From: Campylobacteraceae bacterium
GTDB taxonomy: Bacteria > Campylobacterota > Campylobacteria > Campylobacterales > Sulfurospirillaceae
Reading direction: 5' to 3'
Assembly: GCA_027050775.1 (NCBI GenBank)
Contig: JALUBH010000031.1
Span: 1 to 64,000, forward strand
Length of the DNA stretch: 64,000 nt
Program-made: the position numbers and the translations under genes
The notes under the pieces: generated by a model
Told to the model about the DNA's origin: nothing
Seen by the model: only the letters and a program-made list of their open reading frames with translations
The model's database searches: none
Shown here: positions 1 to 64,000 of the stretch, piece after piece
Layout: each line of letters begins with the position of its first letter
Numbering within the stretch: position 1 is the first letter of the stretch

Positions 1-258
1 ACTATCTGACTAATTCTCAAGCTAGTAAATTTTACTGCTTTGTGTAGCCACCGATATATCAACAACAAACTCTTTGAGATATAATACTATATATCTCAAA
101 TGTTATTATACGAGTGTAGCCAGATCAGATTGCCAACATAAATCTCAAAACCCACATGATTTATCCTTTAGTATGACTTTGACTTATAATCATTATATGA
201 ACAGTTAAATTAATAAATGCTTAATTAATTAATGATGAATAATAAAGTTTACAAAATG

Positions 259-1539
259 TTACAAATCGGAAAGTATTGTGATGCCTTTGACTTTTGATAT
301 AAGAAGGGATTTTGTGTCTATATCGTCTAATTTTTTACCTAGATACAAGTCTGATATGATGGCTTTTCCTATGATGTATCTCCCCTCTTTTTTACCTATT
401 TTTATTTTAAGACCCCATAAATTATGTAGTACCATAGCATCGCCTTTTTTGTTTCCAATATATAGCATTATATGCCCTTTTAGATATATGAGTGTTTGAA
501 AAGGTATGCCAAATTTTAATATCAATTTCTCTTTTTCTTTGTTGCTTTTGCCCTCTAGAGATATAAAATTTCCTGCATTTTTTTGAGCTGCCGAATTTCT
601 TGGCAACCATATACCAAAGAGAGTAAAAAAATCTTTTGTCATAGCTGAACAGTCTCTGTTTGCGAGGTAACCACCCCATCCGTATTTTTGATTGAGGAGT
701 CGATTTGCGACTTTTTTTATATTGTTTGAGTTAAAAATCAGAGGAAATTTCATCGCTGAATTTTTTGCTATGGTGAGATATATTTTTTTGCTTTTATTTT
801 CAAAATTGTTTATAAAGGCATAAGAGTAGTAAAACTGTTTATCTTCACTTGTATATGGAAATATTGCACCTAGGTTTGCGCGCGTAAAGAACTCTTGATG
901 TTTTGTATATAAGGGTGTTTTATCTCTGATAATCACAATTTTATTGGCATTTTTAAATTCATTTTTTTGCTTTGGATTTAGGATGGCTATACTATTTGTC
1001 GGTATCCAACCATAGGAGAAAGGACTTTGTATAAAGACCCAAGAGCCGTCATCGTTGTAGTGAGATACAAGTAAGGGAGTATTTATATGTATGCGTGAGT
1101 TTTGTAGATAATCAAACGGATATCCCTCACCTGCTTTTTTAAAACCCCTAAAAAAAGGTTTGTTTGTTGGCAAATTTCTGATTTGTGCATTTTTTGATGT
1201 TATAGCATATAGATTTGTTTTGTTAAAATCAGCAAAATTTGTTGAATTTATAATTGATACGATCTTTCTTGAGTCCCAAGGCAAGGTGTTTTCACTAAAA
1301 AAAATTTTATTTTTTAAAAAGACTCTATTTGCCCAAGAGGCATCTTTTTTGTTGATTTTTATGAATTTGTTCTGCCAAGGTGAAAAGTAGTGAGAGTTAA
1401 ACTTTTTAAGCTCTACATGTAGAGGTCTTATATCTTTGGTAAAAGGTGAGATATCTTGTTTAAAATTGATAACCTTTGGTTCTTTTTGGGTACAATTTAC
1501 AAATATGATAAGAATTACAAATAAGAGTATATTTTTCAT
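259..1539 (-). CDS. NlpC/P60-family SH3-domain lipoprotein (peptidoglycan hydrolase)
   Basis: A 426-residue exported lipoprotein, likely a cell-wall endopeptidase that cleaves peptide stems. The reading frame stays open upstream, but the ATG at 1539 starts a clear lipoprotein signal: a hydrophobic run then VNC with the lipidated Cys at residue 16. Residues about 110-240 look like SH3-type wall-binding modules (RNLP, GSWVFIQSPFSYGWIP). The C-terminal papain-like domain has the catalytic Cys in NRDCSAM (C297), a His in KGHIMLYIG (H356) and a further His in LHNLWG (H372). This order (lipobox, SH3, NlpC/P60) is that of SH3-domain P60 hydrolases. It diverges from the transporter gene at 1642 across about 100 bp. 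Its substrate is inferred from family only. Confidence 0.85.
   Translation of the reverse strand: MKNILLFVILIIFVNCTQKEPKVINFKQDISPFTKDIRPLHVELKKFNSHYFSPWQNKFIKINKKDASWANRVFLKNKIFFSENTLPWDSRKIVSIINSTNFADFNKTNLYAITSKNAQIRNLPTNKPFFRGFKKAGEGYPFDYLQNSRIHINTPLLVSHYNDDGSWVFIQSPFSYGWIPTNSIAILNPKQKNEFKNANKIVIIRDKTPLYTKHQEFFTRANLGAIFPYTSEDKQFYYSYAFINNFENKSKKIYLTIAKNSAMKFPLIFNSNNIKKVANRLLNQKYGWGGYLANRDCSAMTKDFFTLFGIWLPRNSAAQKNAGNFISLEGKSNKEKEKLILKFGIPFQTLIYLKGHIMLYIGNKKGDAMVLHNLWGLKIKIGKKEGRYIIGKAIISDLYLGKKLDDIDTKSLLISKVKGITILSDL
1411..1424. repeat. Copy of CTCTACATGTAGAG
   Basis: A perfect 14-mer inside the NlpC/P60 lipoprotein gene, read on the minus strand as Leu-His-Val-Glu. Confidence 0.9.
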
Positions 1540-1641
1540 AAAAATATAATACCATAAATTTAGATTGTTTTTTTTAAGTTCTATTTTGGTGTTTTTTGAT
1601 AAAATCCCGGGTTTTGTATTTTTTAATATTAAGGGGCTTGT

Positions 1642-2979
1642 TTGAAAACAGCTAGATTTGGTAGGATTGGTTTTGTTATGGCGGCAGCCGGTAGTGCTGT
1701 CGGGCTTGGAAATATATGGAAATTTCCATATATGGCCGGTCAAAATGGTGGTGGAGCATTTGTGCTCATTTACCTTTTGACGGTAGTTTTTATAGGTTTG
1801 TCTATATTTATCGCTGAAGTTCTTATGGGTAGAATTTCAAGAGGTGATAGCGTTAGTGCTTTTGAAGAGTTGGCTCCAAGACATGGAAATCTTTGGAAAT
1901 ATGCCGGTTTTATGGTCTTTACAGGGGTTTTGATACTCTCTTTTTATACGATAGTAATCGGTTGGATTTTTAAATATATATTTTTATCTTTTTATGCCCT
2001 ACCAACTACAGTAAAGAGTGCCGGCACACTTTTTGGCGGTATAGTAGGAGTAGAGTGGTTTCAGCAGTTTATATTTTTCAATATGGCCTTTTTTCTTACA
2101 ATGTGGATAGTTGTGCGAGGTGTTAAAAGGGGGATAGAGAAAGTCAATGTTATTTTGATGCCTATGTTGGTTTTGATTTTATTGGCTCTGTTTTTATACT
2201 CTATGACTCTCGATGGTTTTAAAGATTCACTGACTTTTTTGTTTTATCCGCATTGGTCAAAATTAACAGGCACATCTATGTTAAAAGCAGTCGGGCACGC
2301 CTTTTTCACACTATCTTTGGGTATGGGTACTATCATGACTTATGCAGTTTCGCTGCCAAAGCATGAAAATATAGTAAGATCCTCATTTATGGTTGCATTG
2401 ATTGATACACTGATTGCATTGGCTGCTGGTATCATCATCTTTACTTTTATATTTCACTTTCATGCTAAGCCTTCTCAAGGACCGGGACTTGTTTTTATCT
2501 CTCTTCCTGCACTGTTTGCACAAATGGGTCTGCTTGGAAATGTGATCTCAGTATCGTTTTTTGTAGCACTTGCATTTGCAGGAATTACATCGGCAGTCTC
2601 AATCGTAGAACCAACAGCACTATATCTTATAAACAGATTCAGCATGACAAGAGCCAAAGCGTTGACAATCATATCTGTAGTTACATATATATTTGGTGTT
2701 ATGGCTATATTTTCAAATGTCAAAATTTATGCCCACTATTTCACATATTTTGGAAAAGGGTATTTTGATATACTTGATTATCTAAGTTCATCCATTTTGC
2801 TACCTCTTGGAGGCATGGTTATCGCATTCTTTGTGGGGTTTGTTATGCCAAAGAGCAGAGTACATGCTGTTTTATCAAAATATATGAGCGAAACCGTATT
2901 TAACTTGTGGTATTTCTCAGTCAAATACATAGCCACTATAGCAGTAGCGATAGTAATGCTTAACAAACTTTTCTTTTAG
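1642..2979 (+). CDS. Sodium-dependent transporter, neurotransmitter:sodium symporter (SNF) family
   Basis: A 445-residue inner-membrane protein with about 11-12 hydrophobic segments. The N-terminal motif GSAVGLGNIWKFPY (residues 17-30) is the Na+/substrate-binding unwound helix 1 of LeuT-like symporters, so it probably takes up an amino acid or similar solute with Na+. Length is typical of bacterial members. The start is TTG at 1642, preceded by AAGGGG at 1631-1636; no upstream ATG fits. A strong intrinsic terminator follows at 2988. The actual substrate cannot be read from the sequence. Confidence 0.93.
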   Translation: MKTARFGRIGFVMAAAGSAVGLGNIWKFPYMAGQNGGGAFVLIYLLTVVFIGLSIFIAEVLMGRISRGDSVSAFEELAPRHGNLWKYAGFMVFTGVLILSFYTIVIGWIFKYIFLSFYALPTTVKSAGTLFGGIVGVEWFQQFIFFNMAFFLTMWIVVRGVKRGIEKVNVILMPMLVLILLALFLYSMTLDGFKDSLTFLFYPHWSKLTGTSMLKAVGHAFFTLSLGMGTIMTYAVSLPKHENIVRSSFMVALIDTLIALAAGIIIFTFIFHFHAKPSQGPGLVFISLPALFAQMGLLGNVISVSFFVALAFAGITSAVSIVEPTALYLINRFSMTRAKALTIISVVTYIFGVMAIFSNVKIYAHYFTYFGKGYFDILDYLSSSILLPLGGMVIAFFVGFVMPKSRVHAVLSKYMSETVFNLWYFSVKYIATIAVAIVMLNKLFF

Positions 2980-2984
2980 ATTGG

Positions 2985-4265
2985 TTAATCAGAGCCAAAC
3001 AACATTTTGGCTCTGATCTTTTTATATCTTTTTGAAGTCATCTTTTTTATCTGTTTTTTTGTCAGTTTTGAGCCGTTTATAATGTTATTTGGAAGTCGCA
3101 TATCCAAAACTTCATAGCCTGTTTTTTTTGGATTTATGATTAGTGGATTGTTATGGCAACTCTCACATGATTTTGCTCTTTTGCTTATGGTATGAGGAGA
3201 GTAGGGCAACCAAACTTCTATCTTTTTACCGTTTATTTTATTTACATCATCTAAAATCATTTTACCGTTTTTATCTCTATAGCTGATGCGATACTGAAAA
3301 AGTGGGCGGATTATCATAATTCTGCCGTCTTTTGAATTGGCAAGATTAAAATTCTCCCATCTTTTGTATCTGTATCCACTGTACCAAATACCGTCTTTAA
3401 ACTTGTGAGTTATCCAATCAGGCATCTTCGGTGGGATTTTTTTCTTGCTTTTTAGGGCAATGCGTAAGAAATTTGTCAGATAACCATCTTCTTGGAGTGT
3501 TAAGTTTTTCCATTTTTTATAATCACTCGTGTCATCTCTAAAGACAGAGAGCTCGTAAGAGTTATTGTTCCACGCAGAGTGGCAAGTGCTACAAGCTAAT
3601 TTTTTATGGTACGCAGTATGATTTTTCTTACTTAGATTTTTATGACAGTCGGTACAACTTACTTTTTTTATGCCTTGCATATCATTTTTATCATGACAAT
3701 CAACACAAGTCATACCTTTTTTGAAGTGTATGTCTGGGCTTAAATGGTGATAGTCTATGCCATATTTTTGAGGAGGATATCTGCCGTCTTTTGTTAGAGG
3801 TGCTCGATAGCTCTTGTCATAATCCTTTGGGAAAAGACCTAAATAATCACCACCTACAAACTCTTTATTGTGGCAACTTAGGCATTTGTTTATAGAAATC
3901 TTACCTCTTTGACACTTGCCTTTTTTTTGGTGCGGAGTGTGACATGCAAGGCAGCTTTTACCTCTTTTCATCCCTTTTTCACCGCTTGATCTGTTTCCAA
4001 GGTGGCACTTTAGACATTTTCTTCTTAGAAAATCATCTACTAAATCACTTGGTTTTTTTATATCGGTTTTTGGTAGTGGCAAGGTTTGAAGTGTAACATT
4101 GCTATCTTTTATGCCCCATGCGACTCTAGTGATATTGATAGCTTTTTTGAGGGTGTAGTGCAAGCTATGTTGACAGTTTTTTGCATCCTTTGGATGACAT
4201 GAGACGCAATCATTTGCAAGCAGTGAACCAAATAGTATGGATATAAAAATCGCTATTTTAAGCAT
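2985..4265 (-). CDS. Octaheme c-type cytochrome (last gene of the psr operon)
   Basis: A 426-residue exported protein with a short signal peptide (about residues 1-17) and eight CxxCH haem sites: CVSCH, CLKCH, CLACH, CLSCH, CVDCH, CTDCH, CSTCH and CESCH. It is related to the two dodecaheme proteins in this window. It shares a module with a CHN site, then Y..L..DIH...M.C.DCH, and the C-terminal PHT.....CESCH segment, but it is shorter and has lost four sites. Its start codon lies 13 bp inside the preceding cytochrome gene, so the two are translationally coupled. It probably passes electrons in the periplasm between the cytochrome b/Rieske module and a terminal partner. The direction of electron flow is unknown. 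Confidence 0.9.
   Translation of the reverse strand: MLKIAIFISILFGSLLANDCVSCHPKDAKNCQHSLHYTLKKAINITRVAWGIKDSNVTLQTLPLPKTDIKKPSDLVDDFLRRKCLKCHLGNRSSGEKGMKRGKSCLACHTPHQKKGKCQRGKISINKCLSCHNKEFVGGDYLGLFPKDYDKSYRAPLTKDGRYPPQKYGIDYHHLSPDIHFKKGMTCVDCHDKNDMQGIKKVSCTDCHKNLSKKNHTAYHKKLACSTCHSAWNNNSYELSVFRDDTSDYKKWKNLTLQEDGYLTNFLRIALKSKKKIPPKMPDWITHKFKDGIWYSGYRYKRWENFNLANSKDGRIMIIRPLFQYRISYRDKNGKMILDDVNKINGKKIEVWLPYSPHTISKRAKSCESCHNNPLIINPKKTGYEVLDMRLPNNIINGSKLTKKQIKKMTSKRYKKIRAKMLFGSD
2988..3017 (+). terminator. Intrinsic terminator of the SNF transporter gene
   Basis: A 12-bp perfect stem (ATCAGAGCCAAA at 2988-2999 with its complement at 3006-3017), a 6-nt loop and CTTTTTATATCTTTTT downstream on the plus strand. 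It lies inside the last codons of the convergent octaheme cytochrome gene. The minus side has no T-run, so it should act mainly on the transporter transcript. Confidence 0.85.
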
Positions 4266-6010
4266 GTTGTTGTCCCACTATAAAAGAGTTTTTTTGATTT
4301 ATTGAAGTCTTTGTAAATTTTGTCACTATAACTATCATGACAGATGATACACTTGTATGCACCGACTATCTTTTGAAGCTCAACTCTGTTGAAACTTCTC
4401 GCCTCTTTTCTTGATGTGCTTTGAAATTGCTTTCCTTTTGCTGAGACGAAAGCATCTATGGGATATGAAAAAGGCATACCGCTTTTTGTTGAATCATAAA
4501 TCGGAGTAAATGTTATGTTTCCGTCTTTTATATCTAGATTCCCTCTCCCAAGTCCAAGAGATGAAGGGTTAAAGTGACAATTCACGCAAGTTCTACTCTT
4601 CTTTTGAGTAGTGTGAGGATCCCAGCCTGCCATCGCCATGGAGTGAAATTTCTCCACCTTTTTGTCTTTAAAAATTGTTCCTATGACTTGACATCCCGGA
4701 GCAAAAGGCATGATTTTTTTATTGTATCCTATGCCTAAGCTTGGATTTTCAAACCTTAAAAAGCTTCTTAACTCCTGCCATTGCCCTTTTGTATCTTTTC
4801 TTTTTACCCAATCGAACTGTTTGCCATTTTCAAAATATACTTCATGACAACCATAACAACTAGGAGCCCATAAAGAGTGACATGCTGAGCAATCAAGCCT
4901 TTTGTGAATTGCTAAAGTATGATATGGTTTATCACTCATTTTGGGTAAATTAAACTTTTTACCATCAATTTTTCTATAAAAATCAGTTTTGTTTCCATCT
5001 TTTTGTATATTGTATAGTGGCGAGTTGAATTTTTTAGTATAGGCTATGATTTTTGGCTCAGGTACTTTTTCATTTGTATCTGCAAGCGTAAGGGCAAGTG
5101 TGTTTGCTTTTTTAAAGTGAGGTTCATGGCAGTCTTTGCATTTGATATCTTCAGCCTCTTCCATGTGATAGTGCTTTTTACCGTCTCCCATCACACCTTT
5201 TTCGCTGTGACAATCTATACAACTCATATTTGCACTCTTATGATGTATGTCATCAGGAAGATTATAATAAAATCTTCTGCCATCACTCATCTTATGCGTG
5301 AAATCTCCGTGTTTATAAGGGGTACCATAACCCGCACTCTCAAAAACACCCTCATAAGAGAGTCCTATGCGGTTTGAGCGATTGTGGCATTTGAGGCAGT
5401 TCTTTGTGGGAATTCTTGTTGTGAATTTAGCATGTAAGTTGCCTTTTGTCTTTGAAACTCTGTGGCAGTCGCTACATCCTCCGCCTCTTGCAATTTTTTG
5501 ATTTTTAAAAATCTTTTCATCTTGATTGATATGACAAGCCGCGCAGAGTTTTCTAAAGTGGCTTTGAGCCAAAGAGATATTTGTATCACCTCTGATATCT
5601 GCTATACCGATAGTCGAGTTTAACTCTTTGCTCTCTTTCCATTGATATTTTAATACATTTAAAATTCCACTTTGGGAATTCATCATAGAGTTGCTGATTC
5701 TTTTGATTATATTTTTATGACATTTTATGCAAAATATACTAGCATGCTCTAGTCTTGCTGGATTTAGTACCATATCTCTGTGGGCATCTTTTTTGTTTGT
5801 TGCCCATTTATTGCCGCCGTGACACGAAGCACAACCAAATATCTCTTTGGGGTGAGCGTGGTCTATATCGCTCATATCAGCATGGCAACTCATACATTGA
5901 TCCGGTTTTGTTATCTTTTTTGTGATTTTTGTCTCATTTGAAAATATAGAAAAAACTAAAACAAAAAGCGAAAGCAGAGCTAAGAGAGAAAGTATGTTTT
6001 TTAGTTTCAT
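4253..6010 (-). CDS. Dodecaheme c-type cytochrome, membrane-anchored or exported
   Basis: A 585-residue protein with an N-terminal hydrophobic segment (about residues 9-25) and twelve CxxCH sites (CMSCH, CASCH, CIKCH, CAACH, CSDCH, CLKCH, CIDCH, CKDCH, CSACH, CYGCH, CVNCH, CIICH). It is paralogous to the dodecaheme encoded at 19346-21649. They share SLWAPSCYGCH-like, LGIG...PFAPGCQV and HTT.K.RTC.NCH segments. The ATG overlaps the cytochrome b stop (ATGA), and the 3' end overlaps the octaheme gene. This suggests a complex with cytochrome b and the Rieske protein on the periplasmic face. Whether the N-terminus is cleaved is not clear. Confidence 0.9.
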   Translation of the reverse strand: MKLKNILSLLALLSLFVLVFSIFSNETKITKKITKPDQCMSCHADMSDIDHAHPKEIFGCASCHGGNKWATNKKDAHRDMVLNPARLEHASIFCIKCHKNIIKRISNSMMNSQSGILNVLKYQWKESKELNSTIGIADIRGDTNISLAQSHFRKLCAACHINQDEKIFKNQKIARGGGCSDCHRVSKTKGNLHAKFTTRIPTKNCLKCHNRSNRIGLSYEGVFESAGYGTPYKHGDFTHKMSDGRRFYYNLPDDIHHKSANMSCIDCHSEKGVMGDGKKHYHMEEAEDIKCKDCHEPHFKKANTLALTLADTNEKVPEPKIIAYTKKFNSPLYNIQKDGNKTDFYRKIDGKKFNLPKMSDKPYHTLAIHKRLDCSACHSLWAPSCYGCHEVYFENGKQFDWVKRKDTKGQWQELRSFLRFENPSLGIGYNKKIMPFAPGCQVIGTIFKDKKVEKFHSMAMAGWDPHTTQKKSRTCVNCHFNPSSLGLGRGNLDIKDGNITFTPIYDSTKSGMPFSYPIDAFVSAKGKQFQSTSRKEARSFNRVELQKIVGAYKCIICHDSYSDKIYKDFNKSKKLFYSGTTTCLK

Positions 6011-6810
6011 GATAAAAATACCGAGATATAACTATAGGCTAAAAGCCAAGAGAAAAGTAGAATTTTTGCTATATTTTTTTGTTTCATATAAAAATACGCA
6101 ACAAGTAGTACAAATGGAGTTATCAATATAAGATTTATACTAAGTGGCGAGAAAGATTTTAGGAGTAGATTTTCTGCTCCTTCAAAAAACCATGGACTGC
6201 TTAGGTGTTTGACTTTGGAGCTTAAAATTATATCTTTTGGCATAGAAAACACCATAGATATAACCAGACTTAAGCCAATAGCAATACTAAAGTAAATAGC
6301 CTCTACATGTAGAGCTCTTGTGTGCTTGTATATAGCGTAGCCTAGGATAAGAGGTAAAAAGAGTATATGCCAGATAAAGAACTTATAGTAAAAAACACTA
6401 GAGTCTTGAAATAGTGGCAAAAGATTTTTTAAAAGAGGTGTATCTTTGATGAGACTAAATGCAACTTGGGCGGCTGCATTTGCACTTAGGTCTGCTTTGA
6501 GTACAAATCCGCTAAACATCAACACTATAACCAAGGCAAAACCCAAAACCGAATAATTCCATGAAGCAGCACTTAAATATATCTTTCTTTTAGAAAGTTC
6601 AAGCAATATATGAAGCAGTAGTAAAAAGGTAAAGGCTTCAGAGCTGAAGTAGTGAAGTTTTCTAAAAAAAAGACCAAAAGGGATGAGAAATTCTATCTTT
6701 TGGACACTGGCAAATGCACTCGAGGGGTGATAAGCAAACAAAATAACAAAACCGCTTAATAGACTGACAAAAAATAGTCCAAGTGTTATAAAAGATACTG
6801 TTCTTGCCAT
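6007..6810 (-). CDS. Cytochrome b/b6-like membrane subunit
   Basis: A 267-residue polytopic membrane protein. Two pairs of histidines in hydrophobic helices, H53/H67 and H148/H163, fit the bis-His ligands of two b haems. The spacings of 14 and 15 residues match cytochrome b6 rather than bc1-type cytochrome b. It is preceded by a Rieske gene 6 bp away and followed without gap by a dodecaheme cytochrome gene. The set looks like a quinol-cytochrome oxidoreductase whose usual cytochrome c1/f is replaced by multihaem proteins. The C-terminal part carries two or three more membrane segments with no recognisable subunit IV motif. The direction (quinol oxidation or quinone reduction) is inferred only. 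Confidence 0.85.
   Translation of the reverse strand: MARTVSFITLGLFFVSLLSGFVILFAYHPSSAFASVQKIEFLIPFGLFFRKLHYFSSEAFTFLLLLHILLELSKRKIYLSAASWNYSVLGFALVIVLMFSGFVLKADLSANAAAQVAFSLIKDTPLLKNLLPLFQDSSVFYYKFFIWHILFLPLILGYAIYKHTRALHVEAIYFSIAIGLSLVISMVFSMPKDIILSSKVKHLSSPWFFEGAENLLLKSFSPLSINLILITPFVLLVAYFYMKQKNIAKILLFSWLLAYSYISVFLS
6301..6314. repeat. Copy of the 14-bp palindrome CTCTACATGTAGAG
   Basis: A perfect 14-mer inside the cytochrome b gene, read there as Leu-His-Val-Glu. It is one of six perfect copies in the window. Confidence 0.9.
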
Positions 6811-6816
6811 AAAAGC

Positions 6817-7206
6817 CTATCCTATGAAGAGTTTTTTATTTTTTATCTTAAAGGCTATTTTATCTAAATCTCTCTGTGCGGGTCCTTTGATTCTGAAACC
6901 ATCTATGGTGAATTGGCTGTGGTGGCAGGGGCAGATAAATCTCTTTTTATCCTTGTAGTAATTTAGGATGCAACCCATATGGGTGCAATGGGCATTAAAT
7001 ACTTCTATTTTATCTGGTGTTTTATAGATGAAGATATCATGTTTTTTTATCTTTGTGATTCCATCTTTTATATTTTTGAGCGAAAGCTGAAACTCTTTAT
7101 CTCTGTTTTCACTAAAAAATATAAATTTTCCGATGGGGTAGGCAAGTACTCCTGCCACACTAAATGGCAGGAGTTTTAAAAGTTTTCTTCTTGTATTATT
7201 TAACAT
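6817..7206 (-). CDS. Rieske [2Fe-2S] protein
   Basis: A 129-residue protein with an N-terminal RRKLLKLLPFSVAGV segment resembling a Tat signal-anchor. It has a complete Rieske cluster: CTHMGC (C74, H76, C79) and CPCHHS (C92, C94, H95). It is compact compared with bc1 Rieske proteins. Directly upstream of cytochrome b, it is expected to take an electron from quinol on the periplasmic side and pass it to the multihaem cytochromes. The gene starts 25 bp after the small exported protein gene, in the same operon. Confidence 0.93.
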   Translation of the reverse strand: MLNNTRRKLLKLLPFSVAGVLAYPIGKFIFFSENRDKEFQLSLKNIKDGITKIKKHDIFIYKTPDKIEVFNAHCTHMGCILNYYKDKKRFICPCHHSQFTIDGFRIKGPAQRDLDKIAFKIKNKKLFIG

Positions 7207-7231
7207 TTAAAATTAAACATTCAACATCGAT

Positions 7232-7591
7232 TTAACAACCCTCAAATTGAGCACCAGCTTCAGCTTTTGGTTTTTGCGCTGTGGTGGACTCTTCTATAAA
7301 AGTATCAAAATCTTTTATATCTCCATTGTCGGCTAGCTTTTGGATTACATCATTGTAATTTGCCCAGGCAGCTTTTTCCCACGGATTTGCTTGTACTGCT
7401 TTTTGTGCATACAATTTTGCAAGAGGTAAGTTATCAGCATCAACCTGTGCTCTTGAAAGCTTAACATAATGCGCACAAAGAGTTTTGTTCATACTGTAGT
7501 TTTGTCTGTTTTGAGCACTCAAATTTATGCCAAGTAGCCCTAGCAGTAGACCTAAGCCTAAAACTGCTATGATTAATTTTTTAATTTTCAT
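7232..7591 (-). CDS. Small exported helical (TPR-like) protein of unknown function
   Basis: A 119-residue protein with a signal peptide (about residues 1-27). The mature part is helical and contains one TPR-like repeat (LAKLYAQKAVQANPWEKAAWANYNDVIQKL). It has two cysteines, one in NKTLCAHYV and one as the last residue (FEGC*). It sits between psrB and the Rieske gene. That suggests an assembly or bridging role between the Psr enzyme and the cytochrome module, but no known family was recognised. Confidence 0.75.
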   Translation of the reverse strand: MKIKKLIIAVLGLGLLLGLLGINLSAQNRQNYSMNKTLCAHYVKLSRAQVDADNLPLAKLYAQKAVQANPWEKAAWANYNDVIQKLADNGDIKDFDTFIEESTTAQKPKAEAGAQFEGC

Positions 7592-7599
7592 TTTTTCTC

Positions 7600-8193
7600 C
7601 TAATAATTTAGTGTGACATAGTAAACATTTGGTGATGTTCCCTCGTCCTCTTTAAGTTTATATATGCTTGTTGCATCTTTTAGCATTTTTGAAACATTAC
7701 TGTCAGTGTCATTTAAGTCACCAAAATTTCTTGATTCACCCACACATGTAGATACGCAAGCAGGATCAAGTCCGTTGCTTATACGAGGAAGACAAAATGT
7801 ACACTTATCAACCGTTTGTTCTTCTTCATTGTAATATCTTGCATCATAAGGACAAGCAACCATACAGGCTTTGCAACCTATACACATATCAGGCTCAACC
7901 AATACTATACCATCTTCATCTCGTTTAAAGCTAGCTCCTGTCGGGCAAACATCTACGCAAGGTGCATTATCACAGTGATTGCACAGTGTCGGTAAAAATC
8001 CGATAGTAGGATTTCCGTGTATATCTTCACCCTCTACTTCGAATACCTTTGTTCTAAATGCCTCTTTCATAGCAGGCACATCCCAATCGGTTTTACAAGA
8101 AACATAGCAGGCATCACAACCAATGCATCTGTCTCCGACTATAACCATCGCAAGGTTTTTTTGTTTTTTTGTTTTTTTATGTATTAAACTCAT
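7600..8193 (-). CDS. psrB: PsrB-like 4x[4Fe-4S] electron-transfer subunit
   Basis: A 197-residue ferredoxin-like subunit of the DMSO/polysulfide reductase B family. Four cysteine groups are visible: CIGCDACYVSC, CNHCDNAPCVDVC, CIGCKACMVAC and CTFCL...CVSTC. They can bind four cubane clusters wiring the molybdopterin subunit to the NrfD-type membrane subunit. It has no signal peptide and is expected to be co-exported with the Tat-targeted PsrA. The gene directly follows psrA (1-bp gap) in the same operon. Confidence 0.93.
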   Translation of the reverse strand: MSLIHKKTKKQKNLAMVIVGDRCIGCDACYVSCKTDWDVPAMKEAFRTKVFEVEGEDIHGNPTIGFLPTLCNHCDNAPCVDVCPTGASFKRDEDGIVLVEPDMCIGCKACMVACPYDARYYNEEEQTVDKCTFCLPRISNGLDPACVSTCVGESRNFGDLNDTDSNVSKMLKDATSIYKLKEDEGTSPNVYYVTLNY

Positions 8194-8194
8194 A

Positions 8195-10456
8195 TTATGC
8201 CTTTACTACTTTTACAAAACCATTATGAAATGCCGCCGCTCCACTAAGTGGATCAACACCATCACTGATAAACCAATTCTCTTTAGTGCCTTTTTCATAT
8301 CCTCTAGTCCAAGCTTTGGTTGTGTGTCCAAAACCATGATGGATAAACACAGAGCCTTCTTTGATTCTTTTTGTGACTTTTAGTCTTTCGCTATGATCTG
8401 ATCTATGTTCTGTTTTGGCATTTACCAAAGAGACCATGTCTCCGTCTTTAAAACCCATCTTTTTAGCGTCTTTTGGATTCATCCAAACAGGTGTATCGTC
8501 CTGAAGCTCTAAAAGTACCCAATTGTTTTGACTTCTAGCATGTGAGTGATGTGGAGTTCTTCCAAAAAGCATTCTAAACTCACCTTCTTTTGGCATCACA
8601 GGGTCTTTATATATAGGAAGTGGAGAAAAATCATCTCCTTGTTTCTTTGCCATCTCTTCGAGGTCTTTTACATATAGCTGCACTTTCCCGGTTGAAGTTG
8701 AAAAATTCAGTGCACTTCCGCTTGCGTTTGGATATGGATCAACATCTTCAAAAAGTAAAACTCCATCTTTTTCCAATGTTTCCATTTGCTCTTTGCTCAA
8801 AACTTGCGATAACTCTTCAACTTGTTCTTTTGGAGATTTTTCAAACCAATCATCCAAATCAAACTCTTTTGCTATGCCTTTACATATCTCAAAACACCCT
8901 TTGGTATCATATATAGGTTTTACAGCCGGTTTTCTAAGAGCTATAAAAGGAGTTTTGTCTTTTTGTACAAAAGGAGCATCGTATCTTTCAAGGTATGTTG
9001 ATTCGGGAAATATAACATCCGCATACATTACAGTATCGCTAAATTGTGTGTCTATAGCTATGAGAAGCTCGAGATTGTCTATGGCTTTATATAGATTGTT
9101 TACTCCTACTGATGAATGGCATAGAGGATTTGTTCCATATAATAACCATGCTTTTATAGGGTATGGTTCTTTTGTTAGTGTTGCTTCATATATACCGTTG
9201 GTTCTACCAAGAGATGTAGGAGCTAACGGATACTTTTCTCCCTCTCCAACTCCATCGGCTCTTCTTGCATCTGGTGCATCAGGAAGTTCTTCTTTTGGAA
9301 AATCAACAGGAACTTTATTTCTTATAAAAATTCCTCCAGGAACTCCCCAGTTTCCCATGAGTGCATTTAGTATCGCTATGGCTCTTACTGTTTGAGTATC
9401 GTTGCCATATCTTGTCATCCTTCTTGGTGGAATTGCCACAACATTTGGAGCATCTTTGGCAAATTCCCAGGCGATTCTCTCTATAGTTTTGGCATCAATT
9501 CCTGTTTTTTCACTCGCCCATTTTGGTGTATATTTTTTTATATGTTTGCTTAGTTCATTGTAGCCATAGCAGTATTTTCTTACAAAATCCATATTTGCTA
9601 GGTTATCTCTGATGATTACATGTATAAATCCAAGTGCTAATGCCATATCGGTTCCGGGATTTATCTGTAGCCAGTCTGTTGCTCTTACGGCTGATTCACT
9701 TTGTCTCGGGTCTATATAAGTTAGTCTTGAGCCTCTTGCCAAGCCTTCGGCAAAATCTTCAGCTTCTCTTACTTGAACAGATCCAGCCATGTTTCTGCCA
9801 AAGAGCATCATGTGCTTTGAGTTTGACATGTCAAATGTTTCATGTCCGCTCACACCTGTACCAAAAGTTAATGCCCAAGCCATTTCACGGCTTCCCATAC
9901 ACTGCGAATATGCAGGTATCGTGATATTTGGACTACCTATCGCCATGGTTAGCATATGAGGATATGGTTCACCTGTTCCGTGCATAAATGTTGCTAGTGT
10001 TTCAGGACCAAACTCATCTATAAGTGGATTTAATTTTTTGTAAACATATTTATATGCTTCTTCCCAAGATACTTTTTTAAATTTTCCTTCTCCCCTTTTT
10101 CCTGTTCTTATTAGTGGAGATTGGATACGGTCTGCATCATAAGTTGATTGAATTCCTGCATTTCCTTTGGCACAAAGATGACCTCTGTTGTTTGGATTTA
10201 GCTTATTTCCTTCAAGTTTGTGAATTATACCTTTTCTTGTATATACATTTACACCGCAATTCCAAAAGCACATCTCACAAAAGCTAGGAGACTCTACACC
10301 TCTGTCGTATTTTAAAAATCTAGCACCTCTTGTGGCTTCTTGTTTGGCAGATGCCTTTAGTGGAGATGGAAGACCTGTAATTCCTGCTGTTATAGCGACT
10401 GAGCTAGCACCTGCGAGTTTTAAAAATCCTCTTCTTGATATATTGTGTCTGCTCAT
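8195..10456 (-). CDS. psrA: PsrA/PhsA-like molybdopterin oxidoreductase, catalytic subunit
   Basis: A 753-residue catalytic subunit of a periplasmic molybdo-bis-MGD enzyme. A Tat signal SRRGFLK sits at residues 7-13. A [4Fe-4S] cluster motif is at C60, C63, C67 and C95 (CEMCFWNC...HLCAKG). The segment PAYSQCMGSR places a cysteine (C186) where polysulfide/thiosulfate reductases have their Mo ligand. A C-terminal molybdopterin-dinucleotide domain follows from about residue 630. With PsrB, PsrC, a TorD chaperone and an exported rhodanese, polysulfide or thiosulfate is the likeliest substrate. Arsenate, tetrathionate or another oxyanion cannot be excluded. The start overlaps the psrC stop (ATGA). 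Confidence 0.92.
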   Translation of the reverse strand: MSRHNISRRGFLKLAGASSVAITAGITGLPSPLKASAKQEATRGARFLKYDRGVESPSFCEMCFWNCGVNVYTRKGIIHKLEGNKLNPNNRGHLCAKGNAGIQSTYDADRIQSPLIRTGKRGEGKFKKVSWEEAYKYVYKKLNPLIDEFGPETLATFMHGTGEPYPHMLTMAIGSPNITIPAYSQCMGSREMAWALTFGTGVSGHETFDMSNSKHMMLFGRNMAGSVQVREAEDFAEGLARGSRLTYIDPRQSESAVRATDWLQINPGTDMALALGFIHVIIRDNLANMDFVRKYCYGYNELSKHIKKYTPKWASEKTGIDAKTIERIAWEFAKDAPNVVAIPPRRMTRYGNDTQTVRAIAILNALMGNWGVPGGIFIRNKVPVDFPKEELPDAPDARRADGVGEGEKYPLAPTSLGRTNGIYEATLTKEPYPIKAWLLYGTNPLCHSSVGVNNLYKAIDNLELLIAIDTQFSDTVMYADVIFPESTYLERYDAPFVQKDKTPFIALRKPAVKPIYDTKGCFEICKGIAKEFDLDDWFEKSPKEQVEELSQVLSKEQMETLEKDGVLLFEDVDPYPNASGSALNFSTSTGKVQLYVKDLEEMAKKQGDDFSPLPIYKDPVMPKEGEFRMLFGRTPHHSHARSQNNWVLLELQDDTPVWMNPKDAKKMGFKDGDMVSLVNAKTEHRSDHSERLKVTKRIKEGSVFIHHGFGHTTKAWTRGYEKGTKENWFISDGVDPLSGAAAFHNGFVKVVKA

Positions 10457-11604
10457 CAGTGTGTCTCCTCTTCTAAATCTATAAATTTTTCTCCTAAAAA
10501 GTAGATTAGAAGTGCAACTCCTAACCCGCCTACAAAGATAGAGAGTTCACTATTTGAGACATGATAGGTATGAAGTGTAAAATTCATATGAATATCCGGT
10601 CTTGAGAGAAGTTGTCCTCCGACTATACTATCAAATCTTGCAAAAAACATACCAACTAACATAAATAATCCAGCTAACGCAGATAAAAATGGAGATTTAA
10701 AACCGCTGATTGCAAGTAGTATAGCAGGAATTATGATTCCCAAACCAAGTTCAAGATAGTAAAAGTTAAAAGCTAGAGGACCATTGCCGATAAAAAGTTT
10801 CATAGTTGCATCAAGTTCACTTTGTGCACCATAGGTATCTAGAAATACATTCCAAGTGTCAACAAAAAACATCAAACAGAGCCCTAAAAAAAGCATCTTG
10901 CTTAATGCACTTACATTCTCTGCTAAATTTTTTCCTCTTCCGCTTACAAATATCATCATCAAAACTATCGCTGCACCTGCAGTTACGGCTGAAATGATAA
11001 AAAAGAGTGAAAAAGATGTGCTGTGCCAAAGTGGTCTAGTTGCATTTGATGCAAAAACAAATGCTAGAGTAGAGTAGGCGATGACACCTAAAAACAGGCC
11101 AAAAAGTGAAGCAAAAAATGCTGATTCGTGTTTTTTACTTACTAAGAAATAGACTTCAATAGCAAGCAATGGTAACTCTATCATATAGAGTGTAACCATC
11201 CACCAAATTGGAGAAGTTATCTCAAAATTTGTATAATATTTTAACAATCTTAGAGTTTGTAGCTGATATGGTCCGGCTAATTCCCAAAATATGATAAAAA
11301 ATGCTCCAATTAGTGCCGAGAGCGAGATAAGAGCTACTCTTTTGCTCATCACATGAAAGGCATTTACTTTAAATACATGTGCTAAAGAGCCTATGATGGC
11401 AGTTCCCGCGCTGATACCCACTAAAAAAGAGTATCCTATGATTAATATGCCCCATGGCACCTCTCTGCTAATTCCATAGGATGCTTCTTGTCCATTTAAA
11501 AAGACTTGATACATCCCGTAGATACTAACAGCTGCTATAAGAAAAGACAAAAATAGCCATGCACTCGAGGGCTTTTTTTGTATAATGCTTGCGTTTGTAC
11601 TCAT
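10456..11604 (-). CDS. psrC: NrfD/PsrC-type quinone-reactive membrane subunit
   Basis: A 382-residue protein with 8-9 membrane segments, beginning with a family-like SSAWLFLSFLIAAVS helix and the REVPWGILI motif near residues 42-52. The NrfD/PsrC family exchanges electrons between the menaquinone pool and the PsrB iron-sulfur subunit. It overlaps both neighbours by 4 bp (torD-like upstream, psrA downstream), a tight translational unit. It is the first of two quinone-reactive modules in this operon, the other being cytochrome b/Rieske. Confidence 0.92.
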   Translation of the reverse strand: MSTNASIIQKKPSSAWLFLSFLIAAVSIYGMYQVFLNGQEASYGISREVPWGILIIGYSFLVGISAGTAIIGSLAHVFKVNAFHVMSKRVALISLSALIGAFFIIFWELAGPYQLQTLRLLKYYTNFEITSPIWWMVTLYMIELPLLAIEVYFLVSKKHESAFFASLFGLFLGVIAYSTLAFVFASNATRPLWHSTSFSLFFIISAVTAGAAIVLMMIFVSGRGKNLAENVSALSKMLFLGLCLMFFVDTWNVFLDTYGAQSELDATMKLFIGNGPLAFNFYYLELGLGIIIPAILLAISGFKSPFLSALAGLFMLVGMFFARFDSIVGGQLLSRPDIHMNFTLHTYHVSNSELSIFVGGLGVALLIYFLGEKFIDLEEETH

Positions 11605-12125
11605 AATTTCCCCTTGAAAGAACTTATAATTTGTTTTGAAACTTCTATTGCATAATTGAAGGTTTTTGTCCGTGTTGCAGACTTCAAAGAGCTTGCAAAA
11701 TCATCCGTCCAAGTTAAAAACTTGGCAAACTCTTTTATCTCTTCTTCTTTTCCATCTTCAGCTAATATTGCAATAAATGAAACCATGGAAGATAAATTGT
11801 CAGCCGGTTTTTTCATACTGTTGGCATCAAATTTATATCCACACCTATTGTAAAAATCAAGAATTTTTGACAGAGTTTTTCCTGACATTTTCCCATCTAT
11901 CCACCAAGATGCATATGGTACGCACTTTAGTTTTGTGGAATTGATAGAAAAAATCTGTATATATTCTGCTTGTAAGTCATCAAGAGCAACTTCTTGTGAG
12001 TTACATTTTGTGTTTGTCAAATCTTCTAGTTCTTTTATTTTCTCTTTGTAGTCATTATTTGGATAATCCAAAATATCCGCACACAAAAAGAGTGCGGATA
12101 TTTTATCATTTGAAGATAGGTCCAA
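11601..12125 (-). CDS. TorD-family molybdoenzyme chaperone
   Basis: A 174-residue cytoplasmic all-helical protein of the TorD/DmsD type. It binds the Tat signal of its partner and helps molybdopterin insertion before export. The frame is open further upstream to an ATG at 12224, but that would overlap the rhodanese gene by about 100 bp. The TTG at 12125, just past the rhodanese stop, gives the expected family N-terminus (KISALFLCADILDYP). The middle holds YIQIFSI and PYASWW segments typical of the family. Its partner is presumably PsrA. Confidence 0.82.
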   Translation of the reverse strand: MDLSSNDKISALFLCADILDYPNNDYKEKIKELEDLTNTKCNSQEVALDDLQAEYIQIFSINSTKLKCVPYASWWIDGKMSGKTLSKILDFYNRCGYKFDANSMKKPADNLSSMVSFIAILAEDGKEEEIKEFAKFLTWTDDFASSLKSATRTKTFNYAIEVSKQIISSFKGKL

Positions 12126-12126
12126 A

Positions 12127-13074
12127 TTACTTGTCGCCTTTGACAAGTCTTCTTTTTGGCCATCTAGTATAGTCAGCCATACTTCCACTATATAGTCTTG
12201 ATTTGTTGCCCATTCCAACAACATATTTTCCTACGAACCAAGGTCCAGCAGCTAAGTGACCAGTGTTGCAGTAAGAGATGATATCTTTATTTGTGTTGAG
12301 TCCCGCATCTTTAAACTTTTTAGTAGCAAATGCTTTGTCTCCAAGATAAAAAACACCATCTTTTTTTACAGCTAAAACTTTTGTACTAAGAGGTTTTGCA
12401 CCTTTTAAGTGACCTTCATGTAATCTTCTAGGATCTTTTGCAGTTCCATCCCAGTGTTTACCTTTGCCTGTTGCATCTAAAGTTTGAGCATCGCCTGTCC
12501 AAACAGCTTCATCAACATCTTCGCCTGTTGCCATTATGGTTTGATTGAATTTTCTACCTTTGAAGCTAAAGTTTCCTCTTTTTACTTTTGGTCTTGTATT
12601 GTCAATCGCTCCACCAGCTTTTTTCCAACCGGCAAATCCGCCATTTAAGATAGCTACATTTGGAAATCCATAATACTCAATTGTGAAATCTGCAAGTGCA
12701 GCATTTCTATAATCTTTTGCAATTTTTCCAGCACTATATAAAATGATAGCACTATCATTGTTTACGCCGCTTTTTCTCATAGTTCTTTTCATAGTAAGCG
12801 GAGAAGCAACATAACCCGGAATTGCTTTTTTAGTAATTTTACTATAATATCTTCCTTGTCTAAAGTCTCTACTTTTCCATTGAACTGCGCCTTTAATATG
12901 GTCTATTTTGTAAGCTTTTACATGTTTTCTTACATCAATGATAACAAGATTTCTGTCACCCATGTGAGATTTTAACCATGCAGCATCAACGATATGATTT
13001 GCAGGAACTGTTAAAGCCATAGCTGAAACACCAATAAGAGCTGATATTATCAACCCGCTTGTAATTTTTTTCAT
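12127..13074 (-). CDS. Exported two-domain rhodanese (sulfurtransferase)
   Basis: A 315-residue periplasmic protein with a signal peptide (about residues 1-21) and two rhodanese domains. The C-terminal domain has the active-site loop SYCNTGHLA with the persulfide-forming Cys. The N-terminal domain has LYSAGKIA at the equivalent place, Ser instead of Cys, so it is probably inactive, as usual in tandem rhodaneses. It may bind or hand over sulfane sulfur to the Psr enzyme, like the Sud protein of Wolinella (a role analogy, not homology). It is the first gene of the psr operon, with AAGGAG just before the ATG. Confidence 0.9.
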   Translation of the reverse strand: MKKITSGLIISALIGVSAMALTVPANHIVDAAWLKSHMGDRNLVIIDVRKHVKAYKIDHIKGAVQWKSRDFRQGRYYSKITKKAIPGYVASPLTMKRTMRKSGVNNDSAIILYSAGKIAKDYRNAALADFTIEYYGFPNVAILNGGFAGWKKAGGAIDNTRPKVKRGNFSFKGRKFNQTIMATGEDVDEAVWTGDAQTLDATGKGKHWDGTAKDPRRLHEGHLKGAKPLSTKVLAVKKDGVFYLGDKAFATKKFKDAGLNTNKDIISYCNTGHLAAGPWFVGKYVVGMGNKSRLYSGSMADYTRWPKRRLVKGDK

Positions 13075-13091
13075 ATATTCTCCTTAAAAAT

Positions 13092-14594
13092 TTATTGTAA
13101 ATTCATTTTATAATAAAAAAGGGAGTGAAAAGGGAGTTTGGAGTATATTTTCAAAAAATTATAATAAACATAACTCCCGTGTGTAGATTCTTCACACTTA
13201 TGGCCCCTGTATTGTTTTTTTTCTATGATCATTTTTGTCATATATAAACCTATGCCTGTACCACTATTTGATTGCTTTGTTGTAAAATATGGCTCAAATA
13301 TTTTATTTATAGGTGCTATTTTTATACCACCAGCATTGTCTTCGATGGTAATAACTTTTTTTGAGTCTTTGATAAAAGTTTTTATGCTGATTTGAGGATT
13401 GTTAATATTTCGTTCCAAAAAAGTATCATTTGCATTCTTGACTATATTAACTAATGCCTGTATTATTTCATTTGGATATCCATTTAGAGTAAAATTTTCT
13501 AGTATCTCTATGTCCAGCCTAATTCCGTTTTTATCCAGTGTAGCACTCAGTAGTTGTTCTGTTAGAGTTATGACATCTTTTATATTATATGTCTCCTTTG
13601 GTTTTCCACAAGAGAAAAAGTTTCTAAAGTCATCTATAGTGTTTGACATGTAAGAAATTTGAGCATTTGCTTCATCTACCTTTTCTTTTAGTTTGCTTTG
13701 TGTTAGTTTTCCTCTCTCAGAGTTTAGTTCCAAATTTACAAGTACAAAAGAGAGTTGTGTAAGAGGTTGCTTCCATTGGTGGGCTATATTTCCAATCATT
13801 TCACCCATGGATGCAAGTTTGTTTTGATTTAGCAGTAGAAGGTCTTGTCTTGCCTGAAGTTTTTGATTTTTTTTGTAGATGATGTATAAAAATATATAAA
13901 AGATTATAAAAACCATCAATGCTATAAAGATGGTAATCAAAAAGTCTTTTATGTGCGTCGAAATTATATGTGAGAGAGGAACTTTTAGCGAAATCATAGC
14001 TCTTAAATCTCCAACTTTTTCATAAAATCCTGCTCTGTTTCCATATGTTTGTATTAATTCTTTAGGTGCAATGTCTGGTGTACTATGACATTTCATACAG
14101 GATTTTTGATTTCTTTCGATAGGAACTGCGACATAAAAATAATTTTTGCCATTTTCTTTTAGGGTTGTTGAGAACTCTTTTATCTTGTTTTCTCTAAATT
14201 TTTTCAAAATCTTTTTTTCAAAATCATCAGCTCTATTCACAGGGTTTCTAGGATTTGTTGCTGCAAGTTTAAATTTGTATGGTATTTCATTTTTTAATTT
14301 TTGTGAATTTGTGTACATGTGATGTATAGCATTTACTATGTATGTTGAAGAAAGAATTCTTGAATCAAAGAAGCCTTTGTACAGTTCTCCTTTTTTTTCG
14401 AGATTATAGATAACAGGTTTTTGGATATTTTCTACATATTTTCTTATCGTTTTTGTAGTATCAAGTATGTTTACAACTTCTTGTTTTGCATCTTTTATAA
14501 CAAGATGTTGGTAAAAATTATAAAAAAAGCCAACCATTATAAGATATAGTGTGGCTAATAATATAGCAGAAATTTTTAGATTTATTTTAAACAT
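13092..14594 (-). CDS. Sensor histidine kinase with periplasmic haem-binding (Tll0287/DUF3365-like) domain, frameshifted near the C-terminus
   Basis: A membrane kinase with TM1 at about residues 9-28, a periplasmic sensor domain with one CxxCH (SCMKCH, C166-H170), and TM2 at about 215-240. The cytoplasmic core has the phospho-acceptor H272 in IAHQWKQPL and ATPase boxes VKNAND, EDNAGGIK and GTGIGLYMTK. It probably senses redox state or a small ligand through the haem. After MIIE the protein becomes atypical. Reading one base differently in the A8 tract (13217-13224) gives the usual ending NNTGAISVKN...IIF with a stop at 13151-13153. The gene is therefore either frameshifted, phase-variable or mis-sequenced. 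ATG 14594 is preferred; TTG 14603 is possible. It follows its response regulator directly. Confidence 0.85.
   Translation of the reverse strand: MFKINLKISAILLATLYLIMVGFFYNFYQHLVIKDAKQEVVNILDTTKTIRKYVENIQKPVIYNLEKKGELYKGFFDSRILSSTYIVNAIHHMYTNSQKLKNEIPYKFKLAATNPRNPVNRADDFEKKILKKFRENKIKEFSTTLKENGKNYFYVAVPIERNQKSCMKCHSTPDIAPKELIQTYGNRAGFYEKVGDLRAMISLKVPLSHIISTHIKDFLITIFIALMVFIIFYIFLYIIYKKNQKLQARQDLLLLNQNKLASMGEMIGNIAHQWKQPLTQLSFVLVNLELNSERGKLTQSKLKEKVDEANAQISYMSNTIDDFRNFFSCGKPKETYNIKDVITLTEQLLSATLDKNGIRLDIEILENFTLNGYPNEIIQALVNIVKNANDTFLERNINNPQISIKTFIKDSKKVITIEDNAGGIKIAPINKIFEPYFTTKQSNSGTGIGLYMTKMIIEKKQYRGHKCEESTHGSYVYYNFLKIYSKLPFHSLFYYKMNLQ
13105..13144 (-). promoter_or_regulatory. Candidate activator-dependent promoter of the rhodanese-psr operon
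   Basis: On the minus strand, ACTCC (13144-13140), ACTCCC (13137-13132) and ACTCCC (13126-13121) precede a TATAAA-type -10 (13112-13107), about 30 bp before the rhodanese ATG. The two hexamers are 11 bp apart, as in direct repeats bound by OmpR-type regulators, and cover the -35 region. This stretch is non-coding only if the kinase gene ends at 13151 in its restored frame. Confidence 0.5.
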
Positions 14595-14603
14595 TCTAAC
14601 CAA

Positions 14604-15302
14604 TCAAACAATTTTATATATATAGCCAATACTATATACATTTTCAATCATCTCTTTTTCTATCTTTTTTCTTAGCTCTTTAATGATAAATTTTATCGCC
14701 TCTTTGCTAGGTATGTCAATCCCCCAAATATAGTTATATATACTATTATAAGAGATCACTTGGTTGGGATGTTTTATGAAATACTCTAAAAGTCTGCTTT
14801 CATTCATGGACAATTTGTTACTTTTTTGATTTATATGTATCGTTTTTGTGTAGGGATTATATATGCATTGCTTATAAAGTTTTATCTCGGTTTTGTTGTC
14901 CGCTAATTCTAAAGATACAGCTTCTAGTGCTTCGATAAGAGTATCTTTATAACAAGGTTTTGGGAGATATTTTGTGATTTTAAGCTCAATTGCTCTCCAT
15001 AAGTATTCTTGTTCGGTGTGAGCAGATATAATTATGATAGGAATTTTTTTATTAGTTTTTCTGATTCTTTTTATGGTTTCTATGCCATCAAGTTTAGGCA
15101 TAAAGACATCAAAGATAAGTACATCATAGCTACTATTTTCAAGTTCTTTTAAAGCTTCCTCGCCATTTGTAACACCTATAACTTTTTGAAAAAAGAATTC
15201 TAAAATTTCAATAGTATTTTTTGCTATTCCTTCATCATCTTCAGCATATAAAATTTTTTTATCCGAAAGTATGTCTAGCAAATCAACTCTATTGTTTTTC
15301 AT
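14604..15302 (-). CDS. OmpR/PhoB-family response regulator
   Basis: A 232-residue regulator. The N-terminal receiver has acidic residues EDD (21-23), the phospho-acceptor D65 in FDVFMP, S/T in IISAHT and the conserved lysine in KYLPKP. The C-terminal winged-helix domain (about 145-232) ends in a typical VYSIGYIYKI wing. It is paired with the haem-sensor kinase immediately downstream. The 11-bp direct repeats before the rhodanese gene are its likely target. The SD AAGGAGGAG is strong. Confidence 0.92.
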   Translation of the reverse strand: MKNNRVDLLDILSDKKILYAEDDEGIAKNTIEILEFFFQKVIGVTNGEEALKELENSSYDVLIFDVFMPKLDGIETIKRIRKTNKKIPIIIISAHTEQEYLWRAIELKITKYLPKPCYKDTLIEALEAVSLELADNKTEIKLYKQCIYNPYTKTIHINQKSNKLSMNESRLLEYFIKHPNQVISYNSIYNYIWGIDIPSKEAIKFIIKELRKKIEKEMIENVYSIGYIYKIV

Positions 15303-15339
15303 TTTTTACTACTCCTCCTTGATACTTATAGCTTTTCCT

Positions 15340-15345
15340 ATTATA
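15340..15345 (-). promoter_or_regulatory. Likely -10 box (TATAAT) of the response regulator/kinase operon
   Basis: TATAAT on the minus strand about 40 bp before the ATG at 15302, within the 107-bp divergent spacer. No -35 consensus is visible, as is common in Campylobacterota. Confidence 0.55.
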
Positions 15346-15376
15346 TCACATGATAGGTAAATAGACATAATTTAGA

Positions 15377-15382
15377 TATAAT
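15377..15382 (+). promoter_or_regulatory. Likely -10 box (TATAAT) of the 86-residue protein gene
   Basis: TATAAT on the plus strand 28 bp before the ATG at 15410, followed by an AAGGA ribosome-binding site. It lies back-to-back with the minus-strand promoter 35 bp away. Confidence 0.55.
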
Positions 15383-15409
15383 TCTGGGACTATAATTCAA
15401 GGAATATTT

Positions 15410-15670
15410 ATGAGAGAGTTAGAGTTAAAAAATATACTAAAAGTTGATAATAGAGAGTTTTTGGTTTCTACCATCAGTATGAATGTCAGACATTCTTGGT
15501 TTGAAGGTGATCAAGAAAAAAAAGTTTATGAAACTATGGTTTTTGAAATTATAAATGGTGAGATTTCTTATGATAATCCAAAATTTAATGAAAGATATAA
15601 TACGATGGATGAAGCGATTGCGGAACATTCAGCTATGTTAAAAAATCCAAAAGAATTTTTTATACTTTAA
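15410..15670 (+). CDS. Conserved-looking small cytoplasmic protein of unknown function
   Basis: An 86-residue acidic, soluble protein without membrane segment or cysteine. It has a plausible own promoter (TATAAT at 15377) and ribosome-binding site (AAGGA). It is the only plus-strand gene inside the minus-strand respiratory island and overlaps the 3' end of the Cache-type kinase gene by 4 bp. Secondary structure would be beta-rich in the first half (EFLVSTISMNV, ETMVFEIING) and helical at the end. No family was recognised. Confidence 0.7.
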   Translation: MRELELKNILKVDNREFLVSTISMNVRHSWFEGDQEKKVYETMVFEIINGEISYDNPKFNERYNTMDEAIAEHSAMLKNPKEFFIL

Positions 15671-17457
15671 GAGTTTAACTCCACAGTGAAAATTGACCCG
15701 TTTTTATAATTTTTAGCATATAATTTCCCGTTAAAATTTTCCTCTATTATGGTTCTTGACATGTACAAGCCGATACCGGTTCCGTTATTTTGTTTTGTTG
15801 TGATATATGCATCAAAAATTTTATCAATTATCTCTGCTTTTATTCCGCCCGCATTATCTTCTATGTCGATTATATTTTCACCCTTTTTAGTATATAGAGT
15901 TATGGTTACAAAAGGGTTGTTTGTGTTTCTCTCTTCAAATGCATCTTTGGCATTTTGCAGTATATTTAGTATTACCTGAGAAAATTGATTTTGATAGCCT
16001 AGAACTTCAAATTCATCTTTAATATTGATGGATAGTTGTATGCCCTCATGTTTAATAGAAGCATTTATAATTTTATATGCATTTTCTATTGCTGTGAAGG
16101 GATCGAAAAGTTTTTTTTCTATATCTTCTTTGTAAAAATTTCTAAAATCCTCAATAGTATCAGACATATAGTCAATTTGTTCTAAAGAGCTTTTATAATA
16201 TTTTAAAAATTGTTCATGTGTTAATTTTTTATTTTCATGAAGTGATTTTAAATTTTGTATTATAAGAGATAATCTTGTGATAGGATGTCTCCATTGGTGG
16301 GCTATATTGCCTATCATTTCGCCAAGTGCTGCAAGTTTTGCCTGGTTTTCCAATAGCCTGTCTTTTGCACGATTTTTCTCTATCTCAACCTCTACTCTGG
16401 TTTCAAGATTGTTGGCCTGTTCTGCTATGCTTTCCGCTTCTTCTTCCAAGGAGTCATAGAGTTTTGAAATTGGGAAAGAGACAAGATAGGCAAATGGAAA
16501 AGATATGAAGATGGCAAATAAAACGGTTGTTAACACTCTTTGCCTGATTAGTTGATTTGTTAGTTTCTTCTGTTTCAAATTTTCAAAATATATTAATTTT
16601 AGATTGTTGTACCCACTTATCTTAAGAGTTTTTATAAAGTACCTATGTTTTTTTGAGAAAAAAGTATCTTTTGAAAAATCTTCTTTCTTAATATTGAACT
16701 CATTCATGGCATTTATCTTTTTATCTAGGTACTTTGACCAATTGTTCTTAGGATCTTTACTTATGATAAAATTTCCACTCAAATCACATAGATATAAATC
16801 ATAGATAGAAGATTCTGTTAAGTCGTTTAGATAGTGTTTCATAAAAACATTTAGTATTATAAAACCAAGATATTTATTTCTGTTGAAGACAGGAATGGAG
16901 ACTCTGATGACCGGTTCTATCGGCCTTTGTATTTTTCCGTGTTCCACATTTAAGTCGATATTTGAAAACCATACCTCTTTATTTTTTAAGCTTGCACATT
17001 TCTTACAGTAGTATCTTTTGGATTTATTTTGTAAATTTATCTGCTTAAATACCTCTCCCCCTATATCTTTTCTGTCAAATCTTATGATTTCATTTCCGGC
17101 TGAGTCTATATATCTTAGTTGCATGTAGCTTTTATCAGTTTTTATCATCGAATATAGTAAGTCTTCTGCGAATTTTTTATTTTTTCGGGTTTTTACAAAA
17201 GAAATAAATTCATTGTTTGATAAAATTGCTTTTATGAGATTTGAACTTCTGCTTAAAAAATTGTCTATGTACCTCTGTTTTTGGATGGAGTTTTGGGTTG
17301 TATTGCTTTGGAAATGCTTTAGAGACTCTTGTGCAGATATCCTTACATGTAGCATATATATAGAAAACAGTATTAGAGTTGCAAAAGCTATATAGGATAC
17401 AACTAGGATTTTTCTAAAGCGTTTTTTGGATTTTTTTATTTTTTCAATATTAGTCAT
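15667..17457 (-). CDS. Sensor histidine kinase with Cache-like periplasmic domain
   Basis: A 596-residue membrane kinase: TM1 at about 17-36, a periplasmic double-Cache-like domain (about 40-310), TM2 at about 315-335, then a coiled coil (EEAESIAEQANNLETRVEVEIEKN). The HisKA motif is GNIAHQWRHPITRL, followed by HATPase boxes LQNAKD, EDNAGGIK and GTGIGLYM. The Cache domain carries a CKKC pair (C151, C154) just before the VWFSN segment, which could bind metal or sense redox state. The gene overlaps its response regulator by 8 bp. The ligand is unknown. Confidence 0.9.
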   Translation of the reverse strand: MTNIEKIKKSKKRFRKILVVSYIAFATLILFSIYMLHVRISAQESLKHFQSNTTQNSIQKQRYIDNFLSRSSNLIKAILSNNEFISFVKTRKNKKFAEDLLYSMIKTDKSYMQLRYIDSAGNEIIRFDRKDIGGEVFKQINLQNKSKRYYCKKCASLKNKEVWFSNIDLNVEHGKIQRPIEPVIRVSIPVFNRNKYLGFIILNVFMKHYLNDLTESSIYDLYLCDLSGNFIISKDPKNNWSKYLDKKINAMNEFNIKKEDFSKDTFFSKKHRYFIKTLKISGYNNLKLIYFENLKQKKLTNQLIRQRVLTTVLFAIFISFPFAYLVSFPISKLYDSLEEEAESIAEQANNLETRVEVEIEKNRAKDRLLENQAKLAALGEMIGNIAHQWRHPITRLSLIIQNLKSLHENKKLTHEQFLKYYKSSLEQIDYMSDTIEDFRNFYKEDIEKKLFDPFTAIENAYKIINASIKHEGIQLSINIKDEFEVLGYQNQFSQVILNILQNAKDAFEERNTNNPFVTITLYTKKGENIIDIEDNAGGIKAEIIDKIFDAYITTKQNNGTGIGLYMSRTIIEENFNGKLYAKNYKNGSIFTVELNS

Positions 17458-18103
17458 ATTTTTCTATCTTGTATCCGCTTCCTCTTATGTTTTTTATAAA
17501 ATCAAAATCACTTTTTGAGCGAAGTTTTTTTATGAGAGTTCTTAGTGTATTGTCAGATACTATCTTGTCTTGCCATATATAATCTATGATAATATTTGTG
17601 CTTAATATATGATTTATATTTTTAATAAGGAAAAAGAGAAGATTTTTTTCATTTTCGCTAATATCTACAATTTTATCATTATTTATCAACTCTCTTCTAG
17701 CTAAATCAAAAAACTGTTGTGGTCCTATTTGAATCTTTTGTTCATTATCTGAAAAAAGTATCTTGTTGATTCTGATTTCCAACTCTTCAAAATGAAAAGG
17801 TTTTCTTATATAATCACTACAGCCTGCATCGAAACCTAGTTTTATATAATCAATGTCCGACATGGAAGTTAAGAAAATAGCCGGTGTTTGAATGCCATCT
17901 GATCTTAATTGCTTTAATGTTTGTATTCCATTTTTAATGGGTGTATTTATGTCTAGTATAAAGATGTCCATTTGGTGTATGTTGGAGCTTTCTAATAAAT
18001 CTTGCCCATTTGTAAAAAGCTCTACTTGATGATCCCTTGTCTCAAAATAGATTTTAATCTCTTCCGAGATAAAAGAATCATCTTCAAGTAGAGTAATTCT
18101 CAT
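17450..18103 (-). CDS. OmpR-family response regulator
   Basis: A 217-residue regulator with a receiver (acidic EDD at 7-9, phospho-acceptor D51 in ILDINTP, conserved lysine in YIRKPF). Its winged-helix DNA-binding domain ends with IRGSGYKIEKYD. It is encoded just before the Cache-type kinase and right after two thioredoxin-fold genes (2-bp gap), so it may be expressed with the dodecaheme/thioredoxin group. Its target is not evident. Confidence 0.92.
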   Translation of the reverse strand: MRITLLEDDSFISEEIKIYFETRDHQVELFTNGQDLLESSNIHQMDIFILDINTPIKNGIQTLKQLRSDGIQTPAIFLTSMSDIDYIKLGFDAGCSDYIRKPFHFEELEIRINKILFSDNEQKIQIGPQQFFDLARRELINNDKIVDISENEKNLLFFLIKNINHILSTNIIIDYIWQDKIVSDNTLRTLIKKLRSKSDFDFIKNIRGSGYKIEKYD

Positions 18104-18105
18104 TG

Positions 18106-18594
18106 CTAATTTATAAGCCCCGTCTCTTTTAAATATTTGCCAAGATCCTCTTTTTTATAGATTCCCTTAACAATATAGTTTATGAAGACCTTCATCATGC
18201 TTGGATCTGCATATCCGGGAAGCTGAATGATTTTTTTCCAGTTTTTATCAAACATAATGATTTGAGGAGTTGCTTTTACGGTAAAGCCCATCTTCAAAGA
18301 TGTTGTATTTGTCTTTTTAGGTGGATTTTTATCACCCATCTCATATTCATGGTACTCATCCAAAGGGATAGAATAAACATTAAAGTTATCTTTTAGTAGC
18401 TTATGAAGTAATTTATCTTCTTTGATATCTTTTTTAAATTTCTCGCAATATGGACAAGTTTTTGTTTCAAAAAGCAAGAGGACATTTTTCCCATTTGCTA
18501 CAAGCTTATTAGTATGCTGTAATAAGGCGCCATTTGCTTGGATATTTACCATGGAAATTGATAAAAAAATTAGGGTTAGTATGATTTTTTTCAT
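18106..18594 (-). CDS. Exported thioredoxin-fold protein (SoxW/DsbC-like)
   Basis: A 162-residue periplasmic protein with a signal peptide (about 1-20) and a redox motif in FETKTCPYCEKFKK. The cis-Pro loop is visible as KATPQIIMFD. It probably reduces or isomerises disulfides on exported proteins, for example keeping haem-site cysteines of the multihaem cytochromes reduced. It lies 3 bp after a paralogous lipoprotein gene and is part of the dodecaheme-thioredoxin-regulator group. Confidence 0.85.
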   Translation of the reverse strand: MKKIILTLIFLSISMVNIQANGALLQHTNKLVANGKNVLLLFETKTCPYCEKFKKDIKEDKLLHKLLKDNFNVYSIPLDEYHEYEMGDKNPPKKTNTTSLKMGFTVKATPQIIMFDKNWKKIIQLPGYADPSMMKVFINYIVKGIYKKEDLGKYLKETGLIN

Positions 18595-18597
18595 TAT

Positions 18598-19266
18598 CTA
18601 CTTCTTTTTCTTTGTCACATCTATACCATGGTTTAGATAGTAGTTTTTTAAAGCTTTATAAACATCGCCATTTTTTCTATCAAGTCCAAGCCATTTTTGC
18701 TCTTTTATGAAATTTAGTGTAACTAAAAACTGTTTTGTCGGCATATATCCTGGAACTACAAAGATGCTCTGTCCCTTCTTGTCGGTAAAAATTAGAGTAG
18801 GAGTTGCACTTACATTATATATCTCTATCAAAGTTTTTGTATCAACATCCATATCTTTACCTTCGTGTTGAAGCTTGTGGATTTTATTTATTTTTGCATT
18901 TAGCAGATAAGTTGTGAAGTCGTTTTTTAATTCACCTTTTAATTTTTTACTGTTGTAGATATCCTCTTTCATCTTGGCACAGTATGGACAATCATCACTG
19001 CCAAATATGATTATCATATATTTACCTTTTGGAGCAATTCTTGCAGTATCTTTAAAAATACCACTAAGGTCAAAATCTTTTTTAACAACACTAGTTACTT
19101 TTTTTGCTGCATGTGTCTCAATCTTGACTGCTTGTGGTGTTTTAACTTTCTTGATAACAGTTGGTTTCTCTATGGTGGTTACAGTTGTTTTTTCATCGCC
19201 ACAGCCAACAAATAAAATTAGAGTTATTGCTAACAATCCTATAGTTTTTTTTAAAAATTTTATCAT
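18598..19266 (-). CDS. Thioredoxin-fold lipoprotein
   Basis: A 222-residue lipoprotein with a lipobox ending in FVGCG (Cys at residue 22) and a 40-residue flexible linker rich in K, T and V. The thioredoxin domain has GSDDCPYCAKMKED and the cis-Pro loop SATPTLIF. It is similar to the next gene in motif and layout, so the pair probably arose by duplication. Its position after the dodecaheme gene suggests a role in periplasmic thiol reduction during cytochrome c maturation (inferred). Confidence 0.85.
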   Translation of the reverse strand: MIKFLKKTIGLLAITLILFVGCGDEKTTVTTIEKPTVIKKVKTPQAVKIETHAAKKVTSVVKKDFDLSGIFKDTARIAPKGKYMIIIFGSDDCPYCAKMKEDIYNSKKLKGELKNDFTTYLLNAKINKIHKLQHEGKDMDVDTKTLIEIYNVSATPTLIFTDKKGQSIFVVPGYMPTKQFLVTLNFIKEQKWLGLDRKNGDVYKALKNYYLNHGIDVTKKKK

Positions 19267-19292
19267 ATTTTTGCCTTGTTACTGAAAATTTT

Positions 19293-19320
19293 GTGTGGCA
19301 TAGATGATTCTATGCCACAC
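19293..19320 (-). other. Strong 12-bp intergenic hairpin after the dodecaheme gene
   Basis: A perfect stem GTGTGGCATAGA (19293-19304) with its complement (19309-19320) and a 4-nt loop, between the dodecaheme stop and the thioredoxin lipoprotein start. A second hairpin AAGAGATC/GATCTCTT overlaps the stop region (19328-19347). No T-run follows on the minus strand, so it is more likely an mRNA-stability or processing element than an efficient terminator. Confidence 0.6.
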
Positions 19321-19345
19321 TTTATTCAAGAGATCTAGCGATCTC

Positions 19346-21649
19346 TTACTTAACTGATTTATGCAGTATACTATTAACTTTGTTAATATGGTCTTTGTCA
19401 GTTAAAATTCCAGGAGTAGTATTCACTTTATCCCAAAGCTGTTTATTTGTCATATTTTGATGACAGCCCATGCAAACACCGGTTCTTTCCATCTTGACTC
19501 TCATATCTTGATCAAGTGGCCGAGATGCAGGCCAATGTGAGCCGACATTTGTAAGTTGTTTTCCATCTCTAGTAACAACTTGTGACCAACCGAAATTCAT
19601 ACCTGGAATTGCTTCCATCTGTACTGTTGTGTGTGATGAAGCAAATTTGCCAGTTGCTAAATCTTGCAGGTCTATTTTAACATTTTTGTCTTGGTCTATA
19701 AGAGAGTTTTTCTTTCCGTAGCCAAGTGCTTTTTGACTTGAGTGGCAACTTTCACAAGTTCTCGCATGTTTAGTCGTAGTATGCGGCTGAACAGGCGACA
19801 TGTCTATCGCGTCAACTATGTGTCCATTGTCATGAACTCTCGCTTGTTTATTTAATATAAGAGTTTTTCCATTTGGACCGATAACTGTATATGTTACTTG
19901 ACATCCAGGTATGATTGGAGTTACAAGACCCTCACCGTTGATGCCAAGAATTGGATTTTCCCACTCGGTGTAACTTCTTGTTTCGCTTGCTTTTCCTATT
20001 TGTCTCTTACCTTTTGTGCCTAGAACAGACTCGCTTGTTTCACCATTTTTAAAATGAGTTGAGCCACTTGCTATCCAGTCAATTTTGCTTTTGCCTTTTC
20101 TGTAGTCAACTTTAACATGGCAACCATAACACTGAGGTGCCCAGCTTGAGTGACAAGAGTAACACTCTAATTTATTCATATGCTCTTTTACATCAAACAT
20201 CGCAACTTGACCATTTTTGCTTAACTCTTTTTTAACTTCCAATGACTTAAGTATAGGCACAATCAAATCTTTTCCGTTTGCCAAGTGAGCTATGACCTCG
20301 TTGCTTCCTTTTGCTTTGACTACATTTCCTAAAGGATTTCCTCTAGTACTTAAGAGATATCCACCTTCTGGATTATAAACTGTACCTTTTTGCATATATC
20401 CAGGAAGTGTTTTTGCTAATCCTCTTGCTTTCTTAGAGGTATTAACAGCCAGATTTTTTTCACCGTAACCAATTTTTAATTCCCAAGGGAATTTTCTAGT
20501 CGTTCCATGACAATCAGAACACTCAATTTCAACTTGACCAAGGGTAGTACCAAATAGTGTACCATCACCATGCATATCTATGGATGTATGACAATCTTGA
20601 CAAGTCATGCCCGCTCTAAAGTGTATATCTGATTTTAAATGTTGATATCTTTTACCGTGAGTTTTACTTTGTGCTTTACCGCCTGGCATCAAAGGTGAAC
20701 CATAAGGTTGTTCCATCATACCCATATAAGAAACACCTATTCTTTTACCTCTGTTGTGGCAAGAGTTACAAGTTTCAGGATGGATACCGCTAAATGTCAC
20801 ACCGGTTGATGGAACGAATACTTTTGCATCTCTGGTCGCTTGCATTTCATGCACAAGAAGATGTCCATGCTCTTTTTTATTGATAGTCGGGTCATTTCCT
20901 TCATAAATACCTTCATTTCCATAAGGAATATGACAAGCACTACAACCCATACCTCTCCAGTCGCCTCTACCTTTTCTACCTCTTACACCGATATGGCATC
21001 TTTGGCAATCACTTCTTTGATAACTGATAGAAGCTGCATAACCGAGCTCTTTTTCAGTCATTTTAGAGAGATCTTTGTCACTCTGAGGTGGCAATGGAAG
21101 TTGTTTTAACTCTGTTGGGAATTGATCAGGATATTTGTTTATCATAGCAACCATATAATCTTTATATGTTTTGGTTCCCCACGCAGGAGTTTTGCCATCT
21201 GTATCTTTTATAGCATAATCACCAAATTTTACTTTTTGGGTATCTTCACTACCAAATGTATGCAAGTTTCCTTGTATCTTACCTGCTTCTGTTGCCATTA
21301 GTGCTTTTTTCATATTTGCAACAGTATCTGCGTGACAAAGTCCGCAAGTTTTGTCCATGATCCAGTAGCTTCCCGGATCCCTAACAAACGCCTCTAAACC
21401 ACCAGGATGGTTTGGCGCACCCTTATGTGCCATTTCTTTGGTGGTAGCTTTTACATTACCTCCGTGACAGATTGTACAACCTGCTGGATCGCCTACACCA
21501 GCACCAAGAGCTTTAATCTGTTTCATCATGCCAGAATCTTCACTTCTTATATGCTCTATACCTTTATGACACGTTAAGCAATCTGCAAACGCCCATGTAG
21601 ATATGAGAGCGATAAGAAATAAGACTTTGGCAAAGCTTGATTTCAACAT
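19346..21649 (-). CDS. Large dodecaheme c-type cytochrome
   Basis: A 767-residue exported protein with a signal peptide (about 1-22, cleavage after TWAFA) and twelve CxxCH sites: CLTCH, CTICH, CGLCH, CQRCH, CSACH, CNSCH, CQDCH, CSDCH, CYSCH, CYGCH, CESCH and CMGCH. It is a paralogue of the dodecaheme in the psr operon and shares the SSWAPQCYGCH, LGING..TPIIPGCQV and HTTTKHARTCESCH blocks. The SD AAGGAGAG is strong. It is divergently transcribed from a thioredoxin/cytochrome c pair. It probably acts as a periplasmic electron conduit or a multihaem redox enzyme; no substrate-site residue could be assigned. Confidence 0.92.
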   Translation of the reverse strand: MLKSSFAKVLFLIALISTWAFADCLTCHKGIEHIRSEDSGMMKQIKALGAGVGDPAGCTICHGGNVKATTKEMAHKGAPNHPGGLEAFVRDPGSYWIMDKTCGLCHADTVANMKKALMATEAGKIQGNLHTFGSEDTQKVKFGDYAIKDTDGKTPAWGTKTYKDYMVAMINKYPDQFPTELKQLPLPPQSDKDLSKMTEKELGYAASISYQRSDCQRCHIGVRGRKGRGDWRGMGCSACHIPYGNEGIYEGNDPTINKKEHGHLLVHEMQATRDAKVFVPSTGVTFSGIHPETCNSCHNRGKRIGVSYMGMMEQPYGSPLMPGGKAQSKTHGKRYQHLKSDIHFRAGMTCQDCHTSIDMHGDGTLFGTTLGQVEIECSDCHGTTRKFPWELKIGYGEKNLAVNTSKKARGLAKTLPGYMQKGTVYNPEGGYLLSTRGNPLGNVVKAKGSNEVIAHLANGKDLIVPILKSLEVKKELSKNGQVAMFDVKEHMNKLECYSCHSSWAPQCYGCHVKVDYRKGKSKIDWIASGSTHFKNGETSESVLGTKGKRQIGKASETRSYTEWENPILGINGEGLVTPIIPGCQVTYTVIGPNGKTLILNKQARVHDNGHIVDAIDMSPVQPHTTTKHARTCESCHSSQKALGYGKKNSLIDQDKNVKIDLQDLATGKFASSHTTVQMEAIPGMNFGWSQVVTRDGKQLTNVGSHWPASRPLDQDMRVKMERTGVCMGCHQNMTNKQLWDKVNTTPGILTDKDHINKVNSILHKSVK

Positions 21650-21670
21650 ATTCTCTCCTTTTTAGAATTT

Positions 21671-21684
21671 GTCAAATTATTGAC
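21671..21684. promoter_or_regulatory. Candidate operator GTCAA-atta-TTGAC
   Basis: A perfect 5-bp inverted repeat with a 4-bp spacer in the divergent region between the dodecaheme and thioredoxin genes, 22 bp upstream of the dodecaheme ATG. A second dyad TTACAATTTGTAA lies at 21738-21750. Their size and spacing resemble operators of dimeric regulators of the CRP/FNR class (inferred). Confidence 0.35.
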
Positions 21685-21758
21685 TTGTTGCAATTGTATA
21701 TGAAAAGAGTGCCTTCTAAGTGCTTTTGAAAAACTTTTTACAATTTGTAACTTTTATG

Positions 21759-21764
21759 TATAAT
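21759..21764 (+). promoter_or_regulatory. Likely -10 box (TATAAT) of the thioredoxin/cytochrome c pair
   Basis: TATAAT 48 bp upstream of the GTG start at 21812. It lies 9 bp downstream of the TTACAATTTGTAA dyad, which would fall in the -35 to -20 region. Confidence 0.55.
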
Positions 21765-21811
21765 TTAAGGTTTCAAAATGTAACATAATGCTAGTTTTTA
21801 AGGAGGTTTAT

Positions 21812-22297
21812 GTGAAAAGATTATCTGCTTTTATAATTTTTATTATGGTTTCAAATTTTGTCTATGGAGCGAATGATATCGTCAAAGGTTGGAATACCGA
21901 TTTGAATTATAGTGAACGAGAAGCAAAACATTTGAAGAGACCTATTATTTTGTTTTTACATTCGGTGAGTTGTTTTTATTGTCCGAAAGTTATAGAAGAT
22001 GTTTTGCCAAATCCTAAACTTGCAAAATTTTTGAAAAAAAACTTTGTGAGATTGGAATTAGATACAAGCACGGGTTCCGATTCTATAGAGTCGGAGGTGA
22101 CAGACCAGGCACCACCTAGATTTATAGTCAGCATTACTCCCGCATTTATATTTATGGGACCAAATGAAGAGAAGTTGGCAAGAAATGGTAAAAAACATAT
22201 GATAGTATATGGATTTTGGAATGCCGAAGATATGGAAAAATGGGCAAAAGATGCATTGAGGCGATTTAAAACATTATATGGAGATAAATATAAATGA
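21812..22297 (+). CDS. Exported thioredoxin-family protein
   Basis: A 161-residue periplasmic protein with a signal peptide (cleavage near VYGAND). A CxxC motif lies in HSVSCFYCPKV and the cis-Pro loop is SITPAFIFMG. The GTG at 21812 is chosen because AGGAGG sits at 21801-21806 and the signal peptide begins there; an in-frame ATG at 21788 lacks such a site. It overlaps the following cytochrome gene by 4 bp. It is the third thioredoxin-fold protein around the dodecaheme gene and likely helps cytochrome maturation or reduces a sulfur intermediate. Confidence 0.85.
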   Translation: MKRLSAFIIFIMVSNFVYGANDIVKGWNTDLNYSEREAKHLKRPIILFLHSVSCFYCPKVIEDVLPNPKLAKFLKKNFVRLELDTSTGSDSIESEVTDQAPPRFIVSITPAFIFMGPNEEKLARNGKKHMIVYGFWNAEDMEKWAKDALRRFKTLYGDKYK

Positions 22298-22611
22298 GAT
22301 TTATAATTTTAGTGATGATTAGCGTGGTTTTTATTTTTGGAGCACACGAAAAAAGAGGTCAAAAATACTACTTGCAAAGATGCTCATCTTGTCACGGAAC
22401 GGGAAAGATGTGGGGAAATGTGGCAACACAGGCCGAATGGAAGGATTTTTTAACAAAAGATGTGAAAGAGTTGAAGAGTTTTCATGCAAAAAATCCAAAA
22501 GTTTTGGATTATTTTGACTCTAAAGATTTTAAAAAAGAGAGAAATAGAATGATGAGATTTTTACAAGAATTTGCAAGTGATTCCGAGTCAATTCCTAGTT
22601 GTAACAATTAG
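22294..22611 (+). CDS. Small monohaem c-type cytochrome
   Basis: A 105-residue exported protein with a signal peptide (about 1-17) and one haem site RCSSCHG. A methionine nearby (GKMWGN) or one in the C-terminal helix (NRMMRF) could be the distal ligand. The start overlaps the preceding thioredoxin gene (ATGA), so the two are coupled. It may shuttle electrons between the multihaem cytochromes and an oxidase or reductase. Confidence 0.85.
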   Translation: MRFIILVMISVVFIFGAHEKRGQKYYLQRCSSCHGTGKMWGNVATQAEWKDFLTKDVKELKSFHAKNPKVLDYFDSKDFKKERNRMMRFLQEFASDSESIPSCNN

Positions 22612-22731
22612 ACAGTTATTTCTGTTTATTTTTTTGATTTAAGGGCTTTTGCGCTTAGTGATACAAAAAATATACTTTTTGTTCATTCGTACCACAGAGG
22701 CTATAAATGGAGTGACTATATCTAGAAAAGT

Positions 22732-22818
22732 CCTGCTTTTCGTAGCTTTAGGGGATTACGGAGGCTTTAGTTTCTACATCCATAAACGAGCTTTGCTCAT
22801 CATGGTGCGTAAGGTCAG
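22732..22818 (+). repeat. Dispersed ~90-bp element, copy 1
   Basis: The stretch beginning AAAAGTCCTGC and running through GTAGCTTTAGGGG to ACGAGCTTTGCTCAT and GTGCGTAA is about three-quarters identical to the reverse complement of 52261-52350. It sits in the 244-bp spacer between the small cytochrome gene and the D-lactate dehydrogenase-like gene. It contains short hairpins (GAGCtttGCTC) and no open frame. Confidence 0.6.
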
Positions 22819-22855
22819 TTAGTATTTTTGATATAATGGCGCTAAGGAGAGATAT

Positions 22856-25681
22856 ATGAAACTAAATGGTTCTTATCTTGAGTTTTATGAAAAAATTATA
22901 GGCGTGATTTCTAAAGAGAGAGTTTTTATTGATGCTCTGCATACCTTGGCTTATGGTACAGATGCCTCTTTTTACAGACTGGTTCCGAAGATAGTTATAT
23001 GGGCAAATGATTCTAATGAGGTAAAAAAGATACTCAGACTCTCTTCATCTTTGTCTTTGCCTATTGTTTTTAGAGCTGCAGGGACTAGTCTTAGTGGACA
23101 GGCTATTACAGATTCAATTCTTTTAGTGACTTCAAGAGACTACAGAGGTAAGAAGATAAGTGATGATCACTCTCTTGTGACATTAGAGCCCTCAGTCGTA
23201 GGAGCTGATGCAAATGATTTTCTACTCCCTTATGGCAAAAAAATAGGTCCGGACCCCGCTAGTATAAGTTGTGCTATGATAGGAGGAATTGCTGCAAATA
23301 ACGCAAGTGGTATGTGTTGTGGTGTAGCAGATAATTCATATAAAACACTCTACGGTATGAAGATACTGTTTTACGATGGAAGCGAACTAGACACTACTGA
23401 TAAAAAAAGCAGAGAAAATTTTTTAAATACACATGGCATGATGGTAGAGAGTATAAATCAACTGCATATAAAAATCAGAAAAAACAGAGCTCTGCGGGAT
23501 AAAATAATAAGAAAATTCAAGATAAAAAATACCTGTGGTTACTCTTTGAATGCTTTAGTGGACTTTGAAGATCCTATAGATATTATCGCCCATCTTATGA
23601 TAGGTAGTGAGGGAACACTCGGATTTATAAAAGATATTACCTATAAGACAGTTCCTGAATATAGAGACAAGGCAAGTGCTCTGATGATCTTTAAGGATAT
23701 AAAAGATGCTTGTGATGCTGTGATAAAGATGAAGCTTAGATGTAGGCAGAGTGTAAATGCAGCAGAGATTATGGACAGGGCAGCTTTAAGAAGTGTAGAA
23801 AACAAAGAAGGCATGCCTTCTTTTTTAGAAACTTTAGAACAAAGTGCAACTGCTGTATTGGTTGAAACAAGAGCAGCAAGTAAGGAAGAGTTGAAAAACA
23901 ATATACAAACTATACTAAATGAATTGCAAGATTTTAATCCGATTCGTCCACTAAAATTTACGGATATTCCAAGCGAATACAATCTTTATTGGGACATAAG
24001 AAAGGGTCTTTTTCCCGCCGTTGGAGCAATGAGAAAAGCAGGTACAACAGTCATTATAGAAGATGTTGCATACCCAATAGAAGATTTAGCAGATGCAACG
24101 CTGGAGTTACAGGCAATGTTCAAAAAATACGGATATAGCGAAGCTATTATATTTGGTCATACGCTTGAAGGAAATCTTCATTTTGTTTTTACGCAATCTT
24201 TTGATGATGAAAAAGAGATAAAAAGATATGAAGAGTTTATGGCAGAAGTTGCCAATCAAGTAGCGTTAAAATACAAAGGCAGTCTGAAAGCAGAGCATGG
24301 AACAGGAAGAAATATGGCTCCTTTTGTTGAGCTTGAATGGGGTGAAGATGCATATAAACTGATGAAAGAGATTAAGTATATATTTGATCCTAAAAAGCTA
24401 TTGAATCCGGGTGTGATACTAAATGATGATAAAAAAATACATCTAAAAAATTTTAAAGCTATGCCAATAACAGATGAGTTAATTGATGCTTGCATAGAGT
24501 GTGGATATTGCGAGCCGAAATGCCCGTCAAATTTTCTGACACTAACTCCTAGACAAAGGATAGTGTCAAATAGATATATGACAACGCTAAAAAGCAGTGG
24601 AAGGATTGAAGAGCTAAAAGAGTTCCAAAAACTCTATCAATATGACGGCTTAGAGACTTGTACCACATGTCAACTTTGCTCTGTTTCATGCCCGATAGAT
24701 ATCGATACGGGAAATTTAACTAAAAAATTAAGAGAAAAACAGATAGGAAAACTTAGGCATAAGATAGCTTGGAGTATAGCAAATAATTATGGCACAGTAC
24801 TATCCGTAGGTAGATTTACACTAAGCGCTATAAAAGGGATAAATAGGGTTATACCGGATAATACAATGCAAAGTATGAGCAGAGGACTTAGATCTCTTTC
24901 AAATAATGCTATGCCTCTTTGGAGCTCATCCTTGCCAAAAGGTGAAAAGTTTAAAATTAAAAGAACTATTTTGAATGCAAAGGAAAAAGTTGTCTATTTT
25001 TCATCTTGCATAAATCGAACAATGGCAAATCCAAGGGCTAAAAAAGATGAGCCTAGCATCAGCGAAATAGTAGTAATTCTGCTTGAACGAGCCGGATATG
25101 AAGTGATAATTCCAAAAAATATGGACAGTTTGTGTTGTGGTATGCCTTTTAGCTCAAAAGGTTATAAAAAAGAGGGTAAAAGCAAGTCGCATGAGCTTGA
25201 AATTGCATTAAGAGATGCTAGCGAAAATGGAAAATATCCGATTTTATGTGATATGAGCCCTTGCAGTAAAACGATAGAACAAAATTTTCCAAGTGATTTA
25301 AAAGTATATGATACGGTAGAATTTATAACAAAATTTTTGGCAACGAAATTAAAATTTGTGCAAGTTGATGATCCAATTGTGATACATACAACTTGCAGTA
25401 CGAGAAAGAGTGGATTAGCAGATGAATTTGAAAAAGTTGCTCACATGTGTAGCTCAAATGTTACTGTGCCAAAAAGTGTAAGTTGTTGTGGGTTTGCAGG
25501 TGATAGAGGTTTTACATTTCCGCAGCTGAATGAATCAGCTCTAAGGCACCTCAAAGAGGAGATACCAAAAGAGGTAAAATATGCTTTTTCAACAAGTAAA
25601 ACTTGTGAAATAGGCTTAAGTGAACATAGTGGTTTGGATTATAAATCTATTTTTTATTTAGTAGAACGATGTACGAGGTAA
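22856..25681 (+). CDS. FAD-linked oxidase/Fe-S fusion, D-lactate dehydrogenase-like
   Basis: A 941-residue two-part enzyme. The N-terminal half (about 1-530) is a GlcD-type FAD-binding oxidase with the PFRAAGTSLSGQ-like dinucleotide loop (FRAAGTSLSGQ) and HGTGRN near residue 480. The C-terminal half has two [4Fe-4S] motifs (CIECGYCEPKCP, CTTCQLCSVSCP) and two CCG-type motifs (LCCGMPF, SCCGFAG). This layout is that of quinone-linked D-lactate (2-hydroxyacid) dehydrogenases of Campylobacterota. It is on the inner face of the membrane by family. The SD AAGGAGAG precedes the ATG. Glycolate or another 2-hydroxyacid is a possible alternative substrate. Confidence 0.88.
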   Translation: MKLNGSYLEFYEKIIGVISKERVFIDALHTLAYGTDASFYRLVPKIVIWANDSNEVKKILRLSSSLSLPIVFRAAGTSLSGQAITDSILLVTSRDYRGKKISDDHSLVTLEPSVVGADANDFLLPYGKKIGPDPASISCAMIGGIAANNASGMCCGVADNSYKTLYGMKILFYDGSELDTTDKKSRENFLNTHGMMVESINQLHIKIRKNRALRDKIIRKFKIKNTCGYSLNALVDFEDPIDIIAHLMIGSEGTLGFIKDITYKTVPEYRDKASALMIFKDIKDACDAVIKMKLRCRQSVNAAEIMDRAALRSVENKEGMPSFLETLEQSATAVLVETRAASKEELKNNIQTILNELQDFNPIRPLKFTDIPSEYNLYWDIRKGLFPAVGAMRKAGTTVIIEDVAYPIEDLADATLELQAMFKKYGYSEAIIFGHTLEGNLHFVFTQSFDDEKEIKRYEEFMAEVANQVALKYKGSLKAEHGTGRNMAPFVELEWGEDAYKLMKEIKYIFDPKKLLNPGVILNDDKKIHLKNFKAMPITDELIDACIECGYCEPKCPSNFLTLTPRQRIVSNRYMTTLKSSGRIEELKEFQKLYQYDGLETCTTCQLCSVSCPIDIDTGNLTKKLREKQIGKLRHKIAWSIANNYGTVLSVGRFTLSAIKGINRVIPDNTMQSMSRGLRSLSNNAMPLWSSSLPKGEKFKIKRTILNAKEKVVYFSSCINRTMANPRAKKDEPSISEIVVILLERAGYEVIIPKNMDSLCCGMPFSSKGYKKEGKSKSHELEIALRDASENGKYPILCDMSPCSKTIEQNFPSDLKVYDTVEFITKFLATKLKFVQVDDPIVIHTTCSTRKSGLADEFEKVAHMCSSNVTVPKSVSCCGFAGDRGFTFPQLNESALRHLKEEIPKEVKYAFSTSKTCEIGLSEHSGLDYKSIFYLVERCTR

Positions 25682-25774
25682 TTTTCTTAAATTAGAGTTA
25701 CTTTATTGGTTTTATTTAATAAAAGAAATGATAAAATACCCCAAATAACTCTGATTATATAGGGAGGAGAGAGC

Positions 25775-26029
25775 ATGGGGCATGTAAATCTTGTTATGGA
25801 GGGTTTAAAGTTTATGGTTTTAGGTATGACTACTGTATACCTATTTCTGTTATTAATGGTATTTGTACTTAACATAGTATCAAAAATAGTTAAAAAATAT
25901 TTTCCGTCAAAAAAATTAAGACCCGTTTATATGAAAAGAGAAGCTGTTAAAGCATCCGAAGCGAAAAATGATGATGCTGTAGTAGCTGCAATTGTAGCCT
26001 CAATTCAACAATTTAAGAAACAAAATTAA
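25775..26029 (+). CDS. oadG: Na+-pumping decarboxylase gamma subunit (OadG-like)
   Basis: An 84-residue protein with one membrane segment (about 12-35), a charged linker and the C-terminal helix DDAVVAAIVASIQQFKK typical of the OadG/MmdD family. The subunit assembles the decarboxylase alpha and beta subunits. AGGGAGGAGAG precedes the ATG. It lies first in oadG-oadA-oadB, 17 bp before oadA. Confidence 0.88.
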   Translation: MGHVNLVMEGLKFMVLGMTTVYLFLLLMVFVLNIVSKIVKKYFPSKKLRPVYMKREAVKASEAKNDDAVVAAIVASIQQFKKQN

Positions 26030-26046
26030 CCCAATAGGAATGTAAG

Positions 26047-27840
26047 ATGGCAAAAAAATACATTGATATAATGGACACAACTTTTAGAGATGGTTTTCAG
26101 TCAGTTTTTGGAGGGCGAGCCCTCATGAAAGACTTTATGCCAGCAGTTGCAGCAGCGAGAGAAGCAGGAATAACCCATTTTGAGTTTGGAGGGGGAGCTA
26201 GATTTCAAGCACTCTTTTTCTATCTTAATGAAAATGCTTTTGATATGATGGATAAGTTCCGCGAAGTTGCAGGAGCTGAAGCAAACTTGCAAACTTTAGC
26301 AAGAGGCGTAAATACGGTTATGTTGGATACGGGAAGCCGTGAGTTGATTGATTTGCACGCAAAGATGTTTAAAAAACACGGAACTACAACAATTAGAAAT
26401 TTTGATGCACTAAATGATGTTGAAAACTTAAAATATAGCGGAGAGAGAATTTCTCATCATGGTCTTAAACATGAAGCTGTTGTTACTATGATGGATCTAC
26501 CACCGGGATGTAGTGGTGCTCACGATGTAGCTTTTTATGAAAAGACCTTAAGAGGGATACTTGATGCGGGTATTCCATATGATAGCATATGCTTTAAAGA
26601 TGCGAGTGGTACATCTAGTCCGCAAAAAGTCTATGAGACTATAAAAATGGCTAAAAAACTTCTTCCCGAGGGCGTGCATGTAAGACTCCATACACACGAA
26701 ACTGCCGGTGTTAGTGTGGCTTGTTATTTGGCTGCACTAGAAGCTGGAATCGATGGAATTGATTTGGCCGCAAGTCCTGTTAGCGGTGGAACTGCACAGC
26801 CTGATATCTTGACTCTTCTACATGCTACCAAAGGTAAAGATTATGATTTAGGTGGTTTGGATTTAGAGAAAATACTCACTTATGAAGAGGTTTTAAAAGA
26901 TTGTTTAAGTGATTATTTTATGCCACCGGAAGCTACACAAGTTTCTCCACTTATTCCTTTCTCTCCTATGCCAGGAGGTGCACTTACTGCAAACACTCAA
27001 ATGATGAGAGACAATAATATTTTAGGAAAATTTCCTAAAGTTATAAAAGCGATGAGAGAGGTGGTAGAAAAGGGTGGATATGGAACAAGTGTTACACCGG
27101 TAAGTCAATTCTACTTTCAGCAAGCATTCAATAATGTGATGTTTGGACCTTGGAAAAAGATAGCAGATGGATATGGAAAGATGGTTTTGGGTTACTTTGG
27201 GCATACACCTTCTACTCCAGATGCAGATATTGTAGCTTTAGCTTCAGAACAATTAAAGCTTGAGCCAACTACTGAAAATGCAGTAGATATTGCAGATAAA
27301 GACGAGACAAAATCACTTGCACATGTAAGAGCTATATTAGAGAAAGAAAAGATAGAGATAAATGACGAAAATGTCTTTATAGCAGCTTCTTGTAAAGAGA
27401 AAGGCATCGCTTTTTTAAAAGGAGAGGCAAAGGTAAATGTAAGAAAAATTGATAAAAATGAAACAAAAAAAGAGGGGAATAAAAAAGTGGCAACAACAGG
27501 CAACGGAGAATATACAGTAGTAGTTAACGGTCAAAAATACAATGTTCAAGTCAGTGAAGGACTTGATGCGAGTGTTGAGGTAAAATCAGTCACTCCTGTT
27601 GCACAAACCAGTGTGCCGCAAAACTCAAGCGGCTTTGAAGTAAAGGCTACACTTCCAGGTGTTGTGTTTAAAGTAGTAGGCAGCGTCGGGCAGAGTGTGA
27701 AGAAAGGCGATATTTTATTGGTTTTGGAAGCTATGAAAATGGAGATAGAGATAGTTGCTCCGCAAGATGGTGTGATTAGTTCTATTTTGGTAAAAGAGGG
27801 AGATAGTATAGAAGATGGTCAACCACTAGTTGCACTATAG
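26047..27840 (+). CDS. oadA: Biotin-dependent decarboxylase/carboxylase alpha subunit (OadA/PycB-like)
   Basis: A 597-residue protein. The carboxyltransferase domain (about 1-300) has DTTFRDGFQS, the active-site lysine in CFKDASG and the metal site HTHETAG. A conserved PYC/OADA domain follows to about 460. The C-terminal biotinyl domain has EAMKME (K564). In Campylobacterota this subunit works either with OadB/OadG as a Na+-translocating oxaloacetate decarboxylase or with PycA as pyruvate carboxylase. The flanking oadG and oadB genes favour the former; pckA nearby places it at the PEP/pyruvate/oxaloacetate node. Confidence 0.92.
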   Translation: MAKKYIDIMDTTFRDGFQSVFGGRALMKDFMPAVAAAREAGITHFEFGGGARFQALFFYLNENAFDMMDKFREVAGAEANLQTLARGVNTVMLDTGSRELIDLHAKMFKKHGTTTIRNFDALNDVENLKYSGERISHHGLKHEAVVTMMDLPPGCSGAHDVAFYEKTLRGILDAGIPYDSICFKDASGTSSPQKVYETIKMAKKLLPEGVHVRLHTHETAGVSVACYLAALEAGIDGIDLAASPVSGGTAQPDILTLLHATKGKDYDLGGLDLEKILTYEEVLKDCLSDYFMPPEATQVSPLIPFSPMPGGALTANTQMMRDNNILGKFPKVIKAMREVVEKGGYGTSVTPVSQFYFQQAFNNVMFGPWKKIADGYGKMVLGYFGHTPSTPDADIVALASEQLKLEPTTENAVDIADKDETKSLAHVRAILEKEKIEINDENVFIAASCKEKGIAFLKGEAKVNVRKIDKNETKKEGNKKVATTGNGEYTVVVNGQKYNVQVSEGLDASVEVKSVTPVAQTSVPQNSSGFEVKATLPGVVFKVVGSVGQSVKKGDILLVLEAMKMEIEIVAPQDGVISSILVKEGDSIEDGQPLVAL

Positions 27841-28209
27841 GAGTAAAATATGAAATTACAGAAGTTTACACTTTGTACTCCAGTAATAAGGAACTTGCCC
27901 CCAAAATTTTCTTTTAAAGGGCACAGAATTTTAAATACCGTTTATGGGCAGAGGGGGGAGTAAAATGAAGTCATACGAAGTGACAGCTCGTGCTTTAGTC
28001 GCGAGGAATTTTTCAGGAGCTTTGCTCTTAAAAAAAGGGACAGTCTATAGTGATATTCTCGCCAAAGGCGTAGCTTTAGTCGCGAGGAATTTTTCAGGAG
28101 CTTTGCTCTTAAAAAAAGGGACAGTCTATAGTGATATTCTCGCCAAAGGCGTAGCTTTAGTCGCGAGGAATTTTTCAGGAGCTTTGCTCTTAAAAAAGGG
28201 GACAGTTAA
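27841..28209 (+). other. 369-bp oadA-oadB spacer with small possible ORFs and tandem repeats
   Basis: This spacer interrupts an otherwise compact operon. The first part (27850-27963) could encode a 37-residue peptide starting MKLQKFTLC, with no recognisable family. It is followed by GGGGGGAG and an ATG at 27965 opening a frame that runs through the 81-bp repeats and ends in a 4-bp overlap with oadB (28213). Whether either frame is translated for its product or only to couple ribosomes to oadB is unknown. Confidence 0.5.
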
Positions 28210-28213
28210 ATGA
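27965..28213 (+). CDS. Possible 82-residue repeat peptide coupled to oadB
   Basis: The frame starts with ATG after a strong purine-rich site (GGGGGGAG) and consists mainly of 27-residue repeats ([18 protein letters not shown]...). It is generated by the 81-bp DNA repeat and ends in ATGA with oadB. The repeat length being a multiple of three keeps the frame open. The amino-acid sequence looks like a by-product of a nucleic-acid element, so a functional protein is doubtful. Confidence 0.25.
27992..28206 (+). repeat. 81-bp tandem repeat, about 2.65 copies
   Basis: Copies at 27992-28072 and 28073-28153 are identical. The third (28154-28206) is truncated after 53 bp and has one substitution. Each contains AGGAGCtttGCTCTT, a short hairpin, followed by AAAAAAAGGGACAG, which in the last copy becomes the ribosome-binding site of oadB. 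Related single copies precede serA and the 49-residue gene after sqr. Confidence 0.92.
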
Positions 28214-29541
28214 AAAATCTAATTTTTATATTTTTAACATTCTTCGCGATTAGTTTTATGGCTAATCCACTCTATGCAAGTAGTAGTGAAAATAGCGTAC
28301 AAACTTATAAAGTTGCACAACCAAAGGTACATGTGGCAAAAAGCATATCCAAAATGTTTAGTAACTTTTATAAGACAACAGGAATTTATGCTTTTTTAAA
28401 TCCTAGAGATGGTGCTACTAATGCTTTAGGGGAGCCACTTAGCAAATTTGCTCAAGGTTGGGGCAGAGTGATTATGATACTCATAACATTCTTGCTTTTT
28501 TACCTGGCTATTGCTAAGAATTTTGAGCCTTTGTTGCTTTTACCTATCGCTTTTGGAGGATTGCTTGCAAATATACCACTTGCGAATATTATAGGGCATG
28601 AAGGTTTCATAGGTACACTTTTTGATGCGGGTATCAAAAATGAACTCTTTCCGCTCATAATTTTTATGGGTGTTGGAGCTATGACAGATTTTGGACCACT
28701 CATCGCAAATCCAAAAACAGCACTTCTAGGAGCTGCTGCCCAGTTTGGTATCTTTGGTTCATTAGTTGGCGCCGTTGCACTCTCTCAATATACTCCACTT
28801 TTTCATTTTACGCTAAAACAGGCTTCTGCTATATCTATCATAGGTGGAGCAGATGGTCCAACATCTATATTTGTAGCTTCAAAACTTTCACCAGATCTTA
28901 TGGGGGCTATTGCAGTCGCTGCATACTCTTATATGGCATTGGTGCCTATAATCCAACCTCCTATTATGAGACTTTTTACCACGGAAGAGGAGAGAAAAAT
29001 CAAGATGGTACAGTTAAGAGATGTTGGAAAGATAGAAAAACTTATGTTTCCTCTTACTGTTCTGATGCTTTCTATTTTGATTTTACCAGAATCAACTCCG
29101 CTTATAGGTGCACTGACTTTTGGTAATTTTGCTAGAGTTTCAGGTGTTGTCGACAGACTATCCGGCACTATGCAAAATTCACTTATAAATATTGTTACTA
29201 TATTTTTAGGTCTTGGTGTTGGTTCAAAGTTGGCTGCTGAAAAGTTTTTGATTGCTGATACTTTAGGGATTTTGGCTTTAGGACTTATTGCTTTTGCGAT
29301 AGGAACCGGAGCGGGAGTCTTGATGGCAAAAGTGATGAATAAGTTTTCAAAAGATCCTATAAATCCGTTGATTGGATCAGCTGGAGTTAGTGCGGTACCG
29401 ATGGCAGCTCGCGTATCAAATAAGGTTGGAATGGAGAGTGATCCTACAAACATGCTTCTTATGCATGCTATGGGTCCAAATGTTGCAGGTGTTATCGGCT
29501 CAGCCGTAGCAGCCGGCGTACTTTTATCGATATTTAAATAA
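28210..29541 (+). CDS. oadB: Na+-translocating decarboxylase beta subunit (OadB-like)
   Basis: A 443-residue membrane protein with about 10-11 segments. Family signatures include [24 protein letters not shown] near residues 215-227 and [13 protein letters not shown] near 395-407, which form the Na+ pathway. It couples decarboxylation of carboxybiotin on OadA to Na+ export. An extra hydrophobic N-terminal segment resembles a signal sequence. The start lies immediately after the repeat-derived GGGGACAG and overlaps the upstream small frame. Confidence 0.93.
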
Positions 29542-29551
29542 GAAGGATATT

Positions 29552-31129
29552 ATGTTGAAGGTTAATGGAATTGAAGATTTAGGCTTGGGAAATGTAGGAA
29601 AAATTTATCATAATTTGAGTTATGAAGAACTTTTTGAGCATGAAGTTGCAAATAAGGAAGGTAAAGTTTCAAGCAGTGGTGCATTTATGGTAGATACGGG
29701 AGTATTCACGGGAAGAAGCCCAAAAGATAAATACTTTGTAAAACAGGACCCTTCACAAAAATATATATCATGGGGAGCCATAAATCAACCGACTAGCAAA
29801 GAGGTTTTTGATGATCTTTTTTCTGTTGCAAAAAAACAACTTTCAAATAAGGATTTGTATGTTCAAGATGCCTATGCAGGAGCTAGCTTAGATAGTAGAA
29901 AAAGCATAAGAGTTGTAGCCGAAGTTGCTTGGCAGGCTCACTTTGTCAAAAATATGTTTATTCGACCGGAAGAAAAAGATTTGATAGATTTTAAACCAGA
30001 CTTTACGCTTTATGTGGCTTGTAAAACTGTAGATAAAAATCATGAAAAGCATGGTCTAAACTCTGATGTTTTTGTTATATTTAATGTAGAAGAAAATATC
30101 GCTATCATCGGTGGTACATGGTACGGTGGAGAGATAAAAAAAGGTGTTTTTTCCATGATGAACTACTGGTTACCGCTAGAGGGTAAGCTCTCAATGCATT
30201 GCTCTGCAAATGTAGGAGCCAATGGGGATAGTGCTCTGTTTTTTGGACTTAGCGGTACAGGAAAAACTACACTCTCAACTGATCCTCAAAGAGCTCTTAT
30301 AGGCGATGATGAGCATGGATGGGATGATAACGGTATATTTAACTTTGAAGGCGGTTGTTATGCGAAGTGCATAAATTTAAAAGAAGAGAGTGAACCTGAG
30401 ATATTTCATGCTATAAAAAGAGATGCACTTTTGGAAAATGTTGTCGCAGATGAAAATGGTGTGGTTGATTATGATGATGGAAGCAAAACAGAAAATACAA
30501 GAGTTTCTTACCCTATATATTTTATAGAAAACTTTAAAGAGGATTCAAAAGCCGCTCACCCTAAGAAGATTATCTTTTTATCTGCCGATGCCTTTGGCGT
30601 ACTTCCTCCTGTGTCAAAACTAACTAAAGAACAGGCTATGTACTATTTTATGAGTGGATATACTGCAAAAGTGGCAGGAACCGAGAGAGGTATAACAGAA
30701 CCTGTTGCTACATTTAGCTCTTGTTTTGGTGAGGCATTTTTACCTCTTCATCCAACTGTTTATGCAAAGCTTTTAGGTGAAAAGATAGACAAGCACTCTG
30801 TCGAAGTATTTCTTGTAAATACAGGCTGGAGTGGTGGTGCTTATGGTGTTGGAAGCAGAATGAGTATCAAAGCCACGAGAGCTTGTATAAATGCTATCTT
30901 GGATGGTAGTATTAACAATAGTAAATTTGAAAAACTTCCTATTTTTGATTTAAGTGTTCCTACGAGCCTCGAAGGTGTTGAAACCAAACTGTTAAACCCA
31001 AGAAATAGTTGGAAAGATAAAGAAAAATATGATATAACAAGCCAAAAACTTGCAAATATGTTCATAGAAAACTTTAAAAAGTATATCACAGAAGACTCAG
31101 ATTTTTCAGAATTTGGTCCAAAATTATAA
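29552..31129 (+). CDS. pckA: Phosphoenolpyruvate carboxykinase (ATP)
   Basis: A 525-residue cytoplasmic enzyme converting oxaloacetate and ATP to PEP and CO2, or the reverse. Visible motifs are the kinase loop [11 protein letters not shown] (about 230-240), metal-binding [10 protein letters not shown] and GTERGITEP. The length is standard. It starts 10 bp after oadB and completes an oxaloacetate-processing group with the decarboxylase. In autotrophic members of the group it feeds gluconeogenesis from reverse-TCA products. Confidence 0.96.
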
Positions 31130-31141
31130 AACTACTATATG

Positions 31142-31165
31142 CGAGAGGAGTATATCCTCTCGTTT
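31142..31165 (+). terminator. Terminator between pckA and argH
   Basis: An 8-bp perfect stem CGAGAGGA (31142-31149) with TCCTCTCG (31155-31162), a 5-nt loop, followed by TTTCTCTATA. The T-run is short, so termination may be partial. Confidence 0.7.
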
Positions 31166-31185
31166 CTCTATATTAAGGAGTTGCA

Positions 31186-32571
31186 ATGTCAAAAGTTGCT
31201 TCGGGTAAAATTAAAAAATCAAGTGCAAAAATATTGGATGAGTTTAATGCCTCTATAATGTTTGATAAAGAGTTGTATTTAGAAGATATAGAGGGTTCTG
31301 CAGCTCATGCAAAAATGCTTTTAAAACAGGGTATTATAGACAAAGATGCTAAAGAAAATATCATAAATGGTTTAAAAACTATACAAAGAGAGATAGAAGA
31401 CGGTAGCTATATCTTTGACATAAAAGACGAAGATATACATATGTCTATAGAGAATAGACTCACCTTTCTCATAGGAAATGATGCAAAAAAAATGCATACT
31501 GCAAGAAGTAGAAATGATCAAGTTGCGCTAGATTTTAGATTATTTGCATTGAAAAAAAATAGACAAATTGTAGATTTGTTGCTAGAATTAGAAAAAATAT
31601 TGCTAGAATTAGAAAAAAAACATACAGACACTTTGTTGCCAGGTATGACACATTTACAACATGCCCAACCTATAAATTTTGCATATCATCTACTCGCATA
31701 TAGTTCAATGTTTAAAAGAGATATAAGTAGATTTGAAGATTCTTATACTAGAGGAAACGTTTCTCCTATAGGATGTGCAGCACTTGCTGGGACTCCGTAT
31801 TGCACAGACAGAGAGTATGAAGCTGGGCTTTTAGGATTTAATAGTGTAAGTATAAATTGTTTAGATACTGTAAGCGATAGAGATTTTGCACTTGAAGTAT
31901 TGTTTAATATCTCTGTCTTGATGATGCATATATCAAGACTTTCTGAAGAGATTATACTTTGGAGTAGCAGTGAATTTGGTTTTGTTGAGTTAAGTGACGA
32001 GTATAGCACGAGTAGTTCCATAATGCCTCAAAAGAAAAATCCCGATGTGCCGGAGCTTTTGAGAGGAAAAACAGGAAGAGTATATGGAAATCTTATATCA
32101 TTATTGACCGTTATGAAAGGTTTGCCTCTAGCTTACAATAAAGATATGCAAGAGGATAAGGAAGGTGTTTTTGATAGTATTAAAACGGCTTTTATATCTA
32201 TAAAAATACTTACAGAAGCACTAAAAACTATGAGTGTCAAGAAAGAAGCGATGCTCAAAGCCACAAAAAAAGGTCATTTGAGTGCTACAGATTTAGCTGA
32301 TTATCTTACCAAAGAGTGTGGATATGCTTTTAGAGATGCCTATAAGTTGACAGGCGAAATAGTTGGTTACGCAGATGACAATGGAAAAGATATGAGCGAA
32401 TTAGATTTGCAAGAGCTGAAAAAATTTGAGCCAAAAATTAAAGAAGATGTTGTTGATATACTAAAACTCTATAACTCTATGAATGCAAGAAATTCACAAG
32501 GTGGAACATCTGTAAAATCAACAAAACAACAGATAGAATATTTTGAAAAGTGGCTAAATGAGAGAGATTAG
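31186..32571 (+). CDS. argH: Argininosuccinate lyase
   Basis: A 461-residue enzyme of the fumarase/aspartase superfamily that splits argininosuccinate into arginine and fumarate. Family landmarks are [22 protein letters not shown] (catalytic His region) and the signature loop [12 protein letters not shown]. The length is typical. AAGGAG precedes the ATG. It appears to be a single-gene unit between two hairpin terminators. Confidence 0.96.
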
Positions 32572-32585
32572 TCTCTCTCATTTTT
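32556..32585 (+). terminator. Intrinsic terminator of argH
   Basis: A 12-bp perfect stem AAATGAGAGAGA (32556-32567) with TCTCTCTCATTT (32572-32583) and a TTAG loop, followed by TTT. It includes the argH stop codon and abuts the stop of the convergent HIT-family gene. Confidence 0.8.
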
Positions 32586-32940
32586 AAAAAAAGTTTTTAG
32601 TATCGCTATCTGCCAAATGTCCCCATGATAGTTTTGCACCGCCTAGTAGGTGAAAATGTAAATGCATTACTTCTTGACCACCGTTATAGCCATTGTTTGT
32701 TATGAGTCTGTAGCCATTTTTATCAAGTCCTAGTAGTGTGGCTACTTCTTGTATGAAAGAGGTCATTCCTGCCATAATCTCAGGTGTGACTTGTTGAAAA
32801 TTTTCCACTTCTGCTTTTGGAATTATTAGTATATGAATAGGAGCTTTTGGATTGATATCATGAAAAGCCAAAAAATCATCATTTTCCAATACTTTATTGC
32901 AAGGAATTTCACCTTTTATTATCTTGCTAAATATAGTCAT
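32584..32940 (-). CDS. HIT-family nucleotide hydrolase (HinT-like)
   Basis: A 118-residue cytoplasmic protein. Its histidine-triad motif is MHLHFHLLGG near residues 93-102, with the preceding NGGQEV loop. HinT-type proteins hydrolyse purine phosphoramidates and aminoacyl-adenylates. It starts with the usual TIFSKIIKGEIPC and has standard length. It is convergent with argH and divergent from pheS. Confidence 0.95.
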   Translation of the reverse strand: MTIFSKIIKGEIPCNKVLENDDFLAFHDINPKAPIHILIIPKAEVENFQQVTPEIMAGMTSFIQEVATLLGLDKNGYRLITNNGYNGGQEVMHLHFHLLGGAKLSWGHLADSDTKNFF

Positions 32941-33082
32941 TTGTTATATCCTTAAATTAAAACTAGTGTAATTATACTGTTTTTTGTTTAAAATTTACCC
33001 CTATTTTAAGTTACTTCTTGATATCGCTTAACTCTTTTTAATCAATATTTATGTAAAATATATAAAATTTATTTATGAGGCT

Positions 33083-34081
33083 ATGATATTGAATGAGATA
33101 AAGCAATCTATTAAGACTTGTAAGAGTCTAAAAGATTTAGAAGTATTAAGGTTGACTCTATTTGGAAAAAAAGGTTTTTTTGCCCAACAGTTTGCAAAAA
33201 TGAAAACTTTACCAAATAGTGAAAAAAAAGATTTTGCACAAAAATTAAATGCTGACAAAGAGTTATTTTTAAATCTATTAAGCGATAAAAAGATGATTTT
33301 AGAATCTATCGCAATCGAACAAGAGATGAAAAACAGCAGTGTAGATGTTTCACTTTTTAACTCTACCCCTATTTCCGGCGCATTGCATCCTGTGATGGAG
33401 ACTATGGACAAGATTATAGAGTATTTTGTGAGTATGAACTTTTCTATTCAAGAAGGGCCATTGGTTGAAGATGATTTTCACAATTTTGAAGCTTTAAACT
33501 TGCCGAAATACCACCCTGCAAGAGATATGCAGGACACTTTTTATTTTAAAGACTCCATGCTTTTAAGAACTCATACGAGCCCTGTGCAGATAAGAACTAT
33601 GCTAAATGAGAAACCGCCTATTCGTATAATATCTCCCGGCGCTGTTTTTAGAAGAGATTATGATTTGACACATACTCCTATGTTTCATCAGGTTGAAGGC
33701 TTGGTGGTAGATAAAGAGGGCGTAGTTTCATTTGCAAATCTAAAGTATATATTAGAGGATTTTTTAAAGTATATATTTGGTGATGTTGATGTTAGATTCC
33801 GTCCATCTTTTTTCCCTTTTACGGAACCTAGTGCAGAGGTTGATATAAGTTGTATATTTTGCAAAGGCAAAGGTTGTCGTGTCTGCTCTCATACCGGTTG
33901 GCTTGAGATTTTAGGTAGTGGAGTTGTTGATCCAAATGTCTTTAAGGCTGTTGGTTATGAAGGCGTAAGTGGATATGCTTTTGGATTGGGTGTTGAAAGG
34001 GTTGCGATGCTTTCCCATAAAATACCGGATTTGAGATCATTATTTGAAGGAGATTTGAGATTATTGGAGCAATTTAGATGA
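33083..34081 (+). CDS. pheS: Phenylalanine-tRNA ligase alpha subunit
   Basis: A 332-residue catalytic subunit with an N-terminal coiled arm (about 1-90) and class II core motifs: motif 2 [16 protein letters not shown], motif 3 [11 protein letters not shown] CxxC...CxxC zinc-like knot ([12 protein letters not shown]) lies near residue 260, common in this family outside enterics. The ATG at 33083 is preceded by TGAGG. It overlaps pheT by 4 bp. Confidence 0.96.
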
Positions 34082-36411
34082 TTATTACAAAGCAATGGCT
34101 AAATGAGTGGATAGATATAAAAAAAATTGACACGGATATTATAGCAAAAGAGTTAAATTCTATAGGTTTAGAAGTTGATAGCGTCACTAAGGTAAGAATT
34201 CCAAAAGATGTTGTTATAGGACATGTGCTGACTTGTGAAAAACATCCAAATGCAGATAAATTAAATGTATGTAAAGTTGACATAGGTGAAAGTATAGAAC
34301 AAATTGTTTGTGGTGCAAAGAATGTAGCAAGCGGACAAATGGTAGCTGTTGCAAAAGTTGGATCTATTTTACCGGGAAATTTTAAAATCAAACCTGCGAG
34401 ATTAAGAGATATGGATTCAAACGGCATGATTTGTTCCTCGACCGAATTGGGACTTCCGAAGATAAATGATGGAATCATGGTTTTAGATGAGAGTATAGGG
34501 GAGTTGAAAATTGGTAAAGAGTTGAGAGATTTTCCGCTTTTAAACGATGATGTGATAGAGTTAGAGTTAACGGCAAACAGGGGTGATTGTTTGAGTGTTC
34601 ATGGTGTTGCTAGAGATTTGTGTGTACCTTTTGAACTAGATATAAAACCAGTAGAGATTAAAGAAGAGGATGATAACCAACTAGGAATCGGGCGGGTTTT
34701 AAATGTTAGTGTTGGCGATAAAATAGAATCTTCATTTGTGTTTAAAGCATTGGATAATAAAAATATAGAGTCAAATCTTTTGATAGATTTACGCTTGGCT
34801 TTAGTAAATGAAAGTGACGACGATTCACTTACTCGCTTACTAACATATGCGACTTATTGTACGGGCGTTCTCATGAGAGCATATGATTATGAGGCATTTG
34901 AGCATAAAGAGGAAAAGGCTCTGCTTAGTCTAAGAAAACAGAGCAATAATCTTGATGCAGTTTTAGGTAAAAAGATAGTTTCATTCGTTGGTGTTTCACA
35001 AGAAGATGAGAGTAAGGCAAACTCACAGATGGATAGAATTATCGTCGAAGCAAACTACTCAAATCCAAATACAATATCTGAAAACACATACGACAAAAAG
35101 ATAGATTCAGACAGACATCTATATAGATCTAGTAGAGGAAGTGAGCCTGATTTGGATTTTGGCATGAACTATTTGATAAACATCTTACAAAACAGTAGTG
35201 ATGTGATGGTATATGCAGGAAGTCAACAGGTAATTCAGGATTTTGATGAGATAATATTAAGTTTTCATCTTGATGATTTGAATAAAATGGTAGGTGAAGA
35301 GATTTCAAAGACTAGAGTAGTTGATATATTGAAAAATCTAGGTTTTGGTGTGGTTTTTAATCACGAGCAAGAGACTTTGAAGATAGTTGTTCCGGCTTTT
35401 AGACATGATATAGTAAACAAGCAGGACATTTGCGAAGAGATTGTAAGAATGGTAGGGATTGATAATATTAAATCCAAACCATTACTGTTTTTTCAAAGTG
35501 CCAAGCATAATCAATCATATAAAAATTTCAAAAAAAGGCAATCATACAGATGTAAAGCCGCTTCAAATAGTTTTTTTGAGTCTTTGCACTTTGTTTTTGA
35601 TGATAAAAATAGAAATATAAAGTATGGTTTGCCATCGGTTATTGATGGGCTAGATGTACTAAATCCAATCACAATCGAACTCAACTCACTTAGAACTTCT
35701 CTTATACCAAATATGCTAGATTCTGTAAATAAAAATATTAAATATGGCAAAAAAAGTATTTCACTGTTTGAAATTGGTACAGTTTTTAATCACGATAGAA
35801 AAGAGAATGTTAAAATTGCTTTTGTGTTTAGTGGAGAGGAAAACTATGCCGATATATCAAATCACGGGAAACCTTCAGAGATAGATTTTTACTCATTTGC
35901 AAAAAAAATCTCAAACATAATCGGAAAGTTTGATTTGATTGAAGATGCCCCGACAACAAAATTGTCAAATCCGTATGAGCATGCTCTTGTGCTTAAAGAT
36001 GGTATTGAATTGGGTTATATATCGAGATTGCATTCAAATGTGCAGAATGATTTTGATCTTTATAAAACATACATTTGCGAACTTGATTTTGATAAATTGT
36101 TATTTGAGAAGAAAATAGTAAAACCATACTCTAATTTTCAGGCGATTTCCAGAGATTTAAGCCTCTTAATTCCTTTGGATATGCCATATTTTAAGATAGA
36201 TAGTTTTATAAAGAGTTTACAAATAGAAAATTTAATAGGTTTTAGCGCTGTTGATTTATATAAAAACAAAGATTTGGGCAAATATGCAAGTCTTACCATC
36301 AAATTGAATTTCCAAGCTCCTGACAAAACTCTAAAAGATGAAGATATTGTCGATGCGATAGAGAAGATTTTGAGTAAACTTAAAAAAGAGTTTGGCGTAA
36401 ATATTAGATGA
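34078..36411 (+). CDS. pheT: Phenylalanine-tRNA ligase beta subunit
   Basis: A 777-residue subunit. It has an N-terminal EMAP-like tRNA-binding domain ([15 protein letters not shown] near 60-75), B3/B4 editing domain, B5 domain and a C-terminal anticodon-binding ferredoxin-like domain ([13 protein letters not shown] near 690). It forms an alpha2-beta2 enzyme with PheS. It overlaps pheS upstream and aroA downstream by 4 bp each, so translation is coupled through all three. Confidence 0.96.
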
Positions 36412-37700
36412 GTACACTTAATGTATCGCCGATAGGATCCTTTGATGCTAAAATTGAAGATATAGCTAGTGATAAGTCTATTTCTCACAGATGCGCACTT
36501 TTTTCACTATTAAGCGATAAAAAATCACTCATAAAAGGGTATCTTCGTGCAGAAGACACAATGTGTACACTAAATATAGTCAAGCTCCTTGGAGCAAATG
36601 TTCAAGATGACGGAGAAGTTATAACCATAACTCCTCCAGAAACACTCAGTGAACCTTCTTGTGTTTTAGATTGTGGCAATTCCGGTACGGCTATTAGACT
36701 GTTGATGGGTTTTTTGTCTACATGTAGAGGTTTTTTCGTGCTCAGTGGTGACAAATATCTAAACTCTAGGCCGATGAGAAGAGTAGCAGATCCGCTGAGA
36801 GATATAGGTGCACATATTGATGGGAGAAAAGAGGGAGAATTTGCTCCCTTATCTATAAGAGGAGATGAGAATCTCAACTCTTTTGATTATGTGAGCACTA
36901 TAGCCTCAGCACAAGTCAAAACAGCTATGATACTAGCAGCACTCAGGGCAAAAGATAACTCAACCTATAAAGAGCCTGTACTAAGCAGAGATCATAGTGA
37001 AAAGATGCTAAAAGTCATGGGAGCAAAGATAGATACAGTTGGTACAACAGTAACGATAAAACCGATAAGAGCACCATTGGAGCCATTAGATATAACGGTT
37101 CCAAACGATCCATCGAGCGGTTTTTTCTTTGCTGTAGCTGCCGCGATAACAAAGAATTCAAAAATCAGACTTAAAAATATGCTTTTAAATAAAACTAGAA
37201 TAGAAGCATATAAAGTATTGGCTCGTATGGGTGCAAAAGTAGAGTTTATAAGAAAAGATTCAAAGTATGAAGATGTAGGTGATATTGTGGTTGAATATGC
37301 ACCCTTACATGGTGTAGAGATAAGTCAAAATATTCCTTGGTTAATCGATGAATTACCGGCACTATCTATCGCATTTGCTGTGGCTAGTGGTAAAAGTTTG
37401 ATAAAAAATGCAAAAGAGTTAAGGGTAAAAGAGAGTGACAGAATACACTCGGTAGTAGAAAACTTAAAGAGATGTGCTATTAAAGCCAAAGAGTTTGAAG
37501 ACGGATATGAGATAGAAGGAGGTGATTTTAATAGTGCTGTAATTCAAAGCTACGGAGATCACAGAGTGGCTATGAGTTTTGCTGTTGCAGGACTATTGAA
37601 GCCTATGATTATAGATGATGTCGAGTGTATTAAGACATCTTTTCCAAACTTTATAGATATCCTATCAAAAATAGCAAAAACAGAGATAAAAAAGAGGTAA
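36408..37700 (+). CDS. aroA: 3-phosphoshikimate 1-carboxyvinyltransferase (EPSP synthase)
   Basis: A 430-residue shikimate-pathway enzyme joining PEP to shikimate-3-phosphate. Motifs are [12 protein letters not shown] at the N-terminus, [15 protein letters not shown] (PEP/S3P site) and the LRVKESDRI and GDHRVAMSF loops near the C-terminus. The length is typical. It is encoded in the pheST-aroA-ispH-rpsA run usual for this bacterial group. Confidence 0.96.
36717..36728. repeat. 12-bp core of the iterated palindrome (TCTACATGTAGA)
   Basis: An imperfect copy, flanked by G on both sides instead of C and G, inside aroA and read as Ser-Thr-Cys-Arg. Confidence 0.7.
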
Positions 37701-37702
37701 AT

Positions 37703-38527
37703 ATGGAAGTTGTATTAGCGAAGCATTATGGATTTTGCTTTGGAGTAAAAAGAGCTATAGAGATAGCAGAACATTCACAAAATGCTTCAACAATAGGACC
37801 GTTGATCCACAATAATGAAGAAATTACAAGATTAAAGAAGGATTTTAATGTTGATACTCTCCATGATATAAAAGAAGTTGAAGGAGTAGAAAAAGCTATC
37901 ATCAGAACACATGGTATAACAAAAGAGAATTTGAAATTTCTTAATGACAAAGAGATAGATATAGTTGATGCTACCTGTCCATTTGTTACAAAACCACAGC
38001 AAATATGCGAACAGATGAGCAATGATGGGTATGACATAGTGATATTTGGCGATAAAAATCATCCCGAAGTTAAAGGTGTAAAAAGCTATGTTAAAAGAAA
38101 TGTTTATGTGGTTTTGAGTGCAAAAGAGCTAGAAAATGAATTTTTATCTAACAAAATAGCGGTTGTTTCTCAAACAACTAGAAAGATAGATGAGTTTATG
38201 CAAATAGTAAATTTCTTGATAAGAAGTCATAAAGAAGTCAGAGTATTTAACACTATATGCAACGCTACATTTGACAATCAAGATGCCGCAAGAGAGTTAG
38301 CAAAGAAATCAGATATCATGATAGTAATAGGTGGTAAAAATTCATCAAATACAAAGCAGTTGCATGGCATTTCAAAAGAGTTTTGTGAAGATAGTTATCT
38401 TGTAGAGAGAGAAAATGAGCTAAAAGAGGAGTGGTTTAGAGATAAAAAAAGATGTGGCGTAACTGCCGGTGCATCGACTCCAAATTGGATAATTGAAAAA
38501 ATTATTGGAAAAATAAAGAAAATTTAA
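37703..38527 (+). CDS. ispH: 4-hydroxy-3-methylbut-2-enyl diphosphate reductase
   Basis: A 274-residue [4Fe-4S] enzyme of the last step of the MEP isoprenoid pathway. Cluster cysteines are in HYGFCFGVKRA (C12), DATCPFV (about C95) and NTICNAT (about C190), with TAGASTPNWIIE near the C-terminus. It starts 2 bp after aroA. Confidence 0.96.
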   Translation: MEVVLAKHYGFCFGVKRAIEIAEHSQNASTIGPLIHNNEEITRLKKDFNVDTLHDIKEVEGVEKAIIRTHGITKENLKFLNDKEIDIVDATCPFVTKPQQICEQMSNDGYDIVIFGDKNHPEVKGVKSYVKRNVYVVLSAKELENEFLSNKIAVVSQTTRKIDEFMQIVNFLIRSHKEVRVFNTICNATFDNQDAARELAKKSDIMIVIGGKNSSNTKQLHGISKEFCEDSYLVERENELKEEWFRDKKRCGVTAGASTPNWIIEKIIGKIKKI

Positions 38528-38528
38528 G

Positions 38529-38534
38529 TATAAT
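38529..38534 (+). promoter_or_regulatory. Likely -10 box (TATAAT) of rpsA
   Basis: TATAAT just after the ispH stop, about 51 bp before the rpsA ATG. Transcription would start near 38541, at the foot of the leader hairpin. Confidence 0.55.
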
Positions 38535-38543
38535 ATCAAACTT

Positions 38544-38559
38544 CATGCTCTCAAGCATG
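38544..38559 (+). promoter_or_regulatory. Leader hairpin of rpsA
   Basis: CATGCT (38544-38549) and AGCATG (38554-38559) with a 4-nt loop form a 6-bp stem at the predicted 5' end of the rpsA mRNA, 26 bp before the start codon. It could stabilise the mRNA or serve in S1 autogenous control (inferred). Confidence 0.4.
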
Positions 38560-38585
38560 CAAAAATTTTAAAATAAGGGAAAGAA

Positions 38586-40262
38586 ATGGTGAATGAGGCG
38601 AACGAAACAGTTCAATCACACAGCGCAAATGAACAAGAGGAGATGGATTTTGCGACTATGTTAGAAGAGTCTTTTAAAGATACAGAAAAAGATGCACTAA
38701 TAAATGGTGTTGTTGTAGAGATCAAGGATGATGTTATATTGGTTGATGTTGGTAAAAAATCAGAAGGTAGATTATATGCTTCGGAGGTAACTGATAAAGA
38801 TGGAAATATAACATGCAAAGTTGGAGATACAATTGCTGTTGTGATATCTGGTTTTAGAAATGAACGACCTATCGTTTCTCATAAAAAAGCCATTAAAAAA
38901 GTAAAAGTAAAAGAATTTATATCTACTTTTAAAGAAGATGAAGAAAAAGTTTTAGATGTTAAAGTTGTGAATAAAAACAGAGGTGGCTTCATAGTTGAAA
39001 ATGAAGATGGTATAGAATTTTTCTTGCCTCGTTCACAAGCTGCCGTAAAAGATATTAATACTCTAATGGGAAAGACAATTAAAGTAAAAATTATAAAAAT
39101 TGATGCTGACAATGAGTCGATAATAGTCTCTAGAAAGAAATTCTTAGATGATGAAAGAAAAAGAAAAAAAGAGATTGTTCAAGAATTAATCGAAAAAGAT
39201 GAGATAGTCGAAGGTGTTATTAAGAAAATTACTACTTACGGCATGTTTGTAGATGTTGGCGGTGTTGATGGCCTTGTCCACTATAGTGAGATAAGCTATA
39301 AAGGACCTGTAAACCCAAGCTCATTATATAGTGAGGGAGAGATTGTTCCTGTAAAAGCTATCAAATATGACAAAGAAAAAAGACATTTATCACTTTCAGT
39401 TAAAGCCGCTATGCCGGATCCTTGGGATGAGATAAAAGGTGAATTAGAAACTGGAGATACGATATCTGTTACTGTGAGTAATATAGAACCTTATGGTGCA
39501 TTCGTTGATTTAGGAAACGATATAGAAGGCTTTTTACATATTTCAGAAGTATCTTGGGATAAAAATATCAAACATCCAAAAGATTATATAAAAGAGGGTG
39601 AAGAGATAGAAGTGGAAGTTATCGAAATAGATCCAAACGAGAGAAGACTTAGAGTCTCTTTGAAAAATGTATTGCCAAAACCATTTGATGAATTTTTGAA
39701 AAAATACAATATGGGAGATATCGTAACAGGCAAAGTAACTACCATTACAAATTTTGGTGCATTTATAAGAATCGATGGGGTAGAGGGTTTATTACACAAT
39801 GAAGATGCTTCTTGGGATAGAAACAATAAATGTAAAGATTTGTTTAAAAGTGGTGATGAGGTAGAAGTCAAGATTGTCAAGATTGATGATATAAATGAAA
39901 AAATTTCATTAAGCAAAAAAGCTCTAGAAGACAGCCCTATACAAAAATATGCCAAAACACACTCTAACGGTGATATTGTTAAGGGCACTATTAGAGACAT
40001 AAAGGACTTTGGTGTTTTTGTTGAGTTGGAAAATAGTGTTGATGCCTTGATTAGAAAAGAAGATTTAGGTCCTGTAGGTGAAGATGAGTTAAAAGTAGGA
40101 GATGAGATAGAAGCTGCAATTGCTTTTATAGATGATAAGAAAAATAGAATAAGATTATCTGTTAGAAGTTTGTCCAAATTAAAAGAGAGAGAAGCTCTCA
40201 AGGAGATAAACAAAGAAGACAAGATGACTTTAGGGGATATCTTAAAAGATCAATTAAAGTAG
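38586..40262 (+). CDS. rpsA: 30S ribosomal protein S1
   Basis: A 558-residue RNA-binding protein with six S1 repeats. The later ones are easily seen as G.V..I..YG.FVD/RIDGVEGLLH blocks (near residues 208, 295, 380 and 465). It brings mRNA to the 30S subunit. The length is that of Gram-negative S1. A leader hairpin and its own -10 box suggest a separate promoter in addition to read-through from ispH. Confidence 0.96.
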   Translation: MVNEANETVQSHSANEQEEMDFATMLEESFKDTEKDALINGVVVEIKDDVILVDVGKKSEGRLYASEVTDKDGNITCKVGDTIAVVISGFRNERPIVSHKKAIKKVKVKEFISTFKEDEEKVLDVKVVNKNRGGFIVENEDGIEFFLPRSQAAVKDINTLMGKTIKVKIIKIDADNESIIVSRKKFLDDERKRKKEIVQELIEKDEIVEGVIKKITTYGMFVDVGGVDGLVHYSEISYKGPVNPSSLYSEGEIVPVKAIKYDKEKRHLSLSVKAAMPDPWDEIKGELETGDTISVTVSNIEPYGAFVDLGNDIEGFLHISEVSWDKNIKHPKDYIKEGEEIEVEVIEIDPNERRLRVSLKNVLPKPFDEFLKKYNMGDIVTGKVTTITNFGAFIRIDGVEGLLHNEDASWDRNNKCKDLFKSGDEVEVKIVKIDDINEKISLSKKALEDSPIQKYAKTHSNGDIVKGTIRDIKDFGVFVELENSVDALIRKEDLGPVGEDELKVGDEIEAAIAFIDDKKNRIRLSVRSLSKLKEREALKEINKEDKMTLGDILKDQLK

Positions 40263-40271
40263 TCAGGATTT

Positions 40272-40751
40272 ATGCAGAAAAAGATACTCGGTGCTTTTTT
40301 TACAATTTTATTTTTAGGTGTAGTTGGTATGCTTTACAGCTTTTTCAACTACACAGACAATCGAATTGTACAGACCAAAGAGTATCTCTCTCCTATCGAT
40401 CAAGAAACAAAGGTGCAAAATATAGGTAGAAGCTGGATTGATAGATTAGTAAAGAGTAGAAATAGCAACTACTTGTATCCTGTCAATGAACTATATATGC
40501 ATATTGATTTGCAAAAATATATTGCACCAAAAGTAAAATCATATAAACTCATCATAAAAGATGTAGATAGGTATTCCCTATTTTGTGTCATGCAGACACT
40601 TCAGGGATTCAATATGCCATTTATTCTCACAAAAGAAAAAGCAGCCCCTGCGATAAACATGGAAAGTGATAACCAAAAGAGACTTGAAGAGATTGAAAAA
40701 AAATTAAAAAGATACGGTATAAATTCAAAAATTGTTGAAGAGTGGTTATAG
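40272..40751 (+). CDS. Small single-pass membrane protein of unknown function
   Basis: A 159-residue protein with one N-terminal membrane segment (about 5-25) and a soluble, presumably periplasmic, remainder that ends in a charged helix (RLEEIEKKLKRYG). It begins 10 bp after rpsA and precedes serA. No family motif or cysteine pattern was recognised. The position suggests cotranscription with rpsA. Confidence 0.75.
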   Translation: MQKKILGAFFTILFLGVVGMLYSFFNYTDNRIVQTKEYLSPIDQETKVQNIGRSWIDRLVKSRNSNYLYPVNELYMHIDLQKYIAPKVKSYKLIIKDVDRYSLFCVMQTLQGFNMPFILTKEKAAPAINMESDNQKRLEEIEKKLKRYGINSKIVEEWL

Positions 40752-40870
40752 TGTGGAAATTTTTATATGAGTTTTGCTCGATGAGTACGACTAAATTTCT
40801 TGGCATAAACCAAAGCTTTTAGTAAAAAATAAAGTTAGTAATTTCTCTACTGTAAAATTAGAACAAGTGT

Positions 40871-40908
40871 GAGGAATTATTAAGGGCTTTGCTCTTAAAA
40901 AAAGGGAC
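40871..40908 (+). repeat. Hairpin/ribosome-binding-site element before serA
   Basis: GAGGAATTATTAAGGGC followed by TTT and GCTCTTAAAAAAAGGGACA closely matches the unit repeated before oadB. The hairpin TAAGGGC/GCTCTTA spans 40881-40897. Its tail AAAGGGACA is the ribosome-binding site of serA. Confidence 0.8.
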
Positions 40909-40913
40909 ATAAA

Positions 40914-42494
40914 ATGAAAAAAATAATAATATGTGATGCAATACATCAAAAAGGTTTTGAGCTCTTAAGAAAAGAGGGCGATATAGAGGTGATAGATGCT
41001 GTTAGTTTATCAAAAGATAAATTATTGGAAGTTATAGGTGATGCCGATGTTGCAATCACAAGAAGCCCAACAGCTATCGATGAGAAATTTTTAAAAAATG
41101 CCACAAATTTAAAAGCAATTGTGAGAGCCGGTGTCGGTGTTGATAATGTAGATTTGGATGGTTGTAGTAAAAGAGGAATTATCGCTATGAATGTCCCTAC
41201 TGCAAACACAATTGCTGCAGTTGAGATGACTATGGCACATATGCTAAGTTGTGCTAGAAGTTTTGTAAACGCAAACAATAATCTAAAGCTTGATAGAGTT
41301 TGGAAAAGAGAAAAATGGTATGGAATTGAGCTTAGTGGGAAGAAACTAGGAATAATTGGTTTTGGAAATATAGGAAGCAGGGTCGGTATCAGAGCTAAGG
41401 CCTTTGGCATGGATGTTCTTGCGTATGATCCCTACATAGAACCATCAAAAGCGACAGATTTGGGAGTGGAATATACGGCAAATTTTGATGATATTTTGGC
41501 TTGTGATTTTATCACAATTCACACACCAAAAAATAAAGAGACCATAAATATTATCTCTTTTGATGAGATAGAAAAAATGAAAGATGGTGTGAGACTTATA
41601 AATTGTGCGAGAGGAAGTCTTTTTAATGAAAAAGCACTATTTGAGGGTATAAAGAGTGGAAAGATCGCATTTGCAGGGATAGATGTATTTTCTTCTGAGC
41701 CGGCAACCGGCCACTATTTGCTAGATTTGGAAAATATCTGTGTTACTCCACATCTTGGTGCAAATACGCATGAATCTCAAGAAAAAATAGCAACTCAAGC
41801 TGCAGAAAGTGCCCTGTTGGCTGCTAGGGGAATAAGCTATCCAAATGCGCTAAATTTACCTATTAGAGCTGAAGATTTACCGCAAGTAATTGTTCCTTAT
41901 TTGGAATTAATCCAAAAAATGTCATATTTTGCAGCACAGATAAATAGAGCGCAAATCAAATCCATAAGAATAAAAGTCGAAGGAAATATAAGCGAATATG
42001 CAAAATCTCTTTTAACATTCAGTGTTGTAGGAGTGCTAAAAGAATCAGTTGGTGATAATGTAAACTATGTTAATGCAGGCTATGTTGCTCAAGACAAAAA
42101 TATAGAAACATCTTACGAAGAGAACCCAACATCTTCGGGTTATCATAATAAAGTAACAGTTACTTTGACAACTACAAAAGGTGTTTCTAGTATAAAAGGC
42201 ACTGTTTTTGAGGATATAGAGCAAAGAATTGTAAATATAAATGGCTTTGGCTTTGACTTTAAACCGAAAGGTAAAATGATAGTATTTAAAAACAGAGATA
42301 TTCCGGGAGTGATAGCAAATATAGCCACTTTGTTGTCTCAAAATGGTATCAATATATCTGATTTTAGACTTGGTAGAGGCAAAGATGGATATGCGATGGC
42401 AGTTATTTTAGTCGATGAATCAATCAATAAAGAGATGCTTGGCAAGTTAAATTCAATAGACGCATGTTTATGGGCACAATACGCTATCTTGTAA
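40914..42494 (+). CDS. serA: D-3-phosphoglycerate dehydrogenase
   Basis: A 526-residue enzyme, the first step of serine synthesis. The NAD-binding domain has GFGNIGSRVGIRAKAFG near residue 147. Catalytic residues lie in INCARGSLFNE (Arg), the SSEPATGH region and TPHLGANTHE (His). An intervening domain and a C-terminal ACT domain (about 455-526, GVIANIATLL) make it the long, ACT-containing form likely inhibited by serine. The start codon follows the hairpin element carrying AAAGGGACA. Confidence 0.95.
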   Translation: MKKIIICDAIHQKGFELLRKEGDIEVIDAVSLSKDKLLEVIGDADVAITRSPTAIDEKFLKNATNLKAIVRAGVGVDNVDLDGCSKRGIIAMNVPTANTIAAVEMTMAHMLSCARSFVNANNNLKLDRVWKREKWYGIELSGKKLGIIGFGNIGSRVGIRAKAFGMDVLAYDPYIEPSKATDLGVEYTANFDDILACDFITIHTPKNKETINIISFDEIEKMKDGVRLINCARGSLFNEKALFEGIKSGKIAFAGIDVFSSEPATGHYLLDLENICVTPHLGANTHESQEKIATQAAESALLAARGISYPNALNLPIRAEDLPQVIVPYLELIQKMSYFAAQINRAQIKSIRIKVEGNISEYAKSLLTFSVVGVLKESVGDNVNYVNAGYVAQDKNIETSYEENPTSSGYHNKVTVTLTTTKGVSSIKGTVFEDIEQRIVNINGFGFDFKPKGKMIVFKNRDIPGVIANIATLLSQNGINISDFRLGRGKDGYAMAVILVDESINKEMLGKLNSIDACLWAQYAIL

Positions 42495-42659
42495 ACAAAA
42501 ATTACACAATAATAAGGAGTTATTAACATATATATAATTCCTTATTATCTACAGAAGCATTATTAATAATATTTATAAATAATTGCAACTTTTCTACACC
42601 TTTTTATAAAAATTTATGATAATTAATGATTTTATCTTAACTTTATATGTATTATATGA

Positions 42660-42665
42660 TATAAT
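42660..42665 (+). promoter_or_regulatory. Likely -10 box (TATAAT) of sqr
   Basis: TATAAT 40 bp upstream of the ATG at 42706, in a 211-bp AT-rich spacer after serA. The ribosome-binding site AAGGAG follows. Confidence 0.55.
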
Positions 42666-42705
42666 ATAAAAACTTAAGGTAATAAGGTATATAAGGAGAT
42701 TAAAT

Positions 42706-44169
42706 ATGGCAAGAATTGTAATTTTAGGTGGAGGAGTATCCGGTCATACTGCAGCTACATTTTTAGCAAAATGGCTTGGACGAGACCATGAAGTTGTTGT
42801 GGTTACACCAAATGCAAAGTGGAATTGGATTCCGTCAAATATTTGGGTTGGCGTTGGCGGTATGAGCAAACAAGAGGTTATTTTTGATCTTGCACCCGTG
42901 TATAAAAAAGCCGGTATCGACTACAGACAGGCAAAAGCCATCTCTATACACCCCGAAGGTGGAGTAGATGTTGAAAAACAGTTTGTTACAATTGAGTATA
43001 CAGGACAAGGCAAAGAAGGCAACAGCGAGAAGCTTAGTTATGATTATCTAATCAACGCGACAGGACCAAAATTAAATTTTGGTGCTACCGAAGGATTAGG
43101 ACCAGATGCGGGATATACAGTATCTGTTTGTACAGCTGATCATGCAGTTCATGCCAATGAAAAACTTGACGAGTTAATTGCACAAATGAAGAGTGGCGAA
43201 GAGAAGAAAATACTCATAGGTACAGGGCATGGTATGTGTACATGTCAAGGTGCTGCATTTGAATATACTTTTAATGTTGACCATAAATTAAGAGAAGAGG
43301 GTGTGCGGGATAAAGCTACTTTAACATATATTTCAAATGAATATGAGCTTGGTGATTTTGGTGTTGGTGGTATGCACATAAAATTAGGTGGATATGTGAC
43401 AAGCGGTAAGGTATTTGCAGAATCACTTTATGCTGAAAGAAATGTAAAATGGATAAAAAGAGCACATGTAAACAGAGTCGAAAAAGGTAAAGTTCATTAT
43501 GAGACCCTTGATGGCTCGCAGCATGAAGAAGAGTATGATTTTTCTATGCTTATTCCTCCTTTTGCCGGCGTTGGTCTAAAAGCTTATGATAAAGCAGGTG
43601 AAGATATAACTTCCAAGGTTTTTAACCCTGGTGGATTTATGTTTGTTGATGCAGACTATTCAAAGGGAACAAAACCTTTTGAAGAGTGGGATGCAGCTGA
43701 TTGGCCAAGCTATCTACAAAACCCAACATATAAAAATATGTATGCGGTAGGTATAGCTTTTGCCCCGCCTCATTTAATCTCTAAACCTATGAAGAGTCCA
43801 AATGGAACACCTATTAATCCGACTCCTCCAAGAACAGGCATGCCAAGCGCCATGATGGGAAAGGCAGTTGCAGGGAGTTTGAGAGATATGATATTAAACG
43901 GTGCAATAGAACCAACTCATACTGCAAATATGAGTGAAATGGGTGCTGCTTGTGTTGCAAGTGCTGGAAAAGGATTTTTTAGTGGAAGTGCGGTTGCCAT
44001 GACTATGTATCCTGTGATACCAAATTATAAAAAATACGAATATGGAAGAGATTTGAATGGAACTTTCGGTGAGATTGGATTGGCGGGTCACTGGGTCAAA
44101 CATTTCTTGCATTTCGCATTTTTGTGGAAAGCAAAACTAAAACCATTTTGGACAATAATTCCAGAATAA
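42706..44169 (+). CDS. sqr: Sulfide:quinone oxidoreductase-like flavoprotein
   Basis: A 487-residue flavoprotein. The FAD dinucleotide motif is VILGGGVSGHTAATFL (residues 5-20), followed by an NATG motif. Cysteines at the positions used by SQR are present: C178/C180 in GMCTCQGAAFEY and C416 in GAACVASAG, plus C142. SQR oxidises sulfide on the periplasmic face and reduces quinone. At 487 residues it is longer than type I SQR. The subtype cannot be fixed here, and other members of the family remain possible. Together with psr it allows sulfur compounds to be used in both directions. Confidence 0.85.
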   Translation: MARIVILGGGVSGHTAATFLAKWLGRDHEVVVVTPNAKWNWIPSNIWVGVGGMSKQEVIFDLAPVYKKAGIDYRQAKAISIHPEGGVDVEKQFVTIEYTGQGKEGNSEKLSYDYLINATGPKLNFGATEGLGPDAGYTVSVCTADHAVHANEKLDELIAQMKSGEEKKILIGTGHGMCTCQGAAFEYTFNVDHKLREEGVRDKATLTYISNEYELGDFGVGGMHIKLGGYVTSGKVFAESLYAERNVKWIKRAHVNRVEKGKVHYETLDGSQHEEEYDFSMLIPPFAGVGLKAYDKAGEDITSKVFNPGGFMFVDADYSKGTKPFEEWDAADWPSYLQNPTYKNMYAVGIAFAPPHLISKPMKSPNGTPINPTPPRTGMPSAMMGKAVAGSLRDMILNGAIEPTHTANMSEMGAACVASAGKGFFSGSAVAMTMYPVIPNYKKYEYGRDLNGTFGEIGLAGHWVKHFLHFAFLWKAKLKPFWTIIPE

Positions 44170-44229
44170 GTTTTGATGGGTTTCACCCAAGGTAATTAAA
44201 GATAAAAAGATACTCTTTGCAAAGTAAAA

Positions 44230-44276
44230 GCTTTAGTGAGAGGAATTTTTAATGGGCTTTGCCCATAAAAAAGGAG
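44230..44276 (+). repeat. Hairpin/ribosome-binding-site element after sqr
   Basis: GCTTTAGTGAGAGGAATTTTT, then ATGGGCtttGCCCAT (44252-44266) and AAAAAAGGAGA, is the third location of the element seen before oadB and serA. The stem differs by compensatory changes (GGGC/GCCC), which supports RNA pairing. Its tail is the ribosome-binding site of the 49-residue gene. Confidence 0.8.
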
Positions 44277-44283
44277 AAACAAA

Positions 44284-44433
44284 ATGAAAGTAAAACCATA
44301 CAGCCAAAATGCATATACACCGGTACCGTCTGCGTTCACAAAGTTTAGAAGAAATTGTGTGATTTGGCAGTTTTTTAGGTTTATTGTTATCAATATAAAG
44401 ATGACAGTTTTAATCTTAAAATCACATCATTAA
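44284..44433 (+). CDS. 49-residue basic protein downstream of sqr
   Basis: A short frame starting MKVKPYSQNAYTPVP with an excellent ribosome-binding site (AAAAAAGGAGAAAC). The product is basic and aromatic. It has an amphipathic-to-hydrophobic stretch (VIWQFFRFIVINIKM) that could lie on or in the membrane, and ends in KSHH. The composition is protein-like rather than random, with one Cys at residue 25. It may be an accessory of the quinone-reactive SQR (inferred from position). No family was confidently recognised. Confidence 0.65.
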   Translation: MKVKPYSQNAYTPVPSAFTKFRRNCVIWQFFRFIVINIKMTVLILKSHH

Positions 44434-44437
44434 ATTT

Positions 44438-44466
44438 ATTATTATAGAAAACTTTGCTATAATAAT
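44438..44466. promoter_or_regulatory. Promoter and overlapping dyad of the efflux operon
   Basis: ATTATTATAG (44438-44447) and CTATAATAAT (44457-44466) form a perfect 10-bp inverted repeat with a 9-bp spacer. The right arm contains the likely -10 TATAAT (44458-44463), so a bound repressor would occlude RNA polymerase. Confidence 0.5.
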
Positions 44467-44475
44467 CATTATTAG

Positions 44476-44511
44476 CTGCAATTATCATTGCTGTATGCGT
44501 GATAGTTGCAG
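44476..44511. promoter_or_regulatory. Second dyad in the efflux operon leader
   Basis: CTGCAATTATCA (44476-44487) and TGATAGTTGCAG (44500-44511) pair over 12 positions with one mismatch (a G-U pair in RNA) around a 12-nt centre, just downstream of the -10 box. It is a candidate operator or leader hairpin for the tolC-hlyD-RND genes. Confidence 0.5.
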
Positions 44512-44542
44512 TTGCATATAAAATAAAATTATGGAGTTTATG

Positions 44543-45910
44543 ATGAAGATGATATTATGGCTTATCTTTGTAACTCTGCCTATTTTCGCTCAAACACAGA
44601 TTTATACTCATCTTGATTTAAACAGGGCTATTAAAATACTCAAAAGAGACTCTTTAGAGATAAATATAGCAAAATTCGATGAAGATATAAAATTATTTGA
44701 GCATAAGATAGCAAAAGGTTACAATTATGGCAAGCTAGATTTAATCCAACTAGCACTACGCTCAAATGATGCAGGAAATGTATTTGGCTTTAAACTTCAA
44801 AGTAGAGAAGCAAATTTTGGGGACTTTGGAGCTGAAGAATTTATGAATAATTTTTTGGCTGGACATCCAGATTATGTAACCCCACCAAATGATTTAAACT
44901 ATCCTGATGCAAGAAATAACTTTCAAACAAAACTGCACTATGAAGTTCCGATTTATACGGGTGGCAAATTAGAGCAATATAGCAAAATTACAGCAGCACT
45001 AACTAAACTTAGTAAACTTGATACAAAAAAAATAGTAAATGAAAAAATCTATCAACTTAAAAAGAGTTATTACAATATATATCTTCTTGATTCATATCTT
45101 AAAAATTTAAGTATTATAGATAAAAATATGTTAAAACTTGAAGATATGGCCAGGGCTATGATCCAAGAAGGATATGCAAAAAAAGTTGATTTGTTGGAAG
45201 TGCAATCAAAAAAAGCAAATGTTGTTAGAATGATAAATACGGCAAAAGCAAATAAAAAGCTTGTATTGCATTTTATCTCTTTTCTTTTGAATTCTAAAGT
45301 CAAATCCATCAGTGGTGTTTATAAAAAAGTGATGCCAAAAACTTTTGATTTACATGAGATACTAAAAAAAAATATAGATATCCAAAAAGCTATGCAAGGC
45401 CTCAAAATAACAGACATGAATATAAAACTGCAAGAGTCTTCAAGGCTACCGACAATCGGTGCATTTGCTGAATTTTCCAGTGCAGATAACACTTTTTTAA
45501 ATGATTTTAAAAAGCACGATGCTTACACGATAGGTATGCAGTTTAAATGGAATATTTTTAATGGAAATATTGATGAAAACCGCATAGAAAAGGCAAGAAT
45601 AAAGAACCTAAAAGTAAAAGCTCAATTAGAGCTGGCAAAAGAAGGTATTGCTCTTAAAGTCGCAAAGATAAAAACAGAAATTGAGAGCATGGATTTTGAT
45701 ATTGACAGTTTAAATACAGAATTAAAATTAGCAAGAACGATATATAAAAATTATTTAGGAAGATATCAAGAAAAACTAGTCTCGATAAATGATGTTATTA
45801 TAAAGCAGTCTTTAGAAATTCAAAAAGTTTTGAAGCTTAAAGAGGTTCAAAACAAAAGGACAAGTAAGATACTTGAGTTGGAAAATATAGCAAATGGAGA
45901 AGGAATATGA
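44543..45910 (+). CDS. TolC-family outer-membrane efflux protein
   Basis: A 455-residue exported protein with a signal peptide (about 1-16) and long helical repeats typical of TolC channels (KIYQLKKSYYNIYLLDSYL; a second set near residues 330-450). Three in-frame ATGs occur at 44531, 44540 and 44543; GGAG at 44533-44536 is best spaced for 44543. It forms the outer-membrane exit of the tripartite pump with the next three genes. It overlaps the adaptor gene by 4 bp. Confidence 0.88.
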   Translation: MKMILWLIFVTLPIFAQTQIYTHLDLNRAIKILKRDSLEINIAKFDEDIKLFEHKIAKGYNYGKLDLIQLALRSNDAGNVFGFKLQSREANFGDFGAEEFMNNFLAGHPDYVTPPNDLNYPDARNNFQTKLHYEVPIYTGGKLEQYSKITAALTKLSKLDTKKIVNEKIYQLKKSYYNIYLLDSYLKNLSIIDKNMLKLEDMARAMIQEGYAKKVDLLEVQSKKANVVRMINTAKANKKLVLHFISFLLNSKVKSISGVYKKVMPKTFDLHEILKKNIDIQKAMQGLKITDMNIKLQESSRLPTIGAFAEFSSADNTFLNDFKKHDAYTIGMQFKWNIFNGNIDENRIEKARIKNLKVKAQLELAKEGIALKVAKIKTEIESMDFDIDSLNTELKLARTIYKNYLGRYQEKLVSINDVIIKQSLEIQKVLKLKEVQNKRTSKILELENIANGEGI

Positions 45911-46707
45911 AAATTTTTTTTGGTGGGGTGGCGTTGGTATCTATGCTGACAATACAACTTTTAGCAGGAAATCTAAACTTAACAGGAAGTGTTATTTCGG
46001 ATAATCAAAAGATGATGACGAGCAGATATATGGGATTTGTGGTTAAAGTTGGAGTTGATGAGGGTGACAGAGTGAAAAAAGGTCAGCTTCTATATGAGAT
46101 CGATTCAAAAGAGATAGATAGTGCAAAAGCACAGGTTGAATTGGCGATATCTCAGGCAAAACTTGCATCTCAAATGTATGAAAATCAGTATCAAAATACG
46201 GAGTTAAATCTTCAAAGATACAGAAGACTACTAAAAAAAGATATGGTTTCAAAGTATGATGTTGAAAACCTTGAGCTTGCACAGAAGAATCTAAAAGCGA
46301 TGGTTAAGATTTCAAGAGATCAGATAAAACAAGCAAAAGCAAAACTACAAGAAGTTTTAAATCAATATAGGTATCTTAAAATTAAAGCACCAAATAATGG
46401 TGTCGTAATAGCAAAAAATATAAAAGTCGGTGAGATGGCGATGCCAGGAATGCCTGCAATCGTACTCTCAGATCTCAGTGATTTGAAAATCTCAACAGAG
46501 ATATCGGAAAGCAACTTAAAAGATATAAGATTGGGCGAGAAAGTCAAAGTAGAAATTCCATCCATTGGATTAAAATCCAAAGGAGTGATCAGTGCTATCA
46601 TCCCTAGTTCAAACCCAATGACACACACATTCAAATTAAAAGTCAAGTTTGACCAAATGGGCAAAACTGTATATCCCGGTATGTATGCCGTAGTAATTGT
46701 TAAATAG
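45907..46707 (+). CDS. RND efflux periplasmic adaptor (HlyD/MFP family)
   Basis: A 266-residue exported adaptor with a signal peptide (about 1-21) and a lipoyl half-motif (GFVVKVGVDEGDRVKKGQLL). A short coiled-coil hairpin (about 75-140) is followed by the second lipoyl half (LKIKAPNNGVVIAKNIKVGE) and a beta-barrel domain. It is smaller than AcrA-type adaptors. It links the TolC-like channel to the RND permease. Confidence 0.9.
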   Translation: MKIFFGGVALVSMLTIQLLAGNLNLTGSVISDNQKMMTSRYMGFVVKVGVDEGDRVKKGQLLYEIDSKEIDSAKAQVELAISQAKLASQMYENQYQNTELNLQRYRRLLKKDMVSKYDVENLELAQKNLKAMVKISRDQIKQAKAKLQEVLNQYRYLKIKAPNNGVVIAKNIKVGEMAMPGMPAIVLSDLSDLKISTEISESNLKDIRLGEKVKVEIPSIGLKSKGVISAIIPSSNPMTHTFKLKVKFDQMGKTVYPGMYAVVIVK

Positions 46708-46715
46708 GTCAAAAA

Positions 46716-48341
46716 ATGCAAAAAAGTTATAAACCAAAAGATGTGGCAGGAAAATTAGCCAAAGGGTTTTTGCATAATCCGCTCACTCCTTTGCTCGGCG
46801 TATTTTTGCTTATTATGGGCTATATCGCACTTGAAGTTACTCCAAGAGAGGAAGATCCTCAGATAGAGATAAGTGGCGGTGCTGTGATGGTTGTATTGCC
46901 TGGAGCTACACCTAAACAGATAGATAATATTATTGTAAAGCCACTTGAAAGACGAATGAAAGAGATAAAAGGGATTGAGTATATTTATGGAATTGCAGCC
47001 AAAAATGTCGGAATCGTAAATGTAGTATATTACATCGGTGAAAATAGAGAATCATCAAATCTAAAACTTTATGACAAGGTTATGCAAAATATGGATCAAC
47101 TTCCAAAAGGAACGATGCAGCCAATTGTTAAGCCGTTTGATATTGATATTGATATTCCTATAGTGACAGTTGCTTTTTATCCAAAAGATGGGTCAAATAT
47201 TTCACAGATTGATCTGTATAAAAAAGTAAAGTATGTGCAAAATGAACTCAATCGCATAAAAAATGTGGCAAAAACCGGTCTAAAAGGTGAAAAAAAAGAG
47301 CAATACAATATACAAGTAGATTTGAAAAAACTCTCGGGTTTTCATCTCTCGATGGGACAAATAGTAAAATCACTAAAGTCACTTGCAGCCGATGTGCCTG
47401 ATGTAAAAGACAGAACAAAAGACGGCAAATTGGTTATATTTGGTGTTAAAAATGCGATAGAGAGCATAAGAGATGTTCAAAATCTCATCATTGCACAGTA
47501 TATGGGTTCCCCTATCTATCTTAGAGATGTTGCAAGTGTTAAAATAGGTGAAAATATTCAAGATTTTAGAAGCGCAGAGATACTATATAGAAAAAATGGT
47601 AAATTTGAAAAAAGTAAAAAGCAGATTACTCTCACACTCTCAAAGTTAAAAGGAACAAATGCTGTTGTTATAGCGGATAAAATTCAAAAGAGACTAGATG
47701 AGTTAAAGAGTGAGCTTTCTAAAGATGGTATAAGCTTTAAAATAACCAGAAACTACGGTGTCAGGGCTGATGAAGCCGTAAACGAGTTGGTTTTTCACTT
47801 GCTTATATCTATAGTTATTATAGCTCTTTTATTGGTATTTGTCTTGGGATGGAGAGAGTCTTTGATAGTTACTTTTACTGTACCTGCTATCTTGGCTGTT
47901 ACTATATTTGTGGCATTTTTGACAGGACAAACGATAAACAGAATTACGCTTTTTGCCTTTTTGTTAAGTCTCGGATTGCTAGTTGATGCCGCTATTATCG
48001 TGATTGAAAACATACACAGACATCTACATGACCACAGTTCGGTAGATAAGGATATGGATGAGATTCTCATAGAAGCAACCGATGAGATAGGAGCTCCTAC
48101 AAATGTTGCTACTCTAGCGATAATTCTTACGATGGTTCCGATGGCGTTTGTCGGACAGATGATGGGGCAGTTTATGAAGCCCATACCCCAAAATGTGCCG
48201 GTTGCACTTTTTGCATCATTGATTGTGGCTTATATATTTACACCTTATCTTTCAAGAAAATTGCTCAAAAAACCAAATCTACACCATCATAAACACCATT
48301 TCCAAAAAGATATATTAGAGTCAAAAAAGGATGAAAAATGA
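46716..48341 (+). CDS. RND efflux permease, N-terminal half
   Basis: A 541-residue protein equal to the first pseudo-repeat of an AcrB-type permease: TM1 (about 23-40), a periplasmic porter region and TM2-TM6 (about 350-515). TM4 carries the proton-relay aspartate in GLLVDAAIIVIEN (D424), a single Asp as in heavy-metal-type RND pumps rather than the DD of AcrB. It ends in a His/Lys-rich tail, and the stop overlaps the next start (ATGA). The other half is the following gene. The substrate is unknown. Confidence 0.9.
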   Translation: MQKSYKPKDVAGKLAKGFLHNPLTPLLGVFLLIMGYIALEVTPREEDPQIEISGGAVMVVLPGATPKQIDNIIVKPLERRMKEIKGIEYIYGIAAKNVGIVNVVYYIGENRESSNLKLYDKVMQNMDQLPKGTMQPIVKPFDIDIDIPIVTVAFYPKDGSNISQIDLYKKVKYVQNELNRIKNVAKTGLKGEKKEQYNIQVDLKKLSGFHLSMGQIVKSLKSLAADVPDVKDRTKDGKLVIFGVKNAIESIRDVQNLIIAQYMGSPIYLRDVASVKIGENIQDFRSAEILYRKNGKFEKSKKQITLTLSKLKGTNAVVIADKIQKRLDELKSELSKDGISFKITRNYGVRADEAVNELVFHLLISIVIIALLLVFVLGWRESLIVTFTVPAILAVTIFVAFLTGQTINRITLFAFLLSLGLLVDAAIIVIENIHRHLHDHSSVDKDMDEILIEATDEIGAPTNVATLAIILTMVPMAFVGQMMGQFMKPIPQNVPVALFASLIVAYIFTPYLSRKLLKKPNLHHHKHHFQKDILESKKDEK

Positions 48342-49999
48342 AACTATTTGAGAAAATTATTTATTCTATCCTAAACTCTAAATTTAAAAAATTCTTAGTT
48401 TTGTTTGTAACCCTATTGGCCTTTGTCGGATCTGTGATGATGTTGCCAACAAAGATAGTTTTGGCAAAAATGCTACCGGGCAAAAGTGCAAATACATATT
48501 CTGTTTATGTCGATACTCCAACAGGAAGCTCGATAGAGCAGACTAAAAAAGTAACGGTATGTGTAAATAAAATCTTAGAAAAAGAGAAAGAAGTAAAAGA
48601 TATCGAGACATACTTAGGTCTTGGCTCGCCACTTGATTACGCAGGATTGGTTAAAGGTTCAGGATTTAAAAGAAGTGAAAATATTGCCGAGATAGTTGTA
48701 AATTTAACTAATAAACACACAAGGGATGAAAAATCATTTATGATGGTTCACAGGCTTAGACCTGTCATACAAAAGAGTTGTGAACCTATTGTAAAAGGTA
48801 CAAATATAAAGATGATTGAGCAGCCTGCCGGTCCACCGACATTAGCTTCTATAGTTGTTGAACTTTATGGTCAAAATAGCAAAAAAGTTCGTAAAATTGC
48901 CGGTGAAATTGCAACTATACTCACAAAAACAAAAGGTTTGGTTGATGTAGATGTTATGCAAGATGAGATATTTAAAAAGTTTGAGCTTAAGGTTGATAAA
49001 GAAAAAGTCATAAGATCAGGACTTTCGATAAAGCAGGTAAACCAAATACTGTATCTTGCATTTGAAGGTATGGATGTGGCTATAAAAAACAGTGGAAACT
49101 CACCGGAGCAGATACCTCTGTTTTTGGTTTTAAGTAAAAAAACAAAAGAGTTGTCAAAATTTTCAAAACATGATTTAGCTGATAAATTGGCATCACTGAA
49201 GTTGATGAATAAAAAAGGTATGATGATACCGGTAAATGAGATAGTTACGATACATGAAGTAAACTCATCACCTACAATCATGTCTAAAAATTTGAGGAAA
49301 ATGGTAAATATCACAGCAGAGACAGATTTGGTTTCACAAGTTTATCCTCTTTTGGACGCAAGAAGCAAAATGAAAGAGTATTTTAGTAAAGATTATATAG
49401 TCACAGATACTCATCTTTTCAATTTGAGACTAAAAGATAAAAAAACAGGCGAATTATATGACTTGGATTGGGACGGAGAGATGAAAGTGACTATGGATAC
49501 ATTTAGAGACTTAGGAGGTGCATTTATAGCAGCTCTTATCTTGATATTTCTACTTATGGTGGTTTATTATAAGAGCTTTGCTATCAGCGGCATCATACTT
49601 CTTGGTAGTTTTCTCTCTATCATTGGTGTTATCGTTGGGCATTGGGTAATGGATGTCTTTACTGTAGATACCTTCTTTTTGACGGCGACATCGCTTATAG
49701 GCTTTATCGCGCTTATGGGTATTAGTTCGAGAAACTCACTTCTATTGATCGATTTTACCATTGGTTTGATAGACAAAGGTATGGAAAAAAGAAAGGCTAT
49801 AGCAGTAGCAACTGCGACAAGAGCCAAGCCTATATTTTTAACGGCCGCTGCTATCATATTGGCAAGTACACTGCTCGCTAGAGATCCTATATTTGGTGGT
49901 TTAGGAGTAGCATTGATATTTGGAACCATAGCTGCAGTAGCAATTTCACTCATTTTTGTACCAGTGCTTATGGATAACACAAAAGCCATAAAAGAGTAA
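48338..49999 (+). CDS. RND efflux permease, C-terminal half
   Basis: A 553-residue protein equal to the second pseudo-repeat of an RND permease: TM7 (about 18-34), the second porter/docking region, and TM8-TM12 (about 395-545), including SLIGFIALMGISSRNSLLLIDF. AAGGA lies 6 bp before the ATG. Fused members have about 1030-1050 residues; the two halves here total 1094, so nothing is missing. One additional A in the A5 tract before the junction would fuse the frames, so a sequencing error cannot be excluded. Confidence 0.9.
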   Translation: MKLFEKIIYSILNSKFKKFLVLFVTLLAFVGSVMMLPTKIVLAKMLPGKSANTYSVYVDTPTGSSIEQTKKVTVCVNKILEKEKEVKDIETYLGLGSPLDYAGLVKGSGFKRSENIAEIVVNLTNKHTRDEKSFMMVHRLRPVIQKSCEPIVKGTNIKMIEQPAGPPTLASIVVELYGQNSKKVRKIAGEIATILTKTKGLVDVDVMQDEIFKKFELKVDKEKVIRSGLSIKQVNQILYLAFEGMDVAIKNSGNSPEQIPLFLVLSKKTKELSKFSKHDLADKLASLKLMNKKGMMIPVNEIVTIHEVNSSPTIMSKNLRKMVNITAETDLVSQVYPLLDARSKMKEYFSKDYIVTDTHLFNLRLKDKKTGELYDLDWDGEMKVTMDTFRDLGGAFIAALILIFLLMVVYYKSFAISGIILLGSFLSIIGVIVGHWVMDVFTVDTFFLTATSLIGFIALMGISSRNSLLLIDFTIGLIDKGMEKRKAIAVATATRAKPIFLTAAAIILASTLLARDPIFGGLGVALIFGTIAAVAISLIFVPVLMDNTKAIKE

Positions 50000-50010
50000 T
50001 ATACTTACAT

Positions 50011-50038
50011 GTAGGATGTCTTTATACTGACATCCTAC
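50011..50038 (+). terminator. Intrinsic terminator of the efflux operon
   Basis: A 10-bp perfect stem GTAGGATGTC (50011-50020) with GACATCCTAC (50029-50038) and an 8-nt loop, followed by TCAATTTTATCT. It lies 12 bp after the RND stop codon. Confidence 0.75.
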
Positions 50039-50044
50039 TCAATT

Positions 50045-50173
50045 TTATCTAAAAAATCTTTTCAAGAAAAACAGAAGATAGCTTTTCATAAAGCTACTAC
50101 TACTTCTGTCTGTTATTAAACTATCGTATACTTCAACCAAATCACTTTTTTCATTTATAGTAAGATTTACCAC
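50045..50173 (-). CDS. Possible 42-residue protein
   Basis: A frame opening with GTG at 50173 after AAAGGGTGGG at a plausible distance. The product starts VVNLTINEKSDLVEVYDSL and ends with a basic, phenylalanine-rich helix (LLFFLKRFFR). Its composition is protein-like, but there is no independent support such as a promoter or family. It could be a chance frame. Confidence 0.25.
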   Translation of the reverse strand: MVNLTINEKSDLVEVYDSLITDRSSSSFMKSYLLFFLKRFFR

Positions 50174-50382
50174 GCCCACCCTTTCTGATTAAAAACTCAT
50201 AAATTATACACTATATTATATTAAACAGCGATAAAACATATAATAATACAATATTATATATAAAATATGATATTTAACATATAAAATATAATTTTAATAT
50301 AATTAAAACCAAAATAAATAGCATAATATATACGGTAAAATGTATAATATATACTTTTTCATTTGTTTTAGTATATTTTTGC

Positions 50383-50388
50383 TATAAT
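50383..50388 (+). promoter_or_regulatory. Likely -10 box (TATAAT) of efp
   Basis: TATAAT 26 bp before the efp ATG in a strongly AT-rich upstream region. Transcription would start near 50395. Confidence 0.6.
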
Positions 50389-50414
50389 CTATAAAAATAA
50401 TTTTAGGAGAGATG

Positions 50415-50978
50415 ATGGCAACATACTCAATGGGTGATTTAAAAAAGGGTTTAAAGATAGAATTAAACGGTGTTCCATATAAGATTACAGAATATCAACA
50501 TGTAAAGCCCGGTAAAGGTGCAGCTTTTGTGAGAGTAAAGATCAAATCGTATGTAAATGGCAAAGTTATTGAGAAGACTTTTCATGCCGGCGATAAGTGC
50601 GAAGCACCGGATTTGGAAGACAAGACTATGCAGTATTTGTATGATGATGGTGAGTTTATGCAGTTTATGGACAGCGTCACTTATGATCAAATAGGTTTGA
50701 CGAGAGATCAAGTAGGAGATGCAGCAAATTGGATAGTTGACGGTATGAATGTAGATATGCTCTTTCATAATGGACAGCCTATAGGAGTTGATGCTCCAGC
50801 AGTAGTTGAGCTAAAGATTGTAGATACACCGCCAAATTTTAAGGGTGACTCCCAAGGTGGTAAAAAGCCAGCAACTTTAGAGAGTGGAGCAGTGGTGCAG
50901 ATACCATACCATGTTTTAGAGGGTGATACCATAAGAGTAGATACCGCAAAAGGTGAATATTTAGAAAAAGTAAAATAA
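50415..50978 (+). CDS. efp: Translation elongation factor P
   Basis: A 187-residue factor that relieves ribosome stalling at polyproline. It has three beta-barrel domains. The tip loop is [14 protein letters not shown] with Lys34 in the usual modified position, and the C-terminal signature is near residues 150-170 ([16 protein letters not shown]). The second ATG (50415) is chosen because AGGAG at 50405-50409 is correctly spaced and [10 protein letters not shown] is the normal N-terminus. Confidence 0.96.
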
Positions 50979-51001
50979 CTACTACATGTAAAGGAGAAAT
51001 T

Positions 51002-51544
51002 ATGTCAAAAGTTTTAGTGCCATTAGCCACAGGTTTTGAAGAGATTGAGGCGATGAGCATCATAGATGTTTTAAGGCGAGCAGATATAGATGTGGTTATA
51101 GCTGGGCTTGGAAAAAAACAAGTTGTTGGGGTTCACGGCGTGAAAGTTCAAGCAGACGGACATATAAAAGATATGAAAAGCGATGACTTTGACATGATGG
51201 TGCTGCCCGGTGGACTTCCTGGGGCTACAAATTTGCAAAAAGATCAAACTGTGCAAAAGCTATTAAAAGAGTTTGATGCACAAAATAAGTATATAGGTGC
51301 TATTTGTGCAGCTCCTATCGCGCTTCAAAGTGCAGGCGTTTTAAAAGAAAACTATACTTGCTATCCATCTTTTGAGTCAAATATCAAAGAAGAAGGATAT
51401 AAGGCAGATAAAAATATTGTGAGTGATAAAAATATTGTGACTTCTAGAGGGCCGGCTACAGCTATGGAGTTTGCTTTAGATATTGTTAATAAACTCAGCG
51501 GTGCTTCCAAGTCTGATGAAGTTAAATCGCAGTTACTTTTATAG
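51002..51544 (+). CDS. DJ-1/PfpI (ThiJ-like) family protein
   Basis: A 180-residue cytoplasmic protein. The nucleophile elbow is GAICAAPIALQ (Cys near residue 104), with an upstream acidic residue in GFEEIEA and a GGLPGATNL segment. DJ-1 relatives act as glyoxalases or deglycases, or in oxidative stress; the exact activity cannot be read here. AAAGGAG precedes the ATG. It follows efp by 23 bp. Confidence 0.92.
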   Translation: MSKVLVPLATGFEEIEAMSIIDVLRRADIDVVIAGLGKKQVVGVHGVKVQADGHIKDMKSDDFDMMVLPGGLPGATNLQKDQTVQKLLKEFDAQNKYIGAICAAPIALQSAGVLKENYTCYPSFESNIKEEGYKADKNIVSDKNIVTSRGPATAMEFALDIVNKLSGASKSDEVKSQLLL

Positions 51545-51554
51545 AGGAAAGATT

Positions 51555-52253
51555 ATGAAAATATTATTGTCGATATTTGTTTTGTTTTTGTTTTATGGTT
51601 GTTCTAGCCAGTCAAAAAAAGATACAAAACAGGTAAAACAAGTGGAAAAAAAAGTTATTGAGGTCAAAAAAGAGGTTGCTAAACCAAAAAAAGTAGAAGC
51701 TAAAAAGGTTGTAAAAAAAGAAGAGCCAAAGAAAAATGATGTTCAAAAAGTAATCACAAAAACAAAAGAAAAAGTAAAAGAGATTGCTAAAACACTCTCA
51801 AGTGTTACTCAAAACAAAGAGGTGAAAAAAGTCACACAAAAGATAACAAAAGCATTAGATAGTATCTCTTCTTCAAAATCAGGAAGTACAACAAACAAAA
51901 CAACTCAAAAGACAGCAGACAATAATCAAGCAAGTGATTTACAAAAGACAGCAGCTGGCTTATTGGCAGGTTTTGGCGGAACATCGACAACAACAAAAAA
52001 GAAGAGTTCCATTGATGGAGCGGCACTTTTTAGATCAAAATGTTCATCCTGTCATGGCCTAAAGGCACAAAATAGAGCTTTAGGAAAATCAGAAGTTATA
52101 GCAAAATGGGATAGCAAAAAGATTGCAAATGCACTTCATGGATATAAAAATGGAACATTTGGAGGCTCTATGAAAGCTATTATGCAAGGACAGGCAAAAT
52201 CTTTAAGTGATGTACAAATCTCTGCTTTAGCAAACGCTATACCAAAATTTTGA
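51555..52253 (+). CDS. Lipoprotein cytochrome c with lysine-rich linker
   Basis: A 232-residue lipoprotein. The lipobox LFYGCSS puts the lipidated Cys near residue 15. A roughly 130-residue Lys/Val/Glu/Thr-rich linker follows, then a C-terminal monohaem c553-like domain with SKCSSCHG and a candidate distal Met in GGSMKAIM. The frame is open upstream to 51483, but AGAGGA at 51543-51548 and the signal sequence fix the start at 51555. It is probably a membrane-tethered electron carrier swinging in the periplasm. Confidence 0.88.
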   Translation: MKILLSIFVLFLFYGCSSQSKKDTKQVKQVEKKVIEVKKEVAKPKKVEAKKVVKKEEPKKNDVQKVITKTKEKVKEIAKTLSSVTQNKEVKKVTQKITKALDSISSSKSGSTTNKTTQKTADNNQASDLQKTAAGLLAGFGGTSTTTKKKSSIDGAALFRSKCSSCHGLKAQNRALGKSEVIAKWDSKKIANALHGYKNGTFGGSMKAIMQGQAKSLSDVQISALANAIPKF

Positions 52254-52260
52254 TTGATTT

Positions 52261-52350
52261 TACGCACTATAATGAACAAAGCTCGTTATAGTGGCAGGGA
52301 CTCAAAGTCCCTACAACCCCCTAAAGCTACAAAAAGTAGGACTTTTAGAG
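52261..52350 (-). repeat. Dispersed ~90-bp element, copy 2 (inverted)
   Basis: The reverse complement matches 22732-22818 over its length (AAAAGTCCT, GTAGCTTTAGGGG, ACGAGCTTTG and GTGCGTAA blocks). It contains two clear stem-loops, CACTATAA/TTATAGTG and AGGGACTcaaAGTCCCT. It occupies the spacer between the cytochrome c and cvfB genes. Confidence 0.6.
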
Positions 52351-52404
52351 AAAAAAAGTGTGTAAGGTCAGATATTAAATGCTAAATTATGCTAGAATTC
52401 TCTC

Positions 52405-53247
52405 ATGAATAAAAATATACAAATAGGTCAAATCAACACTCTAGAGATAGATAGGATTACAGACCACGGACTATTTCTTTTGAGCGAAGATGGCGAAGAT
52501 GTACTCTTGCCAAATGCTTATGTGACAGATGAGATGAAAATAGGTGAATTGATAAAAGTTTTCATATATACCGACTCTGAAGATAGAATTATAGCTACTA
52601 CTCTTCGGCCAAAAGCTATGCTTGATGAGTTTGGATATATGGAAGTTGTCGATGTCGCTCCTTTTGGAGCTTTTGTGGATTGGGGCTTATCAAAAGACCT
52701 CTTTGTACCAAAAGCTTTGCAAAGGATTCCTCTAAAAGTCGGTATGAAGTTTCTCTTTAGAGTTTGCCTCGACAAGGAGACAAACCGCTTGGTGGGAGCA
52801 CATAAATTTAAAAATTATATAAGAGATGATGTTGAGGAACTCGAAGTCAATCAACAAGTTGACATAATCATAAGAGAAAAAACACCGCTAGGATTTAAAG
52901 TCATAGTGAACAATCTCTATGAAGCTATGATTTTTCACAATGAAATCTTTGAAGATATATGGATAGGACAAAAGAAGAGGGCTTATGTCAAAAAGATAAG
53001 AAGCGACAAAAAGCTTGATATCTCACTTCAGCCTATAGGTAAGCAAAATACCGATACAGCCGCAGGGAGAGTTGAAAAAATCTTGAGAGAAAATGGCGGA
53101 AGGTTGGAATTTAATTACAAAAGTTCGCCCGAAGATGTAAAGAAAAGATTTAATCTTAGCAAAAAGAACTACAAAAGAGCACTGACAACTCTGATAGACG
53201 AGAAAATCATCACATTGGATGAGGGCGGGATTTGCCTAAATCATTAG
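52405..53247 (+). CDS. cvfB: CvfB-family S1 RNA-binding protein
   Basis: A 280-residue protein with S1-like beta-barrels (G.ILLSEDGEDVLLPNAYV-like at about 20-45; VVDVAPFGAFVDWGLSKDLFVP at about 80-100) and a C-terminal winged-helix (DVKKRFNLSKKNYKRALTTL). This is the CvfB/YitL arrangement. CvfB proteins bind RNA and affect gene expression post-transcriptionally. The 3' end overlaps the next gene by 16 bp. Confidence 0.88.
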   Translation: MNKNIQIGQINTLEIDRITDHGLFLLSEDGEDVLLPNAYVTDEMKIGELIKVFIYTDSEDRIIATTLRPKAMLDEFGYMEVVDVAPFGAFVDWGLSKDLFVPKALQRIPLKVGMKFLFRVCLDKETNRLVGAHKFKNYIRDDVEELEVNQQVDIIIREKTPLGFKVIVNNLYEAMIFHNEIFEDIWIGQKKRAYVKKIRSDKKLDISLQPIGKQNTDTAAGRVEKILRENGGRLEFNYKSSPEDVKKRFNLSKKNYKRALTTLIDEKIITLDEGGICLNH

Positions 53248-54437
53248 CCATCATTGGAGCAGGAGCTTCAGGACTGCTAGCAGCCATAGTAGCAGCAAGA
53301 AGAGGAGTGAAGGTTAGAGTTTTTGAAAAAAACAGTAAAATCGGCAAAAAGATACTAGCTACGGGAAATGGCAGATGCAACATAACAAATCAAACCATCA
53401 AAACACAAAACTATCACGGTTTAAATCCAAAGTTTGTAAATATAGCGATAGATAGATTTAACACCTCTACATGTAGAGCTTTTTTTGAGAAACTTGGCAT
53501 AGAGATGATGGAGGGTCAAAAAGGAAGACTATATCCTAAAAGCCTGCATTCTTCAAGCGTAGTAAATCTTTTGGTTTATGAGTGCGAGAGTTTAGGAGTA
53601 GAGTTCTTTTTGGATACATTGGTAGAGTCTATAAGCACAGATGCCAATGGATTTGCTCTACATGTAGAGGGTAAAGTATATCACAGCTCATCTGTATTGA
53701 TAGCAACAGGAGGGCTTGCGATGCCCACTCTTGGTGCAAGCGATAGCGGATATAAGTTTGCGAAGAGTTTTGGACACACTATAACCCCGACTTTTGCTTC
53801 TCTTGTTCAGCTTGAGTGTGATGAAAACCTAAGAGATATAAATGGCGTGAAGATCCAAGGCAATATAGAAGTTTTAAGCGACAAAAGAGTAGTCGCATCC
53901 GCACAAGGAGACATACTTTTTACAAATTACGGACTCTCAGGCTCGGCTATCTTAGATGTGAGCAGAGAGGTCGGTAAGCTTTTGCAAAACAGAGACAAAG
54001 TGGATATAAATATAGATTTACTCAGTGAGTACTCAAAAGAACAGCTCAAAAATATACTTTTCAAAAGAGCGAAAAACTCAAATGGCAAAACTCTTTCTCT
54101 TTGGCTTGATGGTTTTATAAATCCAAAGCTAGCAAAGTTTTTAGCAAAGAAAATAGATATAAAAAATGCCGATAATCTAAACTCAAAGGAGTTAGCGCGT
54201 TTAGTTTATATACTCAAAAATCTAAAATTCAAAGCAATCTCCACAAGAGGTTTTAAGAGTGCAGAGGTAACAGCCGGTGGAGTAAATACAGACGAGATAA
54301 ATCCAAAAACCTTTGAATCCAAATTGCAAAGTGGACTATATTTTAGCGGAGAAGTGCTCGATATAGACGCAGATTGCGGAGGCTACAACCTACACTGGGC
54401 ATGGGCAAGCGGATATAGCGTAGGTATGTCTGTTTGA
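53232..54437 (+). CDS. BaiN/HI0933-like FAD-dependent oxidoreductase
   Basis: A 401-residue flavoprotein with FAD motif LAIIGAGASGLLAAIVAARR (residues 5-24), the family signature GNGRCNITN near 47-55 and the C-terminal GGYNLHWAWASGY. Members are often annotated as aminoacetone oxidase or BaiN, but the in vivo role is unclear. The start is TTG at 53232 after GAGGGCGGG, inside the end of cvfB. The stop overlaps the next gene by 4 bp. Confidence 0.92.
   Translation: MPKSLAIIGAGASGLLAAIVAARRGVKVRVFEKNSKIGKKILATGNGRCNITNQTIKTQNYHGLNPKFVNIAIDRFNTSTCRAFFEKLGIEMMEGQKGRLYPKSLHSSSVVNLLVYECESLGVEFFLDTLVESISTDANGFALHVEGKVYHSSSVLIATGGLAMPTLGASDSGYKFAKSFGHTITPTFASLVQLECDENLRDINGVKIQGNIEVLSDKRVVASAQGDILFTNYGLSGSAILDVSREVGKLLQNRDKVDINIDLLSEYSKEQLKNILFKRAKNSNGKTLSLWLDGFINPKLAKFLAKKIDIKNADNLNSKELARLVYILKNLKFKAISTRGFKSAEVTAGGVNTDEINPKTFESKLQSGLYFSGEVLDIDADCGGYNLHWAWASGYSVGMSV
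53465..53478. repeat. Copy of CTCTACATGTAGAG
   Basis: A perfect 14-mer inside the BaiN-like gene, read there as Ser-Thr-Cys-Arg. Confidence 0.9.
53656..53669. repeat. Copy of CTCTACATGTAGAG
   Basis: A second perfect 14-mer in the same gene, 191 bp downstream and in another frame, read as Leu-His-Val-Glu. Confidence 0.9.
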
Positions 54438-55345
54438 CAAAGAGATATATAACCGCATACGGCATGACCAAACCTCCTATAAAAGAGGTTTTTAAGTGGA
54501 AATTGGGTGCTATTTTTAGTAAAAAACGCAAACATGTAGCTGATGATGATTTTAGACTTAAAGTAAATTTTATAGATAAGGACGATTTGGACATCAAAAA
54601 AGATTTTATCATTTGGCTGGGGCATGCTTCGTTTTATATACAAATTGATGGTGTGAAATTGCTGTGCGATCCGGTGCTTGGCGATATACCTTTTGTTTCA
54701 AGATTGGCTGAATTTCCCATAAGTCCAGAGGATTTGAGTCCTGATATTATTTTGATAAGCCACGGGCATTTTGATCATTTGGACTTAAAATCGCTAGAAA
54801 AATTAGATATTTATGCTAAGAAGATTAAGATTATCACGCCCTCTGGTTTAGCTGCATACATAAAAAAAGATGCCGATATCAAGGAGTTGGCTTGGTATGA
54901 AGAGGTAAATATCTCAGGACTCAGCATCACTTCTGTTCCCGCTTCACACTGGCATAGAAGAGGGTTGTTCGACTTCAACAAAGCATTATGGTGTAGTTTT
55001 GTCATAAAATCCAAAAACAGGACTATATTTTTCGCAGGAGACACAGCATTTGACCAACATCTAAAAGAGATAAAATCCAAAAATTTTCAAATAGACATAG
55101 CCCTGATGCCCATAGGCGCCTATAAACCAGTCCAAATCATGAAACAAAGCCATTTAAACCCCCAAGAAGCCCTCAGTGCCACCGAAATCTTAGGAGCAAA
55201 AATGATGATCCCGTACCACTACGGAACATTTAAACTATCCGACGAACCCATAGGTGAACCCCACTCATGGATAAAAAAACTAGCAAAACAGAGCAAAATA
55301 AAAATCAAAGTCTTAGAAGTCGGTGAATTTTTGAAGGATTTTTAA
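54434..55345 (+). CDS. Metallo-beta-lactamase-fold hydrolase (NAPE-PLD/UlaG-like)
   Basis: A 303-residue protein with the zinc motif ISHGHFDHLD near residues 113-122, then PASHWHRRG, FAGDTAFD and YHYGTFKL, the set of metal ligands of N-acylphosphatidylethanolamine phospholipase D-like MBL proteins. Its natural substrate in bacteria is not known. The start is a TTG overlapping the preceding stop (54434); an in-frame ATG at 54464 is an alternative. It is the last gene of a run beginning at cvfB. Confidence 0.9.
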   Translation: MTKRYITAYGMTKPPIKEVFKWKLGAIFSKKRKHVADDDFRLKVNFIDKDDLDIKKDFIIWLGHASFYIQIDGVKLLCDPVLGDIPFVSRLAEFPISPEDLSPDIILISHGHFDHLDLKSLEKLDIYAKKIKIITPSGLAAYIKKDADIKELAWYEEVNISGLSITSVPASHWHRRGLFDFNKALWCSFVIKSKNRTIFFAGDTAFDQHLKEIKSKNFQIDIALMPIGAYKPVQIMKQSHLNPQEALSATEILGAKMMIPYHYGTFKLSDEPIGEPHSWIKKLAKQSKIKIKVLEVGEFLKDF

Positions 55346-55391
55346 TTTCTAAAATAAAAACTGTATTTTGCATATATTAAAATTTTTATAG

Positions 55392-55408
55392 TATAATTAC
55401 TGTATAAT
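55392..55408 (+). promoter_or_regulatory. Twin -10 boxes upstream of the riboswitch
   Basis: TATAAT occurs at 55392-55397 and 55403-55408. Transcription from either would start about 20-35 bp before the riboswitch. Confidence 0.5.
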
Positions 55409-55428
55409 AAATTTACAGCATTTTATTG

Positions 55429-55442
55429 CTCTACATGTAGAG
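55429..55442. repeat. Copy of CTCTACATGTAGAG in the riboswitch leader
   Basis: A perfect intergenic 14-mer whose last base is the first base of the riboswitch stem P1. Confidence 0.9.
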
Positions 55443-55491
55443 GTGATGGAGTTCACCCTGATAGTTCTTTTGAGCTGATGACTCCTATGAG
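55442..55491 (+). ncRNA. Fluoride riboswitch (crcB motif)
   Basis: The stretch GGTGATGGAGTTCACC (55442-55457) forms the P1 stem GGUG/CACC. The short stem GUUC/GAGC with a UUUU loop is at 55464-55475. It is followed directly by TGATGACTCCTA (55476-55487). GGAGU in the first loop can pair with ACUCC in the last segment, the pseudoknot that defines the fluoride aptamer. The order GG-GATGG...GCTGATGA..CCTA matches the crcB-motif consensus as remembered. It ends a few bases before AAAAAGGGA and the ATG at 55506. No terminator is visible, so translational control is likely. Confidence 0.85.
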
Positions 55492-55505
55492 AAAAAGGGA
55501 TTTTA

Positions 55506-57026
55506 ATGCAATTTTATAGCATACTTTTTGATAAAACTAACAGAGCCAAAGAGCTTTTGCCTTCACTTGATTTTTATAGAGATTTGAATTTGGATCAAAT
55601 CATAGATGCCACCGTCTCTTACAAAAAAGAGTATGATTTTAAAAAGTTTTTCTATACTCCGCTTGATGACATACAGACTATAACTTACAGACAAGAGATC
55701 ATAAAAGACCTACAAAATGATGAATTTTACCTCAGAGTTGATGAGTTTTGCCAAGAGATGTTGAGGATAAAGGAATATCAAAAACTTGTAGAAGAACCTG
55801 ATTATGATATTTACAAAAACAGTTGGTTTTTTCAGATGGCATTGGCGTATATCCGGGCTTTAAATACTTTTTATGAGTCATTAGAATCTGCTAATTTACA
55901 CTCAGATGGTTTGATTTTGTTTCGTGATTATTTTAAGACATACTTGAAGAGCGAAGGCTTTAAATCACTACAAAATGATATGGAATCTTTAAAAGAGCAA
56001 TTAGACTCGATTATGTATGATATAACGATACTTGGACTCACCTTTAAAGTGAAGAGATATGAAAATGAAGAGGATTATTCACTGGAAACCAAAGAAGTAT
56101 TTAAAAAGTTTGAACAGAATGATACAAGTGAGATAAAAAGTCAATTTGAAAAAAATAGAGGAATAAATCATGTAAATGCAAAAATTCTAGAGTTTGTGAG
56201 TAAGCTATATCCAAAGGTCTTTAGCACTTTGCGTGAATTTTGCGATAAATATATAGATTTTGTCGACGAAACTTTTCAAACCTTTGCATGGGAAGTTGAG
56301 TTTTATATATCATATCTAAGCTATATCTCTGAAACTAAAGAAAGATTTTGTTTTCCACATATGAGTAGCGAGAACAAAAGTATAGAGGTTATGGGCGGAT
56401 TTGATTTGGCACTTGCCTATAGTTTGGTGTTTGAGAAAAAAAGGGTTGTTACAAATGACTATATATTGGAAAAACAAGAGAGGATTATGATAGTTTCAGG
56501 AGCAAATCAAGGTGGTAAATCGACCTTCTCAAGAGCATTTGGACAGATAAACTATCTAGCTAGTTTAGGTTTGCCTGTGCCGGCAAGTGAAGCAAAACTT
56601 TTTTTAGTAGATAGAGTATTTACTCACTTTGAAAGGGAAGAGCACATAGGCAATCTACACAGTAAATTGCAAGAAGATTTAGTAAGGATTCATAAGATTT
56701 TAGAAGAGGCTACACCAAAAAGTCTAGTGATATTAAATGAGATTTTCTCTTCTACATCTCTCAAAGATGCGATTTTTCTCAGCAAAAATATTATGGACAG
56801 GATTGTAGAGCTAGATTTATTGTGTGTATGGGTAACTTTTATAGACGAGCTAAGTAAAATAAATGAAAAAACGGTGAGTATGGTGAGTCTCATAGATATA
56901 GATCACATAGAAAATCGTACATACAAAATCATAAAAAAAGAGTCCGATGGTCTGGCTTATGCTAAATCCATCGCTAAAAAATATCATCTAAGTAGTGAAC
57001 AAATATTGCAAAGGATAGAAAAGTGA
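55506..57026 (+). CDS. MutS-like ATPase, first of a tandem pair
   Basis: A 506-residue protein resembling only the lever/core and ATPase domains of MutS (about 1-320 helical; 320-500 ATPase). It lacks the mismatch-recognition domain. Walker A is SGANQGGKSTF (about 330-340). Walker B reads VILNEIFSSTS (N411, E412), with Asn in place of the usual Asp. It overlaps the next, paralogous gene by 4 bp. It is preceded by a fluoride riboswitch, so it is likely induced by fluoride. DNA binding and function are unproven. Confidence 0.85.
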   Translation: MQFYSILFDKTNRAKELLPSLDFYRDLNLDQIIDATVSYKKEYDFKKFFYTPLDDIQTITYRQEIIKDLQNDEFYLRVDEFCQEMLRIKEYQKLVEEPDYDIYKNSWFFQMALAYIRALNTFYESLESANLHSDGLILFRDYFKTYLKSEGFKSLQNDMESLKEQLDSIMYDITILGLTFKVKRYENEEDYSLETKEVFKKFEQNDTSEIKSQFEKNRGINHVNAKILEFVSKLYPKVFSTLREFCDKYIDFVDETFQTFAWEVEFYISYLSYISETKERFCFPHMSSENKSIEVMGGFDLALAYSLVFEKKRVVTNDYILEKQERIMIVSGANQGGKSTFSRAFGQINYLASLGLPVPASEAKLFLVDRVFTHFEREEHIGNLHSKLQEDLVRIHKILEEATPKSLVILNEIFSSTSLKDAIFLSKNIMDRIVELDLLCVWVTFIDELSKINEKTVSMVSLIDIDHIENRTYKIIKKESDGLAYAKSIAKKYHLSSEQILQRIEK

Positions 57027-58510
57027 GAGTTTTTCTTATGCACCGGCAAAAAGATTTTGACATAAAAGAGAACTTACCGCCAAATAGCGATATACTTATG
57101 AGTGATTTGGAGCTAGAGGTCTTGTTGGAAACTATGTCAGAAGATGATGATTTTTTGTATGATATATCAAAAACAGCTCTATTGTGCAGTTTAAAATCCA
57201 AAGAAGATGTATTGTATCGTCAAGATATTTTAAAAGATTGTCTGCATAATCCTGATATTGTAAAAGCTATATATGATCTCACTATCAAATCTCTTGAAAA
57301 AAAGCAGCAAAATTGGCTTGGTGTCTTTGGAAGGTATCCTGCTTCTTTACTCGGCAGTAGTGTCTCTTTGCTCAGTATGTATTTTGAGCTTTTAAAAGAA
57401 TTAAGAACAATTGTCGATGAAAACAGAGATAAATTTAACTCAATTGGGTTTAAAAGATTTTTTTCTATGATTCAAAAGGAGCTTGATAATGACTATTTTG
57501 AAGTGGTCAAAGAGCACTTAAAAGAGTTAAAATTCAAAAAAGGAGTCTTGATAAGTGCGAAACTCACTCAGGCGTATGAAGGAGCCGATTACACTCTTAG
57601 AAGAGATAAAATGGCATCAAAAAGCTGGATTGGTAAAGTTTTAACAAAAAAATCAAAAGAGTATTCTCATGCTTTGCACCCAAGAGATGATGCAGGAGCT
57701 AAGGTTCTTAGAAATCTAAGAGATGAAGGTCTCAATGATGTTGCAAACTCTCTGAGTTCTTCTGCTACGCATGTGGATAATTTTTTTATATCTCTAAGGA
57801 GAGAATTATCTTTTTATATAGGATGTATCAACTTAGATAAAAAATTGCAAGAGTTAAATTGCAAGAGTGTTTTTCCAAATATTATCTCTAAAAATAACTT
57901 TAATTTTTTGGTAAAAGATTTATATGATATTTCTCTAGCATTGGTTTTGGATAAAAAGATAGTTGGAAACGATATAGATGCAAATAATAAAAAACTCTTT
58001 ATCGTCACAGGAGCAAATCAAGGCGGGAAAACCACTTTTTTAAGAAGTGTTGGCTTAGCGCAACTTATGATGCAGTGCGGTATGTTCGTCTCATCCTCCT
58101 CTTATGAAACAACACTTTGTAGCGGTATTTTTACTCACTTCAAAAAAGAGGAAGACAAAGAGATGAAAAGTGGTAAGTTTGATGAAGAATTAGCTAGAAT
58201 GAGCGATATAGTGGATCAAATTTCACCAAATGCTCTAGTTTTGTTTAACGAATCATTTGCATCAACAAACGAAGCAGAGGGATCACAAATAGCGCAACAA
58301 ATCATAAAGGCTTTGATGCAAAGAGATATAAGGGTGTTTTTTATCACTCACATGTACGAGTTGGCAAACTATTTTTACGAAAAAGAGACAAATAACACTC
58401 TGTTTCTAAGAGCAAACCGTAATAAAGACGGAAATAGAGACTTCAAAATCATAAAAGCCCCGCCTCTACAAACCAGCTTTGCCAAAGATATATACGATAC
58501 TATCTTTTAA
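57023..58510 (+). CDS. MutS-like ATPase, second of a tandem pair
   Basis: A 495-residue paralogue of the preceding protein with the same layout. Walker A is TGANQGGKTTFLRS (about 328-341), Walker B is LVLFNESFASTN (N409, E410, again Asn for Asp), and the following helix ITHMYELANYF resembles the MutS dimer helix. It may form a heterodimer with its neighbour, as MutS ATPases dimerise through these domains. A terminator follows at once, closing a two-gene operon under the riboswitch. Confidence 0.85.
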   Translation: MRVFLMHRQKDFDIKENLPPNSDILMSDLELEVLLETMSEDDDFLYDISKTALLCSLKSKEDVLYRQDILKDCLHNPDIVKAIYDLTIKSLEKKQQNWLGVFGRYPASLLGSSVSLLSMYFELLKELRTIVDENRDKFNSIGFKRFFSMIQKELDNDYFEVVKEHLKELKFKKGVLISAKLTQAYEGADYTLRRDKMASKSWIGKVLTKKSKEYSHALHPRDDAGAKVLRNLRDEGLNDVANSLSSSATHVDNFFISLRRELSFYIGCINLDKKLQELNCKSVFPNIISKNNFNFLVKDLYDISLALVLDKKIVGNDIDANNKKLFIVTGANQGGKTTFLRSVGLAQLMMQCGMFVSSSSYETTLCSGIFTHFKKEEDKEMKSGKFDEELARMSDIVDQISPNALVLFNESFASTNEAEGSQIAQQIIKALMQRDIRVFFITHMYELANYFYEKETNNTLFLRANRNKDGNRDFKIIKAPPLQTSFAKDIYDTIF

Positions 58511-58536
58511 GAGACCGCTGTACAGTGGTCTCTTTA
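58507..58536 (+). terminator. Terminator of the MutS-like operon
   Basis: AAGAGACC (58509-58516) pairs with GGTCTCTT (58527-58534), and the stem can continue through CTG/CAG. A TTTAAG and later AATTTTTG follow. It starts at the stop codon. Confidence 0.65.
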
Positions 58537-58575
58537 AGTACAATTTTTGTAAAATAAAAACAAAAAAGATAACCA

Positions 58576-61500
58576 ATGGAATTTACTCATTTACACTTAC
58601 ATACAGAATATTCACTCCTAGATGGTGCCAATAAAATAGGCAAACTTGCTGATGAGCTTAAGGCTCAAGGCGTAAAATCTGTGGCTATCACAGATCACGG
58701 CAATATGTTTGGAGCCATAGACTTTTATAAGACTATGCGCTCGGTTGGTATAAAGCCGATAATCGGTATGGAAGCTTATATTCACAATCAAGATGATATA
58801 GGCGATAAAACTACAAAGCAGAGATTTCACCTCTGTCTTTTGGCTAAAAATGAGATAGGTTATAAAAATCTTATGTATCTTTCAAGCCAGAGTTTTATAC
58901 ATGGTTTTTACTACTATCCTCGCATAAATAAGAAGATGTTGAGGGAACACAGTGAAGGGCTTATCTGTTCGTCTGCATGTTTGCAAGGTGAGGTAAATTG
59001 GCACTTAAATACAAATAATCCTAGAAATGTTCAGTTTGGTGCGAAAGGGTATGAGAGGGCAAAAGAGGTGGCACTTGAATACAAAGATATATTTGGTGAT
59101 GATTTTTATCTTGAGCTTATGAGACACGGTATAAATGACCAGCTTTTTATAGACAACAGCACGCTAAAAATCTCAAAAGAGACAGGTATCAAGATAATAG
59201 CCACAAATGACACTCACTACTTAAAGCCAGACAATGCCGAGGCACATGAGGCTTTTATGTGTATCGCTATGAATAAAGAGTTTGACGATCCAAAGAGACT
59301 TCGTCACTCCGTGCATGAGTTTTATCTTAAATCTCCACAAGAGATATGTGAACTTTATGCTGATATACCAGAAGCCATAGAAAATACCCAAGAAATAGTT
59401 GAAAAATGTAATCTTGAGATAAAATTAGGAGATCCGACTCCTCCAAAATTTAAATTTACAAAAGAGTATGCCAAGGCTGAGGGTTTAGAGTATGATAATG
59501 ATGATGAATTTTTTAGATACCAATGTGAAAAAGGGCTACAAGAGAGATTAAAACTTGTAGATACCAGTTTGCATGAAGAGTATAAAAAGAGACTAGAGAG
59601 GGAGATGGATGTTATATGCAATATGAAATTTCCAGGCTACATGTTGATAGTTTGGGATTTTATACGAGAAGCGAAAGATAAAAAAGTGCCTGTTGGACCT
59701 GGTCGAGGAAGTGCAGCTGGAAGTTTGGTGGCATATTCACTTTTTATCACAGATATTGACCCCATGAAGTATGATCTTCTTTTTGAGAGATTTCTAAATC
59801 CGGAGAGAGTAAGTATGCCAGATATTGATATCGACTTTTGTCAAAGCAGGCGAGGGGAGATTATAGACTATGTGGTGCAAAAGTATGGTAGATACAATGT
59901 CGCTCAAGTCATCACCTTTGGAAAACTCTTGGCAAAGGGAGTGATTCGTGATGTCGCGCGAGTTTTGGGTGTAGAATATGCTAAAGCTGACAAGATGGCA
60001 AAACTCATACCTGATGAGCTTGGTATCACACTTAATGGCAAGATGAAAAACGGAAAAAAAGTAGATGGAGCTTTTCAAAAAGAGGAGAAGCTTAGAAAGT
60101 GGATAGAAGAAGATTCTCAAATCGCAAGAGTTTGGAAGTTTGCGCTTGCACTTGAAGGATTAAATCGAAACTCAGGTATGCATGCAGCAGGAGTTGTGAT
60201 CAGTGATGAGGAACTTTGGTACAAAACTCCGCTATATAAGCCCTCAGGCGAAGATCAACAGCTTGTTACCCAGTATTCACTAAACTATCTTGAAGATGTG
60301 GATTTGATAAAATTTGACTTTTTGGGTCTAAAAACTCTTACGGTTATAGACAATGCACTTAAGCTGATCAAGCGAAGATATGACAAAGATATAGATTTTA
60401 ACACACTTGATGTAAATGACCAGAATATATATAAACTTATCCAAAGCGGACATACAATAGGGCTTTTTCAGATAGAATCAAGCGGTATGCAGTCGCTAAA
60501 TGAGAGGTTAAAACCTACAGCATTTGAAGACTTGATTGCGGTTCTTGCACTCTATCGACCAGGTCCTATGGAATCAGGCATGTTAGATGATTTTATAGAC
60601 AGAAAACATGGCGTAAAAGAGATAGACTACTTTTATGACGAGTTTACAAAGCCACTAGAGCCTATACTAAAGCCGACTTATGGAGTTATAGTTTACCAAG
60701 AGCAAGTTATGCAGATAGTTCAAGCCATAGGGGGATTTAGTCTAGGAAAAGCGGATGTCGTCCGTCGTGCAATGGGTAAGAAAAAAATTGACTTAATGAA
60801 AAAATATAAAGTAGAGTTTGCAAACGGAGCAAAAGAGCAGGGTTACAAGTATGAACATGCGATAGAACTCTTTGAATTGATAGAGAAGTTTGCAGGCTAT
60901 GGTTTTAATAAATCCCACTCTGCTGCTTATGCGATGATAACATTTCAAACTGCTTATCTTAAGTGTTATTATCCTCAAGAGTTTATGGCAGCCCTCTTGA
61001 CAAGTGAGCAGGACAATACAGATAAGATAGTCAAATATATAGATGAGGTAAAAAGACTTGGCATCAAGCTTTCACCTCCGAGTGTCAGAAGAAGTATGAT
61101 TGAGTTTACAGCCATAAAAGACGAGGAAGGTGACGAGACTATACTCTTTGGATTAGGAGCATTGAAGGGCATGGGAAGTTCAGCCATCACAAAGATACTT
61201 GAAGCTAGAGAGGATAGTGGCTTTAGTGATTTGGACGATTTTCTCTCAAAAATTGATACTTCAAAAGTAAATAAAAGAGTTATAGAATCACTCATAAAAT
61301 CAGGAAGTTTTGATGGATTCTCTTACACAAGACGAGCGATGCTTGATAATATAGAGAAGATTGTGGAAACAGCCGGAGAGTGTGCGAGAGCTAAAAAGAT
61401 GGCAGAAAATTCACTCTTTGGAGATGACAAAGAACTCATAGCTCTACATGTAGAGATAGAAAATGTTCCTGAATTTGATATGAAAAAGGTATTGGAATTT

Positions 61501-62109
61501 GAAAAAGAGACGATGGGTTTCTATGTCTCGGGACATCCATTGGATGAGTTTAGAGAAGAGATAGATGGTATAAACTACACGCTCTCTAGTGAAGTTGAAA
61601 ATTTAGGTGATGGTAGTACGGCCCTATTTATAGGAAAAGTAGAAGAGATAGTTGAAAAAATTAGTAAAAAAGGCAATAAATTTGCGATTTTAAATCTTAT
61701 GGATTTTCACGGAAACATCGAAATCACGCTTTTTTCAAAACACTTGGATAAAATACAAAGTATGAATAAAGAAGAGCCAATATGCCTGAAAGTAGCGGTC
61801 TCTAGAGATGATAGAGGCATAAATAAAAGAGTCCTTAAAATCTTGGATTTAAAAGATGCAAAAAAAGAGAAAACAGATACAAAAACTATAGAGGTTCCGT
61901 CTGAGCCGAAAACTCTCATCATTGATTTTAGTGAAGATAGTAAGATTTTGGATGATGTCTATAGGCTAGTGAGAGAAAACCCGGGCAATAGACCGCTAAA
62001 ACTCGTAATTTCATCAAAACTTCAAGACATAATCATAGAGACATACCTAAAAGTTTCAGATGATATAGATGAAAAAGTTAAAGAGATAGAGTTGGTAAAA
62101 GTTGCCTAA
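58576..62109 (+). CDS. dnaE: DNA polymerase III alpha subunit
   Basis: A 1177-residue replicative polymerase. The N-terminal PHP domain is THLHLHTEYSLLDGA (residues 4-18). Palm-domain acidic residues are in VGPGRGSAAGS and MPDIDIDF (about 414-422). Next come a helix-hairpin-helix region and an OB-fold (FIGKVEEIVEKISKKGNKF near 1015). Length and order are standard for Campylobacterota DnaE. The 3' end overlaps the convergent regulator gene by 4 bp. Confidence 0.97.
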   Translation: MEFTHLHLHTEYSLLDGANKIGKLADELKAQGVKSVAITDHGNMFGAIDFYKTMRSVGIKPIIGMEAYIHNQDDIGDKTTKQRFHLCLLAKNEIGYKNLMYLSSQSFIHGFYYYPRINKKMLREHSEGLICSSACLQGEVNWHLNTNNPRNVQFGAKGYERAKEVALEYKDIFGDDFYLELMRHGINDQLFIDNSTLKISKETGIKIIATNDTHYLKPDNAEAHEAFMCIAMNKEFDDPKRLRHSVHEFYLKSPQEICELYADIPEAIENTQEIVEKCNLEIKLGDPTPPKFKFTKEYAKAEGLEYDNDDEFFRYQCEKGLQERLKLVDTSLHEEYKKRLEREMDVICNMKFPGYMLIVWDFIREAKDKKVPVGPGRGSAAGSLVAYSLFITDIDPMKYDLLFERFLNPERVSMPDIDIDFCQSRRGEIIDYVVQKYGRYNVAQVITFGKLLAKGVIRDVARVLGVEYAKADKMAKLIPDELGITLNGKMKNGKKVDGAFQKEEKLRKWIEEDSQIARVWKFALALEGLNRNSGMHAAGVVISDEELWYKTPLYKPSGEDQQLVTQYSLNYLEDVDLIKFDFLGLKTLTVIDNALKLIKRRYDKDIDFNTLDVNDQNIYKLIQSGHTIGLFQIESSGMQSLNERLKPTAFEDLIAVLALYRPGPMESGMLDDFIDRKHGVKEIDYFYDEFTKPLEPILKPTYGVIVYQEQVMQIVQAIGGFSLGKADVVRRAMGKKKIDLMKKYKVEFANGAKEQGYKYEHAIELFELIEKFAGYGFNKSHSAAYAMITFQTAYLKCYYPQEFMAALLTSEQDNTDKIVKYIDEVKRLGIKLSPPSVRRSMIEFTAIKDEEGDETILFGLGALKGMGSSAITKILEAREDSGFSDLDDFLSKIDTSKVNKRVIESLIKSGSFDGFSYTRRAMLDNIEKIVETAGECARAKKMAENSLFGDDKELIALHVEIENVPEFDMKKVLEFEKETMGFYVSGHPLDEFREEIDGINYTLSSEVENLGDGSTALFIGKVEEIVEKISKKGNKFAILNLMDFHGNIEITLFSKHLDKIQSMNKEEPICLKVAVSRDDRGINKRVLKILDLKDAKKEKTDTKTIEVPSEPKTLIIDFSEDSKILDDVYRLVRENPGNRPLKLVISSKLQDIIIETYLKVSDDIDEKVKEIELVKVA
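61442..61455. repeat. Copy of CTCTACATGTAGAG
   Basis: A perfect 14-mer inside dnaE, read as Leu-His-Val-Glu in a variable part of the protein. Confidence 0.9.
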
Positions 62110-62684
62110 AATGATGGTGGTGTGATAGCACTGATATAAGAGGCTTTTTTATCGCTTCTGTTCTCTATCTTGTGTGGAATTTCTGGATTAAATCTTATAC
62201 TGTCTCCCTCATATAAAGTATAGTTTAATCCACCGATTTGCATCTCAATGGTACCACTTAGTACAAAATCACACTCTTCTCCACCTTTTGTATGAGGGAG
62301 TATATCATTTGTTGTCCTGCCGGCTTCAAGTTCGACTAAAACAAACTCTATATCTCCTTGGAGGTCAGGAGTTAGCATCTCGCACTTATATAGAGGGTCA
62401 GGAAAAGAGATTTTTCGCCTCTGCCATTTTCTCACTATATGAAAGGACTCATAGCTGTTTTGTGTTTTTAAATCATCTTTGTTTTCAAAAAGGGATGCTA
62501 GGGTAGTATTTAATACTTTTGCTATTTTTCTAAGAGTTTCAACTGAGCCTTGAGTAGAGCCTCTCTCTAGTTGCGAAATCATCCCTGCAGTTATATTTGC
62601 TTTTTTTGCAAGATCTTTTGTGCTTATACCCTTGGCAATTCTGAGCCTTTTTATTTTTTCTCCTATGTGGAAGTCCTCTTGCAT
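62106..62684 (-). CDS. XRE-family regulator with C-terminal cupin domain
   Basis: A 192-residue regulator. It has an N-terminal helix-turn-helix (IGEKIKRLRIAKGISTKDLAKKANITAGMISQLERG, seen in residues 7-42) and a C-terminal cupin sensor (GEECDFVLSGTIEMQIG near 135-152). XRE-cupin proteins often sense a small metabolite, such as an amino acid or polyamine. It is divergent from ald over 134 bp containing two identical palindromes, so control of ald and of itself is likely. AAGGA precedes the ATG. Confidence 0.93.
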   Translation of the reverse strand: MQEDFHIGEKIKRLRIAKGISTKDLAKKANITAGMISQLERGSTQGSVETLRKIAKVLNTTLASLFENKDDLKTQNSYESFHIVRKWQRRKISFPDPLYKCEMLTPDLQGDIEFVLVELEAGRTTNDILPHTKGGEECDFVLSGTIEMQIGGLNYTLYEGDSIRFNPEIPHKIENRSDKKASYISAITPPSF

Positions 62685-62711
62685 TTTTTCTATCCTTGTT
62701 TTGGTAACAGT

Positions 62712-62717
62712 ATTATA
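62712..62717 (-). promoter_or_regulatory. Likely -10 box (TATAAT) of the XRE/cupin regulator
   Basis: TATAAT on the minus strand 27 bp upstream of the ATG at 62684. The first palindrome (62735-62749) falls in its -35 region. Confidence 0.55.
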
Positions 62718-62734
62718 GCAAAATATATAAAATA

Positions 62735-62749
62735 TTTAATAAAATTAAA
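62735..62749. promoter_or_regulatory. Operator candidate O1 (TTTAATAAAATTAAA)
   Basis: A perfect inverted repeat TTTAAT-aaa-ATTAAA located at the -35 region of the regulator gene promoter. It is identical to the second copy 60 bp away. Confidence 0.55.
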
Positions 62750-62794
62750 ATTATCTTGCTATTTGGAGGATATTTAGATAATATTGTTAAATAA

Positions 62795-62809
62795 TTTAAT
62801 AAAATTAAA
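62795..62809. promoter_or_regulatory. Operator candidate O2 (TTTAATAAAATTAAA)
   Basis: The second identical palindrome. It ends where the ald ribosome-binding site AAAGGA begins, so a bound protein would block transcription into ald or lie at its start site. Confidence 0.55.
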
Positions 62810-62818
62810 GGATTTGCT

Positions 62819-63925
62819 ATGAAGATAGGTCTTATAAAAGAGATAAAAGTTCATGAGTATAGAGTTGGTTTGACACCTGATTGTGTTGCTTCGTATGTTA
62901 GAGCAGGGCATAGTGTACTTGTAGAAAAATCTGCTGGAGTTGGAGCTGGATTTAGTGATGAAGAGTATATCCAAAAAGGTGCAATTATAACAGATGATAA
63001 GCGGAAGATATTTGATGGGTCTGATATGATTGTAAAGGTTAAAGAACCATTGCCACAAGAGTATGATTTTTTCAAAGAGGGACAGATTCTTTATACTTAT
63101 CTACATCTTGCAGCTGATCCAAAACAAGCAAAAGCGCTTATGGATAAAAAAGTAAAAGCTGTAGCTTATGAGACTATTACTGATAGAAACGGTCATCTAC
63201 CATGTCTTGCACCTATGAGTGAGATAGCAGGAAGATTGGCAGCACAAGAAGGAGCAAAATATCTTGAAAAACCTTTTGGTGGAAGAGGTGTTCTTCTAGG
63301 AGGAGTGCCAGGAGTCAAAAGAGGAAATGTAGTCATCATAGGTGGTGGTATTGTTGGTATGAACGCATGTAAGATGGTAGTTGGACTAGGTGCCAATGTA
63401 ACCGTGCTAGATATAGCAGCAGACAGATTAGCATACTATGACGATATCTTTGGTTCGCAAGTTACCACTCTTTACTCAAATAGGACAAATATACTAAACG
63501 CCATAAAAGATGCAGATTTGGTTATAGGAGCTGTTCTTATTCCAGGAGCCGCAGCGCCTAAACTCGTATCAAAAGATGATCTGAAATTGATGAAAAAAGC
63601 TTCTGTTTTGGTTGATGTTGCTATCGACCAAGGTGGATGTTTTGAGACTTCACATGCTACTTATCACGATGCTCCAACTTATGTGGTAAATGATGTAGTT
63701 CACTACTGCGTGGCAAATATGCCAGGAGCCGTGTCTCTAACTTCAACACTAGCTCTGACATCAAACACTCTCAGGTATGGACTAGAGATCGCAAATAAGG
63801 GGTTAGAAGCTGCTGTCAAAGAAGACAAAAGCATAAGAAACGGGCTGAATGTTTACTTAGGAAAATGCACCAATAAAGCAGTAGCAAAAAGCTTAAATAT
63901 AGAGTACTACGAAGTGAGACCGTAA
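62819..63925 (+). CDS. ald: Alanine dehydrogenase
   Basis: A 368-residue NAD-dependent enzyme interconverting alanine and pyruvate plus ammonia. The N-terminal signature is IGLIKEIKVHEYRVGLTP. The catalytic Lys is in MIVKVKEP and the His in YLHLA. The Rossmann motif is IIGGGIVGMNACKMVVGLG (about 172-190), followed by DVAIDQGGCFETS. The length is typical. It is divergent from the XRE/cupin regulator, which probably controls it. Confidence 0.96.
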   Translation: MKIGLIKEIKVHEYRVGLTPDCVASYVRAGHSVLVEKSAGVGAGFSDEEYIQKGAIITDDKRKIFDGSDMIVKVKEPLPQEYDFFKEGQILYTYLHLAADPKQAKALMDKKVKAVAYETITDRNGHLPCLAPMSEIAGRLAAQEGAKYLEKPFGGRGVLLGGVPGVKRGNVVIIGGGIVGMNACKMVVGLGANVTVLDIAADRLAYYDDIFGSQVTTLYSNRTNILNAIKDADLVIGAVLIPGAAAPKLVSKDDLKLMKKASVLVDVAIDQGGCFETSHATYHDAPTYVVNDVVHYCVANMPGAVSLTSTLALTSNTLRYGLEIANKGLEAAVKEDKSIRNGLNVYLGKCTNKAVAKSLNIEYYEVRP

Positions 63926-64000
63926 AATAAACTGTGTAAACCCACCTCTTATCCAATAATCACTTCGTATATTTTGACATAATTTCACTGAAAAATATAC

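Follow-up and report, generated by a model that had tools for sequence, protein, structure and literature searches.

Fluoride riboswitches have been known to stand before 'mutS' genes since 2010, when crcB-motif RNAs in this position were published and the function of the genes was left unexplained (PMC2864571); the reason for the arrangement has been open ever since. The question is raised again by a locus in a 64-kb stretch of DNA from a Campylobacteraceae bacterium (the window, taken at its whole length), in which such an RNA is followed by two genes for MutS-like ATPases. Neither the RNA class nor its link to mutS-type genes is new (PMC2864571), and the window likewise contains a full match to the fluoride riboswitch model before a MutS-like gene. 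However, the published wording is just 'DNA repair (mutS)', while the genes described here form an obligate pair without mismatch domains. The answer preferred, at somewhat less than an even chance, is that a fluoride-ON riboswitch, probably translational, controls a heteromeric MutS-core ATPase that belongs to a fluoride-tolerance set and likely remodels poisoned enzymes.

The riboswitch and the operon behind it

The only Rfam match within the window is that to RF01734 (Fluoride), which aligns over the full model (1-64 of 64) and, at 39.9 bits, exceeds the gathering score of 34 (E = 1.4e-7 for the whole window). A sequence-only reading of this DNA had proposed this comparison and expected a match ending before position 55500, as is the case. 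The aptamer parts that it had named (a GGUG/CACC stem, a GGAGU loop, a second stem and ACUCC) are all present in the leader it gave, though its start at 55442 has to be moved about 9 nt upstream (Table 1). The two pseudoknot strands are fully complementary, and the conserved UGAUGACUCCUA is intact in the RF01734 alignment. Judged by its sequence, the window aptamer is a member of a real fluoride-sensing RNA class; this particular copy would be expected to respond to fluoride, and its regulation of the operon is well supported by sequence.

Table 1. Coordinates of the riboswitch, genes and hairpin in the window
Feature	Position	Strand	Basis
Fluoride riboswitch aptamer (crcB motif)	55433..55494	+	RF01734 score; conserved just ahead of A in three congeners
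P1 stem, GGUG / CACC	55442-55445 / 55454-55457	+	aptamer part
P1 loop, GGAGU	55448-55452	+	pseudoknot partner of ACUCC 55481-55485
Second stem, GUUC / GAGC	55464-55467 / 55472-55475	+	aptamer part
Presumed expression platform: ACUCC (55481-55485) and ribosome-binding region AAAAAGGG ending at 55499	55481..55499	+	lowest-energy folds, alignment; inferred
Gene A, 506-aa MutS-core ATPase	55506..57026	+	ORF; Pfam MutS_V 78.1 bits; model pLDDT 85.4
Gene B, 495-aa MutS-core ATPase, GTG start	57023..58510	+	ORF; Pfam MutS_V 82 bits; model pLDDT 86.7
11-bp hairpin at operon end, probable terminator with weak U-tract	58509..58534	+	-17.7 kcal/mol, z = -4.69

The gap from the end of the aptamer match to the ATG of gene A is 12 nt, and no terminator behind the aptamer was found in the terminator scan. 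With respect to the published crcB-motif class, the window switch seems to act on translation and not by a terminator. This reading of the expression platform draws on ligand-free folds only: in three congeners (G002, G004 and G007) the lowest-energy leader fold pairs ACUCC with the ribosome-binding region, whereas in that of the window AGGG pairs with CCCU (55456-55459) beside the first stem, and the competing helix formed with the ribosome-binding site includes a mismatch. Folds in which the aptamer was forced give mixed numbers for the accessibility of the ribosome-binding site, with no consistent release, because the first stem differs among relatives. In the proposed mechanism, the ribosome-binding site of A can be sequestered by ACUCC, or by CCCU next to it, as long as fluoride is absent; with fluoride and Mg2+, the aptamer would draw ACUCC into the pseudoknot and leave the site free. 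As ACUCC is also a pseudoknot strand, fluoride binding should act as an ON switch at translation, and B would then be translated by coupling across its overlap with A.

The same motif directly precedes the same pair in the three congeners named above, at 43.8 bits each. This retention, together with the occurrence of the motif before the same genes in distant phyla, makes it exceedingly improbable that the RNA resembles the motif by chance only, or is a dead relic that has ceased to regulate the operon, despite a moderate score, 5.9 bits over the cut-off, and the loss or decay of the element in some congeners: G003 has an apparent damaged remnant before the pair, and in G006 and G008 the pair is present and no motif was found. 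Within the genus, the gene pair, carried by seven of nine congeners, is steadier than its riboswitch. Across the phylum it is present in 2 of 298 sampled genomes, the source genome counted, a low frequency that points to horizontal acquisition. The source genome has a second fluoride riboswitch (45.4 bits), which precedes hydrogenase-4/formate-hydrogenlyase-like membrane subunits; in the same region there is a crcB, scoring above the TIGR00494 cut-off, with an htpG-like gene downstream of it. Since the 2010 study named mutS and formate hydrogen lyase as enigmatic target classes (PMC2864571), the two riboswitch targets of this genome match both.

Behind the window aptamer, the two overlapping MutS-like genes recognised in the sequence-only reading are borne out: the start of B sits inside the end of A, the overlap is 4 nt, and MutS_V is the only Pfam domain above cut-off in either product. 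The terminator said to close the operon stands in part, as the hairpin is real, but its U-tract is short and it is absent from the list of the consensus terminator scan. The next ORF (58576-62109) resembles, by a look at its sequence only, the DNA polymerase III alpha subunit.

A modified ATPase on a MutS core

AlphaFold2 models of A and B, built as single chains from 55-sequence alignments, match the cores of MutS, MSH2 and MutS2, with Z up to 30.7 for each protein. As the match begins at about residue 258 of E. coli MutS, the N-terminal mismatch-recognition and connector domains are absent from both, in agreement with Pfam, which also detected no KOW or SMR domain. A small low-confidence beta-hairpin lies roughly at the clamp position. 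The core fold, the P-loop and the Walker B glutamate place A and B in the MutS/ABC-type ATPase superfamily, yet the motifs around the active site are altered. Among 55 pairs, the GANQGGK-type P-loop and the catalytic Glu are invariant, while Walker B reads N-E in 55/55 A and 54/55 B proteins (N411-E412 and N409-E410 in the window) instead of the DE of MutS2 and KamC. The ST-F signature is replaced by G-K-L or similar; at the position of the switch His, every A has Phe and every B has kept His. The Asp to Asn change in Walker B is that of a deliberate E. coli MutS mutant, D693N (PDB 3k0s). Because P-loop, Asn and Glu are all kept, selection for a modified ATPase cycle is suggested, rather than decay.

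Comparison with known families places the pair outside each of them. The MutS1/MSH proteins share the MutS_V ATPase and the core fold and differ by having the mismatch-recognition and connector domains; on the curated models for this family (TIGR01070 / NF003810), A and B score no higher than 106.3 bits where 480 is needed, and 92.1 where 641.7 is. MutS2 (TIGR01069) has a similar lever, small clamp position and ABC-type ATPase (Z about 27-30), but A and B, at 67.7 and 95.1 bits, stay far below its cut-off of 400, and where MutS2 is the product of one gene with KOW, SMR, DE and STF, the pair comprises two genes without KOW or SMR and with NE and GKL. KamC (NF052383), a family suggested by NCBIfam, is a MutS-core protein of about 500 aa without DNA-recognition domains that is described as acting on an enzyme. 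Membership was rejected on score and motifs, leaving an analogy only: with 58.5 and 81.9 bits, A and B miss the cut-off of 300 and are outscored by MutS2 on the KamC model. The true KamC of Thermoanaerobacter wiegelii, at 607 bits, has DE and SSF unchanged, and an A-B pair is present alongside it.

The likeness to MutS2 bears on one alternative, in which fluoride jams translational GTPases or depletes factors, ribosomes stall, and A and B split them. MutS2 uses its ATPase to split stalled ribosomes (PMC10897456), and the fold match extends to the ribosome-bound structure 7qv3 (Z about 27.5). However, the KOW and SMR domains by which MutS2 is recruited (PMC10897456) are those that A and B lack, the source genome encodes a regular MutS2 of its own (548.3 bits, TIGR01069), and no recurring ribosome-rescue gene was found among the neighbours of 80 pair loci. 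This alternative is accordingly considered unlikely. By analogy, a pair that is without the recruiting domains of MutS2 and is not KamC may still work like either.

Recurrence of the pair with fluoride riboswitches and resistance genes

A profile search of bacterial genomes returned at least 537 relatives of B, of which the best 80, the nearest relatives of B from many phyla, were used. A lies directly upstream of B in all 80 loci where the contig allows (one contig starts too near B), and the overlap is exactly 4 nt in 72 of the 79 measurable junctions; A and B are an obligate gene pair. Of the 72 loci with upstream DNA, 40 have a same-strand riboswitch no more than 500 nt ahead of the pair, 10 have one at a greater distance ahead, again on that strand, and 20 have none in reach. 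The calls were made with a model of our own, R1, and because its training included MutS-linked switches they were cross-checked against Rfam: all 40 direct calls are also Rfam matches, 35 of them above the gathering score. At least one fluoride riboswitch is present in 37 and 35 genomes of two 40-genome batches, which have one genome in common. The survey of neighbours that the sequence-only reading had called for thus finds the motif, and its suspicion of a recurring association is upheld both by these distant phyla and by the earlier report of Weinberg et al in 2010 (PMC2864571).

As the 80 loci are the closest relatives of B, an even sample of 199 Bacillota genomes, in which one pair genome served as the sample centre, was used as a check against this bias. 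Fluoride riboswitches were found in 83 of these genomes and the pair in 8, all 8 of which are riboswitch-positive (P = 7e-4, or 0.002 without the sample centre). The pair goes with large fluoride regulons: the pair is carried by 8 of the 12 genomes with at least three riboswitches, against 0 of the 187 others (P = 9e-12), although these P values are optimistic owing to shared ancestry. Eight of the nine Bacillota copies lie approximately 66-410 nt behind a riboswitch, and the ninth 1.7 kb behind one.

The pair is also found on plasmids of Klebsiella, Enterobacter, Citrobacter, Salmonella, Burkholderia, Rhodococcus, Alicyclobacillus and others, and on those of Klebsiella, Enterobacter, Citrobacter, Burkholderia and Rhodococcus it lies among fluoride-resistance genes such as crcB and enolase. 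The order on the Enterobacteriaceae plasmids is riboswitch, cation:proton antiporter, uspA, A and B, followed by an opposed crcB-gpmA-eno-uspA-ppaC operon with a riboswitch of its own; in Alicyclobacillus and Burkholderia, a riboswitch immediately precedes A. The same genes in the same order form the ppaC-uspA-eno-gpmA-crcB operon of E. cloacae FRM, which is fluoride-induced and confers high resistance (PMC5533749). Unlike the Enterobacteriaceae plasmid islands, however, the FRM island has no MutS pair in its gene table (PMC5533749), and as it is highly resistant nonetheless, the pair is not required for resistance. Close copies of the pair are rare in E. coli (1 of 5,426 genomes). The pair in the window stands alone, without the fluoride gene neighbours of the plasmid islands. 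A role in anti-phage defence was rejected, as PADLOC gave no match.

Among the 80 loci, enolase is the commonest known neighbour (21 of 80) and crcB is near 10 of 80, although the proximity of enolase, pyrophosphatase and crcB may reflect shared regulation alone. No repair genes recur among the neighbours in these loci or the plasmid islands, where metabolic and transport genes are found instead. This weighs against the pair being a nucleic-acid repair or recombination factor that puts right the DNA damage or the imbalance of nucleotide pools brought about by fluoride stress. The MutS_V domain, the public annotation as a mismatch repair protein and the suggestion made in 2010 of a DNA-damaging stress (PMC2864571) all favour such a role, and even where the mismatch domain is missing, the lever and clamp of a MutS-type core are able to close around DNA. 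The missing recognition and connector domains speak against it, as do scores that fall far short of the curated MutS and MutS2 cut-offs, the changed Walker B and signature motifs and, again, the regular MutS2 of the genome. A DNA repair role is hence disfavoured, and we rate it as distinctly unlikely; the fluoride-response activity on nucleic acid offered in the sequence-only reading is likewise not supported, given the missing domains and recurrent neighbours that are fluoride exporters and fluoride-inhibited enzymes.

Predicted function and its implications

By recurring behind fluoride riboswitches and beside fluoride genes, the pair probably forms part of a fluoride-resistance gene set. 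Its travelling with such genes across bacteria makes fluoride tolerance, as opposed to DNA repair, the probable task of this machine, and lends support to the other suggestion of the sequence-only reading, an ATPase that offsets fluoride poisoning. We infer a translational switch, a heterodimer and a protein substrate, the last being the likeliest kind given what lies next to the pair and the absence of domains that recognise DNA. A and B would presumably pair via their ATPase domains, as MutS dimers do, to form an ATP-driven clamp; the substrates stripped or remodelled by it would most likely be fluoride-poisoned Mg2+ enzymes or assemblies, with enolase a candidate in view of its frequency among the neighbours. 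The role as an enzyme reactivase is proposed by analogy with KamC, as NCBIfam names a KamC-type ATPase an aminomutase reactivase. A more specific version, in which the Walker B Asn perhaps keeps the heterodimer working where Mg2+-fluoride complexes jam ordinary ATPases, and the heterodimer strips Mg-fluoride-phosphate from enolase-type enzymes, is doubtful.

These results turn a vague mutS association into a testable two-protein system: by these data, the genes are not ordinary mismatch repair but encode a distinct and obligate pair of ATPases, which moves horizontally and goes with the largest fluoride regulons. The annotation 'DNA mismatch repair protein MutS' is probably wrong for hundreds of genes. 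Should the pair reactivate poisoned enzymes, fluoride tolerance would have a third arm in addition to export and the replacement of enzymes, and the engineering of bacteria that make or degrade organofluorines could benefit. The literature search found no paper joining 'fluoride riboswitch' with MutS, or MutS with crcB on plasmids, and none reporting an experiment on the pair; nor were the obligate pair, its divergence from DNA-repair MutS, its place in plasmid islands or the link to dynamin described below found there, although the 2012 Science paper on the fluoride ligand may list parts of this.

A further recurring gene encodes a dynamin-like GTPase, with an intact P-loop in at least 15 of the 80 pair loci; only ORFs bearing the P-loop were counted, as some tblastn matches were DUF6062 or P-loop-less fragments. 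The pair might work at the membrane with this GTPase, protecting or repairing membranes crossed by HF. Most pairs, and that in the window among them, have no dynamin gene nearby, however, and the models of A and B have no membrane-anchoring feature, such that this alternative seems very unlikely, and enzyme remodelling is still preferred. No paper joining dynamin with the fluoride riboswitch was found among the top literature matches, and these GTPases are apparently an unreported partner of the RNA in their own right. In the Bacillota sample, a dynamin-like relative is present in 22 of the 199 genomes, 18 of which are riboswitch-positive, and in 7 of the 8 pair genomes (P = 6e-7). Seven of these genes, in six Bacillota genomes, lie at most 150 nt behind a fluoride riboswitch.

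Dynamin-like GTPases and the fluoride regulon

At two loci (L054, L052) and in six genomes of the Bacillota sample (G348, G484, G505, G520, G554 and G567), a fluoride riboswitch lies directly upstream of dynamin-like GTPase genes, at a spacing of 29-141 nt. Such a gene is also present around the overlapping MutS-core ATPase (A-B) pair in at least 15 of the 80 loci holding the best relatives of gene B. Among the top matches of a literature search, no paper was found that places dynamin-like proteins in the fluoride regulon. Additionally, three riboswitch-adjacent ORFs resemble the C-terminal part of the dynamin-like proteins next door; the set that includes these ORFs has DUF6062 matches in 7 of 26 proteins.

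Paired riboswitches

At four loci, fluoride riboswitches are arranged back to back, 50-200 nt apart. Each faces its own operon, and therefore fluoride would switch both sides simultaneously. In Klebsiella, Enterobacter and Citrobacter, plasmids that are conjugative or mobilizable carry mobile fluoride-resistance islands, in which opposed operons contain two fluoride riboswitches.

Riboswitches in the source genome and its congeners

The second fluoride riboswitch of the window's genome precedes a hydrogenase-4/formate-hydrogenlyase-like operon. The crcB of this genome, followed by an htpG-like gene, is close by; no separate riboswitch was found for it. In the congener G003, the element ahead of the A-B pair is apparently a decayed fluoride riboswitch, with the first stem and spacer damaged and the 3' half retained. 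The palindrome CTCTACATGTAGAG at the window's aptamer is mostly kept in three congeners; it might serve as an operator, or it might form a competing hairpin.

Features associated with fluoride riboswitches (each locus in its own coordinates)
Feature	Locus	Positions	Strand	Remarks
Dynamin-like GTPase gene	L054	8461-10305	-	directly behind riboswitch; recurs near A-B pair
Dynamin-like GTPase gene	L052	11478-13157	+	directly behind riboswitch; recurs near A-B pair
ORF related to neighbouring dynamin-like protein	L061	2745-3422		directly behind riboswitch
ORF, likewise	L071	11428-12234		directly behind riboswitch
ORF, likewise	L090	4499-5254		directly behind riboswitch
Divergent riboswitches	L063	5178-5423		
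Divergent riboswitches	L079	5153-5382		
Divergent riboswitches	L088	5002-5327		
Divergent riboswitches	L069	5246-5424		
Mobile fluoride-resistance island	L014	5374-17262		sister plasmid loci L018, L022, L023
Second riboswitch, window's genome	L003 (contig C28)	5774-5839	-	45.4 bits
Apparent decayed riboswitch, G003	L123	1590-1700	-	11.3 bits; upstream of A-B pair
Perfect 14-nt palindrome	window	55429-55442		overlaps aptamer 5' end
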